Below, piece by piece: positions 1 through 64,000 of a DNA stretch of 64,000 bases. The notes under the pieces were generated by a model. That model searched no databases. It was not told where the DNA came from and worked only from the letters and a program-made list of their open reading frames with translations. This DNA is from Bradyrhizobium jicamae (lineage in GTDB: Bacteria; Pseudomonadota; Alphaproteobacteria; Rhizobiales; Xanthobacteraceae), in assembly GCF_018130215.1 (NCBI RefSeq), contig NZ_JAFCKQ010000001.1:496001-560000 (forward strand), read 5' to 3'. A program made the translations under genes and the position numbers. Numbering within the stretch: position 1 is the first letter of the stretch; each line of letters begins with the position of its first letter.

Positions 1-39
1 GATCCATTCCTCGCGTGAGACGATCTTGTGCGTTTGCAT
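1..39 (-). CDS. DUF899-family protein, N-terminal fragment
   Basis: Only the first 13 codons lie in the window (MQTHKIVSREEWI), running off the left edge. They match the usual opening of DUF899 (thioredoxin-like, AhpC/TSA-related) proteins, which begin with a His-Lys-Val-Val-Ser-Arg-Glu-Glu-Trp-like segment. An AGGAG ribosome-binding site sits just upstream of the ATG. It follows the SRPBCC gene by about 20 bases on the same strand, so it is probably the third gene of the arsR operon; ArsR, SRPBCC and DUF899 genes often occur together. The family call rests on a very short segment. Confidence 0.6.
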   Translation of the reverse strand, partial: MQTHKIVSREEWI

Positions 40-60
40 CGGTTGCTCCTGGTCAAGGGC

Positions 61-528
61 TCAAGCGTCGACGAAAGTTTCCAGATTGCCGAGGAACTCG
101 GTCCAGCCGCGCTGATGATTGTCGCGAGCCGTCTCGTCGGCGAATTGCGCGTGGTGGAAGGTGAGCAGCGTGCCGCCGGCGTCGGGCTTGATCGACACCG
201 TCACCAGCGACTCGCGTTCCGGGGTCGAATGCCAGGCCCAGCTGAACACCAGCCGCCGGTTCGGCGCCACCTCGCGATAGACACCGCCGACCTCGTGATA
301 TTCGCCGTTCGAACCGGTGAAGCTGATGCGGTAGCGCCCGCCGACGCGAACGTCGAGATTCGCACGTGCCGTGCCGGGCTTGACCTGTCCGGGCCCGAAC
401 CACTGCACTAGGTTTTCCGCGTCGGTCCACGCGGCGTAGACTTTTTCCGGCCGCGCGCGGAGGCGGCGCGTGAGGGTGAGGCTTGGGCGCGCGGCGAGGC
501 CGGCGTCGGCTGCGGTGCTGTTGGCCAT
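61..528 (-). CDS. SRPBCC / AHSA1 (activator of Hsp90 ATPase homologue-like) protein
   Basis: A 155-residue protein of the START/Bet v1-like SRPBCC superfamily, AHSA1 subgroup. The family signature is the N-terminal strand-helix region with YAAWTDAENLVQWFGP (residues 31-46), a central antiparallel sheet with a GGRYR turn, and the C-terminal helix GWTEFLGNLETFV. These small proteins form a hydrophobic ligand cavity; the ligand here is unknown. The start is supported by GGAGGAT a few bases upstream of the ATG. It is co-transcribed with, and overlaps by 121 bases, the upstream arsR-type gene. It probably belongs to the regulon of that repressor. A precise biochemical role cannot be read from the sequence. 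Confidence 0.85.
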   Translation of the reverse strand: MANSTAADAGLAARPSLTLTRRLRARPEKVYAAWTDAENLVQWFGPGQVKPGTARANLDVRVGGRYRISFTGSNGEYHEVGGVYREVAPNRRLVFSWAWHSTPERESLVTVSIKPDAGGTLLTFHHAQFADETARDNHQRGWTEFLGNLETFVDA

Positions 529-857
529 GGGTTATCCTCCACAAAGGCAGCGAGGCGATCGAGGTTGTCGGACCAGAATTGCGCATACCGGTTGAGCCAG
601 TTCATCGCCTGCTCCATCGGCCGGGCGGTGAGCCGGCACGCCACCGTGCGGCCAGTCTTTTCGCGCGCGATCAGGCCGGCATCCGAGAGAACCTCGAGAT
701 GCTTCATGATCGCGGGCAGTGACATCGCGAACGGCTGGGCCAGTTCGCTCACCGACAAACCGTTCCGCTCGCCGAGCCGCGCCAGAAGGGCCCGGCGGGT
801 GGGATCGGCGAGCGCCGCAAAGGTGCGGTCCAGCGTCTGGTCCTGATACTTAACCAT
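408..857 (-). CDS. ArsR-family winged-helix transcriptional regulator
   Basis: A 149-residue regulator. Residues about 10-80 form the ArsR winged helix: LADPTRRALLARL opening, recognition helix in LSVSELAQPFAMSLPAIMKHLEVLSDAGLI, and wing REKTGRTVACRL. No metal-binding Cys cluster is visible, so it fits the non-metal ArsR type commonly paired with AHSA1 proteins. The family core ends near residue 110. The Pro/Ala/Ser/Arg-rich tail (110-149) is read entirely from DNA that also encodes the start of the SRPBCC gene in another frame, and may be an out-of-frame run-on with no selected function. The promoter lies so close that the mRNA is probably leaderless, and a palindrome covers the start codon, suggesting autorepression. 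Confidence 0.88.
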   Translation of the reverse strand: MVKYQDQTLDRTFAALADPTRRALLARLGERNGLSVSELAQPFAMSLPAIMKHLEVLSDAGLIAREKTGRTVACRLTARPMEQAMNWLNRYAQFWSDNLDRLAAFVEDNPWPTAPQPTPASPRAQASPSRAASARGRKKSTPRGPTRKT

Positions 858-892
858 GTGGTTTAGTATAATCGCAGACCGTTTGCCGTCAA
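852..892 (-). promoter_or_regulatory. arsR promoter with operator palindrome over the start codon
   Basis: On the minus strand there is a -35 TTGACG (892-887), a 16-base spacer and a -10 TATACT (870-865). Transcription would start within a base or two of the ATG at 857. The palindrome AACCA-N2-TGGTT (852-863) spans the start codon and lies where a bound repressor would block initiation. Box matches are seen directly; repressor binding is inferred from the usual autoregulation of ArsR genes. Confidence 0.6.
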
Positions 893-929
893 GGGTCCGG
901 CTTCACGATCGCGTCAATGCGCGGGATGG

Positions 930-1211
930 CTAATCGTGGTCGATGCGTCGGTATCGCCGCTGCGGCTGCCGCGGCTGCGCCTGCTCGCGGAACAGGAACC
1001 GCGGGTTCTCCCCGCAAGCGAGATACTGGCCGGATATGCTCGCCTGGCAGTGCGCATAGGTTTGGTACATGCATTGGCCGGGATAGCCGAAACTCGGTCC
1101 CTGCGCGCACCACGGGTAATCATAGGGATCGGCCGAAGCAGGCGCGATGCTAGCAAGGCAGGCGAGCGCCACCGCGGCCAATACGGGCACGGTCGACTGC
1201 AATCGACGCAT
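930..1211 (-). CDS. Small secreted DUF3551-like protein
   Basis: A 93-residue protein starting at MRRLQST, chosen because GGGAG lies about 8 bases upstream; an in-frame start 21 bases earlier lacks this. Residues 1-27 are a Sec signal peptide ending near APASA. The mature part contains four Cys in a WCAQ...QCMYQTYAHCQAS...YLACGENPRF pattern typical of the DUF3551 family, which is abundant in Bradyrhizobium and of unknown function. The C-terminus is Gln/Arg-rich. It lies 27 bases downstream of the Bug receptor gene on the same strand, though a shared function is not evident. Confidence 0.75.
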   Translation of the reverse strand: MRRLQSTVPVLAAVALACLASIAPASADPYDYPWCAQGPSFGYPGQCMYQTYAHCQASISGQYLACGENPRFLFREQAQPRQPQRRYRRIDHD

Positions 1212-1238
1212 GATCAGAACTCCCGCTCTCACGCTGCC

Positions 1239-2210
1239 CTATTCGACCTTCAGGCCGGCGAATTCGACGACCTTCTTCCACTTGTCGGTCTCGGCCCTGA
1301 TGTCATTGCCAAAGGCTTCCGGCGTCTGGATCAGCGGTTCGCCCCCGAGTTCGACGAGGCGCTTCCTCATCTCGGGCTCGGCGAGAACGGCGTTGATCTC
1401 GGCGTTGAGCCTGCCGACGCGTTCCTTCGGCGTGTTCTTCGGCGCGCCCATGCCGAACAGCGCGCTTGCCTCATAGCCCGTCACGGTTTCGGCGATCGCC
1501 GGCACGTCGGGCAGTTGCGAGGAGCGCTCCGCCGTCGTCACGCCGAGCGCGCGCAGCGAGCCGGCTCGGATGTGCTGGATGATGGAGGGCATGTTGTCGA
1601 AGATCACCTGCACCTGGCCTCCGAGCATGTCGGTGATCGCGGGCGCCGCGCCGCGATACGGCACGTGCTGCATCTTGCAGCCGGTCATCGCCATGAACAT
1701 CTCGCCGGACAGATGCACCGAGGTGCCGTTGCCGGAGGACGCCATGTTCACCTTGCCGGGGTTGGCCTTCACATAGGCCACGAATTCGGCGACGGTCCTG
1801 GCCGGGACATCCTTGTTGACCGTCATCACGTTCGGCACGCGATTGAACGAGGCAATCGGCACGATGTCGCGCACGAAATTGAACTTCAGATTGGCATAGA
1901 GCGAGGCGTTGATGTAGTTCGCCGGGTTGACCAGCAGCACCGTGTAGCCGTCGGGCTCGGCGTTGATCGCCGCCTCCGTGCCGATATTGTTGCCGGCACC
2001 CGGCTTGTTCTCGATCACGAATTGCTGGCCGAGCTTCTCGGACAGCCGCTGCCCGATCAGGCGCGCGATGATGTCGGTGGCCCCGCCCGGCGGATAGCCG
2101 ACGATCCAGCGCACCGGCCGCGCCGGATAGTCGGCGGCGGACGCACGGCCGATCGCGAACGTAGAAATCCCCGAGCCGATCAGGCCCAGCGCGGCGCGGC
2201 GTGAAATCAT
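1239..2210 (-). CDS. Tripartite tricarboxylate transporter-type solute receptor (Bug/TctC family)
   Basis: A 323-residue periplasmic binding protein of the Bug/TctC family. The N-terminus has a twin-arginine-like export signal (Arg4-Arg5, then a hydrophobic core) cleaved near ASAADYP. The mature protein begins with the hallmark YPARPVRWIVGYPPGGATDI, followed by VIENKPGAGNNIGTEA and the conserved second-lobe region with GGQVQVIFDN. Such receptors bind carboxylates for a TctAB permease, but no tctA or tctB is nearby, so it is an orphan receptor, as are most members in bacteria with many bug genes. A G-rich ribosome-binding site precedes the ATG. The ligand cannot be predicted. Confidence 0.9.
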   Translation of the reverse strand: MISRRAALGLIGSGISTFAIGRASAADYPARPVRWIVGYPPGGATDIIARLIGQRLSEKLGQQFVIENKPGAGNNIGTEAAINAEPDGYTVLLVNPANYINASLYANLKFNFVRDIVPIASFNRVPNVMTVNKDVPARTVAEFVAYVKANPGKVNMASSGNGTSVHLSGEMFMAMTGCKMQHVPYRGAAPAITDMLGGQVQVIFDNMPSIIQHIRAGSLRALGVTTAERSSQLPDVPAIAETVTGYEASALFGMGAPKNTPKERVGRLNAEINAVLAEPEMRKRLVELGGEPLIQTPEAFGNDIRAETDKWKKVVEFAGLKVE

Positions 2211-2381
2211 GACGGTTGCCCCCCGGTGCGGCAGGTTTTCGTTCCTGCCTGTTGCTGTTGAATTGCGTACGCCGGCGTTCTAACAAACAACGCCTGCAGC
2301 GGCCAGTGCGACACTGCCGCAGGCGACCGCGACAAGGGGCCAGGCTTCGGCTCTGATTGCACTTGCGCCGAAAGGATCGAC

Positions 2382-2801
2382 ATGGCTGTCAAGGTGAATG
2401 CGCTCGACCATCTCGTGATCAATGTCGCCGATGTCGCGCGTTCGGCAGCCTGGTACAGCAGGATCCTCGGCATGGACGTGAAGGTGTTCGATCCGGGCGA
2501 GGGCAAGACGCCGCGGACATCCCTGGTGTTCGGCAACCAGAAGATCAATGTGCGGCCGCGCGATGCCGACAAGGTCGATTGGTTCACTGCCGATCACGAG
2601 GCGGCCGGCAGTGACGATCTCTGCTTCCTCACCGCCAGCACACCCGACGAGGTGGTCGCGCATCTCAGGGCCAATGGCGTTGCGATCGAAGAGGGCCCGG
2701 TCGCCAGGCAGGGCGCCCGCGGCACGCTGCGCTCGGTCTATTGCCGCGATCCCGACGGCAGCCTGATCGAGATCTCGTCGTATGAGGACGGCACGAAATA
2801 G
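2382..2801 (+). CDS. VOC-family (glyoxalase/bleomycin-resistance fold) protein
   Basis: A 139-residue single-domain vicinal-oxygen-chelate protein. It opens with LDHLVINVADVARSAAWYSRILGM (shown in part here), the standard first beta-alpha-beta module with a metal-ligand His. It ends with YCRDPDGSLIEIS, which carries the second-module Glu ligand. Members include glyoxalase I, dioxygenases and fosfomycin/bleomycin resistance proteins; this one resembles the generic virulence-protein-like group and has no assigned substrate. AAAGGA precedes the ATG. The downstream acyl-CoA ligase lies 144 bases away on the same strand, with a palindrome between them. Confidence 0.85.
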   Translation: MAVKVNALDHLVINVADVARSAAWYSRILGMDVKVFDPGEGKTPRTSLVFGNQKINVRPRDADKVDWFTADHEAAGSDDLCFLTASTPDEVVAHLRANGVAIEEGPVARQGARGTLRSVYCRDPDGSLIEISSYEDGTK

Positions 2802-2805
2802 CGCT

Positions 2806-2847
2806 CCCGTTCATTGCGAGAAGCGACGGCAACGACGCAATGACGGG
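2806..2847. repeat. Short palindromic intergenic element
   Basis: CCCGTTCATTGCG is repeated in inverted form as CGCAATGACGGG about 17 bases later, with one bulged base. The arms resemble the outer arms (CGTCATTGCGAGC) of the larger repeat near 36924-37038, so this is probably a small member of the same REP-like family. Confidence 0.45.
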
Positions 2848-2945
2848 CAGGCCCTGCCGAGACTGCATTTGCAGCTGACCTTGTCCAGTGGCACAAAGAC
2901 TCCCGACAACAAGCAAGCAGCTACTGAAGCTGCGCGGGAGGACAA

Positions 2946-4526
2946 ATGACCAGTTCCAGGGCAGCGCCAGGCATCGTCGGACCGTTCGCCGGGCTCGACG
3001 TGCCGTGGCTGCTGAAGATGCGCGCCGAGGTGCGCCGCGATCATCCATCCCTGATCTGGGCACCGTTCGATGCGCCGGCGCGGCGCTGGACCTATGGCGA
3101 ATTCCACGAGCGGGTCGGCGCGCTGGCGGCGGGCCTCGCCCGGCGCGGCATCCGGCAGGGTGACCATGTCCTGATCCATCTCGACAATTGCATCGAGGCG
3201 GTCATGTCGTGGTTCGCGTGTGTCGAACTCGGCGCCATCGCGGTCACCACCAATACCCGCTCGGCTGCCGCCGAGATCGAGTATTTCGCGGGACATTGCG
3301 GCGCGGTGGCCGCGATCACCCAGCCGGCCTATGCCGAGCTGATATCGGCCAACTGCAGGGACATGCGCTGGATCGCGGTGATCGCGCACGACGCGGGACA
3401 AACATCGGCGCATTCGCCCTCGCGCGGCGACAGCTTCGAGACGCTGTTCGCGGACAGCGCCGATCGCCCGCACCGGCCGACCGATCCGCTCGCGGCGTGC
3501 AGCGTGCAATATACTTCCGGTACGACGTCGCGCCCGAAGGCGGTGCTTTGGACGCATGCCAATGCGCTATGGGGCGCCAAGATCAATGCAGCGCATCAGG
3601 ACCTGCATGCATCCGACGTGCACCAGACCTACCTGCCGCTGTTCCACACCAACGCGCTGGCCTATTCGATGCTGGCGAGCCTGTGGGTCGGGGCGACTTG
3701 CGTGATCCAGCCGCGCTTCTCCGCGAGCCGCTTCTGGCCGGTGGCGCTCGAGCATGGCTGCACCTGGACCTCGACGATCCCGTTCTGCATGAAGGCGCTG
3801 TTGGAGCACGATATCCCGAAGCAGCACAAATTCCGGCTCTGGGGCACCGCGGTGAACGAGCCGCCCCCGTTTGCCGCGTTCGGCGTCAAGATCATCGGCT
3901 GGTGGGGCATGACCGAGACCATCACCCACGGCATCATCGGCGAGGTCGACCAGCCCAACACGCCGATGTCGATCGGCCGCGCCGCGCCCGAATACGAGAT
4001 CCGCATCACAAACGACGACGGCACGCCGACCGGCGTCGGCGAGACCGGCAATCTCCTGATCAAGGGCATTCCCGGGCTGTCGCTGTTCGCCGAGTACCTG
4101 CACAATGAGAAGGCCACGCGCGACAGTTTCGACGAGCACGGCTATTTCATCACCGGCGACCGCGTCACGATGCTCGAGCGCGGCTACCTCAGGTTCGGCG
4201 ATCGCGCCAAGGACATGCTGAAGGTCGGCGGCGAGAATGTCGCGGCGTCCGAGATCGAGCAGGTCATCGCCATGGTGCCGGGCGTGCGCGAAGCCGCGGT
4301 CGTAGCGAAGAAGCACCCGATGCTGGACGAGGTGCCCGTCGTGTTCATCATCCCGCAGACCGGTGTCGCGGCATTGCCTGTCGATCTGCATGACAATGTC
4401 ATCGCGGCGTGTCGTTCAGGACTTGCCGACTTCAAGGTGCCCCGGGAAATCCGCTTCGTCGACGAGATGCCGCGCTCTACACTGGAGAAGGTCGCGAAGG
4501 CGGAGCTGCGGAAGATGCTGGAGTAA
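2946..4526 (+). CDS. AMP-forming acyl-CoA ligase (CaiC/ATP-dependent acyl-CoA ligase type)
   Basis: A 526-residue ANL-superfamily enzyme that activates a carboxylic acid as an acyl-adenylate and transfers it to CoA. Motifs in order: the phosphate loop YTSGTTSRPKAVLWTH (around residue 185), the adenylate-binding WGMTET (around 320), the hinge region GDRVTMLERGYLRFGDRAKDM, and the C-terminal catalytic Lys in EKVAKAEL. The P-loop has Ser-Arg-Pro-Lys where Gly-x-Pro-Lys is more common. GGGAGGACAA precedes the ATG. Similarity is to the crotonobetaine/carnitine-CoA ligase branch, but no cai or carnitine genes are adjacent, so the acid is unknown. It is convergent with the P450 gene. Confidence 0.88.
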   Translation: MTSSRAAPGIVGPFAGLDVPWLLKMRAEVRRDHPSLIWAPFDAPARRWTYGEFHERVGALAAGLARRGIRQGDHVLIHLDNCIEAVMSWFACVELGAIAVTTNTRSAAAEIEYFAGHCGAVAAITQPAYAELISANCRDMRWIAVIAHDAGQTSAHSPSRGDSFETLFADSADRPHRPTDPLAACSVQYTSGTTSRPKAVLWTHANALWGAKINAAHQDLHASDVHQTYLPLFHTNALAYSMLASLWVGATCVIQPRFSASRFWPVALEHGCTWTSTIPFCMKALLEHDIPKQHKFRLWGTAVNEPPPFAAFGVKIIGWWGMTETITHGIIGEVDQPNTPMSIGRAAPEYEIRITNDDGTPTGVGETGNLLIKGIPGLSLFAEYLHNEKATRDSFDEHGYFITGDRVTMLERGYLRFGDRAKDMLKVGGENVAASEIEQVIAMVPGVREAAVVAKKHPMLDEVPVVFIIPQTGVAALPVDLHDNVIAACRSGLADFKVPREIRFVDEMPRSTLEKVAKAELRKMLE

Positions 4527-4574
4527 GGTCTCGACGCGTCATGCATCCGCGCGCCCTGTCGGCTCCTCGAAAGG

Positions 4575-5864
4575 TCAATTCACCTCGAACCGGATCGGCA
4601 GCTTCTTCGGCCCATTGACGAAATAGGCCTGCGTCATCTTTACCTCGCCGTCGAGCGCGAGCGATTTCAGCCGCGGCAGCAATTCCTCGAACAGGATGCG
4701 CATCTCGAGCTTCGCCAGATACTGGCCGAGGCAGAGATGTGCGCCATAGCCGAACGCGACGTGGCGATTCGGCTTGCGGTCGCTGCGGAAGCGGTCGGGT
4801 TCCTCGAACACCTCCTCGTCGCGATTGCCCGAGGCGTAGCACAGCATCAGCCAATCGCCCTTCGCGATGCTGCGGCCGCCGAGCTCGGTGTCCGCGGTGG
4901 CGGTGCGCATGAAATGCTTGACCGGGGTCATCCAGCGGATCGCCTCATCGACGAGGCCCGGGATCAGCTCGGGATTGGCCTTCACCTTGGCAAATTCTGC
5001 GGGGTCTTCGGCCAGCGCCCAGATCGCGCCGGCGGTCGAGGATGACGTGGTGTCATGGCCCGCGGTCGCGACGATCATGTAATAGCTGGTCGCGTCGTGC
5101 TCCGGCATGTAATCGCCGCCGATCTTCGCGTTGGCTATGACGGTCGCAAGATCATCGCGAGGATGCTGCCTGCGATCCTCGGTGATACCCCGGAAATAGG
5201 CGGAGAAATCCGCGACCACCGCCTGCATCATCATCGAGAACGCTTCCGCGCTGAGCGCCTCGCGGCTGCGCGCCACGTCCGGATCCTGCGGGCCGAACAG
5301 CTCCTGCGTCAGCTTGAGCATTCGCGGCTCGTCCGCTTCCGGAACGCCGAGGATCTCCATGATGACATGCAGCGGGTAACCGAGCGCGACGTCCTCGACG
5401 AAATCGCAGGCGCCACCCCTGTCGAGCATGCGCTCGACGGTCGCGCGCGCGATCTCGCGGACCCGACCCTCGAACTTGCCGAGATTGGCCGGCATGAACC
5501 AGCCCTGGGTCAGCGCGCGATATTTCGGATGGTCGGGCGCGTCCATCTGCACCAGCGAGCGCACCAGATTGGGGCCGCCGGTGATCTTGCGGACGCGCGC
5601 CTCGACCGCCTGATTGGTCAGAGTGGTCGGCCGGTCGGCATTGTGGAACAGCTCGTTCTGCCGGCTGATCGCCTGGATATGCGCATGCTTCGTCACCACC
5701 CAGAACGGATCAAAGCCTTGCGGCCGGGCGACGCCGAGCGGGTTGTTGGCGCGCAGCCAGCGATAGCTGCCATGAATGCGATGATCCGCATAGGCGACCG
5801 GATCGACCAGGGTGGCCGCGATGTCGGCGGGGATGTCGAGATTTTCGGTTGCTGTCGCGTCCAT
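4575..5864 (-). CDS. Cytochrome P450
   Basis: A 429-residue soluble class I bacterial P450. It has the I-helix oxygen-activation motif AGHDTTSS, the K-helix EAIR (ExxR), and the heme-binding loop FGYGAHLCLG with the thiolate ligand at Cys378. There is no membrane anchor and no fused reductase, so a ferredoxin and reductase must come from elsewhere; none are adjacent. GGAGGAT lies 6-8 bases upstream of the ATG. The sequence resembles proteobacterial P450s of the CYP107/CYP153-like soluble group, but a CYP family number cannot be assigned by eye. The neighbouring acyl-CoA ligase is on the opposite strand. Confidence 0.93.
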   Translation of the reverse strand: MDATATENLDIPADIAATLVDPVAYADHRIHGSYRWLRANNPLGVARPQGFDPFWVVTKHAHIQAISRQNELFHNADRPTTLTNQAVEARVRKITGGPNLVRSLVQMDAPDHPKYRALTQGWFMPANLGKFEGRVREIARATVERMLDRGGACDFVEDVALGYPLHVIMEILGVPEADEPRMLKLTQELFGPQDPDVARSREALSAEAFSMMMQAVVADFSAYFRGITEDRRQHPRDDLATVIANAKIGGDYMPEHDATSYYMIVATAGHDTTSSSTAGAIWALAEDPAEFAKVKANPELIPGLVDEAIRWMTPVKHFMRTATADTELGGRSIAKGDWLMLCYASGNRDEEVFEEPDRFRSDRKPNRHVAFGYGAHLCLGQYLAKLEMRILFEELLPRLKSLALDGEVKMTQAYFVNGPKKLPIRFEVN

Positions 5865-6001
5865 GGATCATCCTCCTGCCCGTCATCGGAGAAGCCGATG
5901 ATCGTCGGAATCTAGGCAGGGGCATGGACCGAGACTTGCGTTGATTGGCTAATGCTCCCGCCATGCGCGCCATTGCGAGGAGCGATGCGGGGCGGCTCGG
6001 C

Positions 6002-7096
6002 TCAATAATGCCCGAACGCCACCGGGCGGAACGCCTGCAGCAATTGCTGGTCGAGCTTGCCGGCCATGTCCTCCATCATGGAGAACGCCTTGGCGTGGGT
6101 AAACTGCAGCCGGTAGGCGCGCTTCTCCACCAGAGCGGAATAGACGTCGACGATGGTGGTGACGCGGACGATGTCGCTGATCTCGTTGCCGGTTAGACCA
6201 TTGGGATAGCCGGTGCCGTCGAGGAATTCGTGATGGTGCAGGATGACGTCGAGCATTTCCGGCGGGAAACCGCCCTGCGCCGACAGCGCCTCGTAACCGC
6301 GGCGTGGATGCTCGCGCATCTCGGCCATTTCCTGCATCGTCAGCTCGCCGGGCTTGTCGAGCAGCGTCACGGGAATGAAAGCCTTGCCGACATCGTGCAG
6401 CAGGGCGGCGCGGGCGAGCCGGCGCTGGTCGTCCTCGCGCATGCCGAGATGCTGCGCGAACGCCACCGCAAAGCCGGTCACGAACAGGCAATGGCGGTAG
6501 GTCTCCTGATGATGGCAGCCGACCGTGGTAAGCCATTCCCGCAGCGAGTTGTGCTTGATCGCTTTCAGGATCTTGTTTTCCGCGGCGACGATGTCCTCGA
6601 ACTTCAGCGACTCGCCGGTTCGCATGCGCTCGAACATCTTGACCATCACCGCATGCGCGGCCTCGACGCCGCGATTGAGCGCCTTGCCGCGATCGGTCTC
6701 GTCAAAACCGCTGTCGTCGGGGAACGCGGCGCGGATACGCTGCAGGATGCCGCGCGCATCGAACGGCCGCGAGATCGTGTCGGTCGCGCCGAGCGCCCAG
6801 GCCTGCATCGTCCCGTGGTGGAGCGCATCCGCCAGCACGAACAGCCGCGGCATCTCCCGGTAGGCCTCGGCCTGCAGCTTGGCGCGGACGAGTTGCACGC
6901 TTTCGGGGGAACGCAGGTTGATGTCGACCACGATGCCGGAGAGATCGCGGGCCGGCTGCTCGGGAATTTGCGAGGTCGGGACGGTATCGACCTCTCCGAC
7001 CGATCTCAGGATGCTGGCGAGTTCGTTGCTCTGGTCGCTTCGGTCCGACGCCAGCAGGAGCCGGCGCTTCGAAGTCTTGTTGGCTAAGGCACTCAT
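6002..7096 (-). CDS. HD-GYP domain protein with degenerate N-terminal receiver
   Basis: A 364-residue protein predicted to hydrolyse cyclic di-GMP. Residues about 10-125 look like a response-regulator receiver: Asp58 sits in GIVVDIN, but the conserved Lys of the KPF motif is Ser-Arg-Pro-Phe (109-112). Residues 190-345 form an HD-GYP phosphodiesterase with HD at 234-235, His263, HHHE at 287-290 and DGTGYP at 293-298, so the metal site looks intact. No histidine kinase is adjacent. GGGGATC precedes the ATG. Loss of the receiver Lys suggests either atypical phosphorylation or a phosphorylation-independent sensor. Confidence 0.88.
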   Translation of the reverse strand: MSALANKTSKRRLLLASDRSDQSNELASILRSVGEVDTVPTSQIPEQPARDLSGIVVDINLRSPESVQLVRAKLQAEAYREMPRLFVLADALHHGTMQAWALGATDTISRPFDARGILQRIRAAFPDDSGFDETDRGKALNRGVEAAHAVMVKMFERMRTGESLKFEDIVAAENKILKAIKHNSLREWLTTVGCHHQETYRHCLFVTGFAVAFAQHLGMREDDQRRLARAALLHDVGKAFIPVTLLDKPGELTMQEMAEMREHPRRGYEALSAQGGFPPEMLDVILHHHEFLDGTGYPNGLTGNEISDIVRVTTIVDVYSALVEKRAYRLQFTHAKAFSMMEDMAGKLDQQLLQAFRPVAFGHY

Positions 7097-7245
7097 GAGA
7101 TCCCCGTCGCGGTAACCACGGACACATGGACGCTACCTGACGATGAGTTCCTGCTCGCTTAAGAGGGATGCTGAACGGCCGTTGAGCGGAATGCTTACAA
7201 TTTGAGGAACCGCGGAATTGGGCAGCAGAATCATGATCACTCCCG

Positions 7246-7278
7246 AAAAAAAGTCCGCCGGGGAAGCCCCCGGCGGAC
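7246..7278 (-). terminator. Rho-independent terminator of the molybdenum hydroxylase operon
   Basis: On the minus strand a perfect 11-bp GC-rich stem (GTCCGCCGGGG and its complement) closes a 4-base loop and is followed by seven T residues. It lies 28 bases past the stop codon of the large subunit, exactly where the operon should end. Confidence 0.88.
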
Positions 7279-7305
7279 CATCATTTTCGGGATGACGAAG
7301 GGTGC

Positions 7306-9591
7306 TTATGCCTTCATCGCCGCCTTCACTGCCTCGGCCGTGATCGGCAGCCCGCGGACACGGGCACCGACCGCGTTGAAGACGGCGTTGCCGATCGCCG
7401 GCGCCACCACCGTCACCGCAGGCTCGCCGACGCCGGTCGCCTTCTCGCCATTGGCGATGACGTTGACCGCGACCTCGGGCAGCTGGCTCATCCGAAGCGG
7501 CGTGTAGCTGTCGAAGTTGGTCTGCTCGATGCCGCCATCCTTCAACGTCGCCTTCTCGAACAGCGCCAGCGACATGCCCCACAGCGCCGCGCCCTCGACC
7601 TGGGCCCGGATGCCGTCGGGATTCACCTGCGTGCCGACGTCGGTGGCCACGGTCAGCTTCTTGACCTTGACCTCGCCACTCGGCGCCACAGCGACATGTG
7701 CAACGCAAGCGGTCCAGCTTGCCGTCGCGCGTTCCTGCGACGACACGCAGGCGACGCCCATGCCTTCGCCCTTCGGCAGCTTCAGGGTACCGTAGCCGGC
7801 CAACCCCATCGCTGCGAGCAGGGTGTTGCGGAGGCGCTGCGCGCCGCCGTCGTTCTTGCCCTTGCCGTCGAGCAGCTCGACGCGGAACAGGGCGGGGTCC
7901 TTGCCGGTCGCATGCGCGATCTCGTCGATCATGCTTTCGATCGCCCAGAAGGTCCAACCCGGTGCCACCGAGCGCAGCTGACCCGACGGGGTGGCGTTGT
8001 GCGCCATCTCGTTCTTGATCGCCCGCACGTAGTGGTTGGGCACGGTGTAGAAGAAGTCCGCGCCATTGACCGTGAAGGCGTCGAGCGGCCCTTTCTTGTC
8101 GACCGAGGGCGACAGGAAGTCGGGAATTCCCCAGCGCTGAGTCGGCCAGGCCGAGACCACGTCATGGCTCAGCGCGACGAGCTTGCCGTCGCCGTCCATG
8201 CCGGCCTTGACCTTTTGGTAGGTGAGCGGACGCGAGAAATCCATCGTCATGTCGTTCTCGCGCGAGTAGATCACCTTGACCGGCTTGCCGACGGACTTGG
8301 CCGCCTGCACCGCGGGCACCGTCATGTCGGCGTCGAGACGCCGGCCGAAACCGCCGCCCAGCCACATCTGGTGCATGACGACATACTTCGGATCGATCCC
8401 GGCCGCGCCCGCCGCGATCGCCCCGGAGCGCGTCGCGAACTGGTTGCCGGTATGGATATGCAGGATGTCGCCCTTGAACTCGGCCGTCGCGTTCATCGGC
8501 TCCATCGGCGCATGGATGTTGATGTTGGTGGTGTACTCCGCCTCCAACACCTTCGCCGCCGTGCCGAAGGCAGCATTCGGATCGCCGTCCTTGACGAAGA
8601 ACTGTCCGGAATCGCTCAGGCCTTGAAGCCGCTTGGCCTCGGTCAGCAGCGACTCGCTCGACAGCTTCGCATTCGGACCGCCGTCATACTCGATCTTCAG
8701 TGCGTCCGCAGCCTTGCGGGCGTTGGCATAGGTGTTCGCCACCGCAACCACCCAGCCGGTCGTGGTGCCGGTCTTGTCGTCCAGCGTCACGGCCTTGATG
8801 AAGCCGGGCACCTTCTTGGCGGCGGAATCGTCGACCGATTTCACGGTGGCGCCGTAGCGTACCGGCGGGGTCACGACCTTGCCGTAGACCATGCCCGGCA
8901 GCATCACGTCGATGCCGTACTTCGCCGTGCCGTTGGTCTTGGACGGGATATCGAGCTGCGGCACCGAGACGCCGATCATCGTGTACTGCTCGGGCGACTT
9001 CAGCTTGATCGCCTTGAGCTCATCCGGGGTGAAGGTCTTGGTCGCCTTGCCGCTCTTGACCACTTCGGCAAACGACATCGATTTCTTCGACTTCGAATGG
9101 CTGATCACGGAATTGCCGACCACCAGTTCGCCCGCCGGCACACCCATCGTGGCGGCTGCCGCTTCGGTCAATGCCATGCGGCCGGCGGCACCGGCGCGGC
9201 TCATTGCATCGAAGTTCATCATGGTCGACCAGCTGCCGCCGGTGATCTGCGCCCCCAGCACGGGGTCGTTGAACTTCGGATCGTTGGATGCGAGCTGGAC
9301 CCGCATGTCCTTCCAGCTCGCGCCGAGTTCTTCGGCCACGATCTGCGCCATGGTCGAGGCAACGTGCTGGCCCATGTCGGCCTTGCCGCAGGTCACGGTG
9401 ACGAGACCGTCGGGGGCGATCGAATACCAGACGCTCGGCTCGAAATGCGCGGGCGCAGCGGCCAGGGCGTGATCGATGCCGGGAACGCCGGCATAGCCGA
9501 GCACGAGGCCCGTTGCCGCGGTGCCGACCAGGAAGGAACGACGGCTGAGATCAGTCGTCTCGGGGGTGACGTTCTTCACGTGCTCGTTCAT
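7306..9591 (-). CDS. Isoquinoline 1-oxidoreductase-type molybdopterin (large) subunit
   Basis: A 761-residue large subunit of a xanthine-dehydrogenase-family hydroxylase that binds the molybdenum-cytosine-dinucleotide cofactor and hydroxylates an N-heterocycle or aldehyde. The N-terminus carries a Tat signal (RRSFLVG) in keeping with periplasmic export of the folded complex. Conserved segments include the [20 protein letters not shown] cofactor region (shown in part) and the C-terminal [21 protein letters not shown] with the active-site Glu. The start at MNEHVKN overlaps the small-subunit stop by 4 bases (ATGA), which fixes it. No FAD subunit is present, so electrons probably pass to a c-type cytochrome, as in IorAB-type enzymes. 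The true substrate is unknown. Confidence 0.9.
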
Positions 9592-10079
9592 GTGGCCCTC
9601 CGCTCGTTGCCGGTGGCCGACGCCGTGCGCATTTCGGTCGCCGCACGCATGATCGCCTTCTGGATCCGCGAATAGGTCATACAACGGCAGAGGTTGCCGT
9701 CCATATGCGCGACGACTTCGTCCTTGGTCGGGTTGGAATTCTTCGACAGCAGGGCCGCCGCCTGCATGATCTGGCCGGACTGGCAGTATCCGCACTGCGG
9801 GACCTGCTCGGCGATCCAGGCCTTCTGCAAGGGGTGATCGCCCTTGGCGGAAAGTCCTTCGATGGTGGTGATCTTCTTGCCGACGGCGTCGGCGACCGAG
9901 GTCTGGCAGGACCGTACTGCTTCGCCATTGAGGTGGACCGTGCAGGCGCCACAGAGCCCCGCGCCGCAACCGAATTTGGTGCCGGTCATCTGCAATTGCT
10001 CGCGGATGACCCAAAGCAGCGGCGTATCATTGGCCGCTTCGACGGACATATTCCGCCCGTTGATATTGAGATTTGGCAT
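9588..10079 (-). CDS. Isoquinoline 1-oxidoreductase-type [2Fe-2S] (small) subunit
   Basis: A 163-residue iron-sulfur subunit. The plant-ferredoxin-like cluster ligands appear in [13 protein letters not shown] plus a later Cys (VRSC). The second cluster ligands are in [10 protein letters not shown] and [15 protein letters not shown]. Length and layout match the small subunits of IorA-type enzymes. It lacks an export signal and probably crosses the membrane with its Tat-tagged partner. It is the first gene of a two-gene operon translationally coupled to the large subunit. An AT-rich inverted repeat lies upstream in the divergent intergenic region. No MobA/XdhC-like maturation gene is in the window. 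Confidence 0.92.
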
Positions 10080-10197
10080 CTCTCTCCCCTTCCGGTGTAT
10101 GAAGCCGCTTACGGCGGCATCTCACTGTTGGGTCATGGCTGTCGACCACCGGGTAAGCGACAGTTGCCGAGACAATGATCCGGTTCCGGGACAGAGG

Positions 10198-10233
10198 CAA
10201 TTTATTTTGGAAATGTTCGAAGGAAATAAATTG
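10198..10233. promoter_or_regulatory. AT-rich inverted repeat in divergent intergenic region
   Basis: CAATTTATTT (10198-10207) and its exact complement AAATAAATTG (10224-10233) flank a 16-base spacer. It sits between the divergently transcribed Mo-hydroxylase operon and the alpha/beta hydrolase gene, in a local AT-rich pocket of otherwise GC-rich DNA. A shared operator for both directions is plausible but unproven. Confidence 0.4.
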
Positions 10234-10372
10234 ACAACTTGCCGGTTGTGCGTTGCGGCAAATGCATGAAGCTTTTGAAATGCCAGTGTTGATGTCTTAT
10301 CGATAGCTCCTACCAAGGTCGGTAGCGTCGCCGGACAAGGACATCGACAAGGAAAAGACAAGGAGCCCGCGA

Positions 10373-11158
10373 ATGGCCAAGCTCAACCGCAACGGCGTCG
10401 ACATCCACTACGAGGTCCACGGCAGCGGCCCGGCGCTGATCCTCACCCACGGCTACTCTTCGACCTCGGCAATGTGGCAAGGCCAGATCGAGGCGCTGTC
10501 GAGGCGTCACAAGCTCATCTTGTGGGACATGCGCGGCCACGGCCTGTCGGACTATCCCGACGATCCCGATGCCTACAGCGAGGCCGCGACGGTCGGCGAC
10601 ATTGCCGCCCTGCTCGATGCCGTTGGCGCCGAACAGGCGATCGTCGGCGGCCTGTCACTTGGCGGATATATGTCGCTTGCCTTCCATCGCGCCCACCCGG
10701 AACGGGTCCGCGCGCTGTTGATCATCGACACCGGGCCTGGCTTCAAGAAGGACGACGCCCGCGAGGCCTGGAACAAGCGTGCCCGCGACACCGGCGACCG
10801 GTTCGATCGCGACGGGCTGGACGTGCTGAAGTCGCTCAGCGCCGAGCGCGCGTCGGTCACGCACCGCAATGCCAGGGGTCTCGCGCTCGCCGCACGCGGC
10901 ATGCTGGCGCAGCGCGACGCAAGGGTAATCGAATCGCTGCCCGACATCCGGGTGCCGTCGCTGGTCGTGGTCGGCGCCGACGATACCCCCTTCCTGGCCG
11001 CCTCCGACTACATGGCGGCGAAGATTCCCGGGGCGCGGAAGGTGGTGATCCCGAATGCCGGCCACGCCGTCAACATCGATCAGCCGCAGGCGTTCATCGC
11101 GGCGGTCCTGCCGTTCCTGGACGGTCTTGAATCCGGCGCGCCGGGAAGGGTTGCCTGA
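10373..11158 (+). CDS. Alpha/beta-fold hydrolase
   Basis: A 261-residue single-domain hydrolase. The oxyanion-hole HGYSSTSAMW, nucleophile elbow GLSLGG (Ser near residue 99), acid region VVGADDTPF and catalytic His in NAGHAVNIDQP follow the canonical order. It resembles 3-oxoadipate enol-lactonase-like and esterase-like hydrolases, but the substrate is not clear. An AAGGAG site precedes the ATG. Its stop overlaps the start of the next gene by one base (TGATG), so the two are translationally coupled. It is divergent from the molybdenum hydroxylase operon, which might hint at a role in processing hydroxylated or ester products. Confidence 0.9.
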   Translation: MAKLNRNGVDIHYEVHGSGPALILTHGYSSTSAMWQGQIEALSRRHKLILWDMRGHGLSDYPDDPDAYSEAATVGDIAALLDAVGAEQAIVGGLSLGGYMSLAFHRAHPERVRALLIIDTGPGFKKDDAREAWNKRARDTGDRFDRDGLDVLKSLSAERASVTHRNARGLALAARGMLAQRDARVIESLPDIRVPSLVVVGADDTPFLAASDYMAAKIPGARKVVIPNAGHAVNIDQPQAFIAAVLPFLDGLESGAPGRVA

Positions 11159-11499
11159 TGAAGGCGATCGGCATTGCTCTGCTGCTGGCTGCGGGGGTCG
11201 TGACCGCGGCAAGCGCCCAAAAACCGGCACCGTTCAGCACTGCGCCCAATTCCTTCACCGCGACGCTGTCGAACAACACGCCGCTGGCGTTCGGCATGGG
11301 CGTCGACGAGGCACAGCACGCGCTCGGCACGCCCCTCACCTATGTCGGCGGCCGGCCTGGCGACGAGATTTTCCTGACCTTCCGCGACCTCGGCGGCAGC
11401 GGACTGTTCGCGCACCATGACCGGCTCTATCTGCAATTCCGCAAGGGCCGGCTGGCCGGCTGGAAGGGCGACTGGGGCGAGAACTGGATGTGGAAATAG
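11158..11499 (+). CDS. Small secreted protein of unknown function, possibly SmpA/OmlA-like
   Basis: A 113-residue protein with a Sec signal peptide (KAIGIALLLAAGVVTAASA, cleavage before QKP). The mature part has FGMGVDEAQHALGTPLTYVGG and RLYLQFRKGRLAGW. The layout of a short helix with a GxP turn followed by beta strands recalls the SmpA/OmlA/BLIP-like fold, but there is no lipobox Cys. It is coupled to the upstream hydrolase through TGATG. I do not recognise a named family; the fold comparison is an inference from pattern only. Confidence 0.7.
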   Translation: MKAIGIALLLAAGVVTAASAQKPAPFSTAPNSFTATLSNNTPLAFGMGVDEAQHALGTPLTYVGGRPGDEIFLTFRDLGGSGLFAHHDRLYLQFRKGRLAGWKGDWGENWMWK

Positions 11500-11551
11500 G
11501 CAGTTCGCGCGCGTCTCGAAACTGCAACCCCAAACGTGATGAGGATGACCC

Positions 11552-12226
11552 GTGGGACACGATATCAGGCTCAAGGCTTCGGACGGTTTTGAACTCGGCG
11601 CCTATCGCGCAGAACCTGCCGGCGCGCCCAAAGGCGCCGTCGTCGTGATCCAGGAGATTTTCGGCGTCAATCACCACATCCGCTCGGTCTGCGACCGGCT
11701 GGCGAGCGAGGGCTATGTCGCCGTCGCACCGTCGATCTTCGACCGCATCACGCCGAACTTCCAGAGCGGCTATTCGCCTGACGAGATCGCCAATGCGCGG
11801 AAATTCGTCGCCAACCCGGACTGGGCCGCGATGTTGCGCGACACCCAGGCGGCGATCGACGCGGTGACATCGGCCGGGCCGGTCGGCATCATCGGCTTCT
11901 GCCTCGGCGGCAGTGTCGCCTATGCTGCCGCCACCAAGCTCGACGGGCTCACGGCTGCGGTCGGCTATTACGGCGGCGCCATCGCGCGCTTCGCCGACGA
12001 CAAGCCGCGCGTAGCGACCCAGCTGCATTTCGGCGAGAAGGACGCCGGCATCCCCTTGAGCGATGTCGAAATCATCAAGACGAAGCGGCCCGAGGTCGAG
12101 GTCTTCGTCTATCCCGGCGCGCAGCATGGCTTCCACTGCGATGAGCGCGCGAGCTACGACAAGGCCAGCGCCGACATCGCCTGGCCGAGGAGCCTCGCAT
12201 TCTTCGCGAAGCATCTGACGCGATAG
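11552..12226 (+). CDS. Dienelactone hydrolase family protein
   Basis: A 224-residue enzyme of the carboxymethylenebutenolidase family, which opens lactone rings in chlorocatechol-type pathways but has broader members. The nucleophile elbow is GFCLGGS, with Cys as nucleophile as in true dienelactone hydrolases. The acid appears in HFGEKDAGIP and the catalytic His in GAQHGFHCDE. The family opening, with VVVIQEIFGVN and IRSVCDRLASEGY, is present. The start is GTG with GATGAGGAT upstream. It stands alone, 52 bases after the small secreted protein and on the same strand, so it may be the third gene of that unit. Confidence 0.92.
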   Translation: MGHDIRLKASDGFELGAYRAEPAGAPKGAVVVIQEIFGVNHHIRSVCDRLASEGYVAVAPSIFDRITPNFQSGYSPDEIANARKFVANPDWAAMLRDTQAAIDAVTSAGPVGIIGFCLGGSVAYAAATKLDGLTAAVGYYGGAIARFADDKPRVATQLHFGEKDAGIPLSDVEIIKTKRPEVEVFVYPGAQHGFHCDERASYDKASADIAWPRSLAFFAKHLTR

Positions 12227-12245
12227 GGCACAAACCCTCTCCGCG

Positions 12246-12323
12246 CGTCATTCCGGGCGCGAATGAAATGAGCGAAACCGGAATCTCGGGATTTCGATGC
12301 CAACGCCTCGCCCCGGAACGACG
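12246..12323. repeat. REP-like element, GTCATTCCGGG family, copy 1
   Basis: The left arm CGTCATTCCGGG is mirrored, with one mismatch, by CCCCGGAACGACG at the right end of the roughly 78-base element. It lies between convergent genes. A second member with perfect 14-base arms is found between the fur-type gene and miaB. Confidence 0.6.
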
Positions 12324-12340
12324 AAGGACGTTGTCCTTCG

Positions 12341-13105
12341 TCAGAACCAGCGCTCGCCGACGAACACCGTATCGCCCGGGCTCATCGGCGTGCCCAGCGG
12401 CACCACGAAGCGGCCGGCGCCGCCCGCATCCGTATGCGTCAGCGTGACACTGTCGCGCCGGGCGCGCGGCGAGAAGCCGCCGGCGATCGCAATCGCGCTT
12501 TCGACGGTCATGTTCGGCACATAGGGATACTGGCCGGGGGCTGCGACTTCACCAAGGATGAAGAACGGGCGGTAGGCCTCGATCTCGACCGCCACCGACG
12601 GCTCGCGGATGAAGCCGTTGCGCAGCCGTGCCGTGATCTCGCCGGCGAGCCCGGCGGGCGTGCGGCCGCGGGCCGGGACCGATCCGATCAGCGGCATGGT
12701 GATCGAGCCGGCGGCATCGATCGCGTAGGTGTTGGTGAGGCCCTCCTGGCCATAGACCACGACGCGCAGCCGGTCACCGGCGTCGAGATGATAGGCGCTG
12801 TCGTAGCCGGCATGCGAAACCGGCGCTGCCGTCCCGGCATACATAACTGTAGCGGCGGCGGGCGTTGCGTAGTAGCCGGGCGGGGAACCTGCAAAGGCCG
12901 AGCGCAACGCGCTGATCGCGCCGCCGCCGCTGGCATCGGCCACCGGGGCCGGCGCGTAGGTCTGGCCATAAGCCATGGAATCGAGATCGCCTTGCGGGGC
13001 GACGGCGACCGGACCGGTCGTGCTCATGCAGCCGGTGAGCCCGAGCGCAAGCATGACGGCGATGATCGGCAATCGTAACGCGCGCACAACCGGCACGGGA
13101 GCCAT
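12341..13105 (-). CDS. Polysaccharide export (Wza-like) lipoprotein
   Basis: A 254-residue outer-membrane auxiliary-type protein. The lipobox LGLTGC places the lipidated Cys at residue 26. The Poly_export domain begins at YHLDAGDRLRVVVYGQEGLTNTY and includes ITMPLIGSVPARGRTPAGL. A SLBB-like segment follows with FFILGEVAAPGQYPYV and the C-terminal PGDTVFVGERWF. These proteins form the export channel for capsular or exopolysaccharide. No polymerase, flippase, kinase or glycosyltransferase gene is adjacent, so it is an orphan copy. GAGGG abuts the ATG; the in-frame GTG three codons later has better spacing and may be the real start. Confidence 0.88.
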   Translation of the reverse strand: MAPVPVVRALRLPIIAVMLALGLTGCMSTTGPVAVAPQGDLDSMAYGQTYAPAPVADASGGGAISALRSAFAGSPPGYYATPAAATVMYAGTAAPVSHAGYDSAYHLDAGDRLRVVVYGQEGLTNTYAIDAAGSITMPLIGSVPARGRTPAGLAGEITARLRNGFIREPSVAVEIEAYRPFFILGEVAAPGQYPYVPNMTVESAIAIAGGFSPRARRDSVTLTHTDAGGAGRFVVPLGTPMSPGDTVFVGERWF

Positions 13106-13199
13106 CCCTCAAAGCGAGACAGCCCTAGTCTTGCACCGGTTATGGTTAACAAATGGTGTTTTGAGATCGCTCGGGCAGCCGGGAACCTCGTCACTGCTA

Positions 13200-13274
13200 G
13201 AGCATGAGCCGGAAAGTGTGTAGCGGTTTCCCCTCGCGACAAACGCGGAACGCGTTTGCGCGGAGATCGTGCTC
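13200..13274. repeat. Repeat of the GAGCATGATC family, copy 1 (degenerate)
   Basis: It starts with GAGCATGA and CGGAAA and ends with GATCGTGCTC, an imperfect inverted partner of the start. The interior has an additional palindromic segment around CGCGTTTGCGCGG. Two further copies lie upstream of purC and upstream of the universal stress protein gene. Confidence 0.6.
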
Positions 13275-13333
13275 AAACAAGGAGCTAAGGTGCGACGACG
13301 ATGCAGCCTCATCGCGCTTTAGGGGCGAAGCGA

Positions 13334-13427
13334 CGAAGCAATCCATTCCATCCCGAAGGAATATGGATTGCTTCGCTGAGCATGTCATCGGCGCTCGTTC
13401 GCGCGACCCGTCGGCTCGCAATGACAG
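13334..13427. repeat. REP-like element of the GCAATCCAT family, copy 1 (left arm missing)
   Basis: A 13-base perfect hairpin (CGAAGCAATCCAT and its complement, 13334-13346 and 13363-13375) is followed by a tail with CCGTCGGCTCGCAATGACAG. Core and tail match the full-length copy at 36924-37038, but the outer left arm of that copy is not recognisable here. Confidence 0.75.
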
Positions 13428-14084
13428 TCAGGCGGTGACGCCGACACCGATCGGGCAGGACACGCCGGTGCCGCCGAGCCCGCAATAGCCGGCCGGATTC
13501 TTGGCGAGGTACTGCTGGTGATAGTCCTCGGCAAAGTAGAACGCGCCTGATGGTACGATCTCGGTGGTGATCGCGCCGAGGCCCTTCGCAGCGAGTGCCT
13601 TCTGATAGCCGGCCTTCGACGCGTCGGCCGCGTTGCGCTGCGCATCGCTGAACGTGTAGATCGCCGAGCGATACTGCGTTCCGATATCGTTGCCCTGGCG
13701 CATGCCTTGCGTCGGGTTGTGGTTCTCCCAGAAGGTCTTCAGCAGCTTGTCGTAGGAGATCTTCTTCGGATCGAACACCACCAGCACCACTTCGGTGTGA
13801 CCGGTGCGTCCCGAGCAGACCTCTTCATATGTCGGGTTCGGCGTGTGGCCGCCGGCGTAGCCGACTGCGGTGGTGTAGATGCCGTCGCCGAGCTCCCAGA
13901 ATTTGCGCTCCGCGCCCCAGAAGCAGCCGAGCCCGAACACCGCCTGCTCGAGGCCTTGGGGATATGGCGGCTGCAATTTGCTGCCGTTGACGAAATGCGT
14001 GGTCGCGGTCGGGATCGGCGTCGCGCGGCCGGGCAGCGCCTCGGCGGCGCTCGGCAACGCGGTGGTCTTGCGCATGAACAACAT
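13428..14084 (-). CDS. msrA: Peptide-methionine (S)-S-oxide reductase MsrA
   Basis: A 218-residue repair enzyme that reduces methionine-S-sulfoxide in proteins. The catalytic motif [11 protein letters not shown] carries the active-site Cys (near residue 53), and downstream Tyr/Asp/Glu positions follow the family in [24 protein letters not shown]. The C-terminus contains VSCPIG, which may supply the resolving Cys. The roughly 45-residue N-terminal extension before the catalytic domain is typical of the longer proteobacterial MsrA form. No signal peptide is evident, so it is likely cytoplasmic. Its 3' end meets the repeat elements. Confidence 0.95.
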
Positions 14085-14196
14085 GGATTACCTCCAGGCG
14101 GGACATCGGCCGACGCGGCAACTGCCTGCGGGCCGGCTGTCACCTATATAGGTCTTTACGCGAATGATGGCAGCCCCGTTACGCTGCGGCGCCGGG

Positions 14197-14514
14197 TCAG
14201 TCGCGCGTATAGCCGATCAAGCGCTTGCGGGGCCGGAACAGGATCATCAGCAGGATGCCGGCGATGCCGAGCACAGCGAACACCGGCTGGTCGAGGATGA
14301 TCCGGATCACGTCGTTCCAGAGCCACGGCGCGTGGCCCTCGACCCAGGTCCGGAATGCCTGCTGGCTGGACTGGTGAATGTCGTTCCAGAACTGGCCGAA
14401 CCGGGTGAAGCGCAGGGACTGGTCGGCGACGTAGCGGGCGCCGTCATAGACCATGAAGATGAATCCGCCGGCCAGCAGCAGAAGCCCGATCAGACGGAAA
14501 AAGCCGCGGATCAT
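14197..14514 (-). CDS. Small two-helix membrane protein of unknown function
   Basis: A 105-residue protein with a transmembrane helix at about residues 3-25 (FFRLIGLLLLAGGFIFMVYD), a roughly 50-residue loop rich in Trp, Phe and Gln, and a second helix at about 76-95 (VFAVLGIAGILLMILF). It ends in a basic tail. I do not recognise a named domain. It is on the strand opposite rpsT, which begins about 390 bases away. Confidence 0.7.
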   Translation of the reverse strand: MIRGFFRLIGLLLLAGGFIFMVYDGARYVADQSLRFTRFGQFWNDIHQSSQQAFRTWVEGHAPWLWNDVIRIILDQPVFAVLGIAGILLMILFRPRKRLIGYTRD

Positions 14515-14648
14515 GCGTCACCCAAAGTCCCTGTCGCGCCCCGAACTACGTCAGGCCTTACCGGGCGCCCCCGGGAAATTCAACCACTTCAGCACCTTAT
14601 CCGGGCCCCGCAGGCCCGATTTCGGCCGCTTTTTGGGTCCGGAAAGCG

Positions 14649-14677
14649 TTGACGCTGCAAGCTGCGCCATCTATAAG
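14649..14677 (+). promoter_or_regulatory. Putative rpsT promoter
   Basis: TTGACG (14649-14654), a 17-base spacer and TATAAG (14672-14677) give a good housekeeping-type promoter. Initiation near 14684 would leave a leader of about 218 bases before rpsT. The predicted transcript would begin with the hairpin at 14688-14711. Confidence 0.6.
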
Positions 14678-14687
14678 ACCGGCCAAT

Positions 14688-14711
14688 GGCGGCGGGCGCA
14701 ATCCTGCCGCC
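14688..14711 (+). promoter_or_regulatory. Hairpin at the start of the rpsT leader
   Basis: GGCGGCGGG and CCTGCCGCC form a 9-bp stem (one G-U pair) around a 6-base loop. It would stabilise the 5' end of the rpsT mRNA. S20 controls its own translation in some bacteria; whether this hairpin takes part is unknown. Confidence 0.4.
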
Positions 14712-14901
14712 GCTGTTCTTTGGGTCGCTGTTCGTGGACAGGGCCGCCGCATGTGGGGGCTCTCTTTTCGCTCCCTGGCATGGCCGACTCAAGAACACCC
14801 TTGAAGACACCCTTGGACAATACACAAGAGTAGAGATTTGAACCGGCCGGTGCGCGCGAGCCCGACCACCGAGCGATCACCGCCGAAGGACAGTTGAGAC
14901 C

Positions 14902-15168
14902 ATGGCCAATACCACTTCCGCCAAGAAGGCGACCCGCAAGATTGCCCGCCGCACCATCATCAACAAGTCGCGCCGCACGCAGATGCGTGGCGCGGTGCGC
15001 ACCGTCGAAGAGGCGATCAAGCGCGGCGATCGCGAGGCGGCGCTGACGGCAATGAAGCGCGCCGAACCCGAACTGATGAAGGCAGCGCAGCGCAATATCG
15101 TTCACAAGAACAACGCGAGCCGCAAAGTGTCGCGCCTGTCGCATCAGATCGCGAAGCTCGCGAAGTAA
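14902..15168 (+). CDS. rpsT: 30S ribosomal protein S20
   Basis: An 88-residue highly basic protein. It opens with [17 protein letters not shown] and continues with the [17 protein letters not shown] helix characteristic of S20, ending with [20 protein letters not shown]20 binds the 16S rRNA 5' domain and helix 44 and aids early 30S assembly. Length matches the family. It sits upstream of dnaA, as in related Nitrobacteraceae, and is followed by a strong terminator that separates it from the dnaA region. Confidence 0.97.
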
Positions 15169-15195
15169 GCTGACGGAAGAAAACGATCGTCACGG

Positions 15196-15228
15196 AGCCC
15201 GGCGCGAGCCGGGCTTTTTTTGTTTTTT
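15196..15228 (+). terminator. Rho-independent terminator of rpsT
   Basis: AGCCCGGC and GCCGGGCT form an 8-bp stem with a GCGA tetraloop, followed by a T-rich tract (TTTTTTTGTTTTTT). It lies 27 bases after the rpsT stop codon. Confidence 0.92.
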
Positions 15229-15457
15229 GCGGTGGATGAGTTTCGTCGTGCGAGACGACGCGCGTTGCCGCGGGAGATGCCACATGTCATGTTTCGTGGT
15301 GTCCGTAGTTCTACCGGATACGTTTTGCTTCAGCCGACGGTTGGCGACCGCGCGCTAAGTAACGCAGATGGAATAGCGCGGCGCTCTCGCATCGGGAATC
15401 CTGGGCGGGGAGTTACCCTGCAAAAGTAATCGTGAAAAATGACGCTTCGCGAGTTAC

Positions 15458-15466
15458 TTATGCACA
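15458..15466 (+). promoter_or_regulatory. Consensus DnaA box TTATGCACA
   Basis: This is an exact match to the DnaA-box consensus TTATNCACA, in the gap between rpsT and dnaA. A run of A/T-rich DNA follows within 40-80 bases (15508-15545), the arrangement expected of an initiator site beside an unwinding element, or of DnaA autoregulation. Only one perfect box was found, so this is suggestive of an origin rather than proof. Confidence 0.55.
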
Positions 15467-16030
15467 TAGCGCGGAACAGCGATTGGAAAATCGTCCGCTG
15501 CAGAAGCAAATGTAAATTTTCTATGAAAATTTTTTGGTATTGGACCGTGGTTTGTGACACCAGCGAATCTATGCGCGGATTCAAAAACTTGCTTTCGCGG
15601 CGTCCGAATTGCAGCAACGCAACAGTCGCGAAGAGTCTCGAACTCCGTCGAATCCACGGATTGTCAGAAAATTAGCTTGGTGTATTTGTTTCTTGTCCGC
15701 GACGCCCACGGCTCTCCAGATCAGCGCGGTTTGAGACCCAGGGGCGGACGCGCAAATCGGCGGCGGTGTGCGCGTGGCGACGCTCTCTAAGCGAAGCTGG
15801 ATCGACAACTCATAGCAATATGAGGACGGTTGGCCTGTGTCTGAATTTCTCCGGCGTTGCGCCCGGTTCTCCGGGAGCCTCGAACAAGAGAGACCAGGAA
15901 TGATCGTTTCGGTCCGGCAGGGGGGAACGCGAAGCGAGTGGACGGGTTGACGAGAACGCGGCGGCGCAGCGCCGGACATTTTAGTGGTCGGTTGCGGCAA
16001 CACTGAACTAAGATACTAGCGAGTTGACAA

Positions 16031-16054
16031 CTCGCCGCGATACGTCGCGGCGAG
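16031..16054 (+). promoter_or_regulatory. Perfect 10-bp hairpin with TACG loop upstream of a small ORF
   Basis: CTCGCCGCGA, loop TACG and TCGCGGCGAG form a perfect stem-loop. It overlaps the palindrome GAGTTGACAACTC (16021-16033) and is followed directly by a GGGGGGAAG ribosome-binding-like stretch and an ATG. It may be a translational control element or an operator. There is no T tract, so it is not an obvious terminator. Confidence 0.5.
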
Positions 16055-16068
16055 AGGGGGGAAGAATT

Positions 16069-16191
16069 ATGCCTTACGGGATCATCACTGCAATCGACAC
16101 CAACACGGCCGAACTGCAGATTTCCAGTGGTACCGTAACGAGCCCTTCGGACCTCATCTCCTGCGCGCAGAGACCATCGAGTACGCGCTGA
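16069..16191 (+). CDS. Possible small ORF (40 codons) upstream of dnaA
   Basis: It opens [12 protein letters not shown], with a strong purine-rich ribosome-binding site (GGGGGGAAG) 6-7 bases upstream, just after a stable hairpin. I recognise no family. A second reading frame over the 3' half, read about 16116-16221, gives a protein-like stretch ([21 protein letters not shown]), so a frameshift may have broken a gene of about 50 codons. It could equally be a leader peptide or chance. Confidence 0.3.
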
Positions 16192-16366
16192 CCTCGCGGG
16201 ACGCTTCTTCTCCAAACGACTGATCTGGCCAACGGCGCGTTGTCGCCGCACGGGAGATCTTTGTCCGGAGCAGGATTGCGCCCGCTTGAGGTCGCCGTCG
16301 TGGCAGGAAACATGCGCGGCGGTTTGCACCAACCATCTCTCTCAGTTTTGGAAAAGTACGAAAGCA

Positions 16367-17797
16367 ATGACGAACACGGAACAGGATCGCTGGTCGCGGG
16401 TGAAGGGTCGGTTGCGGACAACCGTTGGCGAGGATGTCTATTCGAGCTGGTTTGCGCGGATGGATCTGGAAAGCGTGCACGATGAGAGCGTGCACCTGTC
16501 GGTTCCGACCCGGTTCCTGAAGAGCTGGATCCAGGCGCACTACGCCGACCGCGTGCTCACCTGCTGGCAGGCCGAAATGCCCGAAGTGCATCGCATCGAC
16601 CTTACCGTGCGCTCCGCGATCCGCGCGGCAGCCCCGGTGAAGGAAGCGCCCCCGCCGGTCGAGGTGCGTCGTGTCGAGCGCACCGACGGCCGTCCCGCCC
16701 CCGAGCTGCGATCGGTTGCGACCGCGCCGGTGTCCGCAAGTCACGACGCACTCGGCGGCTCGCCGCTCGATCCGCGCCTGACCTTTGCAAGCTTCGTCGT
16801 CGGCCGCTCCAACACGCTGGCGCACGCCGCCGCGCGCCAGGTCGCGGAAGGACGCCGCGGCGATCCCGTGATGTTCAACCCGCTTTACATCCATGCCGGT
16901 GTCGGCCTCGGCAAGACCCACCTGCTGCAGGCGGTGACCTGGGCCGGCAACTCGGGAAGCGAGCGCAAGGTGCTGTACCTCACCGCCGAGAAGTTCATGT
17001 ATGGCTTCGTCGCCGCGCTGAAGACGCAGACGGCGCTGGCCTTCAAGGAGGCACTGCGCGGCATCGACGTGCTCGTGATCGACGACCTGCAATTCCTGCA
17101 GGGCAAGTCGACCCAGGCCGAGTTCTGCCACACCCTGAATGCGCTGATCGATGCAGGCCGCCAGGTCGTGATCGCGGCCGACCGTCCGCCATCCGACCTG
17201 GAGAGCCTCGACGACCGCGTGCGCTCGCGGCTCGCCGGCGGGCTCGTGGTCGAGATGGGCTCGCTCGGCGAGGACCTGCGCCTTGGCATCCTCAAGTCGC
17301 GCGTCGCCGCAGCCCGCGTGCATCATGCGAGCTTCGACGTTCCCGAGGAGGTGCTGGACTATCTTGCGCACACCATCACCCATAATGGCCGCGATCTCGA
17401 AGGCGCGATCAACCGCCTGCTGGCGCATTCCAAGCTCAACAACCAGCCGGTGACGCTGGAGATGGCCGAGCGGGAGGTGCGCGACCTGATCCGTCCGCAG
17501 GAGCCGAAGCGGATCAAGATCGAGGACATCCAGCGCGTGGTCGCCCGGCAGTACAATGTCAGCCGCTCCGACCTGCTGTCGTCGCGTCGCACCGCCAATG
17601 TGGTGCGGCCGCGCCAGGTCGCGATGTATCTGGCGAAGACGCTGACCCTGCGCTCGCTCCCCGAGATCGGACGGCGCTTCGGCGGCCGCGACCACACCAC
17701 GGTGCTGCACGCCGTGCGCAAGATTGAGGCACTGGTCGCCAAGGATACGGCGCTCTCCGAAGAGGTCGAATCGCTCAAGCGCCAGTTGCAGGAATAA
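16367..17797 (+). CDS. dnaA: Chromosomal replication initiator DnaA
   Basis: A 476-residue AAA+ initiator that binds DnaA boxes, melts the origin and loads DnaB. The order is an N-terminal DnaB-interacting domain ([21 protein letters not shown]), a variable Pro-rich linker (about residues 85-130), an AAA+ core with Walker [13 protein letters not shown] and Walker [10 protein letters not shown], and the C-terminal DNA-binding signature [20 protein letters not shown]. The start at MTNTEQDRW was chosen because related proteins begin there; the frame is open 27 codons further upstream. A hairpin follows the gene, and dnaN is 255 bases downstream. Confidence 0.96.
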
Positions 17798-17826
17798 GAC
17801 CGGCTTGCAAGGCTGACAGTGCCCGT

Positions 17827-17856
17827 CGCCCGCTCCTTTTCGCAAGGGGGCGGGCG
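17827..17856 (+). terminator. Hairpin after dnaA (weak terminator or attenuator)
   Basis: CGCCCGCTCCT pairs with the AGGGGGCGGGCG stretch, including G-U pairs, around a short loop about 30 bases after the dnaA stop. The following sequence has only a weak T run (CATTTT). It may reduce read-through from dnaA into dnaN. Confidence 0.5.
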
Positions 17857-18052
17857 AATGCATTTTCGAGCCCAAAACGTGGGGAACGGGCGCCGTTTCC
17901 CTTGCGCCCGCCCGCCATCCGCGCCACCTTGCGGTCCCCCCGTGGGTTTGATCAAATCCGACATTGATCCGGCTTTTCGGGTTTCCAACGCCGCGGCGCT
18001 GCCGTGAACGGCCGCGCGGCTTTTCCATCTGAGGGATCTGGCGGGTATTGCA

Positions 18053-19171
18053 ATGAAGGTCACCGTCGAGCGCGCGCAACTCCTGAAATCGCTGGGCCAC
18101 GTCCACCGCGTGGTCGAGCGCCGCAACACCATCCCGATCCTCGGCAACGTGTTGATACGCGCCGAGGGCGCCAAGCTGTCGCTGAAGGCGACCGACCTCG
18201 ACCTCGAGGTGACGGAAACGCTGGCGGCCGAGACCGGAACCGCCGGCTCGACCACCGTGCCGGCGCACATGTTCTACGACATCGTCCGCAAGCTGCCCGA
18301 CGGCTCGCAGATCGTGCTGGAAGCCGACGGCGATCGTTCCGTGCTCGCGGTGCGCGCCGGCCGCTCGCGCTTCACCCTGCAGACGCTCCCGGAGAGCGAC
18401 TTCCCGGATCTCGCCGCCGGCGAGATGACGCATTCGTTCGCGCTGCCGGCCTCCGACATCAAGCGCCTGATCGACCGCACCCAGTTTGCGATCTCGACCG
18501 AGGAGACCCGCTACTACCTCAACGGCATCTATCTGCACTCGGCCGGCAGCGCCAAGGCCGCGACGCTTCGCGGCGTCGCCACCGACGGCCACCGCCTGGC
18601 GCAGATCGATCTCGTGCTGCCCAAGGGCGCGGCCGGCATGCCCGGCGTGATCGTGCCGCGCAAGACGGTCGGCGAGGTGCAGAGGCTGATCGAGGACGGC
18701 GAGGCGGAGATCGCGATCGAGCTGTCGCAGGGCAAGATTCGCTTCTCGCTCGGCAATGTGGTGCTGACCTCGAAACTGATCGACGGCACCTTTCCGGATT
18801 ATGGGCGCGTCATTCCGCAGAACAACGACAAGGAACTCGTCGTCGACAAGAAGGATTTCGAGGCCGCGGTCGATCGCGTCTCGACCATCTCCAGCGAGCG
18901 CGGCCGCGCCGTGAAGCTCGCGCTGTCCGCCGGCAAACTGGTGCTCTCGGTCACCAATCCCGACTCCGGCAGCGCCACCGAGGAGCTCGAGGTCGAATAC
19001 GCCTCAGACGCCCTCGATATCGGCTTCAACTCGCGCTATCTGCTCGATATTGCCGCCCAGATCGAGGGCGAGGTCGCGGTGCTCAAGCTCGCCGACCCCG
19101 GCTCGCCGACACTGGTCCAGGACAAGGACAACAAGGGCGCGCTCTACGTGCTGATGCCGATGCGGGTGTGA
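18053..19171 (+). CDS. dnaN: DNA polymerase III beta subunit (sliding clamp)
   Basis: A 372-residue clamp that tethers the replicative polymerase to DNA as a ring-shaped dimer. Three structurally similar domains are expected; recognisable segments are MKVTVERAQLLKSLGHVHRVVERRNTIPIL at the start (shown in part), RGVATDGHRLAQ in the middle, and the C-terminal LYVLMPMRV, which is the conserved clamp end. Length is normal. It lies between dnaA and recF in the classical replication cluster, with a gap of 255 bases to dnaA that could hold its own promoter. Confidence 0.97.
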   Translation: MKVTVERAQLLKSLGHVHRVVERRNTIPILGNVLIRAEGAKLSLKATDLDLEVTETLAAETGTAGSTTVPAHMFYDIVRKLPDGSQIVLEADGDRSVLAVRAGRSRFTLQTLPESDFPDLAAGEMTHSFALPASDIKRLIDRTQFAISTEETRYYLNGIYLHSAGSAKAATLRGVATDGHRLAQIDLVLPKGAAGMPGVIVPRKTVGEVQRLIEDGEAEIAIELSQGKIRFSLGNVVLTSKLIDGTFPDYGRVIPQNNDKELVVDKKDFEAAVDRVSTISSERGRAVKLALSAGKLVLSVTNPDSGSATEELEVEYASDALDIGFNSRYLLDIAAQIEGEVAVLKLADPGSPTLVQDKDNKGALYVLMPMRV

Positions 19172-19246
19172 CGCACTTTCCTTCGCGCGTCCCATCACTA
19201 GATTGCGTCGTGGCCAGGCACGAATGCCCGGCAATGACGAGTTGAG

Positions 19247-20386
19247 ATGACCCCGTCCCGTATTCATCGCCTGTCGCTGACGCATTTCCGCAATTACCGG
19301 GCGGCGACGCTGTCGGCACAGGGCGACATGGTGGTGCTGGTCGGGCCGAACGGCGCCGGCAAGACCAATTGTTTGGAGGCGATCTCGTTCCTGTCGCCGG
19401 GCCGCGGCCTGCGCCGCGCGACACTGGAGGACATTGCCGACAACCAGGGCGACGGCTCCTGGGCGGTGTCGGCCGAGGTCGAGGGCGCACTGGGCCTTGC
19501 AACGCTGGGCACCGGCATCGATGCCCCGAGCGGCGAAGCCAATGGCACGAGCCGGCGCTGCCGGATCGACCGCGAGCCGGTCGGCTCGGCGGCGGCGTTC
19601 GGCGATCATCTGCGCATCGTCTGGCTGACACCGGCGATGGACGGGCTGTTCATGGGCGCAGCATCCGAACGACGGCGCTTCTTCGACCGCCTGGTGCTGG
19701 CGATCGATTCCGACCATTCCAGCCGCGTCTCGGCGCTGGAGCGGTCGCTACGCTCGCGCAACCGGCTGCTCGAGGTCCGCAATTACGACGACCATTGGTG
19801 TGACGCGATCGAGCGCGAAACCGCAGAGCTTGCGGTCGCGGTCGCGGCGTCGCGCGGCCAGACGGCCGCGAGGCTCGCCACGATGCTGCGCGAGCGCGGC
19901 GCGGCCTCGGCGTTTCCCTCCGCCGAGATCGCACTGGACGGCTGGATGGAGAATGCGCTGCTGCATGAACCCGCCACCGCAGTCGAGGACCGCTACCGCG
20001 AGATCCTGCGCGCGAACCGTCCGCGCGACGCCGCGGCCGGACGCACGCTCGACGGTCCGCACCTGACCGACCTGCAGGTGGTCTACGCGCCGAAGAACAT
20101 GCCGGCGCGCGATGCCTCGACCGGCGAGCAGAAGGCGCTGCTGATCGGACTGGTGCTGGCCCACGCCACGATGGTCGCCGAGATGACCGGCATCGTGCCG
20201 CTGCTGCTGCTCGATGAGGTCGTGGCGCATCTCGATCCCAACAGGCGCAAGGCGCTGTTCGCGGAACTCGGCAAGCTCGGCGCGCAGGTCTGGATGACCG
20301 GCGCCGATCCTGCTGCGTTCGTCGATCTCGGCCCGAGAGGCGAGATCTTCGACGTCGAGTCCGGCCGGGCGACGCGGCGCGGCTGA
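19247..20386 (+). CDS. recF: DNA replication and repair protein RecF
   Basis: A 379-residue SMC-like ATPase that helps load RecA at gaps. It has Walker A GPNGAGKTNCLEAI (about residues 31-44), the ABC-type signature region STGEQKALLIGL near residue 290, and Walker B LLLLDEVVAHLD. The opening RIHRLSLTHFRNYRAATL is the standard RecF N-terminus. Gene order dnaN-recF-gyrB is conserved. The 75-base gap to dnaN contains a REP-like remnant ending in CAATGACGAGTTGAG, which supplies the region before the start. Confidence 0.96.
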   Translation: MTPSRIHRLSLTHFRNYRAATLSAQGDMVVLVGPNGAGKTNCLEAISFLSPGRGLRRATLEDIADNQGDGSWAVSAEVEGALGLATLGTGIDAPSGEANGTSRRCRIDREPVGSAAAFGDHLRIVWLTPAMDGLFMGAASERRRFFDRLVLAIDSDHSSRVSALERSLRSRNRLLEVRNYDDHWCDAIERETAELAVAVAASRGQTAARLATMLRERGAASAFPSAEIALDGWMENALLHEPATAVEDRYREILRANRPRDAAAGRTLDGPHLTDLQVVYAPKNMPARDASTGEQKALLIGLVLAHATMVAEMTGIVPLLLLDEVVAHLDPNRRKALFAELGKLGAQVWMTGADPAAFVDLGPRGEIFDVESGRATRRG

Positions 20387-20522
20387 GGGCAGGAATCACG
20401 CTTGGGCGAAGCGCCGAATTTGCCCGCGAATCGGGCTTTTCGAGAGCCTTGGAATCGGCCTCTGGCGACCTTGAAAGAGCGCCAAAAAATCCTATCTATT
20501 CAATACTTTGTGGACTGAGAGA

Positions 20523-20537
20523 TTGCGCTATGCGCAA
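20523..20537. promoter_or_regulatory. Inverted repeat upstream of gyrB
   Basis: TTGCGC-TAT-GCGCAA is a perfect 6-bp inverted repeat about 80 bases before gyrB. A third TTGCGC occurs at 20579-20584. A preceding AT-rich segment (20488-20515) could carry the promoter. A protein-binding site is possible; no regulator can be named. Confidence 0.35.
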
Positions 20538-20565
20538 CTCTTCTTTCATGGCACAAATAGCATAA

Positions 20566-23052
<2,487 letters not shown>

Positions 23053-23067
23053 GGGGCTTCTTTCCGC

Positions 23068-24360
23068 GTGCCGCCTATCCAGTACATCGTCGAAGGCGGC
23101 CGCCGGCTCTCCGGCACCATCGAGCCGTCCGGCAACAAGAATTCCGCGCTGCCGATCATCGCCGCGGCGCTTTTGACCGAACACCCGGTCGTGCTGACCA
23201 ACGTGCCGCGCATCCGCGACACGGAAACGCTGGTCGAGCTGTGCCGCTCGGTCGGCGCCTCGGCCGAATGGACCGGGCGCAACACGCTCCAGATTCACGC
23301 CAAGGAAATCCGCGCCGCCGATCTCGATCCCGAGCTGTGCGCGCGGATCCGCGCGTCGATCCTGCTCGCGGGGCCGCTGCTTGCCCGATGCGGCGAGGTG
23401 GCGCTGCCGCCGCCCGGCGGCGACGTGATCGGCCGCCGTCGCCTCGACACTCACTTTTTGGCCTTCGAGCAGCTCGGCGCCACCGTCACCGCGACCCACC
23501 GCCTCGAATTCCGCGCCTCGCGGCTGAAGGGCGCGGACGTCTTCCTCGACGAGCCCAGCGTCACCGCGACCGAAAATGCCCTGGTGGCCGCCGTGGCCGC
23601 GCGCGGCACCACCTACTTGCGCAATGCGGCATCCGAGCCGCATGTGCAGGACCTTGCGAATTTCCTCGTCGCGCTCGGCGCCAAGATCGAAGGCATCGGC
23701 ACCAACACCATCATCGTGCACGGGCCGGCGACGCTGGGCAGCGCGAGCTACGCGATCCAGCCCGACCACATCGAGGTCGGCTCCTTGATCGGTCTTGCCG
23801 CGGTGACGCGATCGCCGCTGCGCATCGCGCGTGCCGGCGTCGAGCATCTGCGCTCGATCCGGATGGGCTTTGAGCGGCTCGGCATCGTCTGCGGCGTCGA
23901 GGGCGACGATCTCGTCGTGCCGTCGAACCAGACCATGAAGATCCACGATGATTTCGGCGGCCACGTGCCAAAGCTCGAGGACCAGCCCTGGCCGGCTTTC
24001 CCGGCGGACCTGATGTCGATTGCGATCGTTACCGCGACACAGTGCGACGGCGTCATCCTGATGTTCGAGAAGATGTTCGAATCGCGGATGTTCTTCGTCG
24101 ACAAGCTGATCGCAATGGGCGGACGCATCGTGCTTTGCGACCCGCATCGCGCGATCGTCGCAGGCCCGAGCCGGCTGCGCGGCGCGCCGATGACCTCGCC
24201 CGATATCCGCGCCGGCATGGCGATGCTGCTTGCCGCGGTGTGTGCCGAGGGCACCTCCACGATCAACAATGCCGACCAGATCGAGCGCGGCTATGAGCGG
24301 ATCGAGGAGCGGTTGAACGCGCTCGGCGCCAGGATCAAGCGGATTCCGGCGCGATCCTGA
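23068..24360 (+). CDS. UDP-N-acetylglucosamine 1-carboxyvinyltransferase (MurA) family protein
   Basis: A 430-residue EPSP-synthase-fold enzyme, by homology the first committed step of peptidoglycan synthesis (enolpyruvyl transfer from PEP to UDP-GlcNAc). The Lys/Asn pair in SGNKNSALP, the AFPADLM Asp and the SPDIRAG Arg are kept. The catalytic loop reads PPPGGDVIGRR with Asp119 where most MurA proteins have Cys115. Cys-to-Asp replacement is known to keep activity and confer fosfomycin insensitivity in other MurA enzymes. The start is GTG, 15 bases after gyrB. It could be the main MurA or a second MurA-like paralogue; this window cannot decide. Confidence 0.88.
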   Translation: MPPIQYIVEGGRRLSGTIEPSGNKNSALPIIAAALLTEHPVVLTNVPRIRDTETLVELCRSVGASAEWTGRNTLQIHAKEIRAADLDPELCARIRASILLAGPLLARCGEVALPPPGGDVIGRRRLDTHFLAFEQLGATVTATHRLEFRASRLKGADVFLDEPSVTATENALVAAVAARGTTYLRNAASEPHVQDLANFLVALGAKIEGIGTNTIIVHGPATLGSASYAIQPDHIEVGSLIGLAAVTRSPLRIARAGVEHLRSIRMGFERLGIVCGVEGDDLVVPSNQTMKIHDDFGGHVPKLEDQPWPAFPADLMSIAIVTATQCDGVILMFEKMFESRMFFVDKLIAMGGRIVLCDPHRAIVAGPSRLRGAPMTSPDIRAGMAMLLAAVCAEGTSTINNADQIERGYERIEERLNALGARIKRIPARS

Positions 24361-24417
24361 CCGATCGCGGCAGCTTGGCCATGCTTTTGGCCTGCTTGCC
24401 GTGCTAAGCTTGCGCTT

Positions 24418-25815
24418 ATGGCCTTCATCGAGAAAAGCGAACCGGCCGCGCCGCGCGCGGCCGAAGCCGTCTCTGGCAATCAGCTTGCGGCCGAGCTTGC
24501 GGAAACGCTCAAGCTCGCGGTGCCGCTTGCGCTGACCCAGCTCGGCCAGATCGCGATGATGACGACCGACATCGCCTTCATAGGCCGGCTGGGCAGCGAT
24601 ACCGTGGCTGCAGCCGCGCTGGCGCATACGGTGTTCTTCGTCAGCTTCACCTTCGGCATGGGGCTGGTCTCGGCGGTCTCCCCCCTGGCCGCGCAGGCGT
24701 TCGGGGCCCGCGACCCCCGCATGATGCGGCGCGCGCTGCGCGTCGGCTTGTGGGCGGCCCTGTTCATGGCGCTGCCGCTGATGGCCCTGCCGTTCCACGG
24801 CGAGGCGATCCTGCTCGCGCTCGGCCAGGCGCCGGCGGCCGCCCATCTCGCCCAGCAATATCTGTTCGGTCTGGTCTGGGGCATCCTGCCGGCGCTATGG
24901 TTCATTGCGCTGCGCGGCTTCATGAGCGCAGTGAACCGGCCCGAGCCGGTGCTATGGATCACGCTCGCGGCGATCCCGGCCAATGCCCTGCTGGTCTACC
25001 TGCTGCTCTATGGAAAATGGGGTGCGCCCGAGTTCGGCCTGTTCGGTGCAGGGCTTGCGACCACCCTCGTCAATCTCGGCACCTTCGTCGCCGGCGTCTG
25101 GTTCACCGCGCGGCGCCAGCCGTTCCGGAAATACCACGTGTTCAGCCGCGTCTGGCGGATCGACTGGCCGCTGATGGGCAAGCTCGTGGCAGTGGGCGCA
25201 CCGATCTCGCTGGCGTTCCTGCTGGAATACGGCATGTTCGGCGCCGCAGGTCTCCTGATGGGCCTGATCAGCACCACTGCGCTCGCCGCACACCAGATCG
25301 CGCTGCAGATCGCGGCGATCCTGTTCATGGTGCCGTTCGGCGTCGGCATGGCAGCAACCGTGCGGGTCGGCCACGCGGTTGGACGATGTGATCCGGCCGG
25401 GCTGCGCCGCGCGGGCTACGTCGCGGTCGCGCTGAGCGGCGCCTTCATGAGCATCATGACGCTCGCGGTTATCATGGCGCGGTTCGAAATCGCGGCGATA
25501 TTCCTCGGCGAAGCCACCGACACCACCGCCAGGCTCACCGCGACGCTGCTCCTGATCGGCGCCACCTTCTTCATCGCCGACGGCGTCCAGACCACCACGG
25601 CGGGCGCGCTGCGCGGCATGAACGACACTCAGCTGCCGCTGCTGTTCGCCACCATCAGCTACTGGCTGGTCGGGTTCGTGTCGGCCTATGCGCTTGCCTT
25701 CCGGGCGGGATACGGCGCCGCGGGTGTCTGGATCGGGCTGTCGCTCGGGACCGCGGTCTATGCCACCCTCCTGATCTTGCGCTTCCGCCTGCTGGCGCGC
25801 ACACTGCTGCCATGA
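24418..25815 (+). CDS. MATE-family multidrug/Na+ antiporter (NorM-like)
   Basis: A 465-residue integral membrane protein with about 12 transmembrane helices and the two-fold MATE repeat. Typical segments are LALTQLGQIAMMTTDIAFIGRLG in the first helices (shown in part) and the later FADGVQTT-like turn IADGVQTTTAGALRGMNDT. These exporters couple Na+ or H+ entry to efflux of cationic drugs. The ribosome-binding site is weak. The stop overlaps the next start by four bases (ATGA), so the DUF2867 protein is translationally coupled to it. Confidence 0.93.
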   Translation: MAFIEKSEPAAPRAAEAVSGNQLAAELAETLKLAVPLALTQLGQIAMMTTDIAFIGRLGSDTVAAAALAHTVFFVSFTFGMGLVSAVSPLAAQAFGARDPRMMRRALRVGLWAALFMALPLMALPFHGEAILLALGQAPAAAHLAQQYLFGLVWGILPALWFIALRGFMSAVNRPEPVLWITLAAIPANALLVYLLLYGKWGAPEFGLFGAGLATTLVNLGTFVAGVWFTARRQPFRKYHVFSRVWRIDWPLMGKLVAVGAPISLAFLLEYGMFGAAGLLMGLISTTALAAHQIALQIAAILFMVPFGVGMAATVRVGHAVGRCDPAGLRRAGYVAVALSGAFMSIMTLAVIMARFEIAAIFLGEATDTTARLTATLLLIGATFFIADGVQTTTAGALRGMNDTQLPLLFATISYWLVGFVSAYALAFRAGYGAAGVWIGLSLGTAVYATLLILRFRLLARTLLP

Positions 25816-26279
25816 AAGTCGACGAGGTCACGCCAGACGTTGATTCCGGCGCGCTGCTTGCGGGCGCGCAGTTCATCGACGCGTTCCGGATCGAGACCGC
25901 GCAAGCCGGTCTCGACGCACGGCACGCGACGGAGGCGATGATCACGCGGCAGCCGCGCTGGATCGAGTTGCTGATCGCGCTGCGCAACATCCTGGTCGCA
26001 CCATTCGGCCTGAAAAAGTCGGGTGCCGGGACGGGGCGCGACATGATCGGGATTTTTCCGGTCGTCAGCGAAACGCCGGAGCGGCTGGTCGCGGGCTTCA
26101 ACGACAAGCATCTCGACTTCCGGCTGGTCGTCGACGTCGCGACGGCGGGACCTCGCCGCAATGTCACGGCCACCACGCTGGTGCTGACCCACAATCGGTT
26201 CGGCCGCGCCTATCTTGCCGTCATCCTGCCGTTCCACCGCCTGATCGTGCCGGCGATGCTGCGCAAGGTCGCCGACTAG
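25812..26279 (+). CDS. DUF2867 domain protein
   Basis: A 155-residue protein matching the DUF2867 layout: an N-terminal segment around DAFRIET, a middle with LLIALRNILVAPFGLK, then IGIFPVVSETPERLVAGFNDKHLDFR and a C-terminal LTHNRFGRAYLAVILPFHRLIVPAML. The fold is probably SRPBCC/lipocalin-like, but no activity is established for the family. It overlaps the MATE exporter gene by 4 bases and is followed 3 bases later by the isomerase-like gene, so all three form an operon. Confidence 0.8.
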   Translation: MKVDEVTPDVDSGALLAGAQFIDAFRIETAQAGLDARHATEAMITRQPRWIELLIALRNILVAPFGLKKSGAGTGRDMIGIFPVVSETPERLVAGFNDKHLDFRLVVDVATAGPRRNVTATTLVLTHNRFGRAYLAVILPFHRLIVPAMLRKVAD

Positions 26280-26282
26280 ATC

Positions 26283-26939
26283 ATGACGCTCTCGGTCGAT
26301 CTCTTCTTCTCGTTCCGCAGCCCTTACAGCTACCTGGCGCTGCCGAGGACGCTGACGATGGTCGCCGACTACGATGTCGCGGTGAACCTGCGGCCGGTCT
26401 ATCCGCTCGCGGTGCGCGTACCCGGCTTCTTCAAGAAGACCGATCCGCGTTTCGCCCGTTATGTCGTGCTTGATTCCAGCCGCGTCGCGAAGCACGAGAA
26501 CATCCCGTTCCGCTTTCCGCGCCCGGATCCGATCGTGCAGGACATGGCGACACTCGATGTCGCCGCACACCAGCCCTACATCCACCGCCTGACCCGGCTC
26601 GGCGCCGCCGCGCAGCTCGAGGGACGCTCGCTCGACTTCACCCATGCGATCAGCCGCGTGCTGTGGGACGGCACGGTGAAGGGCTGGAACGAGGGCGACC
26701 ATCTCACCAGAGCAGCCGGCGCCGCGGGCTTCGATCTCGCCGCGATGGATGCGGCCGTCGCTGCCGATCCCGATCGCTTCGAACTGGTGATCAAGGCCAA
26801 TGAAGACGCCCATGCCGCGTCCGGCCATTGGGGCGTACCGACCTTCGTGTTCGAGAACGAGCCGTTCTTCGGTCAGGACCGTATCGACCTCCTGATCTGG
26901 CGTATGGAGGGCAAGGGCCTGACCCGTCGCAAGGTGTAG
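26283..26939 (+). CDS. 2-hydroxychromene-2-carboxylate isomerase-like (DsbA/kappa-GST fold) protein
   Basis: A 218-residue thioredoxin-fold protein of the HCCA isomerase group, which in naphthalene degradation isomerises 2-hydroxychromene-2-carboxylate using glutathione. The N-terminal VDLFFSFRSPYSYLA carries the Ser in place of the DsbA active-site Cys, as in kappa-class GST and HCCA isomerases. The C-terminal cis-Pro region is GVPTFVFENEPFFGQDRIDLL. No other naphthalene genes are adjacent, so a general glutathione-dependent role is equally likely. It lies in an operon with MATE and DUF2867 genes and is convergent with the FUSC gene. Confidence 0.85.
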   Translation: MTLSVDLFFSFRSPYSYLALPRTLTMVADYDVAVNLRPVYPLAVRVPGFFKKTDPRFARYVVLDSSRVAKHENIPFRFPRPDPIVQDMATLDVAAHQPYIHRLTRLGAAAQLEGRSLDFTHAISRVLWDGTVKGWNEGDHLTRAAGAAGFDLAAMDAAVAADPDRFELVIKANEDAHAASGHWGVPTFVFENEPFFGQDRIDLLIWRMEGKGLTRRKV

Positions 26940-26946
26940 CCCGGCA

Positions 26947-28062
26947 TCATTTCGAGCTCCCTTTCGGATCGTCCTCGTCCGTGCACCAATTGCCATGGCA
27001 GCGCTTGAGGTCGGTCAGGTTCTGGCGCATCTGCTCCAGCGAAAATCCGAGCGCGTAGAAGCGCTCGGCGGCGTCGACCGGCAGGCCGCGGATCAAACCG
27101 TCACGACGGATCGCGGCGACCTCGTCGCTGTAGGCGTGCAGCGCCGCATCGACCGGGGCCAGATCCGCTGAGCCGCTGCCGGCGCGCAAGGAGGATGCGA
27201 CCGACTTCATGTAGGTGACGATCGCCTTGCTGACGTCGGACAGCGGCCCCGCCAGCCGCGCCTGGATGTCGGCGGGCAGCGGCACGACGCAGGCGCGTCC
27301 GATCATCACGACGTCATGCCGCAGCCGCTGGATCGTGCGCAGCAGCGGTCCGGTCTCAGGGCCTGACGACAGATGCATGAAACGCTCGCGCTCGGCCTCC
27401 GTGCCCGTCGCGTGCAGGTTGGTCACCGCGGTGCCGATGCCGTCCTGGATACGGTGCAGCGCGTCGTTGTCGAGGCCACGCGTCAGGCCGGCCAGCAGCT
27501 CGGCGAACGCCGCTGCGAGCAGATCGAGCAATTTCGACGCATTGACCCGGATCTGACTGACCGCGCGAGACGGCAGCACCAGGAACGAGATCACGAGCCC
27601 GGTGAGCGCCCCGACGGTGACCTCGAGGACGCGGTCGATCGCGGAGTCCAGCGGATTGGACTGATGCATCGTCGGCAGCAGCAGCACGATCACCGCCGTC
27701 ACCGTCGCGGAATTGAGGCTCGGATTGAGCGAGGCGATGAAGGCGACCGGCACGATCGCGAGCACCAGCAGCGCGAGCAGGCTGCCCTCGCCGGAATGCG
27801 GAATCAGCACCGCGATCGCGCCGCCATAGACGGCGCCGCCGATCGTCCCGAGCATGTAGTCGCGGGTCGCCTTCAGCGAGCGGCCGACGCTCATTTGCGT
27901 CACGATCAGCGAGGTCAGCACCGCCCACAGCGGCAGCAGCAGGTGGAACGCGACCGCAATGGCATAGGCGGCCACCCCCGAAGCCGCGATCCGGACCGCC
28001 AGCGCCATTTGCGTCTTGCGGCTCCAGAGCTGGCGAAACATGCGTTTTGCGAAGGCCTTCAT
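26947..28062 (-). CDS. FUSC-family inner membrane protein (aromatic acid exporter-like)
   Basis: A 371-residue protein. The N-terminal half (about residues 18-170) has six predicted transmembrane helices in the FUSC pattern, with LLPLWAVLTSLIVTQMSVGRSLKATRDYMLGT as the hallmark region (part shown). The C-terminal half is a soluble helical domain. Members include AaeB and YccS-type proteins implicated in efflux of aromatic carboxylates. The start MKAFAKRMFRQ was chosen because it precedes the first helix; the open frame continues far upstream but is antisense to the next gene. No membrane-fusion partner is adjacent. Confidence 0.85.
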   Translation of the reverse strand: MKAFAKRMFRQLWSRKTQMALAVRIAASGVAAYAIAVAFHLLLPLWAVLTSLIVTQMSVGRSLKATRDYMLGTIGGAVYGGAIAVLIPHSGEGSLLALLVLAIVPVAFIASLNPSLNSATVTAVIVLLLPTMHQSNPLDSAIDRVLEVTVGALTGLVISFLVLPSRAVSQIRVNASKLLDLLAAAFAELLAGLTRGLDNDALHRIQDGIGTAVTNLHATGTEAERERFMHLSSGPETGPLLRTIQRLRHDVVMIGRACVVPLPADIQARLAGPLSDVSKAIVTYMKSVASSLRAGSGSADLAPVDAALHAYSDEVAAIRRDGLIRGLPVDAAERFYALGFSLEQMRQNLTDLKRCHGNWCTDEDDPKGSSK

Positions 28063-28209
28063 GCACCCCGATCCGGAATCGACAGAAAAGTCCGTGTTAT
28101 CTGAACTAGGGCATGGCAGTTGCCCGCGGCGGCAAGTCGGCTTGAAAGGCAACCGCTTGAAAGGCAAGTCAGCCCCGCCTACCCTGCGCCGCAAAATTGA
28201 GGAAACACG

Positions 28210-29580
28210 ATGGCCCACGAAACCGCAACGCTCGCCGCCTATGTCGCCGATCTGAAATTTCAGGACATCCCGCCGGAGGTTTTGCAGCGCGCCAAGGTCC
28301 TTACGCTGGATTTCCTCGGCAGCACCATCCGCGCCCGCCGCGACGCGGAATCGACCCCCTCGCTGATGAAGATGCTGGAGGCGTTGGCGCTGGACGGCAA
28401 GGGCGAAGCCACCGTGTTCGGCGACACCAAGACCTGGACCCCGGCCGTCGCCGCGCTGCTGAACGGCGCGCTCGGCCATTCCCTCGACTTCGACGACACC
28501 CACGCCGATTCCTCGCTGCATCCGAGCGCACCGGTGGTCCCCGCCGCGTTCGCGGTCGGCGAGATGGTGGGTGCGTCCGGACGCGACGTGCTGACCGCGA
28601 TCGTAGCCGGCTATGAAGTGTGCTGCCGGCTCGGCAACGCGCTCGACCCGACCTCGCATTACGCTCGCGGCTTCCACCCGACGGCGACCGCCGGCACCTA
28701 TGGCGCCGCGGCGGCGGCCGCGAAGCTGTTCGGCCTGTCGAAGGAGCAGATCGCTTCCGCATTCGGCGTCTCCGGCAGCCAGGCCGCCGGCTCGTTGCAA
28801 TTCCTGGTCAACGGCGCCTGGAACAAGCGCTATCAGGTCGGCGCCGCCGCGATGAACGGCGTGATCGCAGCGACCCTGGCGCGCAATGATTTCGTCGGAT
28901 CGAGCGAATCGGTCGAGGGCAAGCACGGCCTGTTGGTCGGCTACAGCGACGACGCGCATCCCGACAAGGCGGTGGCCGGCCTCGGCCGCACCTATGAGAC
29001 CATGAAGATCGGCGTAAAGCCCTATCCGAGCTGCCGCTACACCCATGCGGCGATCGACGCGCTGATCGCGATGCGCCGCGAGCACAATCTGACGCCGGAC
29101 CAGATCCGGAAGGTCGAGATCGGCCTGCACCGCAACGGCATCACGCTGACCGGCGATGCCGCCACCAAGCGGCATCCAACCTCTGTTGTCGGCGGCCAGT
29201 TCTCGATGTTTTTCACCGGTGCAATCGCGCTCGACCAGGGCCGCTTCGGCTGGGACGATTACGATCGTCTCGGCGATGCGGCCATCGACGCGCTCGCCGA
29301 CAAGTTCGATGTGGTGCAGGACGATCGCCTCGAGATCGGCCGCACCCACCCGTTCGGCGCCCGCGTCTCCATCACAACCGACGACGGCACCCATGAGCGC
29401 CTCTACGCCGATCCGTCTGGCGAGCCAACCTCGTTCCCCGACGCGCAGGCGATGCAGCAGAAGTTCCTGACGCTGGCGCGGCCCGTGCTTGACAAGCGTG
29501 CCGACCAGCTCGCCGACGCGATCCTGACGCTGGAACGGTTCGATCGCGTGGAGACGGCGACGCAGCTGGGGCGACAGTAG
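28210..29580 (+). CDS. MmgE/PrpD family protein
   Basis: A 456-residue protein of the family containing 2-methylcitrate dehydratase (PrpD), cis-aconitate decarboxylase and many uncharacterised lyases. Conserved pieces are LDFLGSTIRARR, the active-site-region LDFDDTHADSSLHPSAPVVPA, GYEVCCRLG, RGFHPTATAGTYGAAAA and KPYPSCRYTHAAIDAL. No prpB or prpC is nearby, so the methylcitrate cycle is unlikely to be its role. It is divergent from the FUSC gene. Substrate is unknown. Confidence 0.92.
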   Translation: MAHETATLAAYVADLKFQDIPPEVLQRAKVLTLDFLGSTIRARRDAESTPSLMKMLEALALDGKGEATVFGDTKTWTPAVAALLNGALGHSLDFDDTHADSSLHPSAPVVPAAFAVGEMVGASGRDVLTAIVAGYEVCCRLGNALDPTSHYARGFHPTATAGTYGAAAAAAKLFGLSKEQIASAFGVSGSQAAGSLQFLVNGAWNKRYQVGAAAMNGVIAATLARNDFVGSSESVEGKHGLLVGYSDDAHPDKAVAGLGRTYETMKIGVKPYPSCRYTHAAIDALIAMRREHNLTPDQIRKVEIGLHRNGITLTGDAATKRHPTSVVGGQFSMFFTGAIALDQGRFGWDDYDRLGDAAIDALADKFDVVQDDRLEIGRTHPFGARVSITTDDGTHERLYADPSGEPTSFPDAQAMQQKFLTLARPVLDKRADQLADAILTLERFDRVETATQLGRQ

Positions 29581-29606
29581 GCGCGGGTATCTCCCTCGCT
29601 GTCGTC

Positions 29607-29622
29607 CCTGGCGAAAGCCAGG
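29607..29622. terminator. GAAA-loop hairpin after the MmgE/PrpD gene
   Basis: CCTGGC-GAAA-GCCAGG is a perfect 6-bp stem with a stable GNRA loop, about 25 bases past the stop. There is no T tract. It probably belongs to a common intergenic repeat type and may stabilise the 3' end of the mRNA. Confidence 0.4.
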
Positions 29623-29796
29623 AATCTGATTGCAGATTGGATGGTGGCCCCAGCCCGGCAATCCGTTTCCTCGCAACTCGATTTGTCCGAGCTTTGCAGC
29701 TCCGCTTCGCACGCAAGGTCCTTTGATCTAGGTCAAATCACCCGCCGCTCGTCATGATCGATCGTAGGAGCTCGTGCTCGGGTGGAGACCACCAAT

Positions 29797-31356
29797 ATGC
29801 GAATCCTTAGAATCATGTGCTGGGTATGCGCCTTCCTTGGATGGCTGAACGTCAGTTCGCCCTTGCAAGCCCAGACAACCGATCAGCCAGTTCAAACACC
29901 CAGCACCGCTCCCTCGCCTGTTCCCGAGCCACCGGCGCTCAAGCCCGCCGAACTCGATGCGCTGGTCGCGCCGGTTGCGTTGTATCCCGACACGCTGTTG
30001 TCGAACGTGCTCATGGCATCGACCTATCCGCTCGAAGTGGTGCGCGCGGAACGCTGGATGAATCAGAACAAGGGTCTGAAGGGAGACGCCCTAAAGACGG
30101 CTGCGGAGAAGCAGGGCTGGGACGCAAGCGTCAAGGCGTTGGTCGCGACGCCGTCGGTTCTCCAGATGATGAACGAGCATCTCGACTGGACCCAGAAGCT
30201 GGGCGAAGCATTTCTGGCTCAGCAGCAGGACGTGATGGATGCTGTGCAGCGGCTCCGCTCGAAAGCCTATGACAGGAAGAAGCTGGTCACCACGAAAGAG
30301 CAGAAGGTGACGACAAAGTCGGAGCAGAACCGGCAAGTCATCTACATTGAACCTGCCTCGGAAGACAGCATCTACGTTCCGTATTACGAGCCGAACGTGG
30401 TTTATGGCGATTGGCCCTACTCGGACTATCCTGCCTATCCCTACGACTGGGGCTATCCCAGCTACATCGGAGCCGGCGTTATCGCGGCCGGCGTGGCATT
30501 CGGCACGGCCTATGCACTGGGGCGATGGGCCACCGGCGGCTACTGGGGTGGCGGCGGTTGGTGGGGCGGCAGTCGGGTCAACTGGGGCGGTGGAGCTATC
30601 GACGTCAATCGCGGTGCTCGCGTCGAGCATTGGCAACATGATGCAAGCCATCGACAGGGGGCGCGTTATAACAACGCGAACCTGCAACAGAAGTTTGGCA
30701 ACGCCAATCGACGGCCAGCTGGAGACCGGCAAGGATTAGGAACCGGCAACAATCGTCCGAACGCGGGCGACCGAGGCCGAGCGACAAACAGGCAGGCCGG
30801 TGCTGGCAGAACGGCCGGCAATCGCCAAGCGGGTAACCGCTCGACGGCGGCAAGGAACGCAAGGTCTGGTGGTCGCGCGGCGCACCGTGGAGCGTCCAGA
30901 ACCGGACATTTCAGGCCATCGGCGGGCCGTGGCGGCGGCGGGGCGCGGTTTGCTGGCGGCGGACATCGGGCTGCGGCGTTCCGTGGCGGCGGCGGCGGCT
31001 TCCGTGGCGGCGGTGGCGGTTTCCGCGGCGGCGGTGGCGGTTTCCGTGGTGGTGGTGGTGGTGGTCGTGGCGGTGGTGGACGCCGATCCGACATCCAGCT
31101 CAAACACGACGTGGTGTTCCTTGGACGACTCGACAACGGCCTCGGTTACTATCGCTTCTCATACAACGGCAGCGACAAGACTTATGTTGGCGTAATAGCG
31201 CAGGAAGTGCAGGCGGTGAGACCCGACGCCGTCACTCGTGCCAGCGACGGTTACCTCCGCGTCTATTACGAGCGGCTCGGCCTGAAGTTCCGCTCGTATG
31301 ACGATTGGGCCGCTTCGGGAGGTCAGTTGCCGAAGACAATAGGGGCGACGCGCTGA
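29797..31356 (+). CDS. Secreted DUF3300 protein with C-terminal S74 intramolecular-chaperone domain
   Basis: A 519-residue envelope protein. Residues 1-26 are a signal peptide. Residues about 45-245 match DUF3300, with LDALVAPVALYPDTLLSNVLMAS, QKLGEAFLAQQQDVMDAVQRLR and YEPNVVYGDWPY (parts shown). A Gly/Asn/Arg-rich region (250-428) follows, including 7-residue FRGGGGG repeats. Residues 431-519 resemble the peptidase S74 chaperone of phage tail spikes: SDIQLKHDVVFLG, then YVGVIAQEVQAVRPDAV. Ser431 and Lys436 have the five-residue spacing of the S74 self-cleaving dyad. The ATG was preferred over an in-frame GTG five codons upstream because GGTGGAG precedes it. Function is unknown. Confidence 0.85.
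   Translation: MRILRIMCWVCAFLGWLNVSSPLQAQTTDQPVQTPSTAPSPVPEPPALKPAELDALVAPVALYPDTLLSNVLMASTYPLEVVRAERWMNQNKGLKGDALKTAAEKQGWDASVKALVATPSVLQMMNEHLDWTQKLGEAFLAQQQDVMDAVQRLRSKAYDRKKLVTTKEQKVTTKSEQNRQVIYIEPASEDSIYVPYYEPNVVYGDWPYSDYPAYPYDWGYPSYIGAGVIAAGVAFGTAYALGRWATGGYWGGGGWWGGSRVNWGGGAIDVNRGARVEHWQHDASHRQGARYNNANLQQKFGNANRRPAGDRQGLGTGNNRPNAGDRGRATNRQAGAGRTAGNRQAGNRSTAARNARSGGRAAHRGASRTGHFRPSAGRGGGGARFAGGGHRAAAFRGGGGGFRGGGGGFRGGGGGFRGGGGGGRGGGGRRSDIQLKHDVVFLGRLDNGLGYYRFSYNGSDKTYVGVIAQEVQAVRPDAVTRASDGYLRVYYERLGLKFRSYDDWAASGGQLPKTIGATR
30979..31062 (+). repeat. 21-bp in-frame tandem repeat encoding FRGGGGG
   Basis: Four successive 21-base units begin with TTCCG at 30979, 31000, 31021 and 31042, each coding Phe-Arg followed by five Gly. 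Their near identity at the DNA level makes this an in-frame length-variation site within the DUF3300-S74 gene. Confidence 0.85.
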
Positions 31357-31493
31357 CGATGGTGGGCGCGGCCTGCAGGCGCTGCTGCAGTTCGCGTCGC
31401 CTTCGGCGTCGACACCGTCAGCGCCAACGGCTCCCCGCGCAAGGGCTTCGGCTTTGCGCGGGATGACGAGGGACAAGATTGAGGTCGTACCGT

Positions 31494-32921
31494 TCAATTG
31501 CCGCCCGCAAGCTTCGTCTTGCCTGACGTCGCGGCCACGACATCGCGCACCAGACCGAACACGCCGTCCGCATCCGGCGGCGAATTGGGCGAGCGGCCGA
31601 GACGGGCGATGACGAGCCGCTCCGACGGCACGATGATCACGTATTGGCCGATCGTGCCCTTGGCAAAATAGGCATCGCGCGGCCAGCCATGCGCGATGCG
31701 ATAGTTGGCGCCAAAGCTGTCACCGAGATTGGTCCAGAAGCCGGCGCCGTAGCCGACCCAGGCATTCGGCGTGGCCGAAGCCGAATAGGCCGCCCAGCCC
31801 TCGGGCAGGATGCGCCTGCCGCCGGCCATGCCGTCATTGAGATAGAGCAGGCCGAGGCGCGCCCAGTCGCGCGCGCTCGCCATCATCTGGCTCGATCCTT
31901 CCGGCGTTCCTGATGCGTCGAATTGCATCACGACATTGCGCATGCCGAGCGGGCCGAACAGCTCCTGGCGCGCGAAGCGCAGCACATCCGCTGCATGCCC
32001 GCCGGCGGCGTTGCGGATCAGATGCGAGAGGACGAGGTAGTTGCCGTCATGATAATTCCAGACCCGGCCGGGCGCGCTTTCCAGCGGAAAGCTCTCGGCG
32101 AAGGCGGCCATATCCCGCTCCATGAACTTCATCCGATTGACCGGCTCGAGCGCGGAGGCAAGCGAGGCCTGCAGCGAACTGCCGAGCGCAAGTCCCGCGG
32201 TGTGGCGCAGCAGCTGGTCGACCGTGATCGCATGGCGCGGATCGTCCTGACGTTGCCAGGCCGCGATCGGGACCGGCTGGTCGCGTGTCAATTTGCCTTC
32301 GCGGACCAGGATTCCGATCAGCGCCGAGATCACCGATTTGGTCGCGGAGAAGCCGAGCAGCGGGGTATCGATGCCGATGCCGTCGGCGTAACGCTCGGCG
32401 ACGACGCGGCCATCCTTGATCACGACAACAGCGCGGGTGCGGCGGAACGGCGGCTCTGCCGGCTCGGCAAAGGCGCGGTCGAGCGCCATCGCAAGCTGCG
32501 GGCTCTGCGGCGCGACGATGGCGGAACCGGCGATCTCGGGCAGCGATGCGGCTTGCGGTTTTTCCGGCGGGAGCGCGGCGTCGGCCAGCGTCTCGCCATG
32601 GTCGAGCGTGCAGCCCAACCCCTCGCGATAGACCGCATGGCTGCGGCCGACGCCGAACAGCGTCACTGTGACGTCCTTCCGGGTGCGGTCGACCTGGTAG
32701 TCCATCGCCCAGGTGATCAGGCCGGTGCCCGGCATCGCCTCGGTGGTCTCGGAGAAGACCCGCGCCGGCGAAAGACCTGACACGAAGGTCTCCGAGCAGA
32801 TGACATTTGCGACGAAGCCGGTCGCGACCCTCGGCACGTCCCGGGCCCGGGCGGCGGAGAAGGCGATCCCGCTGAGCGCGGTGGTAGCGACGAGGGTGAG
32901 AATGAGCTTTTTGCGGGTCAT
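31494..32921 (-). CDS. Secreted serine hydrolase, beta-lactamase/transpeptidase-like
   Basis: A 475-residue protein. The start at MTRKKLILTL has GGAGG about 5 bases upstream, better than the in-frame ATG five codons earlier. Residues 1-27 form a signal peptide. The class-C beta-lactamase/DD-peptidase fold is shown by the nucleophile motif SATK (in LGFSATKSVISAL), the Tyr-x-Asn-like YHDGN, and a C-terminal KGTIGQ in place of KTG. The roughly 110 residues before the catalytic domain are unusual for small esterases. It is divergent from no gene but is preceded by the AraC gene on the same strand 200 bases away. The substrate is unknown. Confidence 0.88.
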   Translation of the reverse strand: MTRKKLILTLVATTALSGIAFSAARARDVPRVATGFVANVICSETFVSGLSPARVFSETTEAMPGTGLITWAMDYQVDRTRKDVTVTLFGVGRSHAVYREGLGCTLDHGETLADAALPPEKPQAASLPEIAGSAIVAPQSPQLAMALDRAFAEPAEPPFRRTRAVVVIKDGRVVAERYADGIGIDTPLLGFSATKSVISALIGILVREGKLTRDQPVPIAAWQRQDDPRHAITVDQLLRHTAGLALGSSLQASLASALEPVNRMKFMERDMAAFAESFPLESAPGRVWNYHDGNYLVLSHLIRNAAGGHAADVLRFARQELFGPLGMRNVVMQFDASGTPEGSSQMMASARDWARLGLLYLNDGMAGGRRILPEGWAAYSASATPNAWVGYGAGFWTNLGDSFGANYRIAHGWPRDAYFAKGTIGQYVIIVPSERLVIARLGRSPNSPPDADGVFGLVRDVVAATSGKTKLAGGN

Positions 32922-33125
32922 AGGGTCCTCCGGCAAGGCGCTGCTGATGCGTGGCAGGAGGAAGCCGGATGCGACGCGCGGGTGCTCGCCGGATTTGGAA
33001 ATCGGGTTGGCTGAAGCTTGAAAAGACCTCGCCGATTCTGAAATTGTGCAGCGATTTTAAGCACTAATGCCGCAGGCTTCTGAGGCGAGCACCCGGTCGG
33101 AAGCTACGCTCAGAGTCCCTACAAG

Positions 33126-34181
33126 TTACGCCGCACTGGCCTTCAGCCGCCGGTACTCCGTCGGCGTCACGCCGGTGGTCGCCTTGAAGGCCCGGTTGAA
33201 GGGACCGAGCGACTGGAAGCCGGCGTCCATGGCGATGGTGATGACGGGGACTTCGGCCTGGGTCGGATCGGCGAGCGCGGCCTTGGCCTCCTCGATCCGG
33301 TGGTTGTTGAGGAAGACGTTGAAATTGCGGTAGCCGAGCCGCTGGTTGATCAGCCGCCGCAGCCGGTATTCGGGGATCTTCAGCCGCGTCGCCAGCATGC
33401 CGATCGTGACGTTGTCCTGGCGGTAGATGCGCTCGTCCGCCATCAACCGCATCAGGGCATCGACCAGCCTCTGGTCCGCTGCCTCCTCGGCCGCGGCCGG
33501 CTTTACCAGCACGACGGCTTCGGCCGGCACGGTGAACAGGTCGGCGCCGTCGACGCGCATCATCGCCCAGGCGATCGCGGCTACGATGCCGGCAAGCATC
33601 GCGGCGTTGAGCGTATTGGCCCATTCCGCTCTCCCGGCGCTGCCGGCGAACGCGATCTGCAGCAGCGCATTCAACCCGCCATACAGCGCTGACGCCGCGA
33701 CGATGAAGACGCGGACGCGGCGGCGGCGCTCGACGAGGTCCACGGACCACGAGGTGATGGTCTGCACCACTGCAAGCGCGATGAAGACGAGCACGAGCAC
33801 GTTGACCATGGTGATCGCGATCCGCGCGTTGCCGCCCGGCGCGATCCACATGCAGTTGACGAAGCTGAAGGCCACGACGGCCGCCCAGGTCAGGAGGTGC
33901 CACCGGCGCAAGCGGAAGGCGTCATCGAACAGCGCGCGGGTGAACAGCCAGAATACCACGATGTTGCCGGTCGAGAGCGCGATCAGCGGCGCATGCCAGG
34001 CCGCGACCGGCGCCGCGCCGATCGATGCGGTCACCGCATGCGCGGCCGAGCCGAGCGCGAAGCCGGTCGCGAGTCGGCCCGCGAGCACCTTGCGGAAATC
34101 CGCGAACATCGAAGCCGCAAGCACCAGCAGCAGCGCCACGGTGGCGGCGCGCAGGCACAGTTCGGTTGCAGCGAGGGTCAT
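33126..34181 (-). CDS. AraC-family regulator with N-terminal seven-helix membrane domain
   Basis: A 351-residue protein. Residues 1-210 contain about six to seven hydrophobic helices, the first at 7-25 and others around FVNCMWIAPGG and ALYGGLNALLQIAFAG. Residues 235-350 form an AraC HTH: RLKIPEYRLRRLINQRLGYRNFNVFLNNHRI, then the signature VITIAMDAGFQSLGPFNRAFKATTGVTPTEYRR (parts shown). It is therefore a membrane-bound one-component regulator. The secreted serine hydrolase gene lies 204 bases downstream on the same strand, a possible target. The inducer is unknown. Confidence 0.9.
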   Translation of the reverse strand: MTLAATELCLRAATVALLLVLAASMFADFRKVLAGRLATGFALGSAAHAVTASIGAAPVAAWHAPLIALSTGNIVVFWLFTRALFDDAFRLRRWHLLTWAAVVAFSFVNCMWIAPGGNARIAITMVNVLVLVFIALAVVQTITSWSVDLVERRRRVRVFIVAASALYGGLNALLQIAFAGSAGRAEWANTLNAAMLAGIVAAIAWAMMRVDGADLFTVPAEAVVLVKPAAAEEAADQRLVDALMRLMADERIYRQDNVTIGMLATRLKIPEYRLRRLINQRLGYRNFNVFLNNHRIEEAKAALADPTQAEVPVITIAMDAGFQSLGPFNRAFKATTGVTPTEYRRLKASAA

Positions 34182-34244
34182 CGATGGGTTTGCTTCAAGT
34201 GAGAGGCAGCAGCGGCCCGAACATCGGCCGCCACGGCGATTTTT

Positions 34245-34820
34245 TCAAGAAGCATCGCGCCGCCAGCGGCTGCGCTGCGTCACCCAGATATCAATGGTGT
34301 CGCCCTCGAGCGTGCCGGGGCCCTCGTTCTCGGCGCCAAGCCGCCGCGCCACGGCCTGCGAAGCCACGTTGGCCGGATCGATGCAATGGATGATGCGGTC
34401 GACCGTGAAGTTTGCGAACACGAAGTCGATCGCGGCGCGCGCGGCCTCCACCGCATAGCCCTTGCCGCGATGCTCCTTGGCGATGCCCCAGCCCACCTCG
34501 AATCCAGGCCACTCCGGCGGATAATACGGGCCGACACGACCGATGTAGCGGGATGAGGATTTTTCTTCGACCGCGAACATGCCGAATCCATGCAGCGCCC
34601 AGTGGCCGGCGATGACTGCCGCATTGCGCCAGCCCTTCAGCTCCGATGTGACCGGCTGGTGATCCGGCGTGATGAAACGCGCGGTACCGGGATCGGACAG
34701 CATAGCGGTGTTGCCGGCGATGTCGGATGCACGCCACGGCCGCAGGATCAGCCGCGCGGTCTCGATCACGGGACCATCGACCTGCAGCAGTCTGGCGCCG
34801 GGCTTGATCGGGGAAACCAT
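34245..34820 (-). CDS. GNAT-family N-acetyltransferase (RimJ/RimL-like)
   Basis: A 191-residue acetyltransferase of the Acetyltransf_3 type. It opens ETARLILRPWRASD, continues with GRVGPYYPPEWPGFEVGWGI, and has the acetyl-CoA loop EHRGKGYAVEAARAAIDFVF with the R-x-x-G-x-G/A pattern. It ends with the typical NVASQAVARRLGAENEG. Such enzymes modify protein N-termini or small molecules; target unknown. GGAGGAT precedes the ATG. It is divergent from the pirin gene. Confidence 0.9.
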   Translation of the reverse strand: MVSPIKPGARLLQVDGPVIETARLILRPWRASDIAGNTAMLSDPGTARFITPDHQPVTSELKGWRNAAVIAGHWALHGFGMFAVEEKSSSRYIGRVGPYYPPEWPGFEVGWGIAKEHRGKGYAVEAARAAIDFVFANFTVDRIIHCIDPANVASQAVARRLGAENEGPGTLEGDTIDIWVTQRSRWRRDAS

Positions 34821-34956
34821 CGCATCCTCCTGTTTCCGGAATTATGCTGCCGTCATCGGAGCTGCGCCAGAGCCACAAGCATTCGCGCGGCCCGTTTGCT
34901 TGGCCGGGACGACGGATAGAGAGTATGATTGCCGCAAACTGCAAAGGAGTATTGCG

Positions 34957-35874
34957 ATGAGCTGGCAGCCCTCGACTGATCCCGAACTCGGCGACCCCAG
35001 GACCTGTGACGCGCTGGAGCTGATCATCGTGCCGCGCACCCGCGATCTCGGCGACGGCTTTGCGGTGCGCCGCGCCCTGCCGCATGGCAAGCGGCAGATG
35101 GTCGGGCCATTCATCTTCTTCGATCATTTCGGCCCGGTACAATACCTCGCCGGCAAGGGCATGGACGTGCGGCCGCATCCACATATCGGGCTTGCCACCG
35201 TCACCTATCTGTTCGACGGCAGCATCATGCATCGCGACAGCGAGGGCAATGTCCAGGAGATCCAGCCCGGCGCGATGAACCTGATGACGGCGGGCCGCGG
35301 CATCGCGCATTCCGAGCGCACGCCCGACGTGCAGCGCCGCGACGGCCAGAAGATGCTGGGCCTGCAGAGCTGGATCGCGCTGCCCGCCGGAAAGGAGGAG
35401 ATCGCGCCCTCATTCCAGCACTATGCGGCCGGTGATCTGCCGATGATCTCGGAGCGTGACTTCACGGCTCGGGTGATCGCCGGCTCCGCGTTCGGCATCA
35501 CCTCGCCGGTCTCCATGGTCTCGCCCTGGTTCTACACCGAGGTCACGGCGAAGGCCGGCACCTCGGTGCCGCTCGACCCCGATCATGAAGAACGCGCGAT
35601 CTACCTCGTCGACGGCGAGGTCGAGATCGCCAACGAGCGCTATGAGGGGCCGCGGCTGCTGATCTTCCGGCCCGGCGATCGCATCACCATCAAGACAGTG
35701 CGGCCGACGCGGATGATGTTGCTCGGCGGCGATGCACTGGAGGGGCCGCGCCACATCTGGTGGAATTTCGTCTCCTCCTCGAAGGAGCGGATCGAGCAGG
35801 CCAAACAGGACTGGAAAACCGGGCGTTTCGCGCCGGTTCCGCAGGAACACGAGTTCATTCCGCTGCCGGAGTGA
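34957..35874 (+). CDS. Pirin family protein
   Basis: A 305-residue bicupin. The N-terminal pirin domain has [13 protein letters not shown], then the metal-binding [22 protein letters not shown] (shown in part) and [16 protein letters not shown]. The C-terminal cupin has YLVDGEVEI and [19 protein letters not shown]. Pirins bind Fe(II) and some have quercetinase activity; others act as redox-responsive cofactors. The start follows an AAAGGAGT ribosome-binding site. It is divergent from the GNAT gene with about 136 bases between them. Confidence 0.93.
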
Positions 35875-35896
35875 GCTATCTGCTGTGCTAGTTGTT

Positions 35897-35945
35897 GAGC
35901 ATGATCTTGTCGGAAAGCTGCGTCACACTTTTCCGGATCATGCTC
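35897..35945. repeat. Repeat of the GAGCATGATC family, copy 2 (intact arms)
   Basis: The ends GAGCATGATC (35897-35906) and GATCATGCTC (35936-35945) are perfect 10-base inverted repeats. CGGAAA and TTTTCCGG lie inside as a second, inner inverted pair. It sits between the pirin gene and purC. Confidence 0.8.
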
Positions 35946-36004
35946 CAGTCCCTGGCCGCCCGCGTGACGTCGCGCGGGCGCACCGCTTTCGAAAGACCAC
36001 GCTC

Positions 36005-36919
36005 ATGACCGCGATGCTCTCAAGCGATTTGCCCCTGCCCCGGATCGGCCGCGGCAAGGTGCGCGATATCTATGCCGTCGGCGAGGATCGCGTGCTGCTG
36101 CTCACGACCGACCGCATCTCGGCGTTCGACGTTGTCATGGCGGAGACCATTCCGATGAAGGGCGCGGTGCTGACCCAGATCAGCGCCTGGTGGTTCCGGC
36201 AGCTCGAAGGCACCGTGCCGCACCACATGATCAGCGCCGATGCCGACGAGATCATCCGCGAGGTGCCCGCGCTCAGGGATCATCGGGCCGACATCCTGGG
36301 ACGCGCGATGCTGTGCAGACGCACCACCGTATTCCCGATCGAATGCGTGATCCGCGGCTACATCTCGGGCTCCGCCTGGAAGGAATACGCGGCCGACGGC
36401 ACGCTCGCCGGCGAGAAGCTGCGCGCTGGGCTGGTCGAAAGCCAGAAGCTCGAGCCCGCGATCTTCAGTCCGGCGACCAAGGCGGAAGCCGGCCACGACG
36501 AGAACATCACGGTGTCTCGGGTGCGCGAGATCCTGGGCAGCGAGGTTGCTTCAACGCTCGAGACAATGGCGCGCGATGTCTATGGCTATGGCGAGAAGAC
36601 CAGCCGCGCGCGCGGCATCATCATCGCCGATACAAAATTCGAGTTCGGCCGAGACAAGGATGGCCGCATCATCCTGATCGACGAGGTGATGACGCCGGAT
36701 TCGTCCCGTTTCTGGGCGGTCGACGCCTACAAGCCCGGCCAGCCGCAACCGAGCTTCGACAAGCAGCCGCTGCGCGACTATCTCGACGCCGAGCGCCGCG
36801 CCGGCCGCTGGAACGGCGATGCCCCCGCGCCGCCGCTGCCGGACAGTGTGGTTGACGCCACCAGCCGGCGCTATCTCGAAGCGTTCCGCCGCGTGACGGG
36901 AAGCGAGTTGAAGGTCTAA
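36005..36919 (+). CDS. purC: Phosphoribosylaminoimidazole-succinocarboxamide synthase
   Basis: A 304-residue SAICAR synthase of purine biosynthesis, joining CAIR and aspartate with ATP. Hallmarks are the N-terminal [29 protein letters not shown] (part shown), [16 protein letters not shown], the long-form [14 protein letters not shown] and [14 protein letters not shown]. The length is that of the longer, eukaryote- and alpha-proteobacterial-type enzyme. Two nearby ATG codons (36005 and 36014) could serve; the first is used. A palindromic repeat lies just upstream. It stands alone, away from other pur genes. Confidence 0.95.
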
Positions 36920-36923
36920 GCAT

Positions 36924-37038
36924 CGTCATTGCGAGCGAAGCGAAGCAATCCATCACCCCACGCATCCGGATGCATGGATTGCTTCGCTGAGCCTGTCATC
37001 GGGCGCGCATCCGTGCGGCCCGTCGGCTCGCGATGACG
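36924..37038. repeat. REP-like element of the GCAATCCAT family, copy 2 (full length)
   Basis: A 115-base element. The outer arms CGTCATTGCGAGC and GCTCGCGATGACG pair with one mismatch. The inner hairpin is CGAAGCAATCCAT (36941-36953) with ATGGATTGCTTCG (36974-36986). The tail with GAGCCTGTCATCGGGCGCGC matches the element near 13375. It begins five bases after the purC stop. Confidence 0.85.
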
Positions 37039-37113
37039 CAAGGATACAGGTTGCCCAATCGGCGCTCCGGATGCCACTCTCGAAGTGCAACAGGAATTCT
37101 CAGGGAGCGCCCC

Positions 37114-37920
37114 ATGACCGAAGCCGACAGCGTGCTCGTCGAGCGCGATGGTCCGATCACCATCATCTCCATCAATCGTCCGCACTGCCGCAACGCCGTC
37201 GACGGCGCAACCGCGCGCAAGCTGTATGATGCATTCCTCGCATTCGATGCGGATGACAGCGCTTCGGTCGCCGTGTTCACCGGCACCGGCGGCTATTTCT
37301 GCGCAGGCGCGGACCTGAAGGCGGTGGCTTCAGGCGATCCCAACAAGAAGCGCGAGATCGGCGGACACAACACCATCGCGCCGATGGGACCGAGCCGGCT
37401 GCGGCTCTCGAAACCCGTGATCGCTGCGATCGAGGGCTTTGCGGTCGCCGGCGGCATGGAGCTCGCATTGTGGGCCGACATGCGCGTCGTCGCCGAGGAT
37501 GCGACCTTCGGCATCTTCTGTCGCCGCTTCGGCGTGCCGCTGATCGATCTCGGCACCATCCGCCTGCCGCGGCTGATCGGCCATTCGCAGGCGATCGACC
37601 TGATCCTCACCGGGCGCCCGGTCGGCGGGCCTGAGGCCCATCGCATCGGGCTTGCGAACCGGCTGGTGCCGAAGGGCGAGACGCGCGCGCATGCGATCGC
37701 GCTCGCCAGGGACATCGCGCGGTTCCCGCAAAACTGCATGCGCGCCGATCGGCTCTCCGCACTTCGGCAATGGGACCTCGCAGAAGAAGACGCGATCGAG
37801 AACGAGATGCGCGGCGGGCTCGAGGTGATCGCCTCGGGCGAGACGCTCTCCGGCGCGACGCGCTTCGCTTCCGGCGTCGGCCGTCACGGCGCGTTCGGCA
37901 GCGAAGGCGGCAACGGGTGA
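37114..37920 (+). CDS. Enoyl-CoA hydratase/isomerase family protein
   Basis: A 268-residue crotonase-superfamily enzyme. It has INRPHCRNAVDG, the oxyanion-hole GGYFCAGADLKA, and IAAIEGFAVAGGMELALWADMRV (part shown). The position of the second catalytic Glu lies near RRFGVPLIDLGTIRLPRLIG; a Glu is not obvious there, so hydratase activity is uncertain. The start has GGGAG upstream and was preferred over an ATG 81 bases earlier. It lies on the same strand as, and 73 bases before, the MetX-like gene. The substrate is not known. Confidence 0.9.
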   Translation: MTEADSVLVERDGPITIISINRPHCRNAVDGATARKLYDAFLAFDADDSASVAVFTGTGGYFCAGADLKAVASGDPNKKREIGGHNTIAPMGPSRLRLSKPVIAAIEGFAVAGGMELALWADMRVVAEDATFGIFCRRFGVPLIDLGTIRLPRLIGHSQAIDLILTGRPVGGPEAHRIGLANRLVPKGETRAHAIALARDIARFPQNCMRADRLSALRQWDLAEEDAIENEMRGGLEVIASGETLSGATRFASGVGRHGAFGSEGGNG

Positions 37921-37993
37921 CTTCACGGCGCCGGCCTTTGCGTTCCGGTTGCGGACGTGCTGTGCTGGTGGCGCACCCATTCGGAAGGAAGAG

Positions 37994-39040
37994 ATGTCCG
38001 CACAATCGCCTGCGACCGAGCTGAAAAGCTTCACCACGTCCGATGTCCGGCTGCAGAACGGCAGCGTGCTGCCGGAGGTCACGATTGCCTATCGCACCGT
38101 CGGCACGCTGGCTCCCAGACGCGACAATGTCGTGCTGATCACCCACGGCAACACCAGCGGGCCGCAGATGATCGATCCCGGTGGATCGACCGGTGAGGGC
38201 AGCTGGTGCGAGATCGTCGGCCCCGGCAAGGCTGTCGACACCAACAGCTACTTCGCGATCTGCCCCAACATGCTGGGCTCGTCCTACGGCTCGACCAATG
38301 CGGCGAGCTTCGATCCGCGAACGGGCCGGCGTTACGGGCCGCGCTTTCCTGACATCACCGTCAGCGACATCGTCGCCACCCAGCGCGCGTTGCTCGATGA
38401 TCTCGGCGTTGAGAAGCTCGTTGCAATCGTCGGCCCGTCCTATGGCGGATTCCAGGCGCTGCAATGGGCGGTGAACTATCCGGACGCCATGCGTGGCATC
38501 GCCGCAATCGTCACCGCACCGCTGGTGCCGCGGGAGCGCGCCGAGGGCAATGTCGCGCGCCTGATGGCAACGCTGTCGCAGGATCCGAACTGGAACGGCG
38601 GTGACTATTACGATCACGGCGGCGTGATCGAGAGCATGATCCGGATCCGCACCGCGACGCTGAAGACTTACGGCATCGAAACCCGGCTGCGCGACACGCT
38701 GAGCGATCCCGCAGAGATCGAGGCCGCGATCCGCGCCGAGGCGACGGAATGGGCCAGGGGTTTCGACGCCAATTCGCTGCTGACGCTTGCCAGGGCGCTG
38801 CGCGGCTTCGACGTTACCGGGCAGTTCGCGCGGATCAAGGCCAAGGTGCTGTATGTGCTGTCGCGGACCGACAAGCTGTTCCCGCCCGAGCTCGCGCCGC
38901 AGGTGATGCCGGCGCTTGAGGCCGCCGGTGTCGACGCCGACTATTTCCTGCTCGACAGCGACTACGGTCACTCCGCGTCGGGTCGCGACGCGCACAAATG
39001 GGCGCCGCGGCTGCGCACGTTCATGGACAGCCTCGGTTAG
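37994..39040 (+). CDS. Homoserine O-acetyltransferase (MetX)-like alpha/beta hydrolase
   Basis: A 348-residue alpha/beta hydrolase fold protein of the MetX superfamily. The nucleophile elbow reads GPSYGGFQALQWA, where true MetX has GGSMGGMQ. The acid lies around VLSRTDKLFPPE and the His in YGHSASGRDAHKW. Early residues IAYRTVGTLAPRRDNVVLITHGNTSG follow the superfamily (part shown). Divergence in the elbow suggests a non-homoserine acyltransferase or esterase. GGAAGGAAGAG precedes the ATG. No other methionine genes are adjacent and no SAM riboswitch pattern was seen upstream. Confidence 0.87.
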   Translation: MSAQSPATELKSFTTSDVRLQNGSVLPEVTIAYRTVGTLAPRRDNVVLITHGNTSGPQMIDPGGSTGEGSWCEIVGPGKAVDTNSYFAICPNMLGSSYGSTNAASFDPRTGRRYGPRFPDITVSDIVATQRALLDDLGVEKLVAIVGPSYGGFQALQWAVNYPDAMRGIAAIVTAPLVPRERAEGNVARLMATLSQDPNWNGGDYYDHGGVIESMIRIRTATLKTYGIETRLRDTLSDPAEIEAAIRAEATEWARGFDANSLLTLARALRGFDVTGQFARIKAKVLYVLSRTDKLFPPELAPQVMPALEAAGVDADYFLLDSDYGHSASGRDAHKWAPRLRTFMDSLG

Positions 39041-39064
39041 AGCCAGGCAATCCGCAACCGCCGG

Positions 39065-40435
39065 CTACAGCAGCCCGCGGCTCGCGGTTGCCTGCAGCCC
39101 GTCCATCAGCGCCTTGTCCTCGTAGCGCGCGAGCGAGAGGCTGCGAGCGAAGGCAGGCACTGGCGCGCCGACGACGGCGCGGGCGCAGAGATCGCCGGCG
39201 GCGCAGGCGCCCATGGTGCCGTAACCGGACAGCGCAGTCGCCAGGAACACGCCCGGCGTCCGCGCCGCGCCAAGCAGCGGCCAGTTTTCCTTCGTCATCG
39301 GGTAGTAGCCGCCGTAATGCACGCGGTCGCGCGGCAGGGCGCCGAGATATCGCGCGAGCGCGGGTTGCAGCCGGCTCGCCGCGCGCAGCACGACTTCCGG
39401 GAAGTAAGGGTTCAGCTCCGGCTCGCGCACCGGCTCGGTCGTCGTCTCGGCGTTGAAGGCCCAGCCGAGCTTGATCCATTCGCCGTGATCGCCGCCGTCA
39501 GGACGGCAATGAATGCTGCCGGGCATCGGCGCCAGCAATTGTGCAAACTCGGGAGCCGCCGCCAACGCCTCGCGCTCGTCGTCGGACCAGGCGAGCGTCT
39601 GGCCGTCGAGATCGATCGTGAACGGCATGCGGCGGTCGACCGCGCGATTGCGGTCGGCGAAGGCGATCTTCTGCTGCAGCACGTTGACGATCGGCAGCTC
39701 TTCGCCGTGCATCGCCGCCACCTGCGCGGCAAAGGGGCCTGCAGCATTGACGATGATGTCGGCCTTGATGGTCTGCCTCGCACCATCGGCGAGCACATCG
39801 ACATCGAACCGCTCGGCCTTTGCGATGCCGAGAACCCTGGCTTGCTGAAACTGCGCGCCGGAGAGCCGCATCGTCTCGAGCATGTATTGGCCGAGCTGCT
39901 GGCCGCTGATGTCGCCGGCCCTGCGGATATGCAGCCCGGTCGCAACCTCCTTGTCGAACGCCGGGTAGTATTTCTGGATCAGGTCGCGGCAGAGCAACAC
40001 GTCGACGCCATCGGGCGCGGCTTGCCAGTCCGCCGACAGCGGCGGCGCATAGTCGCTCGTGATGCCTTCATGCAGGCGGATCTGCGCCGCGGCCTGGTCG
40101 CCATAGCCGGCGAACAATTGCTGCAACAGCTCCTCCGGCCGCTCCTCGCGCGTGGCAAGGAAGTAGCCGCGCCGCGTCATGTGGATGCGATTGTCGCTGC
40201 GCCGCGCGATGTCCTCCATCAGGTCGGTGCTGTGGTTGGTGAAGTCGGCCATTGTCGGATGCGGCCACCAGTTGCGGTAGTTCTCGCCCGATTGCGCCGA
40301 AGTCAGCGCCATCGGTTGACTCTCGTCGACGATCAGGAGGCGCGAGCGCTTGTGCTGTACGGCGAGATAATAGGCGGTGGCGATGCCGACGATGCCCGCA
40401 CCGATCACCAGGATGTCGACGTCATTCGCTTTCAC
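39065..40435 (-). CDS. FAD-dependent oxidoreductase (D-amino-acid dehydrogenase/DAO type)
   Basis: A 456-residue flavoprotein. The dinucleotide-binding motif ILVIGAGIVGIATAYYLA lies at the N-terminus. The C-terminal part has GGYYPMTKENWPLLGAARTPGVFLATALSGYGTMGACAAG (parts shown), the FAD-domain return strand with the Gly-rich isoalloxazine loop. The family oxidises D-amino acids, sarcosine, glycine or related amines. GTG is chosen as start because GGGAGAG lies six bases upstream. It follows the GntR gene by about 60 bases on the same strand, so the two likely form an operon, with a divergent solute receptor as the third partner. Confidence 0.88.
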   Translation of the reverse strand: MKANDVDILVIGAGIVGIATAYYLAVQHKRSRLLIVDESQPMALTSAQSGENYRNWWPHPTMADFTNHSTDLMEDIARRSDNRIHMTRRGYFLATREERPEELLQQLFAGYGDQAAAQIRLHEGITSDYAPPLSADWQAAPDGVDVLLCRDLIQKYYPAFDKEVATGLHIRRAGDISGQQLGQYMLETMRLSGAQFQQARVLGIAKAERFDVDVLADGARQTIKADIIVNAAGPFAAQVAAMHGEELPIVNVLQQKIAFADRNRAVDRRMPFTIDLDGQTLAWSDDEREALAAAPEFAQLLAPMPGSIHCRPDGGDHGEWIKLGWAFNAETTTEPVREPELNPYFPEVVLRAASRLQPALARYLGALPRDRVHYGGYYPMTKENWPLLGAARTPGVFLATALSGYGTMGACAAGDLCARAVVGAPVPAFARSLSLARYEDKALMDGLQATASRGLL

Positions 40436-40495
40436 ACGCACTCTCCCGTGCCCGGTGGACACCTGCGATGGTCAGTCTTGAAACGGCAAAGTCGA

Positions 40496-41191
40496 TCAGC
40501 TCTCGGGGCCCGTATCGCGCAGCGCCTGGCGCTGCGCCGATCGCAGCATCTTCTGCGTTTCCTCGATATGGTCGCGCAGCAGGCGGACCGCCTTCTTGGC
40601 CTCGCCGTCGCGGCACAGTTCGACCATCCGGTAGTGCTCGCGCTGCGGGCGCTCCTTGCCGGTCGCCTGCGACACCAGCGCCCGCGTGAAGCGGCTGACA
40701 TGGCCGTAATTCGCCTCGATCATCGCAAGCAGGCGCGGACGATTGCACGGCGCGTAGAGCGTCGAGTGGAATTTCCAGTTGAAGGCGCCCCATTGCGCCG
40801 GATCGGGTTCCGCGTCGTAGGCACGGAGGATCTTCGTCGCCGCTTCGAGATCGAGCTCGCCCATCGCAGGGATCGCCAGCCGGAGCGCGTGGCACTCGAG
40901 CGCGATGCGGATCTCGAGCAGCTCGATCACCTCGTCGATCGACAGGTCGGAGACGACTGCGCCGCGGTTCGGCAGGAAGGTCACGAAGCCCTCGGCTTCG
41001 AGCTGTCGCAGCGCCTCGCGCACCGGGATGCGGCTGGTTCCGAACCGCTCCGCCAGCTCGTCCTGCCGCAACTGCAGTCCCGGCACGAGTTCGCCGGAGC
41101 TGATCGCGCGCCGGAGCGCCTCGCGCACGGCGTCCGGGGTCGACCCGTGAACGCCCGCCGCTCGATTGCCTGAAGCGGTTGCAGGTCCCAT
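40496..41191 (-). CDS. GntR-family transcriptional regulator (FCD subfamily)
   Basis: A 231-residue regulator. The N-terminal winged helix reads VREALRRAISSGELVPGLQLRQDELAERFGTSRIPVREALRQLEAEGFVTFLPNRGAVV (parts shown), the textbook GntR HTH. The C-terminal FCD domain contains ALECHALRLAIP, FHSTLYAPCNRPRLLAMIE and the metal/ligand His positions of the FadR/VanR group. It is transcribed away from the solute receptor, with an AT-rich operator-like region in between, and upstream of the FAD oxidoreductase. It probably controls both. Confidence 0.93.
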   Translation of the reverse strand: MGPATASGNRAAGVHGSTPDAVREALRRAISSGELVPGLQLRQDELAERFGTSRIPVREALRQLEAEGFVTFLPNRGAVVSDLSIDEVIELLEIRIALECHALRLAIPAMGELDLEAATKILRAYDAEPDPAQWGAFNWKFHSTLYAPCNRPRLLAMIEANYGHVSRFTRALVSQATGKERPQREHYRMVELCRDGEAKKAVRLLRDHIEETQKMLRSAQRQALRDTGPES

Positions 41192-41239
41192 GCGGCTTCC
41201 CTCTCGTGGCGTGACGCGAAATCATAATATCGGGTCATG

Positions 41240-41286
41240 ATTGTATAAAATCAATTCTTCGATTATGCAATATCGCGTATAAAATC
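41240..41286. promoter_or_regulatory. AT-rich divergent control region of the GntR/receptor pair
   Basis: The roughly 110-base gap between the divergent genes is strikingly AT-rich. It holds ATTGTATAAAATCAAT (41240-41255), with ATTG/CAAT ends like FCD-type GntR operators, and a second GTATAAAATC at 41277-41286. CATAAT (41223) and ATTATG (41262) form an outer inverted pair. Operator use is inferred. Confidence 0.5.
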
Positions 41287-41330
41287 TACTGAAATCGTAT
41301 CCAACCATCGCCAGCTTTCGGGAACCCACG

Positions 41331-42230
41331 ATGAATCCTCTCCTTAAGATAATGATTTCCCTACTCTTTCTTGCGACATGGACGCTCGTGCCCGCGTGCG
41401 CCCAGTCGCCTGGTGGCACGCTGGCCAAGATCAGGGACAGCGGCCAGATCACGCTCGGGCACCGCGACGTGTCGGTGCCGTTCTCCTATCTCGACGACAA
41501 TCAGAAGCCGGTCGGGTTCGCGATGGACCTCTGCGGGGGCATCGTCGAGGCGGTGAAGGCAGAGCTCACGCTGCCGTCGCTCCAGACCAGGCTGCAGCCG
41601 ATCCAGCTTTCGACCCAGATCCCGTTGATCGAGAACGGGACCATCGACATCGTCTGCGGTCCGGCAACCAACACGCTGGAGCGGCAGAAGGTCGTCGCCT
41701 TCAGCGACACCATCTTCGTGTCGAGCATCCGCGCCGTGGTGCGCAAGGATTCGCCGATCAGGACATTCGAGGATCTGGGCGGCCGCGCCGTCTCGCTGAC
41801 CTCGGGCTCAACCTCGATCGGGCTGCTTGCCGCGCGCGGCCAGGAGAAGAATTTCCAGACCAGGAACATCCTGGCTCCGGATCATGCCGCCTCGTTTCTC
41901 GCGCTGACCACGGGACGCAGCGAGGCCTTCATCATGGACGACATTTTGCTCGCCAGTTTGATCGCGGGAAGTGCCAATCCGTCCGACTGGCGCATCATCG
42001 ACGACAGCCTGCGCACCGAGCCGTACGGGCTGATCATCCGCAAGGGCGATCCGGAGTTCAAGGCCCTGGTTGACAGGACGCTGACCACGATGATGAAGAC
42101 GGGCGAGTTCGACGCGCTCTACGCGAAATGGTTCATGCGCCCGATTCCGCCCAGGAGCGTGAACCTGAACTTTCCGATGACCGCGCCGCTGAAGGACGCG
42201 GTCGCAAGCCCGAACGACAAGGGCGTGTGA
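41331..42230 (+). CDS. Amino-acid ABC-type periplasmic solute-binding protein (PBPb), orphan
   Basis: A 299-residue bacterial extracellular solute-binding family 3 protein. The N-terminal signal ends near ACAQSP. The mature part has GTLAKIRDSGQITLGHRDVSVPFSYLDDNQKPVGFAMDLC (parts shown), the usual opening of glutamate/aspartate receptors, then IDIVCGPATNTLERQKVVAFSD, LTSGSTS, and a C-terminal FDALYAKWFM. No permease or ATPase gene is adjacent. It is divergent from the GntR gene and probably supplies its amino-acid ligand to a transporter encoded elsewhere. Confidence 0.92.
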   Translation: MNPLLKIMISLLFLATWTLVPACAQSPGGTLAKIRDSGQITLGHRDVSVPFSYLDDNQKPVGFAMDLCGGIVEAVKAELTLPSLQTRLQPIQLSTQIPLIENGTIDIVCGPATNTLERQKVVAFSDTIFVSSIRAVVRKDSPIRTFEDLGGRAVSLTSGSTSIGLLAARGQEKNFQTRNILAPDHAASFLALTTGRSEAFIMDDILLASLIAGSANPSDWRIIDDSLRTEPYGLIIRKGDPEFKALVDRTLTTMMKTGEFDALYAKWFMRPIPPRSVNLNFPMTAPLKDAVASPNDKGV

Positions 42231-42446
42231 AACGGCTGGATATCGTCGATATCAAGGTCGGGCCGCCGCCCGCGCGCCAGCATCATCTCGAACAGCCGGT
42301 TCGCCAGTCCGTGGCGACGCCCCCGGACAACGCACGAGCTTGAGACGATGGAGCATATTTTCGAGCCTTTGTGATATTCAATGCCTCATGACGGGATCCT
42401 ATTGTCACTCCGCAATCGTTCATGACCCCAACCAAGGAGTGCCGTC

Positions 42447-42983
42447 ATGTCCCGTCTCTCAACCCCCAATCTCGAAGCAGATACCGGTCCGTCGGGCCAG
42501 GTCTATGCACAGATCAAGAAGGCTGTCGGGGTCGTCCCGAACGCCTACGCGGCGCTCGCTGCCCATGGTCCGGCCGCGCTCAAGGCGATGGTCGCCGCGG
42601 ACGCGGTGCTCGCCTCCGGCAGCCTGCCGAGGCGCGACCAGGAAATCATCAAGCTCGTCGTCAGCGCAGTCGGCGGCTGTGATTATTGTGTCGCCGCGCA
42701 CACGCATTTCGCCCAGCGGGCAGGCCTGAAGCCGGACGTACTGAAGCAGATCCGTAACGGCCAGCCGACCGGCGACGCCAGGTACGATGCGCTGGTCCGT
42801 TTCGTCCGCAGGCTCGCACGAACCAGCGGCACGGTCAGCGATGAAGAGTTCGCCGCGATCAAGGCCGCGGGCTATACCGACGCGCAACTGGTCGAGATCA
42901 GCCTGGCGTTCTCGGTCATCGTGTTCACCAACATCTTCAATCGCATCAACGACACCGACGTCGACTTCCCCGCGGTCGCCTGA
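42447..42983 (+). CDS. Carboxymuconolactone decarboxylase/AhpD-like peroxidase-related protein
   Basis: A 178-residue all-helical AhpD-fold protein. The redox motif CDYCVAAHTHFAQRAG has the Cys-x-x-Cys and distal His of AhpD. Other conserved parts are PRRDQEIIKLVVSAVGGC and a C-terminal LVEISLAFSVIVFTNIFNRIND. Such proteins reduce partners in peroxide detoxification. It is followed 39 bases later by the DUF417 membrane protein on the same strand, a pairing consistent with response to chlorine or oxidative stress. AAGGAG precedes the ATG. Confidence 0.9.
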   Translation: MSRLSTPNLEADTGPSGQVYAQIKKAVGVVPNAYAALAAHGPAALKAMVAADAVLASGSLPRRDQEIIKLVVSAVGGCDYCVAAHTHFAQRAGLKPDVLKQIRNGQPTGDARYDALVRFVRRLARTSGTVSDEEFAAIKAAGYTDAQLVEISLAFSVIVFTNIFNRINDTDVDFPAVA

Positions 42984-43022
42984 GGCGGCCGCGCGAGTCA
43001 CGCGTTTGAAAGGATCACGACA

Positions 43023-43526
43023 ATGACCACGCTCACGACAGTTCGAAATCCGCTGGTCCGCGCGCTCTACAGGTCCGGCCTGCTTGCCGAAGACCTCGAC
43101 TACCACATCGTCCGGGCCTCGATGGTGATCATGTTCCTGTTCTTCGGTTACCAGAAATGGTTTCCGTATGAGTTCGAACGACTGGTCCCGTTCATCAGCA
43201 ACGGGCCGCTGATCTGGTGGCTGTACCCGGTGTTCGGCCACGCCGGTGCCAGCTTTTTCCTGGGCGCTTCGGAATGGACGTTCGGGTCCCTGCTGCTGGC
43301 CGGCTTCTGGGACAAGCGGCTCGGCGTTCTCGGCGCGCTCGGCTCGACCGGCACCTTCATCGCAACCGTCACCATCATTCCGTTCATGCCTGACGGCTGG
43401 GATGTCGCGGCGGGAGGTTTCCCGGCGATGACGGGTAACGTGCCCTTCCTGATGAAGGATGTCGTGCTGCTCGCCGTCTCGCTCTACCTCCTGAAGCAGG
43501 ACGCTATGCGCCTGGCGCGAGCGTAA
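43023..43526 (+). CDS. DUF417 family membrane protein (YkgB/RclC-like)
   Basis: A 167-residue inner membrane protein with about four transmembrane helices. It contains MVIMFLFFGYQKWFPYEFERLVPFISNGPLIWWLYPVFG (part shown), the hallmark of DUF417. RclC of Escherichia coli belongs to this family and is part of the reactive chlorine response. Co-directional with the AhpD-like gene. AAAGGATC precedes the ATG. A strong hairpin follows. The precise function is not established. Confidence 0.88.
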   Translation: MTTLTTVRNPLVRALYRSGLLAEDLDYHIVRASMVIMFLFFGYQKWFPYEFERLVPFISNGPLIWWLYPVFGHAGASFFLGASEWTFGSLLLAGFWDKRLGVLGALGSTGTFIATVTIIPFMPDGWDVAAGGFPAMTGNVPFLMKDVVLLAVSLYLLKQDAMRLARA

Positions 43527-43857
43527 CGCGAGCCGACATACTGCCGACCGCCATGCATCGCCGGCGAGCAACCCGCTCGCCGGCGATGGCGCATTGGGAT
43601 TACTCCTTCAGGTGCCGGCCTTCCTCTTCGCGCTGCAACGTGTTCCTCGACTGGCCTGGTGAACGGACTCGTTCGGCACAACTTGCACATCGTGGTTGGC
43701 CCGCCGAGCAACATGCTCTGCCAATCTGCCACTTGTCGGAGTTTCAATCCGTTGTATGTTGGAACATGCGGCACTCGCATGGCTGCTGCCCGAAACGGGC
43801 CGGCGTCACCATAAGCAGGGGCGAACCAACGCACCGGTTTTTGGGATCGAAAGCGAT
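43527..43857. other. Gene-free stretch before the ligase-ABC operon
   Basis: It begins with a perfect hairpin (listed) and otherwise shows no gene. The frame of the acyl-CoA ligase is open upstream through 43696, but the residues encoded there do not resemble the family. The operon promoter probably lies here, though no clear -35/-10 pair was identified. Confidence 0.6.
43556..43588 (+). terminator. Perfect 14-bp hairpin after the DUF417 gene
   Basis: CATCGCCGGCGAGC, loop AACCC and GCTCGCCGGCGATG form a perfect stem-loop 30 bases past the stop. No T tract follows, so it may protect the mRNA 3' end or act with Rho. Confidence 0.65.
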
Positions 43858-45828
43858 ATGGCCGGCAGCGGACCGTTTGATACGTTCCCCAAATTGCTTC
43901 TGCGAAACTGCGCGCAGTTCGGCACGCGTCCGGCGTTTCGGCACAAGGATCTCGGCATCTGGCAGACCTGGACCTGGGCCCAAGTTGCCGAGATCGTGCG
44001 AGCCTATGCCGCAGGCTTGCATCGACTTGGATTGCAGTCAGGCGACACACTCGCCGTAGTCGGCTCCAATCGGCCGAAGCTCTACTGGACCATCATGGCA
44101 GCGCAGGCGCTGCACGCGATTCCGGTCCCGGTTTACTCGGACGCGGTTGCCGACGAGTTGGCGTTTGTTCTCGCCCACGCCGAGGTGAAGTTTGTCGCAG
44201 CACAAGACCAGGAGCAGGTCGACAAGATCCTGTCTGTGGCCGACCGACTGCCGCAACTCGGCAAGATCGTCTATGACGAGCCGCGTGGACTTGACGGCTA
44301 CGACCACGGCCGATTGATCGCCATCGGCGATGTCATCGCGGACGGCCGCGCCTCGCTTGCGGCCGACGCGGCGCTTGGTGAACGGATTGATGAATACGTG
44401 GAGGCGGGCACCGGTTCGGATGTCGCGATCATCCTCTACACCTCGGGCACGACCGGCGCTCCGAAGGGCGTCATGCTGTCGATGCGAGGCTCCATCGATG
44501 CCGCAATCGATACCACGCGGTTCGACAAGCTGACCGACAAGGACGTGGTGCTCGCGTATCTGCCACTGGCTTGGGCGGGCGATCATTATGTCAGCTATGT
44601 CCAGGGCCTCGTCGCGGGATTCTGCATGGCCTGCCCCGAGAGCCGCGACACCATCGAGCAGGATCGGCATGAGATCGGACCGACCTACTATTTGGCCCCG
44701 CCACGCGGTTTTGAGGTCATGTTGACGCGGCTGATGGTCCGCATGGAGGACGCCGCGCCTATCAAGCGGCGGATGTTCAAATACTTTCTCGATGTTGCGC
44801 ACCGGCACGGCGAGGCGATCCTGACCGGACATCCCGTGCCGCTGGCGGGCCGGTTGCTGTATGCGCTCGGGCGCTTGCTGATCTATGAGCCTCTCAAGAA
44901 CGTTCTGGGCCTGTCGCGGGTGCGCGTGGCTTATACCGGAGGCGAGGCCATCGGTCCGGATCTGTTCACATTCTTCCGCTCGATCGGACTGAATCTGAAG
45001 CAGCTCTACGGTCAGACCGAAGCGTTCCTTTATGTGACGTGCCAGCCTGATGGCGAGATCTACTCCGACACGGTTGGTCCGGCGGCGCCGAACGTCGACA
45101 TCCGTATCGCGGAATCAGGCGAAGTGCAGTTTCGCTCGCCCGGCATGTTCGTCGGATATTTCAAGGATCCGGCAAAGACCGCGGAAACCCTGACGTCCGA
45201 CGGGTACATCAAGACCGGCGATGCCGGCTTTTTCGACGAGAAGACCGGGCATCTCAAGATCATCGATCGTGCGAAGGATGTCGGCCGGCTGGCCGACGGT
45301 ACGATGTTTGCGCCGAAATATCTCGAGAACAAGCTGAAGTTCTACCCCAATATCAAGGAGGCGATCACGTTCGGCGACTCGAGGGAGTTCGTTTGTGCGA
45401 TGCTCAACATCGACCCGGTCGCCGTCGCGAACTGGGCGGAACGCAACAACGTCGCCTACGGATCCTATCAGGAACTTGCCGGCCATCCGCTGGTCTACGA
45501 CATGGTCGCGAAGGACGTTGCCGCGGCGAACCGTTCTCTCGTCAAGGAAAAGGTGCTTGCGGGCGCTCAGATTCGTCGCTTCCTCATTTTGCACAAGGAA
45601 CTCGACGCGGACGATGGCGAACTGACCCGAACGCAGAAGATACGCCGCCGGTTCATTGCCGAACGCTATGCGCCGCTGCTCACCGCGATCTACAACGGCT
45701 CGCATGAGGCCGACATTTCCACCGAAGTCACGTTCGAGGATGGCCGCAAAGGCACGATCGCAGCCCGGCTCGTGATCCACGACATGCAGACGGCGGACTC
45801 GGCGGAGTCCCTGGGGAAGGCCGCATGA
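43858..45828 (+). CDS. AMP-forming long-chain acyl-CoA ligase in ABC-transporter operon
   Basis: A 656-residue ANL enzyme of the long-chain fatty-acid/FadD15-like type. It carries the phosphate loop LYTSGTTGAPKGVMLS, the adenylate motif LYGQTEAFLY, and KTGDAGFFDEKTGHLKIIDRAKDV (part shown). The C-terminus includes the insertion typical of the 600-plus-residue long-chain branch. The start was set at MAGSGPFDTFPKLL; the ribosome-binding site there is weak. The next gene overlaps its stop by four bases (ATGA), so this ligase is translationally coupled to the ABC importer. The activated acid is probably the imported substrate. Confidence 0.9.
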   Translation: MAGSGPFDTFPKLLLRNCAQFGTRPAFRHKDLGIWQTWTWAQVAEIVRAYAAGLHRLGLQSGDTLAVVGSNRPKLYWTIMAAQALHAIPVPVYSDAVADELAFVLAHAEVKFVAAQDQEQVDKILSVADRLPQLGKIVYDEPRGLDGYDHGRLIAIGDVIADGRASLAADAALGERIDEYVEAGTGSDVAIILYTSGTTGAPKGVMLSMRGSIDAAIDTTRFDKLTDKDVVLAYLPLAWAGDHYVSYVQGLVAGFCMACPESRDTIEQDRHEIGPTYYLAPPRGFEVMLTRLMVRMEDAAPIKRRMFKYFLDVAHRHGEAILTGHPVPLAGRLLYALGRLLIYEPLKNVLGLSRVRVAYTGGEAIGPDLFTFFRSIGLNLKQLYGQTEAFLYVTCQPDGEIYSDTVGPAAPNVDIRIAESGEVQFRSPGMFVGYFKDPAKTAETLTSDGYIKTGDAGFFDEKTGHLKIIDRAKDVGRLADGTMFAPKYLENKLKFYPNIKEAITFGDSREFVCAMLNIDPVAVANWAERNNVAYGSYQELAGHPLVYDMVAKDVAAANRSLVKEKVLAGAQIRRFLILHKELDADDGELTRTQKIRRRFIAERYAPLLTAIYNGSHEADISTEVTFEDGRKGTIAARLVIHDMQTADSAESLGKAA

Positions 45829-46610
45829 GGGCGCCGGACACCAGCGAAATCCTGCTTCAGGTCGAGGGCGTTTCACTGGCCTTCGGCGGCGTCAAGGCGC
45901 TGCGAGAGGTTTCGTTCAACATCAAGAAGGGCGAAATACGCGCCATCATCGGCCCCAACGGCGCCGGCAAAACCTCGATGCTCAACGTCATCAACGGTTT
46001 CTATCATCCCAATCATGGCGCAATCACCTTCAAGGGCCGCACCCGGGCCAGGATGCAGCCCTTCGAGGCCGCCCGCGGCGGCATCGCGCGCACCTTCCAG
46101 AATGTCGCGCTGTTCAAGGGAATGAGCGCGCTCGACAACATCATGACCGGCCGCGTCCTGAAGGTCCGCCGGGGCGTGTTGTGGCAGATGCTGCGTTACG
46201 GCCCGGCGCTGAAAGAGGAGATCGAGCATCGGCACCGGGTCGAGGAGATTATCGATTTCCTTGAGATCGAGGCGATCCGCAAGGTGCCGGTGGCTCGTTT
46301 GCCGTACGGCTTGCAGAAGCGCGTCGAACTCGGCCGCGCCCTCGCGATGGAGCCTGACCTTCTCCTCCTCGACGAGCCGATGGCAGGCATGAATCTCGAA
46401 GAGAAGGAGGACATGTCGCGGTTCATCATCGATGTGAACAATCATTACGGTACGACGATCGCGCTGATCGAACACGACATGGCCGTGGTCATGGATCTCT
46501 CGGATCGCGTGGCAGTGCTTGATCACGGCGTAAAGATCGCCGACGGCACGCCTGACGAGGTGAAGAGCAACCAGACCGTCATCGACGCCTATCTCGGCGT
46601 CGCACACTGA
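45825..46610 (+). CDS. Branched-chain amino-acid-type ABC transporter ATP-binding protein (LivG-like)
   Basis: A 261-residue ATPase. Walker A is GPNGAGKTS and Walker B LLLLDEPMAGMN. The C-loop reads LPYGLQKRVELGRAL, atypical against LSYGQQR but usual for LivG homologues of this type. The C-terminal extension with VAVLDHGVKIADGTPDEV is LivG-specific. It overlaps the ligase by 4 bases and is followed 9 bases later by the first permease, so all are co-transcribed. Confidence 0.95.
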   Translation: MRAPDTSEILLQVEGVSLAFGGVKALREVSFNIKKGEIRAIIGPNGAGKTSMLNVINGFYHPNHGAITFKGRTRARMQPFEAARGGIARTFQNVALFKGMSALDNIMTGRVLKVRRGVLWQMLRYGPALKEEIEHRHRVEEIIDFLEIEAIRKVPVARLPYGLQKRVELGRALAMEPDLLLLDEPMAGMNLEEKEDMSRFIIDVNNHYGTTIALIEHDMAVVMDLSDRVAVLDHGVKIADGTPDEVKSNQTVIDAYLGVAH

Positions 46611-46619
46611 GGAGCTTCC

Positions 46620-47549
46620 GTGATCGCATTGGGGCAGTTTCTGGAAGTCCTGATCGGCGGATTGATGTCCGGCGTGCTCTACTCGCTGGTCGCGCTCGGC
46701 TTCGTACTGATCTTCAAGGCATCCGGCGTCTTCAATTTTGCCCAGGGCGCCATGGTATTGCTTGCAGGGCTGGCGCTGGTTCGCGCCCTCGATCTCCTGG
46801 TCGCCCACGGCGTTCCGTTTTGGGCCGCGATCGTCCTCGGCATCGGTTTTGGCGCCGCGATCATGGCGGCAACGGCTTGGCTGATCGAGCGGTTCGTGAT
46901 CGGACCTCTTGTCAACCAGGACGGCCTCACCCTGTTCATGTCCACAATCGGCGTGACGTTCGTCCTCGAGGGTGCGGCGGAGATGATCTTCGGCTCGGAT
47001 GTTTATCCGTTGCGACTATTCCCGACAGACGCCTGGTTTGTGTTTGAGGATCTCTTTCCCGGTGGAATTCTGGTCAACAAGCTCGACGTCTGGGGCGCCT
47101 TGATCGCAGGCATTCTGGTCGCCGGCCTCGCGATCTTCTTTCAGCGCACCAAGACCGGCCGCGCACTCAGGGCTGTGGCCGATGACCATTTGGCTGCCCA
47201 CTCGGTCGGGATTCCGATCAGTTGGATCTGGTTCGTGGTCTGGCTTGTCGCCGGTCTCGTCGCACTGGTCGCGGCAACCGTGTGGGGGACCAAACTGGGC
47301 GTACAGTTCTCCATCACGTTCCTGGCGTTGAAGGCGCTGCCGGTTCTGATTATCGGCGGCCTCACCTCGATTCCGGGGGCCATCGTCGGCGGGCTCGTGG
47401 TAGGGGCGGGCGAGAAGATCGCCGAAGTGTACCTGGGGCCGTCGATTGGCGGCGGTATCGAATATTGGTTCCCCTACGTGCTGGCGTTGGCGGTGCTGCT
47501 CGTGCGACCGCAAGGCCTGTTCGGCGAGCGGATCATCGAGCGTATCTGA
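46620..47549 (+). CDS. Branched-chain amino-acid-type ABC transporter permease (LivH-like)
   Basis: A 309-residue permease with about eight transmembrane helices. It has LIGGLMSGVLYSLVALGFVLIFKASGVFNFAQGAM (part shown), the LivH opening, and the cytoplasmic coupling loop ALRAVADDHLAAHSVGI. The C-terminal GLTSIPGAIVGGLVVGAGEK is standard. It starts with GTG. It is the third gene of the operon and is followed by the second permease. Confidence 0.95.
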   Translation: MIALGQFLEVLIGGLMSGVLYSLVALGFVLIFKASGVFNFAQGAMVLLAGLALVRALDLLVAHGVPFWAAIVLGIGFGAAIMAATAWLIERFVIGPLVNQDGLTLFMSTIGVTFVLEGAAEMIFGSDVYPLRLFPTDAWFVFEDLFPGGILVNKLDVWGALIAGILVAGLAIFFQRTKTGRALRAVADDHLAAHSVGIPISWIWFVVWLVAGLVALVAATVWGTKLGVQFSITFLALKALPVLIIGGLTSIPGAIVGGLVVGAGEKIAEVYLGPSIGGGIEYWFPYVLALAVLLVRPQGLFGERIIERI

Positions 47550-47559
47550 GGAGTTCGTT

Positions 47560-48687
47560 GTGCTCTATCGCGAGACTGGCCAGTTCAAGTCGAACTACGC
47601 GGAGGACATGGCGATCTTCCCGATCCGCCAGGACGGTATCGCGCTCGGCGTCTTGCTCGCCGTCGCGTTCATCGGCGTGCCGCTGCTCGCCACTCTCCAT
47701 GTTTGGCCGTTCGGCACCGATTACCTGCTGTGGGCGATTCTGCTGCCATTCCTGATCCTCGCCCTCGCCGCTATCGGCACGAACATTCTCGTCGGCTATT
47801 GCGGCCAAATCTCGCTCGGCAGCGGCGCGTTCATGGCGATCGGTGCCTATTCCGCGTACAAGCTGGCGACCGGCGTTCATATCCCACTTGCCTGGCTGGG
47901 CATTGCGATCACGATCCCGCCGTTGCCCGTCCTGGCTTCCATTCTGCTCGGAGGGCTCGCGGCTGCGGGCTTCGGAATTGCCTTCGGGATTCCCAGCCTG
48001 CGGATCAAGGGCCTCTATCTGGCGGTTGCAACGCTCGCGGCACAGTTCTTCTTCGACTGGGTCTTCCTGCGGGTCCCGTGGTTCACCAATTACGCGCCGT
48101 CGGGCTCGGTCAATGCGCCGGAGCTGAATTTCTTCGGCGTGATCGTTCAAACGCCGATCCAGCGCTATCTGCTATGCCTGACATTCGTCACGGTGATCGC
48201 GATCATGGCCAAGAACCTTGTGCGCGGCAATCTCGGCAGGCAGTGGATGGCAATCCGCGACATGGACATCGCTGCCGAACTGATCGGCATCCGCCCCCTC
48301 TACGCAAAGCTCACCGCTTTCGCGGTTTCTTCCTTTATCGTCGGCGTGGCGGGAGCTCTCTGGGCATTCGTCTACCTGGGCTCTTGGGAGCCGCTCGCGT
48401 TCTCGATCGACCGTTCTCTGGACCTTCTGTTCATGGTCATCATCGGCGGGCTTGGATCGATCATGGGTTCGTTCGTCGGGGCGGCCTTTGTCCTCATTGT
48501 GCCGGTCATGCTGAACCTGATTCCAGCCGAGCTCGGCGTACCGCTGTCGACGCAAACGATCACTCACCTGCAATTCATCATCTTCGGATCGTTGATCTGC
48601 TATCTGCTCATCAAGGAACCCCGTGGGTTCGCCCGGCTGATTTCGATCGGGAAGGAGAAGCTCAGACTGTGGCCGTTTCCGTATTGA
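47560..48687 (+). CDS. Branched-chain amino-acid-type ABC transporter permease (LivM-like)
   Basis: A 375-residue permease. The family features are AIGTNILVGYCGQISLGSGAFMAIGAYSAYKL (part shown), GLYLAVATLAAQFFFDW, the coupling loop RQWMAIRDMDIAAELIGI, and FMVIIGGLGSIMGSFVGAAF. The GTG start is preceded by AGGAG and avoids reading back into livH; the frame stays open 114 bases further upstream. It is longer at the N-terminus than average LivM because of a roughly 20-residue hydrophilic start. Confidence 0.93.
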   Translation: MLYRETGQFKSNYAEDMAIFPIRQDGIALGVLLAVAFIGVPLLATLHVWPFGTDYLLWAILLPFLILALAAIGTNILVGYCGQISLGSGAFMAIGAYSAYKLATGVHIPLAWLGIAITIPPLPVLASILLGGLAAAGFGIAFGIPSLRIKGLYLAVATLAAQFFFDWVFLRVPWFTNYAPSGSVNAPELNFFGVIVQTPIQRYLLCLTFVTVIAIMAKNLVRGNLGRQWMAIRDMDIAAELIGIRPLYAKLTAFAVSSFIVGVAGALWAFVYLGSWEPLAFSIDRSLDLLFMVIIGGLGSIMGSFVGAAFVLIVPVMLNLIPAELGVPLSTQTITHLQFIIFGSLICYLLIKEPRGFARLISIGKEKLRLWPFPY

Positions 48688-48793
48688 GGGAGCGATCGGA
48701 CCTCGATCGCAACGCGGACGGCGGCCGTCGGAAGGAGGAATGAAGCAAATCCCCCGCACTGAAAAAGAGGGATTCAAGGAGGAGGATATCAGG

Positions 48794-50122
48794 ATGACAA
48801 ATGTTGCACGCAAGCTACTGATACTGGCGGCGGCCGTCCTGTCGGGCGCCGCGTTCACCACACCTGCCGCAGCCCAAAACGAGCAATTCATCCCCATCCT
48901 GTCCTACCGGACAGGTCCGTATGCCGTGAATGGCGCACCATTCGCAAACGGCATGGCCGACTACTACAACCTGGTCAACGAGCGCGACGGCGGCATCAAT
49001 GGCGTCAAGCTCCTGGTCGAGGAATGCGAGACCGCTTACGCGACCGACAAGGGCGTCGAGTGTTACGAACGTCTCAAGAGCAAGGGACCAACCGGCGCGG
49101 CCTTCTTCAATCCGCTGTCGACCGGCATCACCTTCGCTCTCACCGAGAAGACCGCGGCGGACAAAATCCCGATCGTCACGATGGGGTACGGCCGAGCCGA
49201 TTCCAAGAATGGCGCAGTATTCCCGTACAATTTTCCGCTGCTCGGGACCTACTGGTCGGCGGCCGACATCGCAATCCAGCATGTAGCCAAGGAACTTGGT
49301 GGATTCGACAAGCTCAAAGGCAGGAAGATTTCGCTGCTGTATCACGACAGCCCATACGGGAAGGAGCCGATCCCGATGCTGCAGGTGCTGGCGCAGAAAT
49401 ACGGCTTTGAGTTTACGCCGATACCCGTCACGCACCCGGGAGTCGAGCAGAAGTCGCAGTGGCTGGCGATCCGCCAGAACCGGCCGGATTATGTCCTGGT
49501 CTGGGGCTGGGGGGTCATGAACAGCACGGCGATCAAGGAAGCCGCCTCGGTTGCCTATCCGCGCGACAAGATGCTCGGTGTCTGGTGGTCAGGCGCTGAG
49601 CCGGATGTGACGCCGGCAGGTGATCAGGCTGCTGGCTACAAAGCGCTGATGCTTCAGCACGGCGCCGGCAGGTTTCCCGTGCATGCCGACATAGAGAAGT
49701 ACGTCTATGCAAAGGGCAAAGGCTTATCGGAACCGGGCAAGATCGGCGAAGTCCTCTACAACCGCGGCATGGTGAATGCCATGCTCGGCGTAGAGGCGAT
49801 CCGCAAGGCGCAGGAAAAGTTCGGCAAGAAGCCGCTGACGGGCGAGCAGATCCGTTGGGGGCTGGAGAACCTTATCCTCACCGATGCACGTATCAAGGAA
49901 CTCGGCTTTGAGGGGATGATGAAGCCGGTCAGCATTTCCTGCGCCGACCACGAGGGTGCGCGCTACGGGCGCGTCCAGCAGTGGGATGGCAAGGGTTGGA
50001 AAGTGATCTCCGACTGGTACACGGCCGACGAATCGCTCATCGAACCGCTCGTCGCCGACGTGTCTGCCAAATATGCCGCGGAAAAAAAGATCAAGCCGCG
50101 CGACTGCGCGAAGGAAACCTGA
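48794..50122 (+). CDS. ABC transporter periplasmic substrate-binding protein (LivK-type)
   Basis: A 442-residue receptor. The start MTNVARKLL has AAGGAGGAGG upstream and is preferred over an ATG 54 bases earlier. A signal peptide ends near TPAAAQNEQ. The mature protein shows the type I periplasmic binding fold: ILSYRTGPYAVNGAPFANGMADYYNLVNERDGGINGVKL and LVEECETAYATDKGVECYERL (parts shown). The pattern, with Tyr in SYRTGPYA, is that of aromatic-acid or amide receptors rather than strict leucine receptors. Its partners are the ligase and the ABC proteins. Confidence 0.93.
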   Translation: MTNVARKLLILAAAVLSGAAFTTPAAAQNEQFIPILSYRTGPYAVNGAPFANGMADYYNLVNERDGGINGVKLLVEECETAYATDKGVECYERLKSKGPTGAAFFNPLSTGITFALTEKTAADKIPIVTMGYGRADSKNGAVFPYNFPLLGTYWSAADIAIQHVAKELGGFDKLKGRKISLLYHDSPYGKEPIPMLQVLAQKYGFEFTPIPVTHPGVEQKSQWLAIRQNRPDYVLVWGWGVMNSTAIKEAASVAYPRDKMLGVWWSGAEPDVTPAGDQAAGYKALMLQHGAGRFPVHADIEKYVYAKGKGLSEPGKIGEVLYNRGMVNAMLGVEAIRKAQEKFGKKPLTGEQIRWGLENLILTDARIKELGFEGMMKPVSISCADHEGARYGRVQQWDGKGWKVISDWYTADESLIEPLVADVSAKYAAEKKIKPRDCAKET

Positions 50123-50198
50123 TCCCGTGCGAACGATCCGGGAGGCAGGTTCGCCTGCTCCCGGATCCCGGAAGCTCCAACCGTCTGGAGGGCTGCGC

Positions 50199-51026
50199 GT
50201 GTCAACTCCCAAGACCGCCACGGCGGCGCTGATACTGTCGGTCAACAATGTCGAGGTCGTCTACGATCATGTCATCCTTGTGCTGAAGGGCGTGTCGCTG
50301 GATGTACCGAGCGGCGGCATCGTTGCGCTTCTTGGCGCCAATGGTGCCGGCAAGACGACGACCCTGAAGGCGGTTTCCAATCTGCTGCACGCAGAGCGCG
50401 GCGAAGTCACCAAAGGCTCGATCCTGTTCGATGGCGTCGAGGTGCAATCCTTGACGCCGAACGAAGTGGTGCGCCGCGGCTGCATTCAGGTGATGGAGGG
50501 GCGGCGAGCCTTCGCTCATCTCACGCTCGAAGAGAATCTTTTGACCGGCGCCTTTACGCGCAAGGATGGCAAGTCGGCGATTGCACAGGATCTTGAGCGG
50601 GTCTACGCCTATTTTCCGCGGCTCAAGGAGCGGCGCGCCTCAACGGCGGGCTACACGTCGGGCGGCGAACAACAGATGTGTGTCATCGGACGCGCACTGA
50701 TGGCGCGCCCGAAGATGATCCTGCTCGATGAGCCTTCGATGGGACTCGCGCCGCAGATCGTCGAGGAGATTTTCGAAATCGTGAAGAACCTCAACGCCAG
50801 GGAAGGCGTCTCGTTTCTTCTCGCCGAGCAAAACACCAACATGGCGCTCCGATACGCCAGCCACGGCTTCATCCTCGAAAATGGCCGCGTGGTAATGGAC
50901 GGAGAGGCGCGGGCACTCGCGGCCAACGAGGACGTCAAGGAATTCTACCTTGGCGTCGCGGGTGACAAGCGAAAATCATTTCGCGATGTGAAGCACTACA
51001 AGCGGCGCAAGCGTTGGCTTGCTTAG
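50199..51026 (+). CDS. Branched-chain amino-acid-type ABC transporter ATP-binding protein (LivF-like)
   Basis: A 275-residue ATPase. Walker A is GANGAGKTTTLKAVSNLL, the C-loop YTSGGEQQMCVIGRAL, and Walker B MILLDEPSMGLAP. Together with LivG it forms the ATPase pair of the importer. The GTG start has CTGGAGGG upstream. The C-terminal extension of about 25 residues (VAGDKRKSFRDVKHYKRRKRW) is longer than in standard LivF and strongly basic. It is the last gene of the operon and convergent with gabD. Confidence 0.94.
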   Translation: MSTPKTATAALILSVNNVEVVYDHVILVLKGVSLDVPSGGIVALLGANGAGKTTTLKAVSNLLHAERGEVTKGSILFDGVEVQSLTPNEVVRRGCIQVMEGRRAFAHLTLEENLLTGAFTRKDGKSAIAQDLERVYAYFPRLKERRASTAGYTSGGEQQMCVIGRALMARPKMILLDEPSMGLAPQIVEEIFEIVKNLNAREGVSFLLAEQNTNMALRYASHGFILENGRVVMDGEARALAANEDVKEFYLGVAGDKRKSFRDVKHYKRRKRWLA

Positions 51027-51044
51027 CCGATGAGTGGCGTCACA

Positions 51045-51063
51045 GGCCGGCTACACGCCGGCC
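51045..51063. terminator. Bidirectional hairpin between livF-like and gabD genes
   Basis: GGCCGGC-TACAC-GCCGGCC is a perfect 7-bp stem that overlaps the last codons of gabD and lies 19 bases after livF. It may end transcription in either direction, though T tracts are weak. Confidence 0.5.
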
Positions 51064-52544
51064 ATCATCACGTATTTGATCTCGACATATTCATCCATGC
51101 CGTGACGCGAGCCTTCGCGGCCGAGGCCGCTTTCCTTGACGCCACCGAACGGCGCGACCTCGGTCGTGATCAGGCCGGAGTTGACACCGACCATGCCCGA
51201 CTCCAGGGCTTCGGCAACGCGCCAGACCCGGCCGATGTCACGCGAGTAGAAGTAGGAGGCGAGGCCGAACGGCGAATTGTTGCACATCGCGATCACCTCG
51301 GCTTCGTCCTTGAAGCGGAACACGGGCGCGAGCGGACCGAACGTCTCCTCGTGCGCGACCAGCGCGTCCGGCTTCACGTTGGCGAGCACGGTCGGCTCGA
51401 AGAACGAGCCGCCGAGCGCGTGGCGCTTGCCCCCGGTAATGATCCTTGCGCCACCCTTCACGGCATCGTCGATGTGCTTTTCGACCTTCAGGACGGCGTC
51501 CAGATTGATCAGCGGGCCCTGCACCACGCCCTGCTCCGTGCCGTCGCCAACCTTCATCGCGGCGACCTTCTTCGACAACTTGTCGACGAACTCGTCGTAG
51601 ATCTTGTCCTGGGCGTAGAGACGGTTGGCGCAGACGCAGGTCTGGCCCATGTTGCGATATTTGGAGACGATCGCGCCCTCGACCGCGGCGTCGATGTCGG
51701 CATCGTCGAACACCACGAACGGCGCGTTGCCGCCAAGCTCGAGCCCGAGCTTCTTCACGCCGACCGCCGCCTGCTCGTAGAGGATCTTGCCGACTTCCGT
51801 CGAGCCGGTGAAGCCGACGAAGCGCACCGCAGGATGCTCGCACAGCACCTTGCCGATCGCCGACGAATTGCCGGTGAGGATGTTGAACACGCCCTTCGGC
51901 ACGCCGGCCTTCTCGGCAAGCGCGACCAGAGCGAGCGCGGTGAGCGGGGTTTCATTGGCGGGCTTCAGCACCACGGTGCAGCCCGCGGCCAACGCTGGCG
52001 ATACCTTGCGGGTGATCATCGAGCACGGGAAGTTCCATGGCGTGATCGCGCCACAGACGCCGATCGGCTGCCGGATCGCGAGCAAGCGCGCATCCGGGCG
52101 TTGCGTCGGGATGGTCTCGCCATAAACCCGGCGCGCTTCCTCGGCATAGAATTCGACGTAGGCGCCGCCGATATCGACCTCGCCGAGCGCCTCGGCGAGG
52201 GGCTTGCCTTGCTCGGAGGTCAGGATCAGCGCGAGGTCCTCGCGATTGGCGGCGATCAGGTCGAACCATTTGCGCAGGATGTTGGACCGCTGCTTCGCGG
52301 TCAGCTTGGCCCAGGCCGGGAACGCGCGCTCGGCGGCTTCGACGGCCTGTGTCGTCTCCGCCGTGCTCATGACCGGGATTTTGGCAAGCTCCACGCCGTT
52401 GACCGGATTGGTCACGGGACGCGACGGCGTCCCGACCCAGGCGCCGTCGATATAGCAGCGGTCGCGCAGCAGCGACGGATCCTTCAGCCGGTCGTGGAGA
52501 GATATGGCGGATTGCGCAGCACGTGCGGCAACGGGTGGGGTCAT
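51051..52544 (-). CDS. gabD: NAD(P)-dependent succinate-semialdehyde dehydrogenase
   Basis: A 497-residue aldehyde dehydrogenase. It has the cofactor fold TPWNFPCSMITRKVSPALAAG, the general-base Glu in GLELGGNAPFVVFDDAD, and the catalytic Cys in NMGQTCVCANRLY. The order and the KIPVMSTAETTQAVEAAERAFPAW opening match GabD (part shown). It oxidises succinate semialdehyde from GABA or similar compounds to succinate. No gabT is adjacent. The start MTPPVAARA follows an upstream GGAG. Confidence 0.93.
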   Translation of the reverse strand: MTPPVAARAAQSAISLHDRLKDPSLLRDRCYIDGAWVGTPSRPVTNPVNGVELAKIPVMSTAETTQAVEAAERAFPAWAKLTAKQRSNILRKWFDLIAANREDLALILTSEQGKPLAEALGEVDIGGAYVEFYAEEARRVYGETIPTQRPDARLLAIRQPIGVCGAITPWNFPCSMITRKVSPALAAGCTVVLKPANETPLTALALVALAEKAGVPKGVFNILTGNSSAIGKVLCEHPAVRFVGFTGSTEVGKILYEQAAVGVKKLGLELGGNAPFVVFDDADIDAAVEGAIVSKYRNMGQTCVCANRLYAQDKIYDEFVDKLSKKVAAMKVGDGTEQGVVQGPLINLDAVLKVEKHIDDAVKGGARIITGGKRHALGGSFFEPTVLANVKPDALVAHEETFGPLAPVFRFKDEAEVIAMCNNSPFGLASYFYSRDIGRVWRVAEALESGMVGVNSGLITTEVAPFGGVKESGLGREGSRHGMDEYVEIKYVMMAGV

Positions 52545-52734
52545 GGCGGGACTCCTCTATTTTGGGAGGGGATATTTTTGGCTTGTATAGGCCGAAATGC
52601 GCGACAATGCATTGCCCTGGAACGCTACCCTGCTTGCCCGCAAACGCGGCCGTGCGTCGCGCGACGTCGCCTGTCATCGACCTGTCATTTCCGCACATCC
52701 AGATGACGAAGCCGGAACGACGTGCGCGGGAAGA

Positions 52735-53055
52735 TCAGGCCGCGCCGTTCATATACGTCTCGCGGCGGCCGATCATGCGATGGGCGGCTGCCTTGGCATC
52801 GGCCTTGGTCGAGGTCGCGCAGGTGCGGTATTCGAGGTCCGCCTGTGCTGACGTGTCGCGGCGGCCGAACCAGGATTTCGAGCCGGTCTGCAGCAAGGCG
52901 AGCGCCTGCGCGACATTGTCGACCGCCTCGAACGAGTGCAGCGCGCCGGTACCCGCGTAGCGGACTTCATAAATACCCGGGCTGATCGGCGCCTCGATAT
53001 TCTCGCCGCGGCCCGGTCGCGGATAGCGCTTCCACTCACTCCAGGTCGAAATCAT
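52735..53055 (-). CDS. Conserved hypothetical protein
   Basis: A 106-residue protein beginning MISTWSEWKRYPRPG; a GTG one codon upstream is also possible. It contains SPGIYEVRYAGTGALHSFEAVDNVAQALALL, which faintly recalls the start of GIY-YIG nucleases, but the remaining catalytic residues are not evident. The C-terminal half is charged with CATSTKADAKAAAHRMIGRRE. I cannot name a family. It is divergent from the serine hydrolase gene. Confidence 0.65.
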   Translation of the reverse strand: MISTWSEWKRYPRPGRGENIEAPISPGIYEVRYAGTGALHSFEAVDNVAQALALLQTGSKSWFGRRDTSAQADLEYRTCATSTKADAKAAAHRMIGRRETYMNGAA

Positions 53056-53407
53056 CACGTCCCCGCAATCCCGAAAATAACGAACAGTTTCGTCAAATCA
53101 TCGACACTTGCCGCACGGTTTGTGCAGCGATCTGAATGCGTTAATGCAAAAATTCACGTACGGAAATCGGCCTCGCCATCACGTTAACGTGGGCGCTCCC
53201 TTAGGTCACCAGGATTGAGGCAAAGTCCCCCGCAAAATCCGCGCACGTGGTGAAAATCGGTTGCGCGCAGGCCTTGTGCAAGGCCGCTCTCGCCTTCGAC
53301 CATCACGAGATCGCGACATCATCACCTTGCACCGTCCTTGCGGGACCCGAAAAGCGGGAGGATGATCCGCGCGCTCCAAAACAATAACCCACCGGAGGAA
53401 ACCCCCA
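53056..53407. other. Gene-free stretch between divergent genes, with a 12-bp palindrome
   Basis: It contains CACGTTAACGTG at 53180-53191 and an AT-richer left portion that could carry promoters. There is no coding region or RNA gene that I can support. GGAGG before 53408 serves the hydrolase. Confidence 0.5.
53180..53191. promoter_or_regulatory. Perfect 12-bp palindrome CACGTTAACGTG
   Basis: A perfect self-complementary 12-mer in the divergent intergenic region. Palindromes of this type are common operators, but no regulator is encoded next to it. Confidence 0.35.
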
Positions 53408-54601
53408 ATGCAGAGCAAGGCTCAGATCGATCAGGTTTTGCGTCAGAAGAGCGAGGCGAAGGAGATTCCCGGCGTTGTCGCAGTCGCGGCAACGGGCAAG
53501 GACGTGATCTACCAGGGCGCGTTCGGCAAGCGCGACCTCTCCAAGGACGATGCCATGACCGCGGACAGCGTGTTCTGGATCGCTTCGATGACCAAGGCCG
53601 TGACATCGGCGGGCGCTATGCAGTTGGTCGAGCAGGGCAAGCTGTCGCTCGATGAGCCGATCGGCAAGCTGCTTCCCGACCTCGCCGCGCCACAGGTGCT
53701 CGAAGGCTTCGACGCCAAGGGCGAGCCGAAGCTGCGCCCGGCGAAGAAGCCGATCACGCTGCGCCTGCTCCTGACCCACACCGCCGGCTTCTGCTACGAC
53801 GTGTGGAACGGGGAATTCGCGCAATATTTGCAGAAGACCGGAAATCCGAACATCTTCAGCTGCCTGAACGCCGCGCTGAAGGCACCGATCATGTCCGATC
53901 CGGGCACGCGCTGGGAATACGGCATCAACATCGATTTCGTCGGCAAGGCCGTGGAAGCTGCCAGCGGCAAGCGGCTCGACGCCTACCTGCGTGACCAGAT
54001 GTTCGCGCCGCTCGGCATGAGCGACACCGGATTCAAGATCACCGACGACATGCGCAAGCGGCTGGTCGGCGTGCATGCGCGCGGCGAGGATGGGACGCTG
54101 GCTCCGATCCCGTTCGAGCTCGAGCAGAATCCGGAATTTCATATGGGCGGCGGCGGCCTCTACGGCACCGCGGGCGATTACATCAAGTTCTGCCAGATGA
54201 TCCTGAACAAGGGCCGCGGCAACGGCAATCAGGTGCTCAAGCCGGAGACGGTCGCATTGATGAGCCAGAACCACATCGGCGATCTCGCCATGGGCAAGAT
54301 GAAGACGACCGCGCCCGTGTACACCAACGATGTCGATCTCTATCCCGACATCGTCAAGAAGTGGGGCCTCTCCTTCATGATCAATACCGCCAAGACAGCG
54401 GAGGGCCGCAGTGCGGGCAGCCTGGCCTGGGCCGGCCTTGCCAACACCTATTTCTGGATCGACCCGGCGCGCGATGTCGCTGGCGTGATCCTGATGCAGC
54501 TGTTGCCGTTCGTCGACAGCAAATGCCTTGAAGCCTTCGCGGGCTTCGAGCGCGGCGTCTATGCCGGCCTCGATGCCGGCAGCGGACAGAGGGCGGCCTG
54601 A
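53408..54601 (+). CDS. Serine hydrolase of the beta-lactamase family (EstB-like)
   Basis: A 397-residue class-C-type hydrolase without a signal peptide. The nucleophile motif is SMTK (in VFWIASMTKAVTSAG) and the second is Tyr-Gly-Ile-Asn in WEYGINIDFVGKA. LLLTHTAGFCYDV and MGGGGLYGTAGDYIKFCQM follow the EstB-type esterase layout. Such enzymes are usually cytoplasmic carboxylesterases. GGAGGAAA precedes the ATG. A strong terminator follows about 90 bases after the stop. Confidence 0.92.
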   Translation: MQSKAQIDQVLRQKSEAKEIPGVVAVAATGKDVIYQGAFGKRDLSKDDAMTADSVFWIASMTKAVTSAGAMQLVEQGKLSLDEPIGKLLPDLAAPQVLEGFDAKGEPKLRPAKKPITLRLLLTHTAGFCYDVWNGEFAQYLQKTGNPNIFSCLNAALKAPIMSDPGTRWEYGINIDFVGKAVEAASGKRLDAYLRDQMFAPLGMSDTGFKITDDMRKRLVGVHARGEDGTLAPIPFELEQNPEFHMGGGGLYGTAGDYIKFCQMILNKGRGNGNQVLKPETVALMSQNHIGDLAMGKMKTTAPVYTNDVDLYPDIVKKWGLSFMINTAKTAEGRSAGSLAWAGLANTYFWIDPARDVAGVILMQLLPFVDSKCLEAFAGFERGVYAGLDAGSGQRAA

Positions 54602-54635
54602 GCCGCAACCGGGCAAACACGACAGGACCAAGCTC

Positions 54636-54661
54636 CCTCTCCCCGTTCCTACGGGGAGAGG
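54636..54661 (+). repeat. CCTCTCCCC hairpin, first of two after the hydrolase gene
   Basis: CCTCTCCCCGT-TCCT-ACGGGGAGAGG is a perfect 11-bp stem with a 4-base loop. The same motif recurs in longer form at 56526-56641 and loosely at 60411-60434, so it is a dispersed repeat family. Confidence 0.75.
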
Positions 54662-54691
54662 TGAAGCGAAACCTGCGGTTCAATTAGGTTG

Positions 54692-54725
54692 AAATCCCTC
54701 CCCCTCGGCCGGGGAGGGATTTTTT
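54692..54725 (+). terminator. Rho-independent terminator after the serine hydrolase gene
   Basis: AAATCCCTCCCC and GGGGAGGGATTT form a 12-bp stem around a short loop, followed by a run of six T residues. It isolates the hydrolase gene from the downstream acyl-CoA synthetase. Confidence 0.85.
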
Positions 54726-54821
54726 CGTACCCTTCTTATGTCGGGCCTGTCCCCCGCGCGCCAAGCGACTAAGATCGCGTCCAAAACGACGCGGCACGCG
54801 CCCAGGATGGAGGGAACGACC

Positions 54822-56516
54822 TTGGCAACAAAGGCTGACAGTTACGTTTGCGGCATTTCCGACACGCCGCTGCTCGGGGAAACCATCGGGCGCAGCCTCG
54901 ACCGCGCGCGCGAGCGCTGGGGCAGCCGCGAGGCTCTGGTCTCCCCCAGCCACGATGTGCGCTGGACCTGGAACGAATTCGCCGAACGTGTCGAGGCGCT
55001 GGCGGCGGGCTTCATCGCTCTCGGCCTGGAACGCGGCGAGCGGATCGGCATCTGGTCGCTGAACCGGCCGGAATGGACACTGACGCAATTCGCTGCGGCA
55101 AAAGCGGGACTGATCCTCGTCACCATCAACCCGGCCTATCGCCTGAGCGAGCTCGAATTCGCGCTCGGCAAGGTGGGCTGCGCGGCAATCGTGACAGCGA
55201 CCGCGTTCAAGACTTCGGCCTATATGGAGATGCTGAACACGCTGCTGCCCGAGCTCGCCGGCTCCGCGCCCGGCCGCCTGCAATCGGCGCGGCTGCCGCA
55301 ATTGCGCGCCGTGATCCAGATCGGTGGCCCGGCCGCGCCGGGCACCATTCCGTTCGAGCAGGTCGCGCAGATGGGCGAACCGCGGCATCGCGAGCAGCTT
55401 CTCGCGCTGGCCGAGAGCCTGCAATTCGACGATCCCGTCAACATCCAGTTCACCAGCGGCACCACGGGCTCGCCCAAGGGCGTGACGCTGACCCATCACA
55501 ACATCCTCAACAACGGCTACTTCACCGGCCTGGCGATGCGGCTGACCGAGCACGATCGCATCTGCATCCCGGTGCCGCTCTATCACTGCTTCGGCATGGT
55601 GATGGGCAACCTCGCCTCCGTCACGCTGGGCACCACCATGGTCTATCCGGGCGAGGGCTTCGATCCGCTGGCGACGCTGACGACGGTCGCGCAGGAGAAG
55701 TGCACGACGCTCTATGGCGTGCCGACGATGTTCATCGCCGAGCTCGATCATCCGGAGTTCAAGCGCTTCGACCTGTCCTCGCTGCGCACCGGCATCATGG
55801 CCGGCGCGCCCTGCCCGATCGAGGTGATGAAGCGCGTCAACACCGAGATGAACATGCGCGAGGTGACGATCGCCTACGGCATGACCGAAACCAGCCCGGT
55901 GAGTTTCCAGAGCGCGACCGACGATCCGCTGGAGCGCCGTGTCTCCACCGTCGGGCGCATCCATCCGCATGTCGAGGTCAAGGTGGTCGATCTCGACGGC
56001 AAGGTGGTGCCGCGCGGCGGACGCGGCGAGCTCTGCACCCGCGGCTACAGCATCATGCTGGGCTATTGGGACGAGAAGGAGAAAACCGCTGACGTGCTCG
56101 ACGCCAATGGCTGGATGCATACCGGCGACCTCGCCGTGATCGACGACGAGGGCTATTGCAACATCGTCGGCCGCATCAAGGACATGGTCATCAGGGGCGG
56201 CGAGAATCTTTATCCGCGCGAGATCGAGGAATTCCTCTACCGCCATCCGAAGATCCAGGACGTGCAGATCTTCGGCGTCGCCGACGACCGCTATGGCGAG
56301 GAGCTGTGCGCATGGGTCAGAGTACGCTCGGGCGAGACGCTCACCGCGGACGAAGTCCGCTCGTTCTGCCAGGGCCAGATCGCCCACAACAAGATCCCGC
56401 GCTATGTCGAGTTCGTCGAGGAATTCCCGATGACGGTGACCGGCAAGATCCAGAAGTTCGTGATGCGCGATGCGGTCGAGCAGCGGCTCGGTCTGAAGGC
56501 CGCGAAGACGGCATGA
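54822..56516 (+). CDS. Acyl-CoA synthetase (AMP-binding, FadD3/medium-chain type)
   Basis: A 564-residue ANL enzyme. The phosphate loop is [16 protein letters not shown], the adenylate motif YGMTETSP, then [41 protein letters not shown] (parts shown), and the C-terminal catalytic Lys in TGKIQKF. It activates a fatty or aromatic acid. TTG is chosen as start because GGAGGG lies about seven bases upstream; an in-frame ATG 15 bases earlier has no good site. No beta-oxidation gene is adjacent. Confidence 0.92.
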
Positions 56517-56525
56517 GGCGCTTTC

Positions 56526-56641
56526 TTTCCTCTCGCCCCGCCCTTGCGGGGAGAGGGTTGGGGTGAGGGGCCGCCTCCGCGAATTCTATTCGGATGAGTA
56601 CGCGAAAACTCCCCCTCACCCGCTAGCGGGGCGAGGTGGGA
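56526..56641. repeat. CCTCTCCCC-family repeat, long copy
   Basis: Two hairpins in a row: one around CCCCGCCCTTGCGGGG (56536-56551) with CTCTC/GAGAG flanks, another around CACCCGCTAGCGGGGCG. They fill the gap between the convergent acyl-CoA synthetase and adenosine kinase genes and may terminate both. Confidence 0.7.
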
Positions 56642-56647
56642 GACGCC

Positions 56648-57649
56648 CTAGACCAGCAATCCCTGCTTCGTCGCCAGCTCCTTCAGCGACACCTTCGGCC
56701 GTGCGCCGATGTGCTGGATCACTTCGGCCGCGGCGAGTGCGCCGAGGCGGCCGGCATTCTCATAGCCCGCGTTGCGCACGAGGCCGACCAGGAAGCCGGC
56801 CGCGAACAGGTCGCCGGCACCGGTGGTGTCGACCAGCCTGTCGATCGGGAAAGCAGGCGCTGACGTGACGCCGTCCTTCGAGACCACGACGCAGCCCTTC
56901 TCGCTGCGGGTGACGACGCCGAGCTTCGTGTCCTTGCCGAACTGCTTCAGCGCGGTGTCGAAATCCGAGGTCTGGTACAGCGAGTGCAGCTCGGACTCGT
57001 TGGAGAACACCACGTCGACCGTGCCCTTACGCATCAGGTCGAGGAATTCGTCACGGTAGCGATCGACGCAGAACGAATCCGACAGCGTCAGCGCGACCTG
57101 GCGGCAGGCGCCATGCGCGACCGTCGCCGCCTTGACGAAGGCGTCCTTGGCGTTCTTCGGATCCCAGAGGTAGCCCTCGAGATAGATGATGCCGGCGGCT
57201 TCGATCTGGGCCGGATCGATGTCGTCGGGCGTCAGATCCTGCGCGGCGCCGAGATAGGTGTTCATGGTGCGCTCGCCGTCCGGCGTCACCAGGATGTAGG
57301 AGCAGCCGGTGGCGGGTCCGGCAGTCGCCGGTTTGGTGTCGAAGGCCACGCCGACCGCGCGGATGTCATGAACATAGAGGCGGCCGATCTGATCGTCCTT
57401 GACCTTGCCGACATAGGCTGCGCGAGCACCCAGGCTGCCGACCCCGACGATGGTGTTCGCGGCCGATCCGCCCGACATCTCGGTCGCCACGCCCATGTCA
57501 CGATAGATCGCGCCGGCGCGAGCCTCGTCGATCAGCGACATGCTTCCCTTTGTCATGCCATGCCGGGCCAGAAATGCCTCGTCGGTCTGCACCAGCACGT
57601 CGAAGATCGCGTTGCCGATCCCGAGAACGTCATATTTTGCGTCAGCCAT
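56648..57649 (-). CDS. Adenosine kinase (PfkB family)
   Basis: A 333-residue ribokinase-fold enzyme. It opens MADAKYDVLGIGNAIFDVLVQTD, has GGSAANTIVGVGSLG at the sugar-binding lid, and the catalytic VDTTGAGDLFAAGFL with the active-site Asp in GAGD near residue 280. The alphaproteobacterial group annotated as adenosine kinase has this length. It phosphorylates adenosine to AMP in purine salvage. The start was moved in from an earlier ATG because the fold begins at MADAKYD and AGGGCAGG lies upstream. Confidence 0.9.
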   Translation of the reverse strand: MADAKYDVLGIGNAIFDVLVQTDEAFLARHGMTKGSMSLIDEARAGAIYRDMGVATEMSGGSAANTIVGVGSLGARAAYVGKVKDDQIGRLYVHDIRAVGVAFDTKPATAGPATGCSYILVTPDGERTMNTYLGAAQDLTPDDIDPAQIEAAGIIYLEGYLWDPKNAKDAFVKAATVAHGACRQVALTLSDSFCVDRYRDEFLDLMRKGTVDVVFSNESELHSLYQTSDFDTALKQFGKDTKLGVVTRSEKGCVVVSKDGVTSAPAFPIDRLVDTTGAGDLFAAGFLVGLVRNAGYENAGRLGALAAAEVIQHIGARPKVSLKELATKQGLLV

Positions 57650-57741
57650 TGACCTGCCCTTGTTAAGGCCATCCACGAAAGGCTGCGGCCTATCACGTTA
57701 CACCTAGCGCCAGCAAGGGAAGCGGCTGCTATAGAGACGCG

Positions 57742-59277
57742 ATGATCCGCTCCTTCCTCACGGTTTCCACGGGAACACTGTCTTCGCGGCTGCTCGGCTT
57801 CGTGCGCGATTCCGTGATCGCGGCGCTGCTCGGCGCGGGGCCGGTCGCGGATGCATTCCTGGCGGCGTTTCAGCTTATGAACGTGGTGCGGCGGCTGCTC
57901 TCCGAGGGCGGGCTGAACGCCGCGCTTGTGCCGGCCTGGCTCAAGGTCCGCGACAGCGACGGCGAGGCAGCAGCACGGGCCTTTGCCGGCCGCGTGCTCG
58001 GCACCGTCAGCGCTGCGGTGATCGCGGCGGCGCTGGTGCTCGGCGTGCTGATGCCGTTCGTGATCGCGGCGATCGCGCCCGGCTTCGTCGGCCGCGAGAC
58101 GCTGCAATTCGCAGTCGACGACGCCCGCCTGATGCTGCCTTATCTCGCCTTCGCCGGCCCCGTCACGGTGATGATGGGGCTGCTCAATGCGCAGGGCCGC
58201 TTCGCGCTGACCGCATTCTCGCCACTGCTGTTCAACATCGCGCTGATCGCAGTCATGATCGTGCTGCTGGCGCGGCAGCACGATCCTGCGCAGGCCGCAC
58301 GGGTGGTGGCGGCGACGATCGGCATTGCCGGTTTCCTGCAACTCTCGATGCTCGTCTTGCGCGGCGGCATGGTGGCCTCGCCGCTGCGCGTCTCGTTCGA
58401 CGAGGAGATGCGCGGCTTCCTCAGCCGCGCGGTCCCTGGCATGGTCGCCAGCAGCGCGCCGCAATGGCTGATGGTCGCGGGCGCGGTGATCGCATCCGGC
58501 GCGCCGTCGGCGGTGTCCTGGCTCTATTTCGCCAACCGCCTGCTGGAACTGCCGCTCGGCATCGTCGGCGTCACGATGGGCACCGTGCTGGTCCCCGAAA
58601 TGACGCGCGCGGTGCGCGGCGGCGATCGCGTCGCGATCGCACATGCCGAATCCCGCGGGCTGGAGCTCGCGGTCGGGCTGGCGTTTCCGGCAACGCTCGG
58701 CCTGATCGTGCTGAGCGAGCCGATCGTGCGCCTGTTGTTCGAGCATGGCGCCTTCACGGCAGAGGATACCGCTGCGACGGCGCGCGTTCTGATCTGGCTG
58801 ATCCTGGCTTTGCCCGCGCATGTGCTGGTGAAAGCGCTGTCGCCGGCGTTCTTCGCGCGCGAGGACACCATGACGCCGCTGCTGGCTACGCTGAAGGCCG
58901 TCGTGGTCGCGATCGCGGGCGCCTTCCTGCTTGGCCGCCTCTTCGGGGCAGACGGGATTGCCGCCGGGATCGCACTCGGCGCCTGGAGCAATGCGCTGTC
59001 ACTGCTCCGCAACGGCGCGGCGAGCTTCGGCTTCTCGATCGACGCCGACGGCCGACGCCGGCTGCCGCGCATCCTCGCGGCCGCGCTCGCGATGGGCGCC
59101 GTGCTGTGGCTCGCGGCCCGCGCCCTGCCGGCCGGCGCGCACGGACTTGTGCAGGCCATTGCGCTGCTGGCGCTGATCGCGGCCGGCATCGCCACTTACG
59201 GCCTGTTTTTGCAGCTTTTCGGCGTCACCGGCTGGCGCGCGGCGGTTAACGCGATCCGGCAAAAGCGCGCGGCCTGA
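57742..59277 (+). CDS. murJ: Lipid II flippase MurJ
   Basis: A 511-residue membrane protein with about 14 transmembrane helices of the MVF/MviN family. The opening LLGFVRDSVIAALLGAGPVADAFLAAFQLMNVVRRLLSEGGLNAALVP (part shown) is diagnostic. The later FSPAFFARE-like segment reads LSPAFFAREDTMTP. It flips lipid II across the inner membrane for peptidoglycan assembly. It is followed 56 bases later by trpS on the same strand, a conserved neighbourhood in alphaproteobacteria. Confidence 0.97.
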   Translation: MIRSFLTVSTGTLSSRLLGFVRDSVIAALLGAGPVADAFLAAFQLMNVVRRLLSEGGLNAALVPAWLKVRDSDGEAAARAFAGRVLGTVSAAVIAAALVLGVLMPFVIAAIAPGFVGRETLQFAVDDARLMLPYLAFAGPVTVMMGLLNAQGRFALTAFSPLLFNIALIAVMIVLLARQHDPAQAARVVAATIGIAGFLQLSMLVLRGGMVASPLRVSFDEEMRGFLSRAVPGMVASSAPQWLMVAGAVIASGAPSAVSWLYFANRLLELPLGIVGVTMGTVLVPEMTRAVRGGDRVAIAHAESRGLELAVGLAFPATLGLIVLSEPIVRLLFEHGAFTAEDTAATARVLIWLILALPAHVLVKALSPAFFAREDTMTPLLATLKAVVVAIAGAFLLGRLFGADGIAAGIALGAWSNALSLLRNGAASFGFSIDADGRRRLPRILAAALAMGAVLWLAARALPAGAHGLVQAIALLALIAAGIATYGLFLQLFGVTGWRAAVNAIRQKRAA

Positions 59278-59333
59278 CTTGCGCGCGCGGGGCTTAAGTG
59301 GCAAACGACGCGGCAAAGGCAGGGACTTAGACC

Positions 59334-60386
59334 ATGGCGTTCGTTGAACGGGTTTTCTCAGGCGTCCAGCCGACGGGCAATCTGCACCTCGGCAACTATC
59401 TCGGCGCCATCGTCAACTTCGTGAAGATGCAGCAGACCCATAACTGCATCTATTGCGTCGTCGACATGCACGCGATCACCCAGGGCGTCGACGTCTGGGG
59501 TGGCCCGGCCGAGCTCGCGCGCAACACCCGCGAGGTGACCGCGGCGTTCATTGCGGCGGGCATCGACCCCAAGAGGCACATCGTCTTCAACCAGAGCCAG
59601 GTGACCGGCCATGCCGAGCTGACCTGGATCTTCAACTGCGTCGCGCGGGTCGGCTGGCTCAGCCGCATGACCCAGTTCAAGGAGAAAGCCGGCAAGGACC
59701 GCGAGAACGCCTCGGTCGGTCTCTACGACTATCCCGTCCTCATGGCGGCCGACATCCTGCTGTACCGCGCGACCCATGTCCCGGTCGGCGAGGACCAGAA
59801 GCAGCATCTCGAACTGTCCCGCGACATCGCGCAGAAGTTCAACAACGACTTCGGCGATTCGATCCGCGGCCTGGGCTTCAATGAGGGGCTGTACTTCCCG
59901 CAGCCCGAGCCGCTCATTACGGGACCGGCAACGCGGGTGATGAGCCTGCGCGACGGCACCAAGAAGATGTCGAAGTCGGATCCGTCGGACAATTCGCGCA
60001 TCAACCTGACCGACGACGCCGACACCATCGCGCAGAAGATCCGCAAGGCGAAGACCGATCCGGAGCCGCTGCCGTCCGAGGAGAAAGGCCTCGAGCCGCG
60101 TCCCGAGGCCGACAACCTCGTCGGCATATACGCGGCGCTCGCCGACGTCACCAAGCAGGAGGTGCTGAACCAGTTCGGCGGCGGCCAGTTCTCCAGCTTC
60201 AAGAACGCGCTGGTGGAGGTTTGCGTTGCAAAACTGGCGCCGATCGCATCCGAGATGAAGCGGCTGGTGGCCGATCCCGGCCATGTCGATTCCATCCTGA
60301 TCGACGGCGCCAACCGCGCCCGCGTGATCGCCGACGAAACGATGCGCACCACCAAGGACATCGTCGGCTTCATCCGTCCGCGCTGA
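59334..60386 (+). CDS. trpS: Tryptophanyl-tRNA synthetase
   Basis: A 350-residue class I aminoacyl-tRNA synthetase. The HIGH-type motif is [10 protein letters not shown] and the KMSKS-type motif is [10 protein letters not shown]. The tryptophan-binding region includes [31 protein letters not shown] (part shown). Length matches the bacterial enzyme. An AGGGA site precedes the ATG. It follows murJ and precedes the universal stress protein gene. Confidence 0.98.
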
Positions 60387-60410
60387 TCCCGCCAAACAAG
60401 AACGGCCACG

Positions 60411-60434
60411 CTGCCTCTCCCAATCGGAGAGGGA
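60411..60434 (+). terminator. Hairpin after trpS
   Basis: CTCTCC-CAATC-GGAGAG is a 6-bp stem about 30 bases after the stop, with no clear T tract. It looks like a short member of the CCTCTCCCC repeat family. Confidence 0.4.
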
Positions 60435-60457
60435 GTGTGGCAGCATGGGCTTTGTCT

Positions 60458-60530
60458 GAGCATGATCTGTTTCGGAAACCCGCTTCACGCTTTTCGCTGA
60501 CGCGGCCCTCCGGGTCCGGATAGTGCTCGT
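60458..60530. repeat. Repeat of the GAGCATGATC family, copy 3 (right arm eroded)
   Basis: GAGCATGATC and CGGAAA match the left side of the copy at 35897. The right boundary near GATAGTGCTC is degraded. It lies directly before the universal stress protein gene, so its promoter region may derive from the repeat. Confidence 0.6.
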
Positions 60531-60549
60531 GGCCAGCACCGGGACATGC

Positions 60550-61044
60550 ATGACCACCACACGACGAAGCTACGAGACGGGCCACAAGCCGAAATGCCTC
60601 GTCATCGTTGACGACACCGCGGAATGGGACCGCGCCGTCTATTACGCCAGCCGTTGGGCGATGCGGGTCGGCGGCGGCGTGGTGATGCTGCGGGTGATCG
60701 AGACCGAGGACCAGAACCAGCAATGGCTCGGTGTCGCCGACATCATGCGCGCGGAGGCCGAGGAAGCCGCCAATGAGGCGCTCGACCGTGCGTCCGGACG
60801 CGCCAACGGGATCGCCGCGATCACGCCGGAACGGGTGATCCGCGAGGGCGACCCGACCGAGCAGATCCTCGACGTGATCGACAAGGACGTCGATATCGCC
60901 CGGCTGGTGCTGGCGGCCAATCCCGGTGCCGAGGGGCCCGGGCCGATCATCACCACCATGGCCAAGACCATGGGCGCGTTCCCGATTCCGGTGACCATCG
61001 TGCCGGGGGGCCTGACCGATGCCGAGATCGACGCCCTGTCCTGA
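60550..61044 (+). CDS. Universal stress protein UspA-family
   Basis: A 164-residue Usp-fold protein. It opens PKCLVIVDDTAEWDRAVYYASRWAMRVGG and ends with MAKTMGAFPIPVTIVPGGLTD (parts shown). The nucleotide-binding loop is GAEGPGPIITTMAKT, which only loosely fits the G-x2-G-x9-G-S/T pattern, so ATP binding is uncertain. The start at MTTTRRSY is chosen; a GTG 27 bases earlier is possible. It lies between trpS and the nfu gene. Confidence 0.88.
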   Translation: MTTTRRSYETGHKPKCLVIVDDTAEWDRAVYYASRWAMRVGGGVVMLRVIETEDQNQQWLGVADIMRAEAEEAANEALDRASGRANGIAAITPERVIREGDPTEQILDVIDKDVDIARLVLAANPGAEGPGPIITTMAKTMGAFPIPVTIVPGGLTDAEIDALS

Positions 61045-61225
61045 GCTAAGCCATTGACGCAGGCCGGGAACCGCAGTTCTGCGTCTTGATCGGTCCATTT
61101 CGGGTCGCCATCTGACTCCTTGATTTGACGCGTTTTCTCGCCGCGAGGCGGTACCACTTCGCTCGAAAACGCTATAAAGGAACCCCAACGCGCCGGCCTT
61201 GAACCGGCGACGCCGGAGACAGCAA

Positions 61226-61795
61226 ATGTTCATTCAGACCGAAGCCACGCCCAACCCCGCGACCCTGAAGTTCATCCCGGGCCGCATGGTGCTCGACAGC
61301 GGCACCATGGAATTCTCAAGCCCGGAATCCGCCGCGCGCTCGCCGCTTGCCGAACGGCTGTTCGCCGTGCAGGGCGTCACCGGCGTGTTCTACGGCGCCG
61401 ACTTCGTCACCGTGACCAAGGCGGACGGCGACTGGCAGCACCTCAAGCCCGCGATCCTCGGGGCAATCATGGAGCACTACATGTCCGGCGCGCCGCTGCT
61501 CGCCGACGGCAGTGCGGCCAGTGACGACGCGAGGGACGAGGAAGGCGAGTTCTTCGATGAAGCGGACGCCGAGACCGTCGAGCAGATCAAGGACCTGATC
61601 GAGACCCGCGTGCGTCCCGCGGTCGCCAATGACGGTGGCGACATCACTTTCCGCGGCTTCAAGGACGGCATCGTCTATCTCAACATGAAGGGCTCCTGCG
61701 CCGGCTGCCCGTCATCCACGGCGACGCTCCAGCATGGCATCCAGAACCTGCTCCGGCACTTCGTGCCCGATGTGCAGGAAGTCCGGCCGATGTAA
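61226..61795 (+). CDS. NifU-like iron-sulfur scaffold/carrier protein (Nfu)
   Basis: A 189-residue two-domain protein. The N-terminal Nfu_N domain spans FIQTEATPNPATLKFIPG to about residue 90. The C-terminal NifU domain has VRPAVANDGGDITFRGFKDGIVYLNMKGSCAGCPSS (parts shown) with the cluster-binding Cys-x-x-Cys. Nfu proteins deliver [4Fe-4S] clusters to apo-enzymes. The GGAG site 8 bases before the ATG and the standard opening fix the start. The window also holds MiaB, a [4Fe-4S] enzyme, a little downstream. Confidence 0.95.
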   Translation: MFIQTEATPNPATLKFIPGRMVLDSGTMEFSSPESAARSPLAERLFAVQGVTGVFYGADFVTVTKADGDWQHLKPAILGAIMEHYMSGAPLLADGSAASDDARDEEGEFFDEADAETVEQIKDLIETRVRPAVANDGGDITFRGFKDGIVYLNMKGSCAGCPSSTATLQHGIQNLLRHFVPDVQEVRPM

Positions 61796-61800
61796 GGAAA

Positions 61801-61879
61801 AGGCGAATGGTGAGTAGCGAATGGCGAATAGCGATCCACGCTGATACTCTGTTCCCTATTCCCTATTCGCTATTCGCCT
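61801..61879. repeat. GCGAATAGCGAAT-type inverted repeat abutting tsaB
   Basis: The left arm, 61801-61832, has tandem GCGAATGG/GCGAATAGC units. The right arm, 61851-61879, is the mirrored set TTCCCTATTCGCTATTCGCC. The match is imperfect. It ends one base before the tsaB ATG. Confidence 0.75.
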
Positions 61880-61880
61880 C

Positions 61881-62579
61881 ATGCTGATCCTCGCCATCGA
61901 CACCGCTCTCGACGCCTGCTCCGCGGCGGTTCTCGACACATCGACGGGCAAGACCATTGCGCTCGAATCACAGGCGATGCAGCGCGGCCACGCGGAGGCG
62001 CTGATGCCGCTGATCGGGCGCGTGATGAAAGACAGCGGTATCGCCTTTGGCGCGCTCGACCGCATTGCCGTCACCACGGGTCCCGGCAGCTTCACCGGCC
62101 TGCGCGTCGGCCTCTCGGCGGCGCGCGGCATCGCGCTATCGGCGGAGAAGCCGGTGGTTGGATTGACGACGCTCGCCGCCTATGCCGCGCCCGTCGTCGC
62201 CGAAAATGGCGAGCATCCGATCCTCTCCGCCATCGATGCCAGGCATGATCACGTCTATTTCCAGGTCGTCGGTGGGGACGGCAGCCCTCTGATTAAACCG
62301 AAGGTGGCGCCGATCGCGGAGGCGCTCGAGGCCGCGCAACACAGCGCGCTGCATCTGGTCGGCAACGCGGCCAAGCTCCTCGCCGGGCGCTGGCCCGCGG
62401 ACGCAGTGCCGGCGCTCAGCGTCGATGCCCAGCCCGCGCCTGACATCATTTGGGTTGGCTGGGTCGGCGCAGCGGTGGATCCGGAAACCGCGCCGCCGCG
62501 TCCTTTCTACCTGCGCGCCCCGGATGCGAAGCCGCCCAAGGATCAGCTCCAGGTCAGCGCACAGCCCGCGGCAACATGA
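61881..62579 (+). CDS. tsaB: tRNA threonylcarbamoyladenosine biosynthesis protein TsaB
   Basis: A 232-residue ASKHA-fold protein. It opens MLILAIDTALDACSAAVLD and has the conserved IAVTTGPGSFTGLRVGLSAARGIALS. It partners TsaD and TsaE in making t6A in ANN-decoding tRNAs. No Shine-Dalgarno sequence is visible, because the palindromic repeat runs up to the start codon. The stop overlaps the rimI start by four bases (ATGA). Confidence 0.94.
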   Translation: MLILAIDTALDACSAAVLDTSTGKTIALESQAMQRGHAEALMPLIGRVMKDSGIAFGALDRIAVTTGPGSFTGLRVGLSAARGIALSAEKPVVGLTTLAAYAAPVVAENGEHPILSAIDARHDHVYFQVVGGDGSPLIKPKVAPIAEALEAAQHSALHLVGNAAKLLAGRWPADAVPALSVDAQPAPDIIWVGWVGAAVDPETAPPRPFYLRAPDAKPPKDQLQVSAQPAAT

Positions 62580-63061
62580 TCGGCTGGCTTTCAAGATGGT
62601 GGGGCGGCGGCACGCCTGCAGTCGAGCCCGCATCGCTGCGCGACGCAGGCCGGCTCGCGCAACTGCACGGCGCCTCGTTTCACCGCGGCTGGGGAGAAAG
62701 CGAGTTCGAGACGATGCTGACCGAGCGCAACACGCTGGTGCATCGCCTCAGGCTCGGGCGCCGGATCATCGGTTTCGCCGTCTCGCGGATGGCAGCCGAC
62801 GAAGCGGAAATCCTGTCGATTGCGCTCGATTCAACCGAGCGCGGGCGTGGCCTGTCGCGCGATCTGCTGCTGACCCATCTCGGGCACCTGGCCGGCCGCG
62901 GCATCCGCACCATCTTCCTCGAGGTGGAGGAGAATAATCAGCCGGCGCGACGCCTCTACGAATGGGCCGGATTCGGTGTGATCGGCCGCCGCGAGCGTTA
63001 TTACAAGCAGCCCGGCGGGGAACATTTGAACGCGCTTCTGATGCGGCGCGACTTGCCGTAA
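62576..63061 (+). CDS. rimI: Ribosomal protein S18-alanine N-acetyltransferase RimI
   Basis: A 161-residue GNAT protein. The acetyl-CoA loop reads DSTERGRGLSRDLLLTHL, and the C-terminal NQPARRLYEWAGFGVIGRRERYY is typical of RimI. Other RimI features include EILSIALD. It acetylates the N-terminus of S18. It overlaps tsaB by 4 bases, the usual tsaB-rimI arrangement, and the Fur-type regulator follows 52 bases later. Some members of this group act on other targets. Confidence 0.92.
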   Translation: MIGWLSRWWGGGTPAVEPASLRDAGRLAQLHGASFHRGWGESEFETMLTERNTLVHRLRLGRRIIGFAVSRMAADEAEILSIALDSTERGRGLSRDLLLTHLGHLAGRGIRTIFLEVEENNQPARRLYEWAGFGVIGRRERYYKQPGGEHLNALLMRRDLP

Positions 63062-63113
63062 CATCCGCGCGATGGCAGAACAGCCCTGCTCTGCCACCCA
63101 AGGCCCAAGAAAT

Positions 63114-63566
63114 ATGACCACGGTCAAATCCCCGCCTGCGCAAAGGAACACCGGTATCGAGGCGCGCTGCGCCGCGACCGGCATGCGCATGACCGAGCAG
63201 CGCCGCGTCATTGCGCGCGTGCTGGCGGAGGCCATGGATCACCCCGACGTCGAGGAACTGTACCGGCGCTGCGTGGCTGTCGACGACAAGATTTCGATCT
63301 CGACGGTGTACCGCACGGTGAAGCTGTTCGAGGACGCCGGCATCATCGAGCGTCACGACTTCCGCGAGGGGCGTGCGCGCTACGAGCAGATGCCCGAGAG
63401 CCATCACGACCACCTGATCAATCTGCGCGACGGCAAGGTGATCGAATTCACCTCCGAAGAGATCGAGAAGCTGCAGGCCGAGATCGCGCGCAAGCTCGGC
63501 TACAAGCTGGTCGATCACCGCCTCGAGCTTTATTGCGTCCCGCTCGACGAAGAGAGCAAGGCGTAG
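63114..63566 (+). CDS. Fur-family regulator (Fur/Mur type)
   Basis: A 150-residue metal-dependent repressor. The winged helix has MTEQRRVIARVLAEAMDHPDVEELYRR and ISISTVYRTVKLFEDAGIIERHDF (parts shown). The dimerisation domain has HHDH at 97-100 and LEKLQ-like EEIEKLQ. Both C-terminal Cys-x-x-Cys pairs of classical Fur are absent, as in alphaproteobacterial Mur/Fur proteins that respond to manganese or iron. The start at MTTVKSPP is preferred over an ATG 42 bases upstream. The rimI-fur-miaB order is conserved in related bacteria. Confidence 0.9.
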   Translation: MTTVKSPPAQRNTGIEARCAATGMRMTEQRRVIARVLAEAMDHPDVEELYRRCVAVDDKISISTVYRTVKLFEDAGIIERHDFREGRARYEQMPESHHDHLINLRDGKVIEFTSEEIEKLQAEIARKLGYKLVDHRLELYCVPLDEESKA

Positions 63567-63580
63567 ACTTCCAGCGCCCC

Positions 63581-63676
63581 GTCATTCCGGGGCGATGCGT
63601 CGGCATGGGACCTCAGATGCGCAATTGCGCATCGGGGATTCGGGGTTCGCTTCCTTTGGTCGCGCCCCGGAATGAC
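63581..63676. repeat. REP-like element, GTCATTCCGGG family, copy 2 (perfect arms)
   Basis: The arms GTCATTCCGGGGCG (63581-63594) and CGCCCCGGAATGAC (63663-63676) are exact inverted repeats. The interior has its own short palindrome GCGCAATTGCGC. It lies between the Fur-type gene and miaB. Confidence 0.88.
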
Positions 63677-63764
63677 CGCCTTGATCACTGGATTTTCGCT
63701 TCTATAGGCTATATTTGAGCCTTGGCGCCCGGATGGCGCCATTTCCACTCCGTTCCAGGGTTCC

Positions 63765-64000
63765 ATGACGACGCCGCGCAAGCTGCACATCAAGTCCTAT
63801 GGCTGCCAGATGAACGTCTACGATGCGCAACGCATGGTGGACACGCTGGCCGGCGAGGGCTTTGTCGAGACGGCAAGTGCCGATGATGCGGATCTCGTGA
63901 TCCTCAACACCTGCCATATCAGGGAGAAGGCGTCGGAAAAGGTCTATTCCGAGCTCGGCCGGCTGCGCGTCGCCAAGGATGAGGCGGCACGCCAGGGCCG
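63765..64000 (+). CDS. miaB: tRNA-2-methylthio-N6-dimethylallyladenosine synthase MiaB, N-terminal part
   Basis: The first 78 residues of a radical-SAM methylthiotransferase, cut by the window end. The N-terminal UPF0004 domain shows [10 protein letters not shown] and [22 protein letters not shown], which carry the first two Cys ligands of the auxiliary [4Fe-4S] cluster. It methylthiolates i6A37 in tRNA. It is 198 bases after the Fur-type gene, with a palindromic repeat between them. Confidence 0.93.

Follow-up and report, generated by a model that had tools for sequence, protein, structure and literature searches.

A DUF3300 protein of Bradyrhizobium jicamae ends in what appears to be a minimal variant of the Peptidase S74 domain, and the reading that we favour, which we think has an even chance of being right, is that this domain is a portable, self-releasing tail, joined to a probably exported DUF3300 protein at its old C-terminus. 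Cleavage before Ser431 is predicted from the protein sequence; self-cutting is possible and likely enough to be worth testing, and a classical fibre is unlikely. The S74 domains of MyRF, T5 and K1F are reported to cut as trimers held by coiled coils (PMC8326128; PMC3742443; PMC4690869), but many S74 domains, from phages as well as from bacterial proteins that are probably exported, keep an SDxxxK motif and show no coiled coil. As a small case, the short tail on DUF3300 lets one ask if S74 chemistry truly needs trimerisation, and the fusion also offers a handle on the DUF3300/DUF2950 pair, which is reported to be induced in two symbiosis transcriptomes (PMC4653623). Searches of open PubMed Central returned three papers that mention DUF3300, no paper linking Bradyrhizobium with 'peptidase S74', no paper on 'tail fiber domain-containing protein' with Alphaproteobacteria and, among the papers listed and judged from titles and the beginnings of abstracts, no report of an S74 domain without a coiled coil.

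Domain layout and genomic setting

The gene lies in a 64-kb window (the whole stretch of DNA analysed here) and has the following features:

29797..31356, + strand: DUF3300-S74 fusion gene, 519 aa (ORF translation; Pfam)
29797..29871, + strand: probable signal peptide, residues 1-25, MRILRIMCWVCAFLGWLNVSSPLQA (translation judged by eye)
29944..30657, + strand: DUF3300 domain, residues 50-287 (PF11737, 277.2 bits, cut-off 25, E 1.2e-82)
30658..31086, + strand: basic Gly/Arg/Ala-rich linker, residues 288-430 (translation; composition and net charge +25 taken from LYPD+215 to Ser)
30969..31079, + strand: 21-base tandem repeats, four to five units, encoding FRGGGGG-like units (Tandem Repeats Finder)
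31081..31089, + strand: Arg429-Arg430/Ser431, candidate self-cleavage junction (Arg-Arg before Ser in 45/45 proteins; cleavage putative)
31087..31353, + strand: minimal S74 domain without coiled coil, residues 431-519 (PF13884 at 431-480; AF2; MyRF ICA match)
31102..31104, + strand: Lys436, second member of the Ser-Lys dyad (translation)
31237..31353, + strand: C-terminal tail, residues 481-519, covering the place of the classical S74 trimerising coiled coil (AF2, structure comparison, heptad score)

The fusion and the Gly-rich segment between its domains, both named in the original prediction, are borne out, as PF11737 and Peptidase_S74 (PF13884; residues 431-480, matching the full 58-position profile with 30.9 bits where 22 is required, E 3.5e-07) each exceed their Pfam cut-offs within one 519-aa ORF and residues 288-430 are rich in Gly, Arg and Ala. 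A search of the 519-aa protein against NCBIfam gave no match. Ser431, Asp432 and Lys436 open the S74 domain with SDxxLK spacing, Ser and Lys being its positions 1 and 6, so the five-residue spacing of a Ser-Lys dyad that had been claimed for this protein is indeed present. The DUF3300 part, modelled by AF2 from six sequences, reached a pLDDT of only 37.7, and we claim no fold for it. Seven relatives of the window protein found by name are all from Bradyrhizobium.

The gene has an MmgE/PrpD gene upstream and a gene for a beta-lactamase-family protein downstream on the opposite strand, with an AraC-type regulator and an acetyltransferase as further neighbours. A promoter scan found none, a single terminator-like site was detected, on the opposite strand, against 1.5 expected, and the 64-kb window holds no tRNA genes. 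An origin of the locus as a prophage or phage fragment was considered and rejected because of these neighbours, the lack of tRNA genes and the linkage of S74 to DUF2950 that is kept across the genus sample.

The fusion recurs across Bradyrhizobium, usually next to DUF2950

The source genome (8,547,214 bases) has two DUF3300 genes, and both continue in frame into a terminal S74 domain. DUF2950 is present directly downstream of the paralogue on contig C13 and absent directly downstream of the window gene. The third S74 domain of this genome belongs to a caspase-like protein whose repeat segment is rich in Ala.

DUF3300 was found in 42 of 60 congeneric genomes, at 48 places, and at 39 of these an S74 stretch follows on the same strand within 2.6 kb downstream; the next feature after S74 is DUF2950 in 36 of the 39, the window gene being among the three without it. 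Among the nine remaining places, two (L035, L036) are S74-less and end in GGGRRR, in four (genomes G297, G319, G337 and G344) the contig stops within the DUF3300 frame while the genome has S74 with DUF2950 on a different contig, and three (G310, G323:C162, G335:C85) are contig edges or fragments. Looked at from DUF2950, an S74 match lies 90-120 bases upstream in 40 of 41 places, the exception being a partial match in G310. A survey of such fusions had been proposed along with the original prediction, and it shows them to be recurrent (39/48 places), with 45 distinct in-frame proteins, that of the window included.

Outside the genus the fusion is rare. In an order-wide draw DUF3300 occurs in 38 of 297 genomes, at 42 places, 40 of which were read; S74 is present on nine (eight Bradyrhizobium and one, L028, from another family) and absent from 31 (one of them Bradyrhizobium, L013), where genes without the S74 pattern were classed by their last 12 residues, or about 100 for most of L006-L062. 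S74 was thus found on 1 of the 31 places read outside Bradyrhizobium. DUF2950 is in the flank of 28 of the 30 S74-less DUF3300 places outside the genus (L009 and L023 lack it), which indicates that DUF3300 and DUF2950 pair independently of S74. The published account of rhizobial DUF3300-DUF2950 pairs describes them as co-localised, with signal peptides, and as induced in two RNA-seq studies (symbiosis transcriptomes); S74 goes unmentioned in the main text of that paper (PMC4653623). The window copy shares the DUF3300 domain with these pairs and with E. coli YacH, and the C13 paralogue also shares the DUF2950 neighbour, but the window copy differs in having no adjoining DUF2950 and an added S74 domain. 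E. coli yacH is reported to be CpxR-regulated, and its deletion strain outlived the wild type under protamine (PMC9600279).

We also considered that the fusion might be a short-lived read-through product or an assembly error without function. The two parts are in different frames at three congeneric loci, and the Gly-codon repeats could favour slippage, but this explanation is very improbable in view of the 45 distinct in-frame proteins, the median dN/dS of 0.152 of the S74 tail (see below), the order S74 then DUF2950 in 36 of 48 places and the two in-frame copies in the source genome.

The frame-shifted loci are L039, L049 (=L118) and L106 (3/39), where a shift lies between DUF3300 and S74; of the three genomes concerned, G322 is assembled into one contig. 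A stop codon interrupts L095, and L096 contains unread bases. Slippage, pseudogenes or assembly errors may account for these five loci.

The S74 domain is joined where S74-less orthologues end

In all 45 in-frame fusion proteins the Ser is preceded by Arg-Arg, and this in turn by Gly-Gly (45/45). The linker is otherwise variable in sequence, and its length, taken from a fixed DUF3300 point (LYPD+215) to the Ser, ranges from 142 to 226 residues. The bond between Arg430 and Ser431 had been proposed as the scissile one, and with Arg-Arg followed by Ser in 45 of 45 fusion proteins it stands as the candidate.

A similar sequence is found where DUF3300 proteins have no S74 domain: judged by eye, 27 of 30 S74-less proteins outside the genus have a Gly-rich end with at least two Arg at or next to the terminus (L007, L016 and L023 are the exceptions). 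Aligned with these GGGRRR ends, the RR/S junction shows that the S74 domain begins just where the S74-less orthologues stop. A cut before Ser431 (..GGGGRR) would therefore nearly recreate the S74-less end (..GGGRRR). A point against this reading is that the Arg-Arg before Ser may simply have been inherited from the old end.

The Gly-rich end with terminal RRR of S74-less DUF3300 proteins such as L006, L010 and L026 resembles a C-terminal motif in its own right. We also examined whether a short S74 (here at most 97 aa) generally goes with a Gly-rich linker. Over the 40 residues that precede S74, Gly makes up 30% or more in all 50 DUF3300 rows and in 12 of 32 short rows from other bacterial proteins, among them L099, a DUF3300-type tail truncated at a contig end; among viral short rows the figure is 1/65 and among long rows 0/31, and a general link was rejected.

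The Ser-Lys dyad is retained and the tail is under purifying selection

Query A2 begins only behind SDxxLK, so that the motif was not used as bait. In a class-wide search it found matches in 20 of 385 genomes, and SDxxxK lies upstream in 29 of 29 of them (four from Bradyrhizobium, the window gene included). The same holds for 80 of 80 among the best 80 of at least 267 viral relatives (at least 600 stretches), 78 by script and two, which have longer inserts, on reading; these 80 include near copies (e.g. L194-L196), and both A2 sets mix short and long S74. The distance from Ser to stop is at most 82 residues in 58 of the best 80 of at least 267 viral relatives (one of which ends at a contig end), and short viral S74 domains are only 35-49% identical to that of the window protein. 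Alignments A1 and A3 and the order-wide, junction, heptad, Gly-linker, S74-tree and dN/dS sets were picked with the SDxxxK pattern, and the dyad is present in them by construction; only the two A2 sets escape this bias.

Pairwise dN/dS (Nei-Gojobori, dS 0.1-1.5) has a median of 0.152 for S74 (906 pairs) and of 0.145 for DUF3300 (957 pairs). The S74 tail is under purifying selection and is constrained about as strongly as the DUF3300 domain.

The classical coiled coil and beta-helix are missing

In MyRF the S74 (ICA) domain forms trimers by means of a triple coiled coil at its C-terminus, cleavage requires the zipper residues L685, L692, I696 and L699, and single changes such as L692A or R695A abolish it (PMC8326128); in the zipper mutant L683A homo-oligomers still form and processing is defective (PMC3742443), and the two reports concur on the zipper requirement. 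A C-terminal coiled coil of this kind, sought with a crude heptad score of our own, was found in none of 51 DUF3300-S74 tails. Where other S74 stretches exceed 90 aa, 36 of 42 passed the score (viral 18/20, other bacterial 18/22), and among shorter S74 so did 2 of 51 viral and 2 of 35 other bacterial ones.

An AF2 single-chain model of residues 425-519 (62 sequences; pLDDT 84.3, pTM 0.73) has end helices of only 4 and 6 residues. Foldseek alone gave no match to this model at E 0.001 or better. A second look with VIA-align ranked the MyRF ICA (7dc3) top among 201 aligned chains (58 residues superposed at 2.6 A with 28% identity, Z 3.6), with model positions 20-95 spanning MyRF 605-682; the Z-score is weak, but it still counts, since an S74 structure ranked first of 201 chains. 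In a sequence-profile search of the PDB MyRF was likewise first (E 0.016), followed by the long tail fibre 6f45 (0.093). The MyRF alignment stops at 682, and the zipper positions 685-699 thus have no counterpart in the window protein. In sum, the likeness to the MyRF ICA consists of the Ser-Lys dyad five residues apart and the GVIAQEV core, while the triple C-terminal coiled coil and the beta-helical stalk of MyRF (PMC8326128, PMC3742443) were not found here.

In classical S74 domains activation is ascribed to a neighbouring-chain Arg at position -14 (K1F, T5) or to a Lys atop the last helix (MyRF). T5 pb1 is built like MyRF and is proposed to need the neighbour-chain Arg1250, 14 residues before Ser1264 (PMC4690869). 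The K1F endosialidase and T5 pb1 chaperones share with the window protein the Ser-Lys spacing and a PF13884 match above cut-off, but the T5 chaperone is 133 residues long and bears a coiled coil besides its long beta-hairpin tentacles (PMC4690869), whereas the window S74 has 89 residues and neither a coiled coil nor a conserved -14 Arg. Position -14 is Arg in 2 of 45 fusion proteins, the window protein being one of the two, and an activation argument from this residue was dropped because of that count.

Composition ahead of the domain also gave no indication of a triple beta-helix, the last 40 residues before S74 having a median of 62% Gly (50 DUF3300-S74 rows). The segment proves to be low-complexity Gly/Arg sequence of variable length. 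The original prediction had envisaged a trimeric fibre, at the surface or in the periplasm, that would mature by autoproteolysis in the way of classical S74 proteins, in which the domain trimerises a beta-helix before it cuts itself off. The S74 domain and its dyad are present, and there is a bacterial precedent in the MAT fibres of Bdellovibrio, which are likewise non-phage and S74-terminated and whose cleavage depends on S782 (PMC10769870). These MATs, however, are typically trimeric beta-helical fibres of ~1,000 aa (PMC10769870), whereas the window protein has a Gly/Arg linker and a minimal S74. With heptads in 0 of 51 tails, a model that ends in short helices, a MyRF match that stops before the zipper and low-complexity Gly/Arg sequence ahead of the Ser, we do not favour such a fibre and consider it improbable.

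A model for a self-releasing tail, and its main rival

In the model that we favour, S74 would be a portable C-terminal cassette of the kind carried by phage virion and ejection proteins and by small bacterial proteins whose N-termini are signal-like. Once folded it would cut before Ser431, freeing an 89-aa fragment and leaving a DUF3300 protein that ends in GGGGRR, close to the natural S74-less end; as long as it is uncut, it would serve as a folding check or a cap for the Gly/Arg tail. Lacking both a coiled coil and a beta-helix, the domain would have to be activated otherwise than in tail spikes and MyRF, and this may take place within one chain or via a different oligomer. The analogy with MyRF also counts against this model, because the zipper that MyRF is reported to require for cleavage (PMC8326128, PMC3742443) is absent here. 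So do the rarity of Arg at -14, the weak Z-score of the MyRF match, the lack of a Foldseek match, the preponderance of tail families among the matched PHROGs, the three loci with S74 in another frame and the non-terminal S74 match in phage MW202675. A more far-reaching version, which we put forward only tentatively, is that a coiled-coil-free, self-cleaving S74 cassette occurs both in ejection proteins of phages and in exported proteins of bacteria and fires in cis or via another oligomer (e.g. three Gly-rich strands forming a polyglycine-type stalk), with the invariant Arg-Arg replacing the activating Arg and the cut restoring the ancestral Gly-Arg end of DUF3300.

Alternatively, the S74 domain may no longer be a protease at all, and would then be a stable, attached C-terminal cap or small oligomerisation domain in which Ser, Asp and Lys hold the N-terminal edge of the fold. 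The coiled coil and upstream beta-helix that go with cleavage in characterised cases are both absent, the -14 Arg is not conserved, and purifying selection extends over the whole tail rather than the dyad alone, all of which would fit such a cap. Nevertheless, SDxxxK is present in 109 of 109 motif-free finds (29 class-wide and the best 80 of at least 267 viral) despite the 35-49% identity of the short viral S74 domains, and a Ser that opens the domain exactly at the junction is hard to ascribe to folding alone. We therefore regard loss of protease activity as possible but doubtful.

Phage relatives and other carriers of the domain

Among phage families the S74 domain matches best a virion structural protein, phrog_6121 (E 7.1e-17), and next a DNA ejection protein, phrog_4287 (1.4e-10). 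The best tail family follows behind these at 2.5e-08, yet 15 of the 18 matched PHROGs are tail families. The fibre that we consider improbable draws some support from this preponderance and is at odds with the two top families being virion and ejection proteins. Of the original match to phage tail spikes, the S74 assignment holds, but the closest families are virion and DNA-ejection proteins and the tail families match more weakly. Among the annotations of the 24 phage records matched are an ejection protein, an internal virion protein D and a number of structural or hypothetical products, as well as a tail spike/chaperone and two long tail fibre/tail fibre proteins. In Pseudoalteromonas phage H6/1 the ejection protein gp17 has its S74 at the C-terminus and is encoded in an operon with head-completion genes; the S74 match of phage MW202675 is internal to a much longer CDS and not terminal. 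Two S74 proteins are also named in a table of a podovirus paper (PMC9144972). The virion and ejection proteins (phrog_6121, phrog_4287; H6/1 gp17) thus resemble the window protein in their short terminal S74 (H6/1 gp17) and provide the top profiles, but they have other N-terminal parts and are virion components, whereas the window protein is probably an exported cell protein.

Trees of the two domains differ in where they place L028. When 84 DUF3300 domains are placed on a tree, the S74-bearing proteins of Bradyrhizobium group with four that are cut by contig ends (91/87, an unstarred branch), and L028, on a long branch, falls among S74-less proteins of another family (100/96). A single clade of the 16 S74-bearing rows was rejected (lnL 60.4 lower, p-AU 2e-107) in a 39-row test whose group was picked after seeing the tree and in which L028 is a long branch. 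In a tree of 32 S74 domains, a single clade (100/98) unites L028 with the other DUF3300-borne ones. It also takes in L273, a DUF3300-type tail at the end of a contig, and L121, which comes from a small DUF3300-less protein of Bradyrhizobium and is the partner of L028 (100/97). This grouping suggests that the S74 part moved between host proteins, for which the evidence is moderate only, as the S74 tree rests on few columns (75).

Several other proteins with a short S74 were noted on reading. Small proteins from the same order (L121, L122, L124, L127, L131, L132, L135, L140, L145) consist, by eye, of hardly more than a short S74 behind a segment rich in Gly or Arg and an N-terminus that looks like a signal peptide or that of a lipoprotein. 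L123 and L149 have a Gly/Asp-rich linker and then a short terminal S74, behind a middle part that we take to be FecR-like from its look. Three caspase-like Bradyrhizobium proteins (L004, L274, L276; Peptidase_C14 in L004) have long AASN/AASR repeats and a short terminal S74 (PSDxRLK), and are another use of the S74 cassette. Finally, many phage-type proteins with a short S74 (part of L193-L272; L080, L082, L089, L177) have a hydrophobic stretch of small residues, e.g. GLLGLGSSAIMA, directly before SDxxxK. If cut at this motif, such proteins would free a membrane-active end, which would fit an ejection protein.
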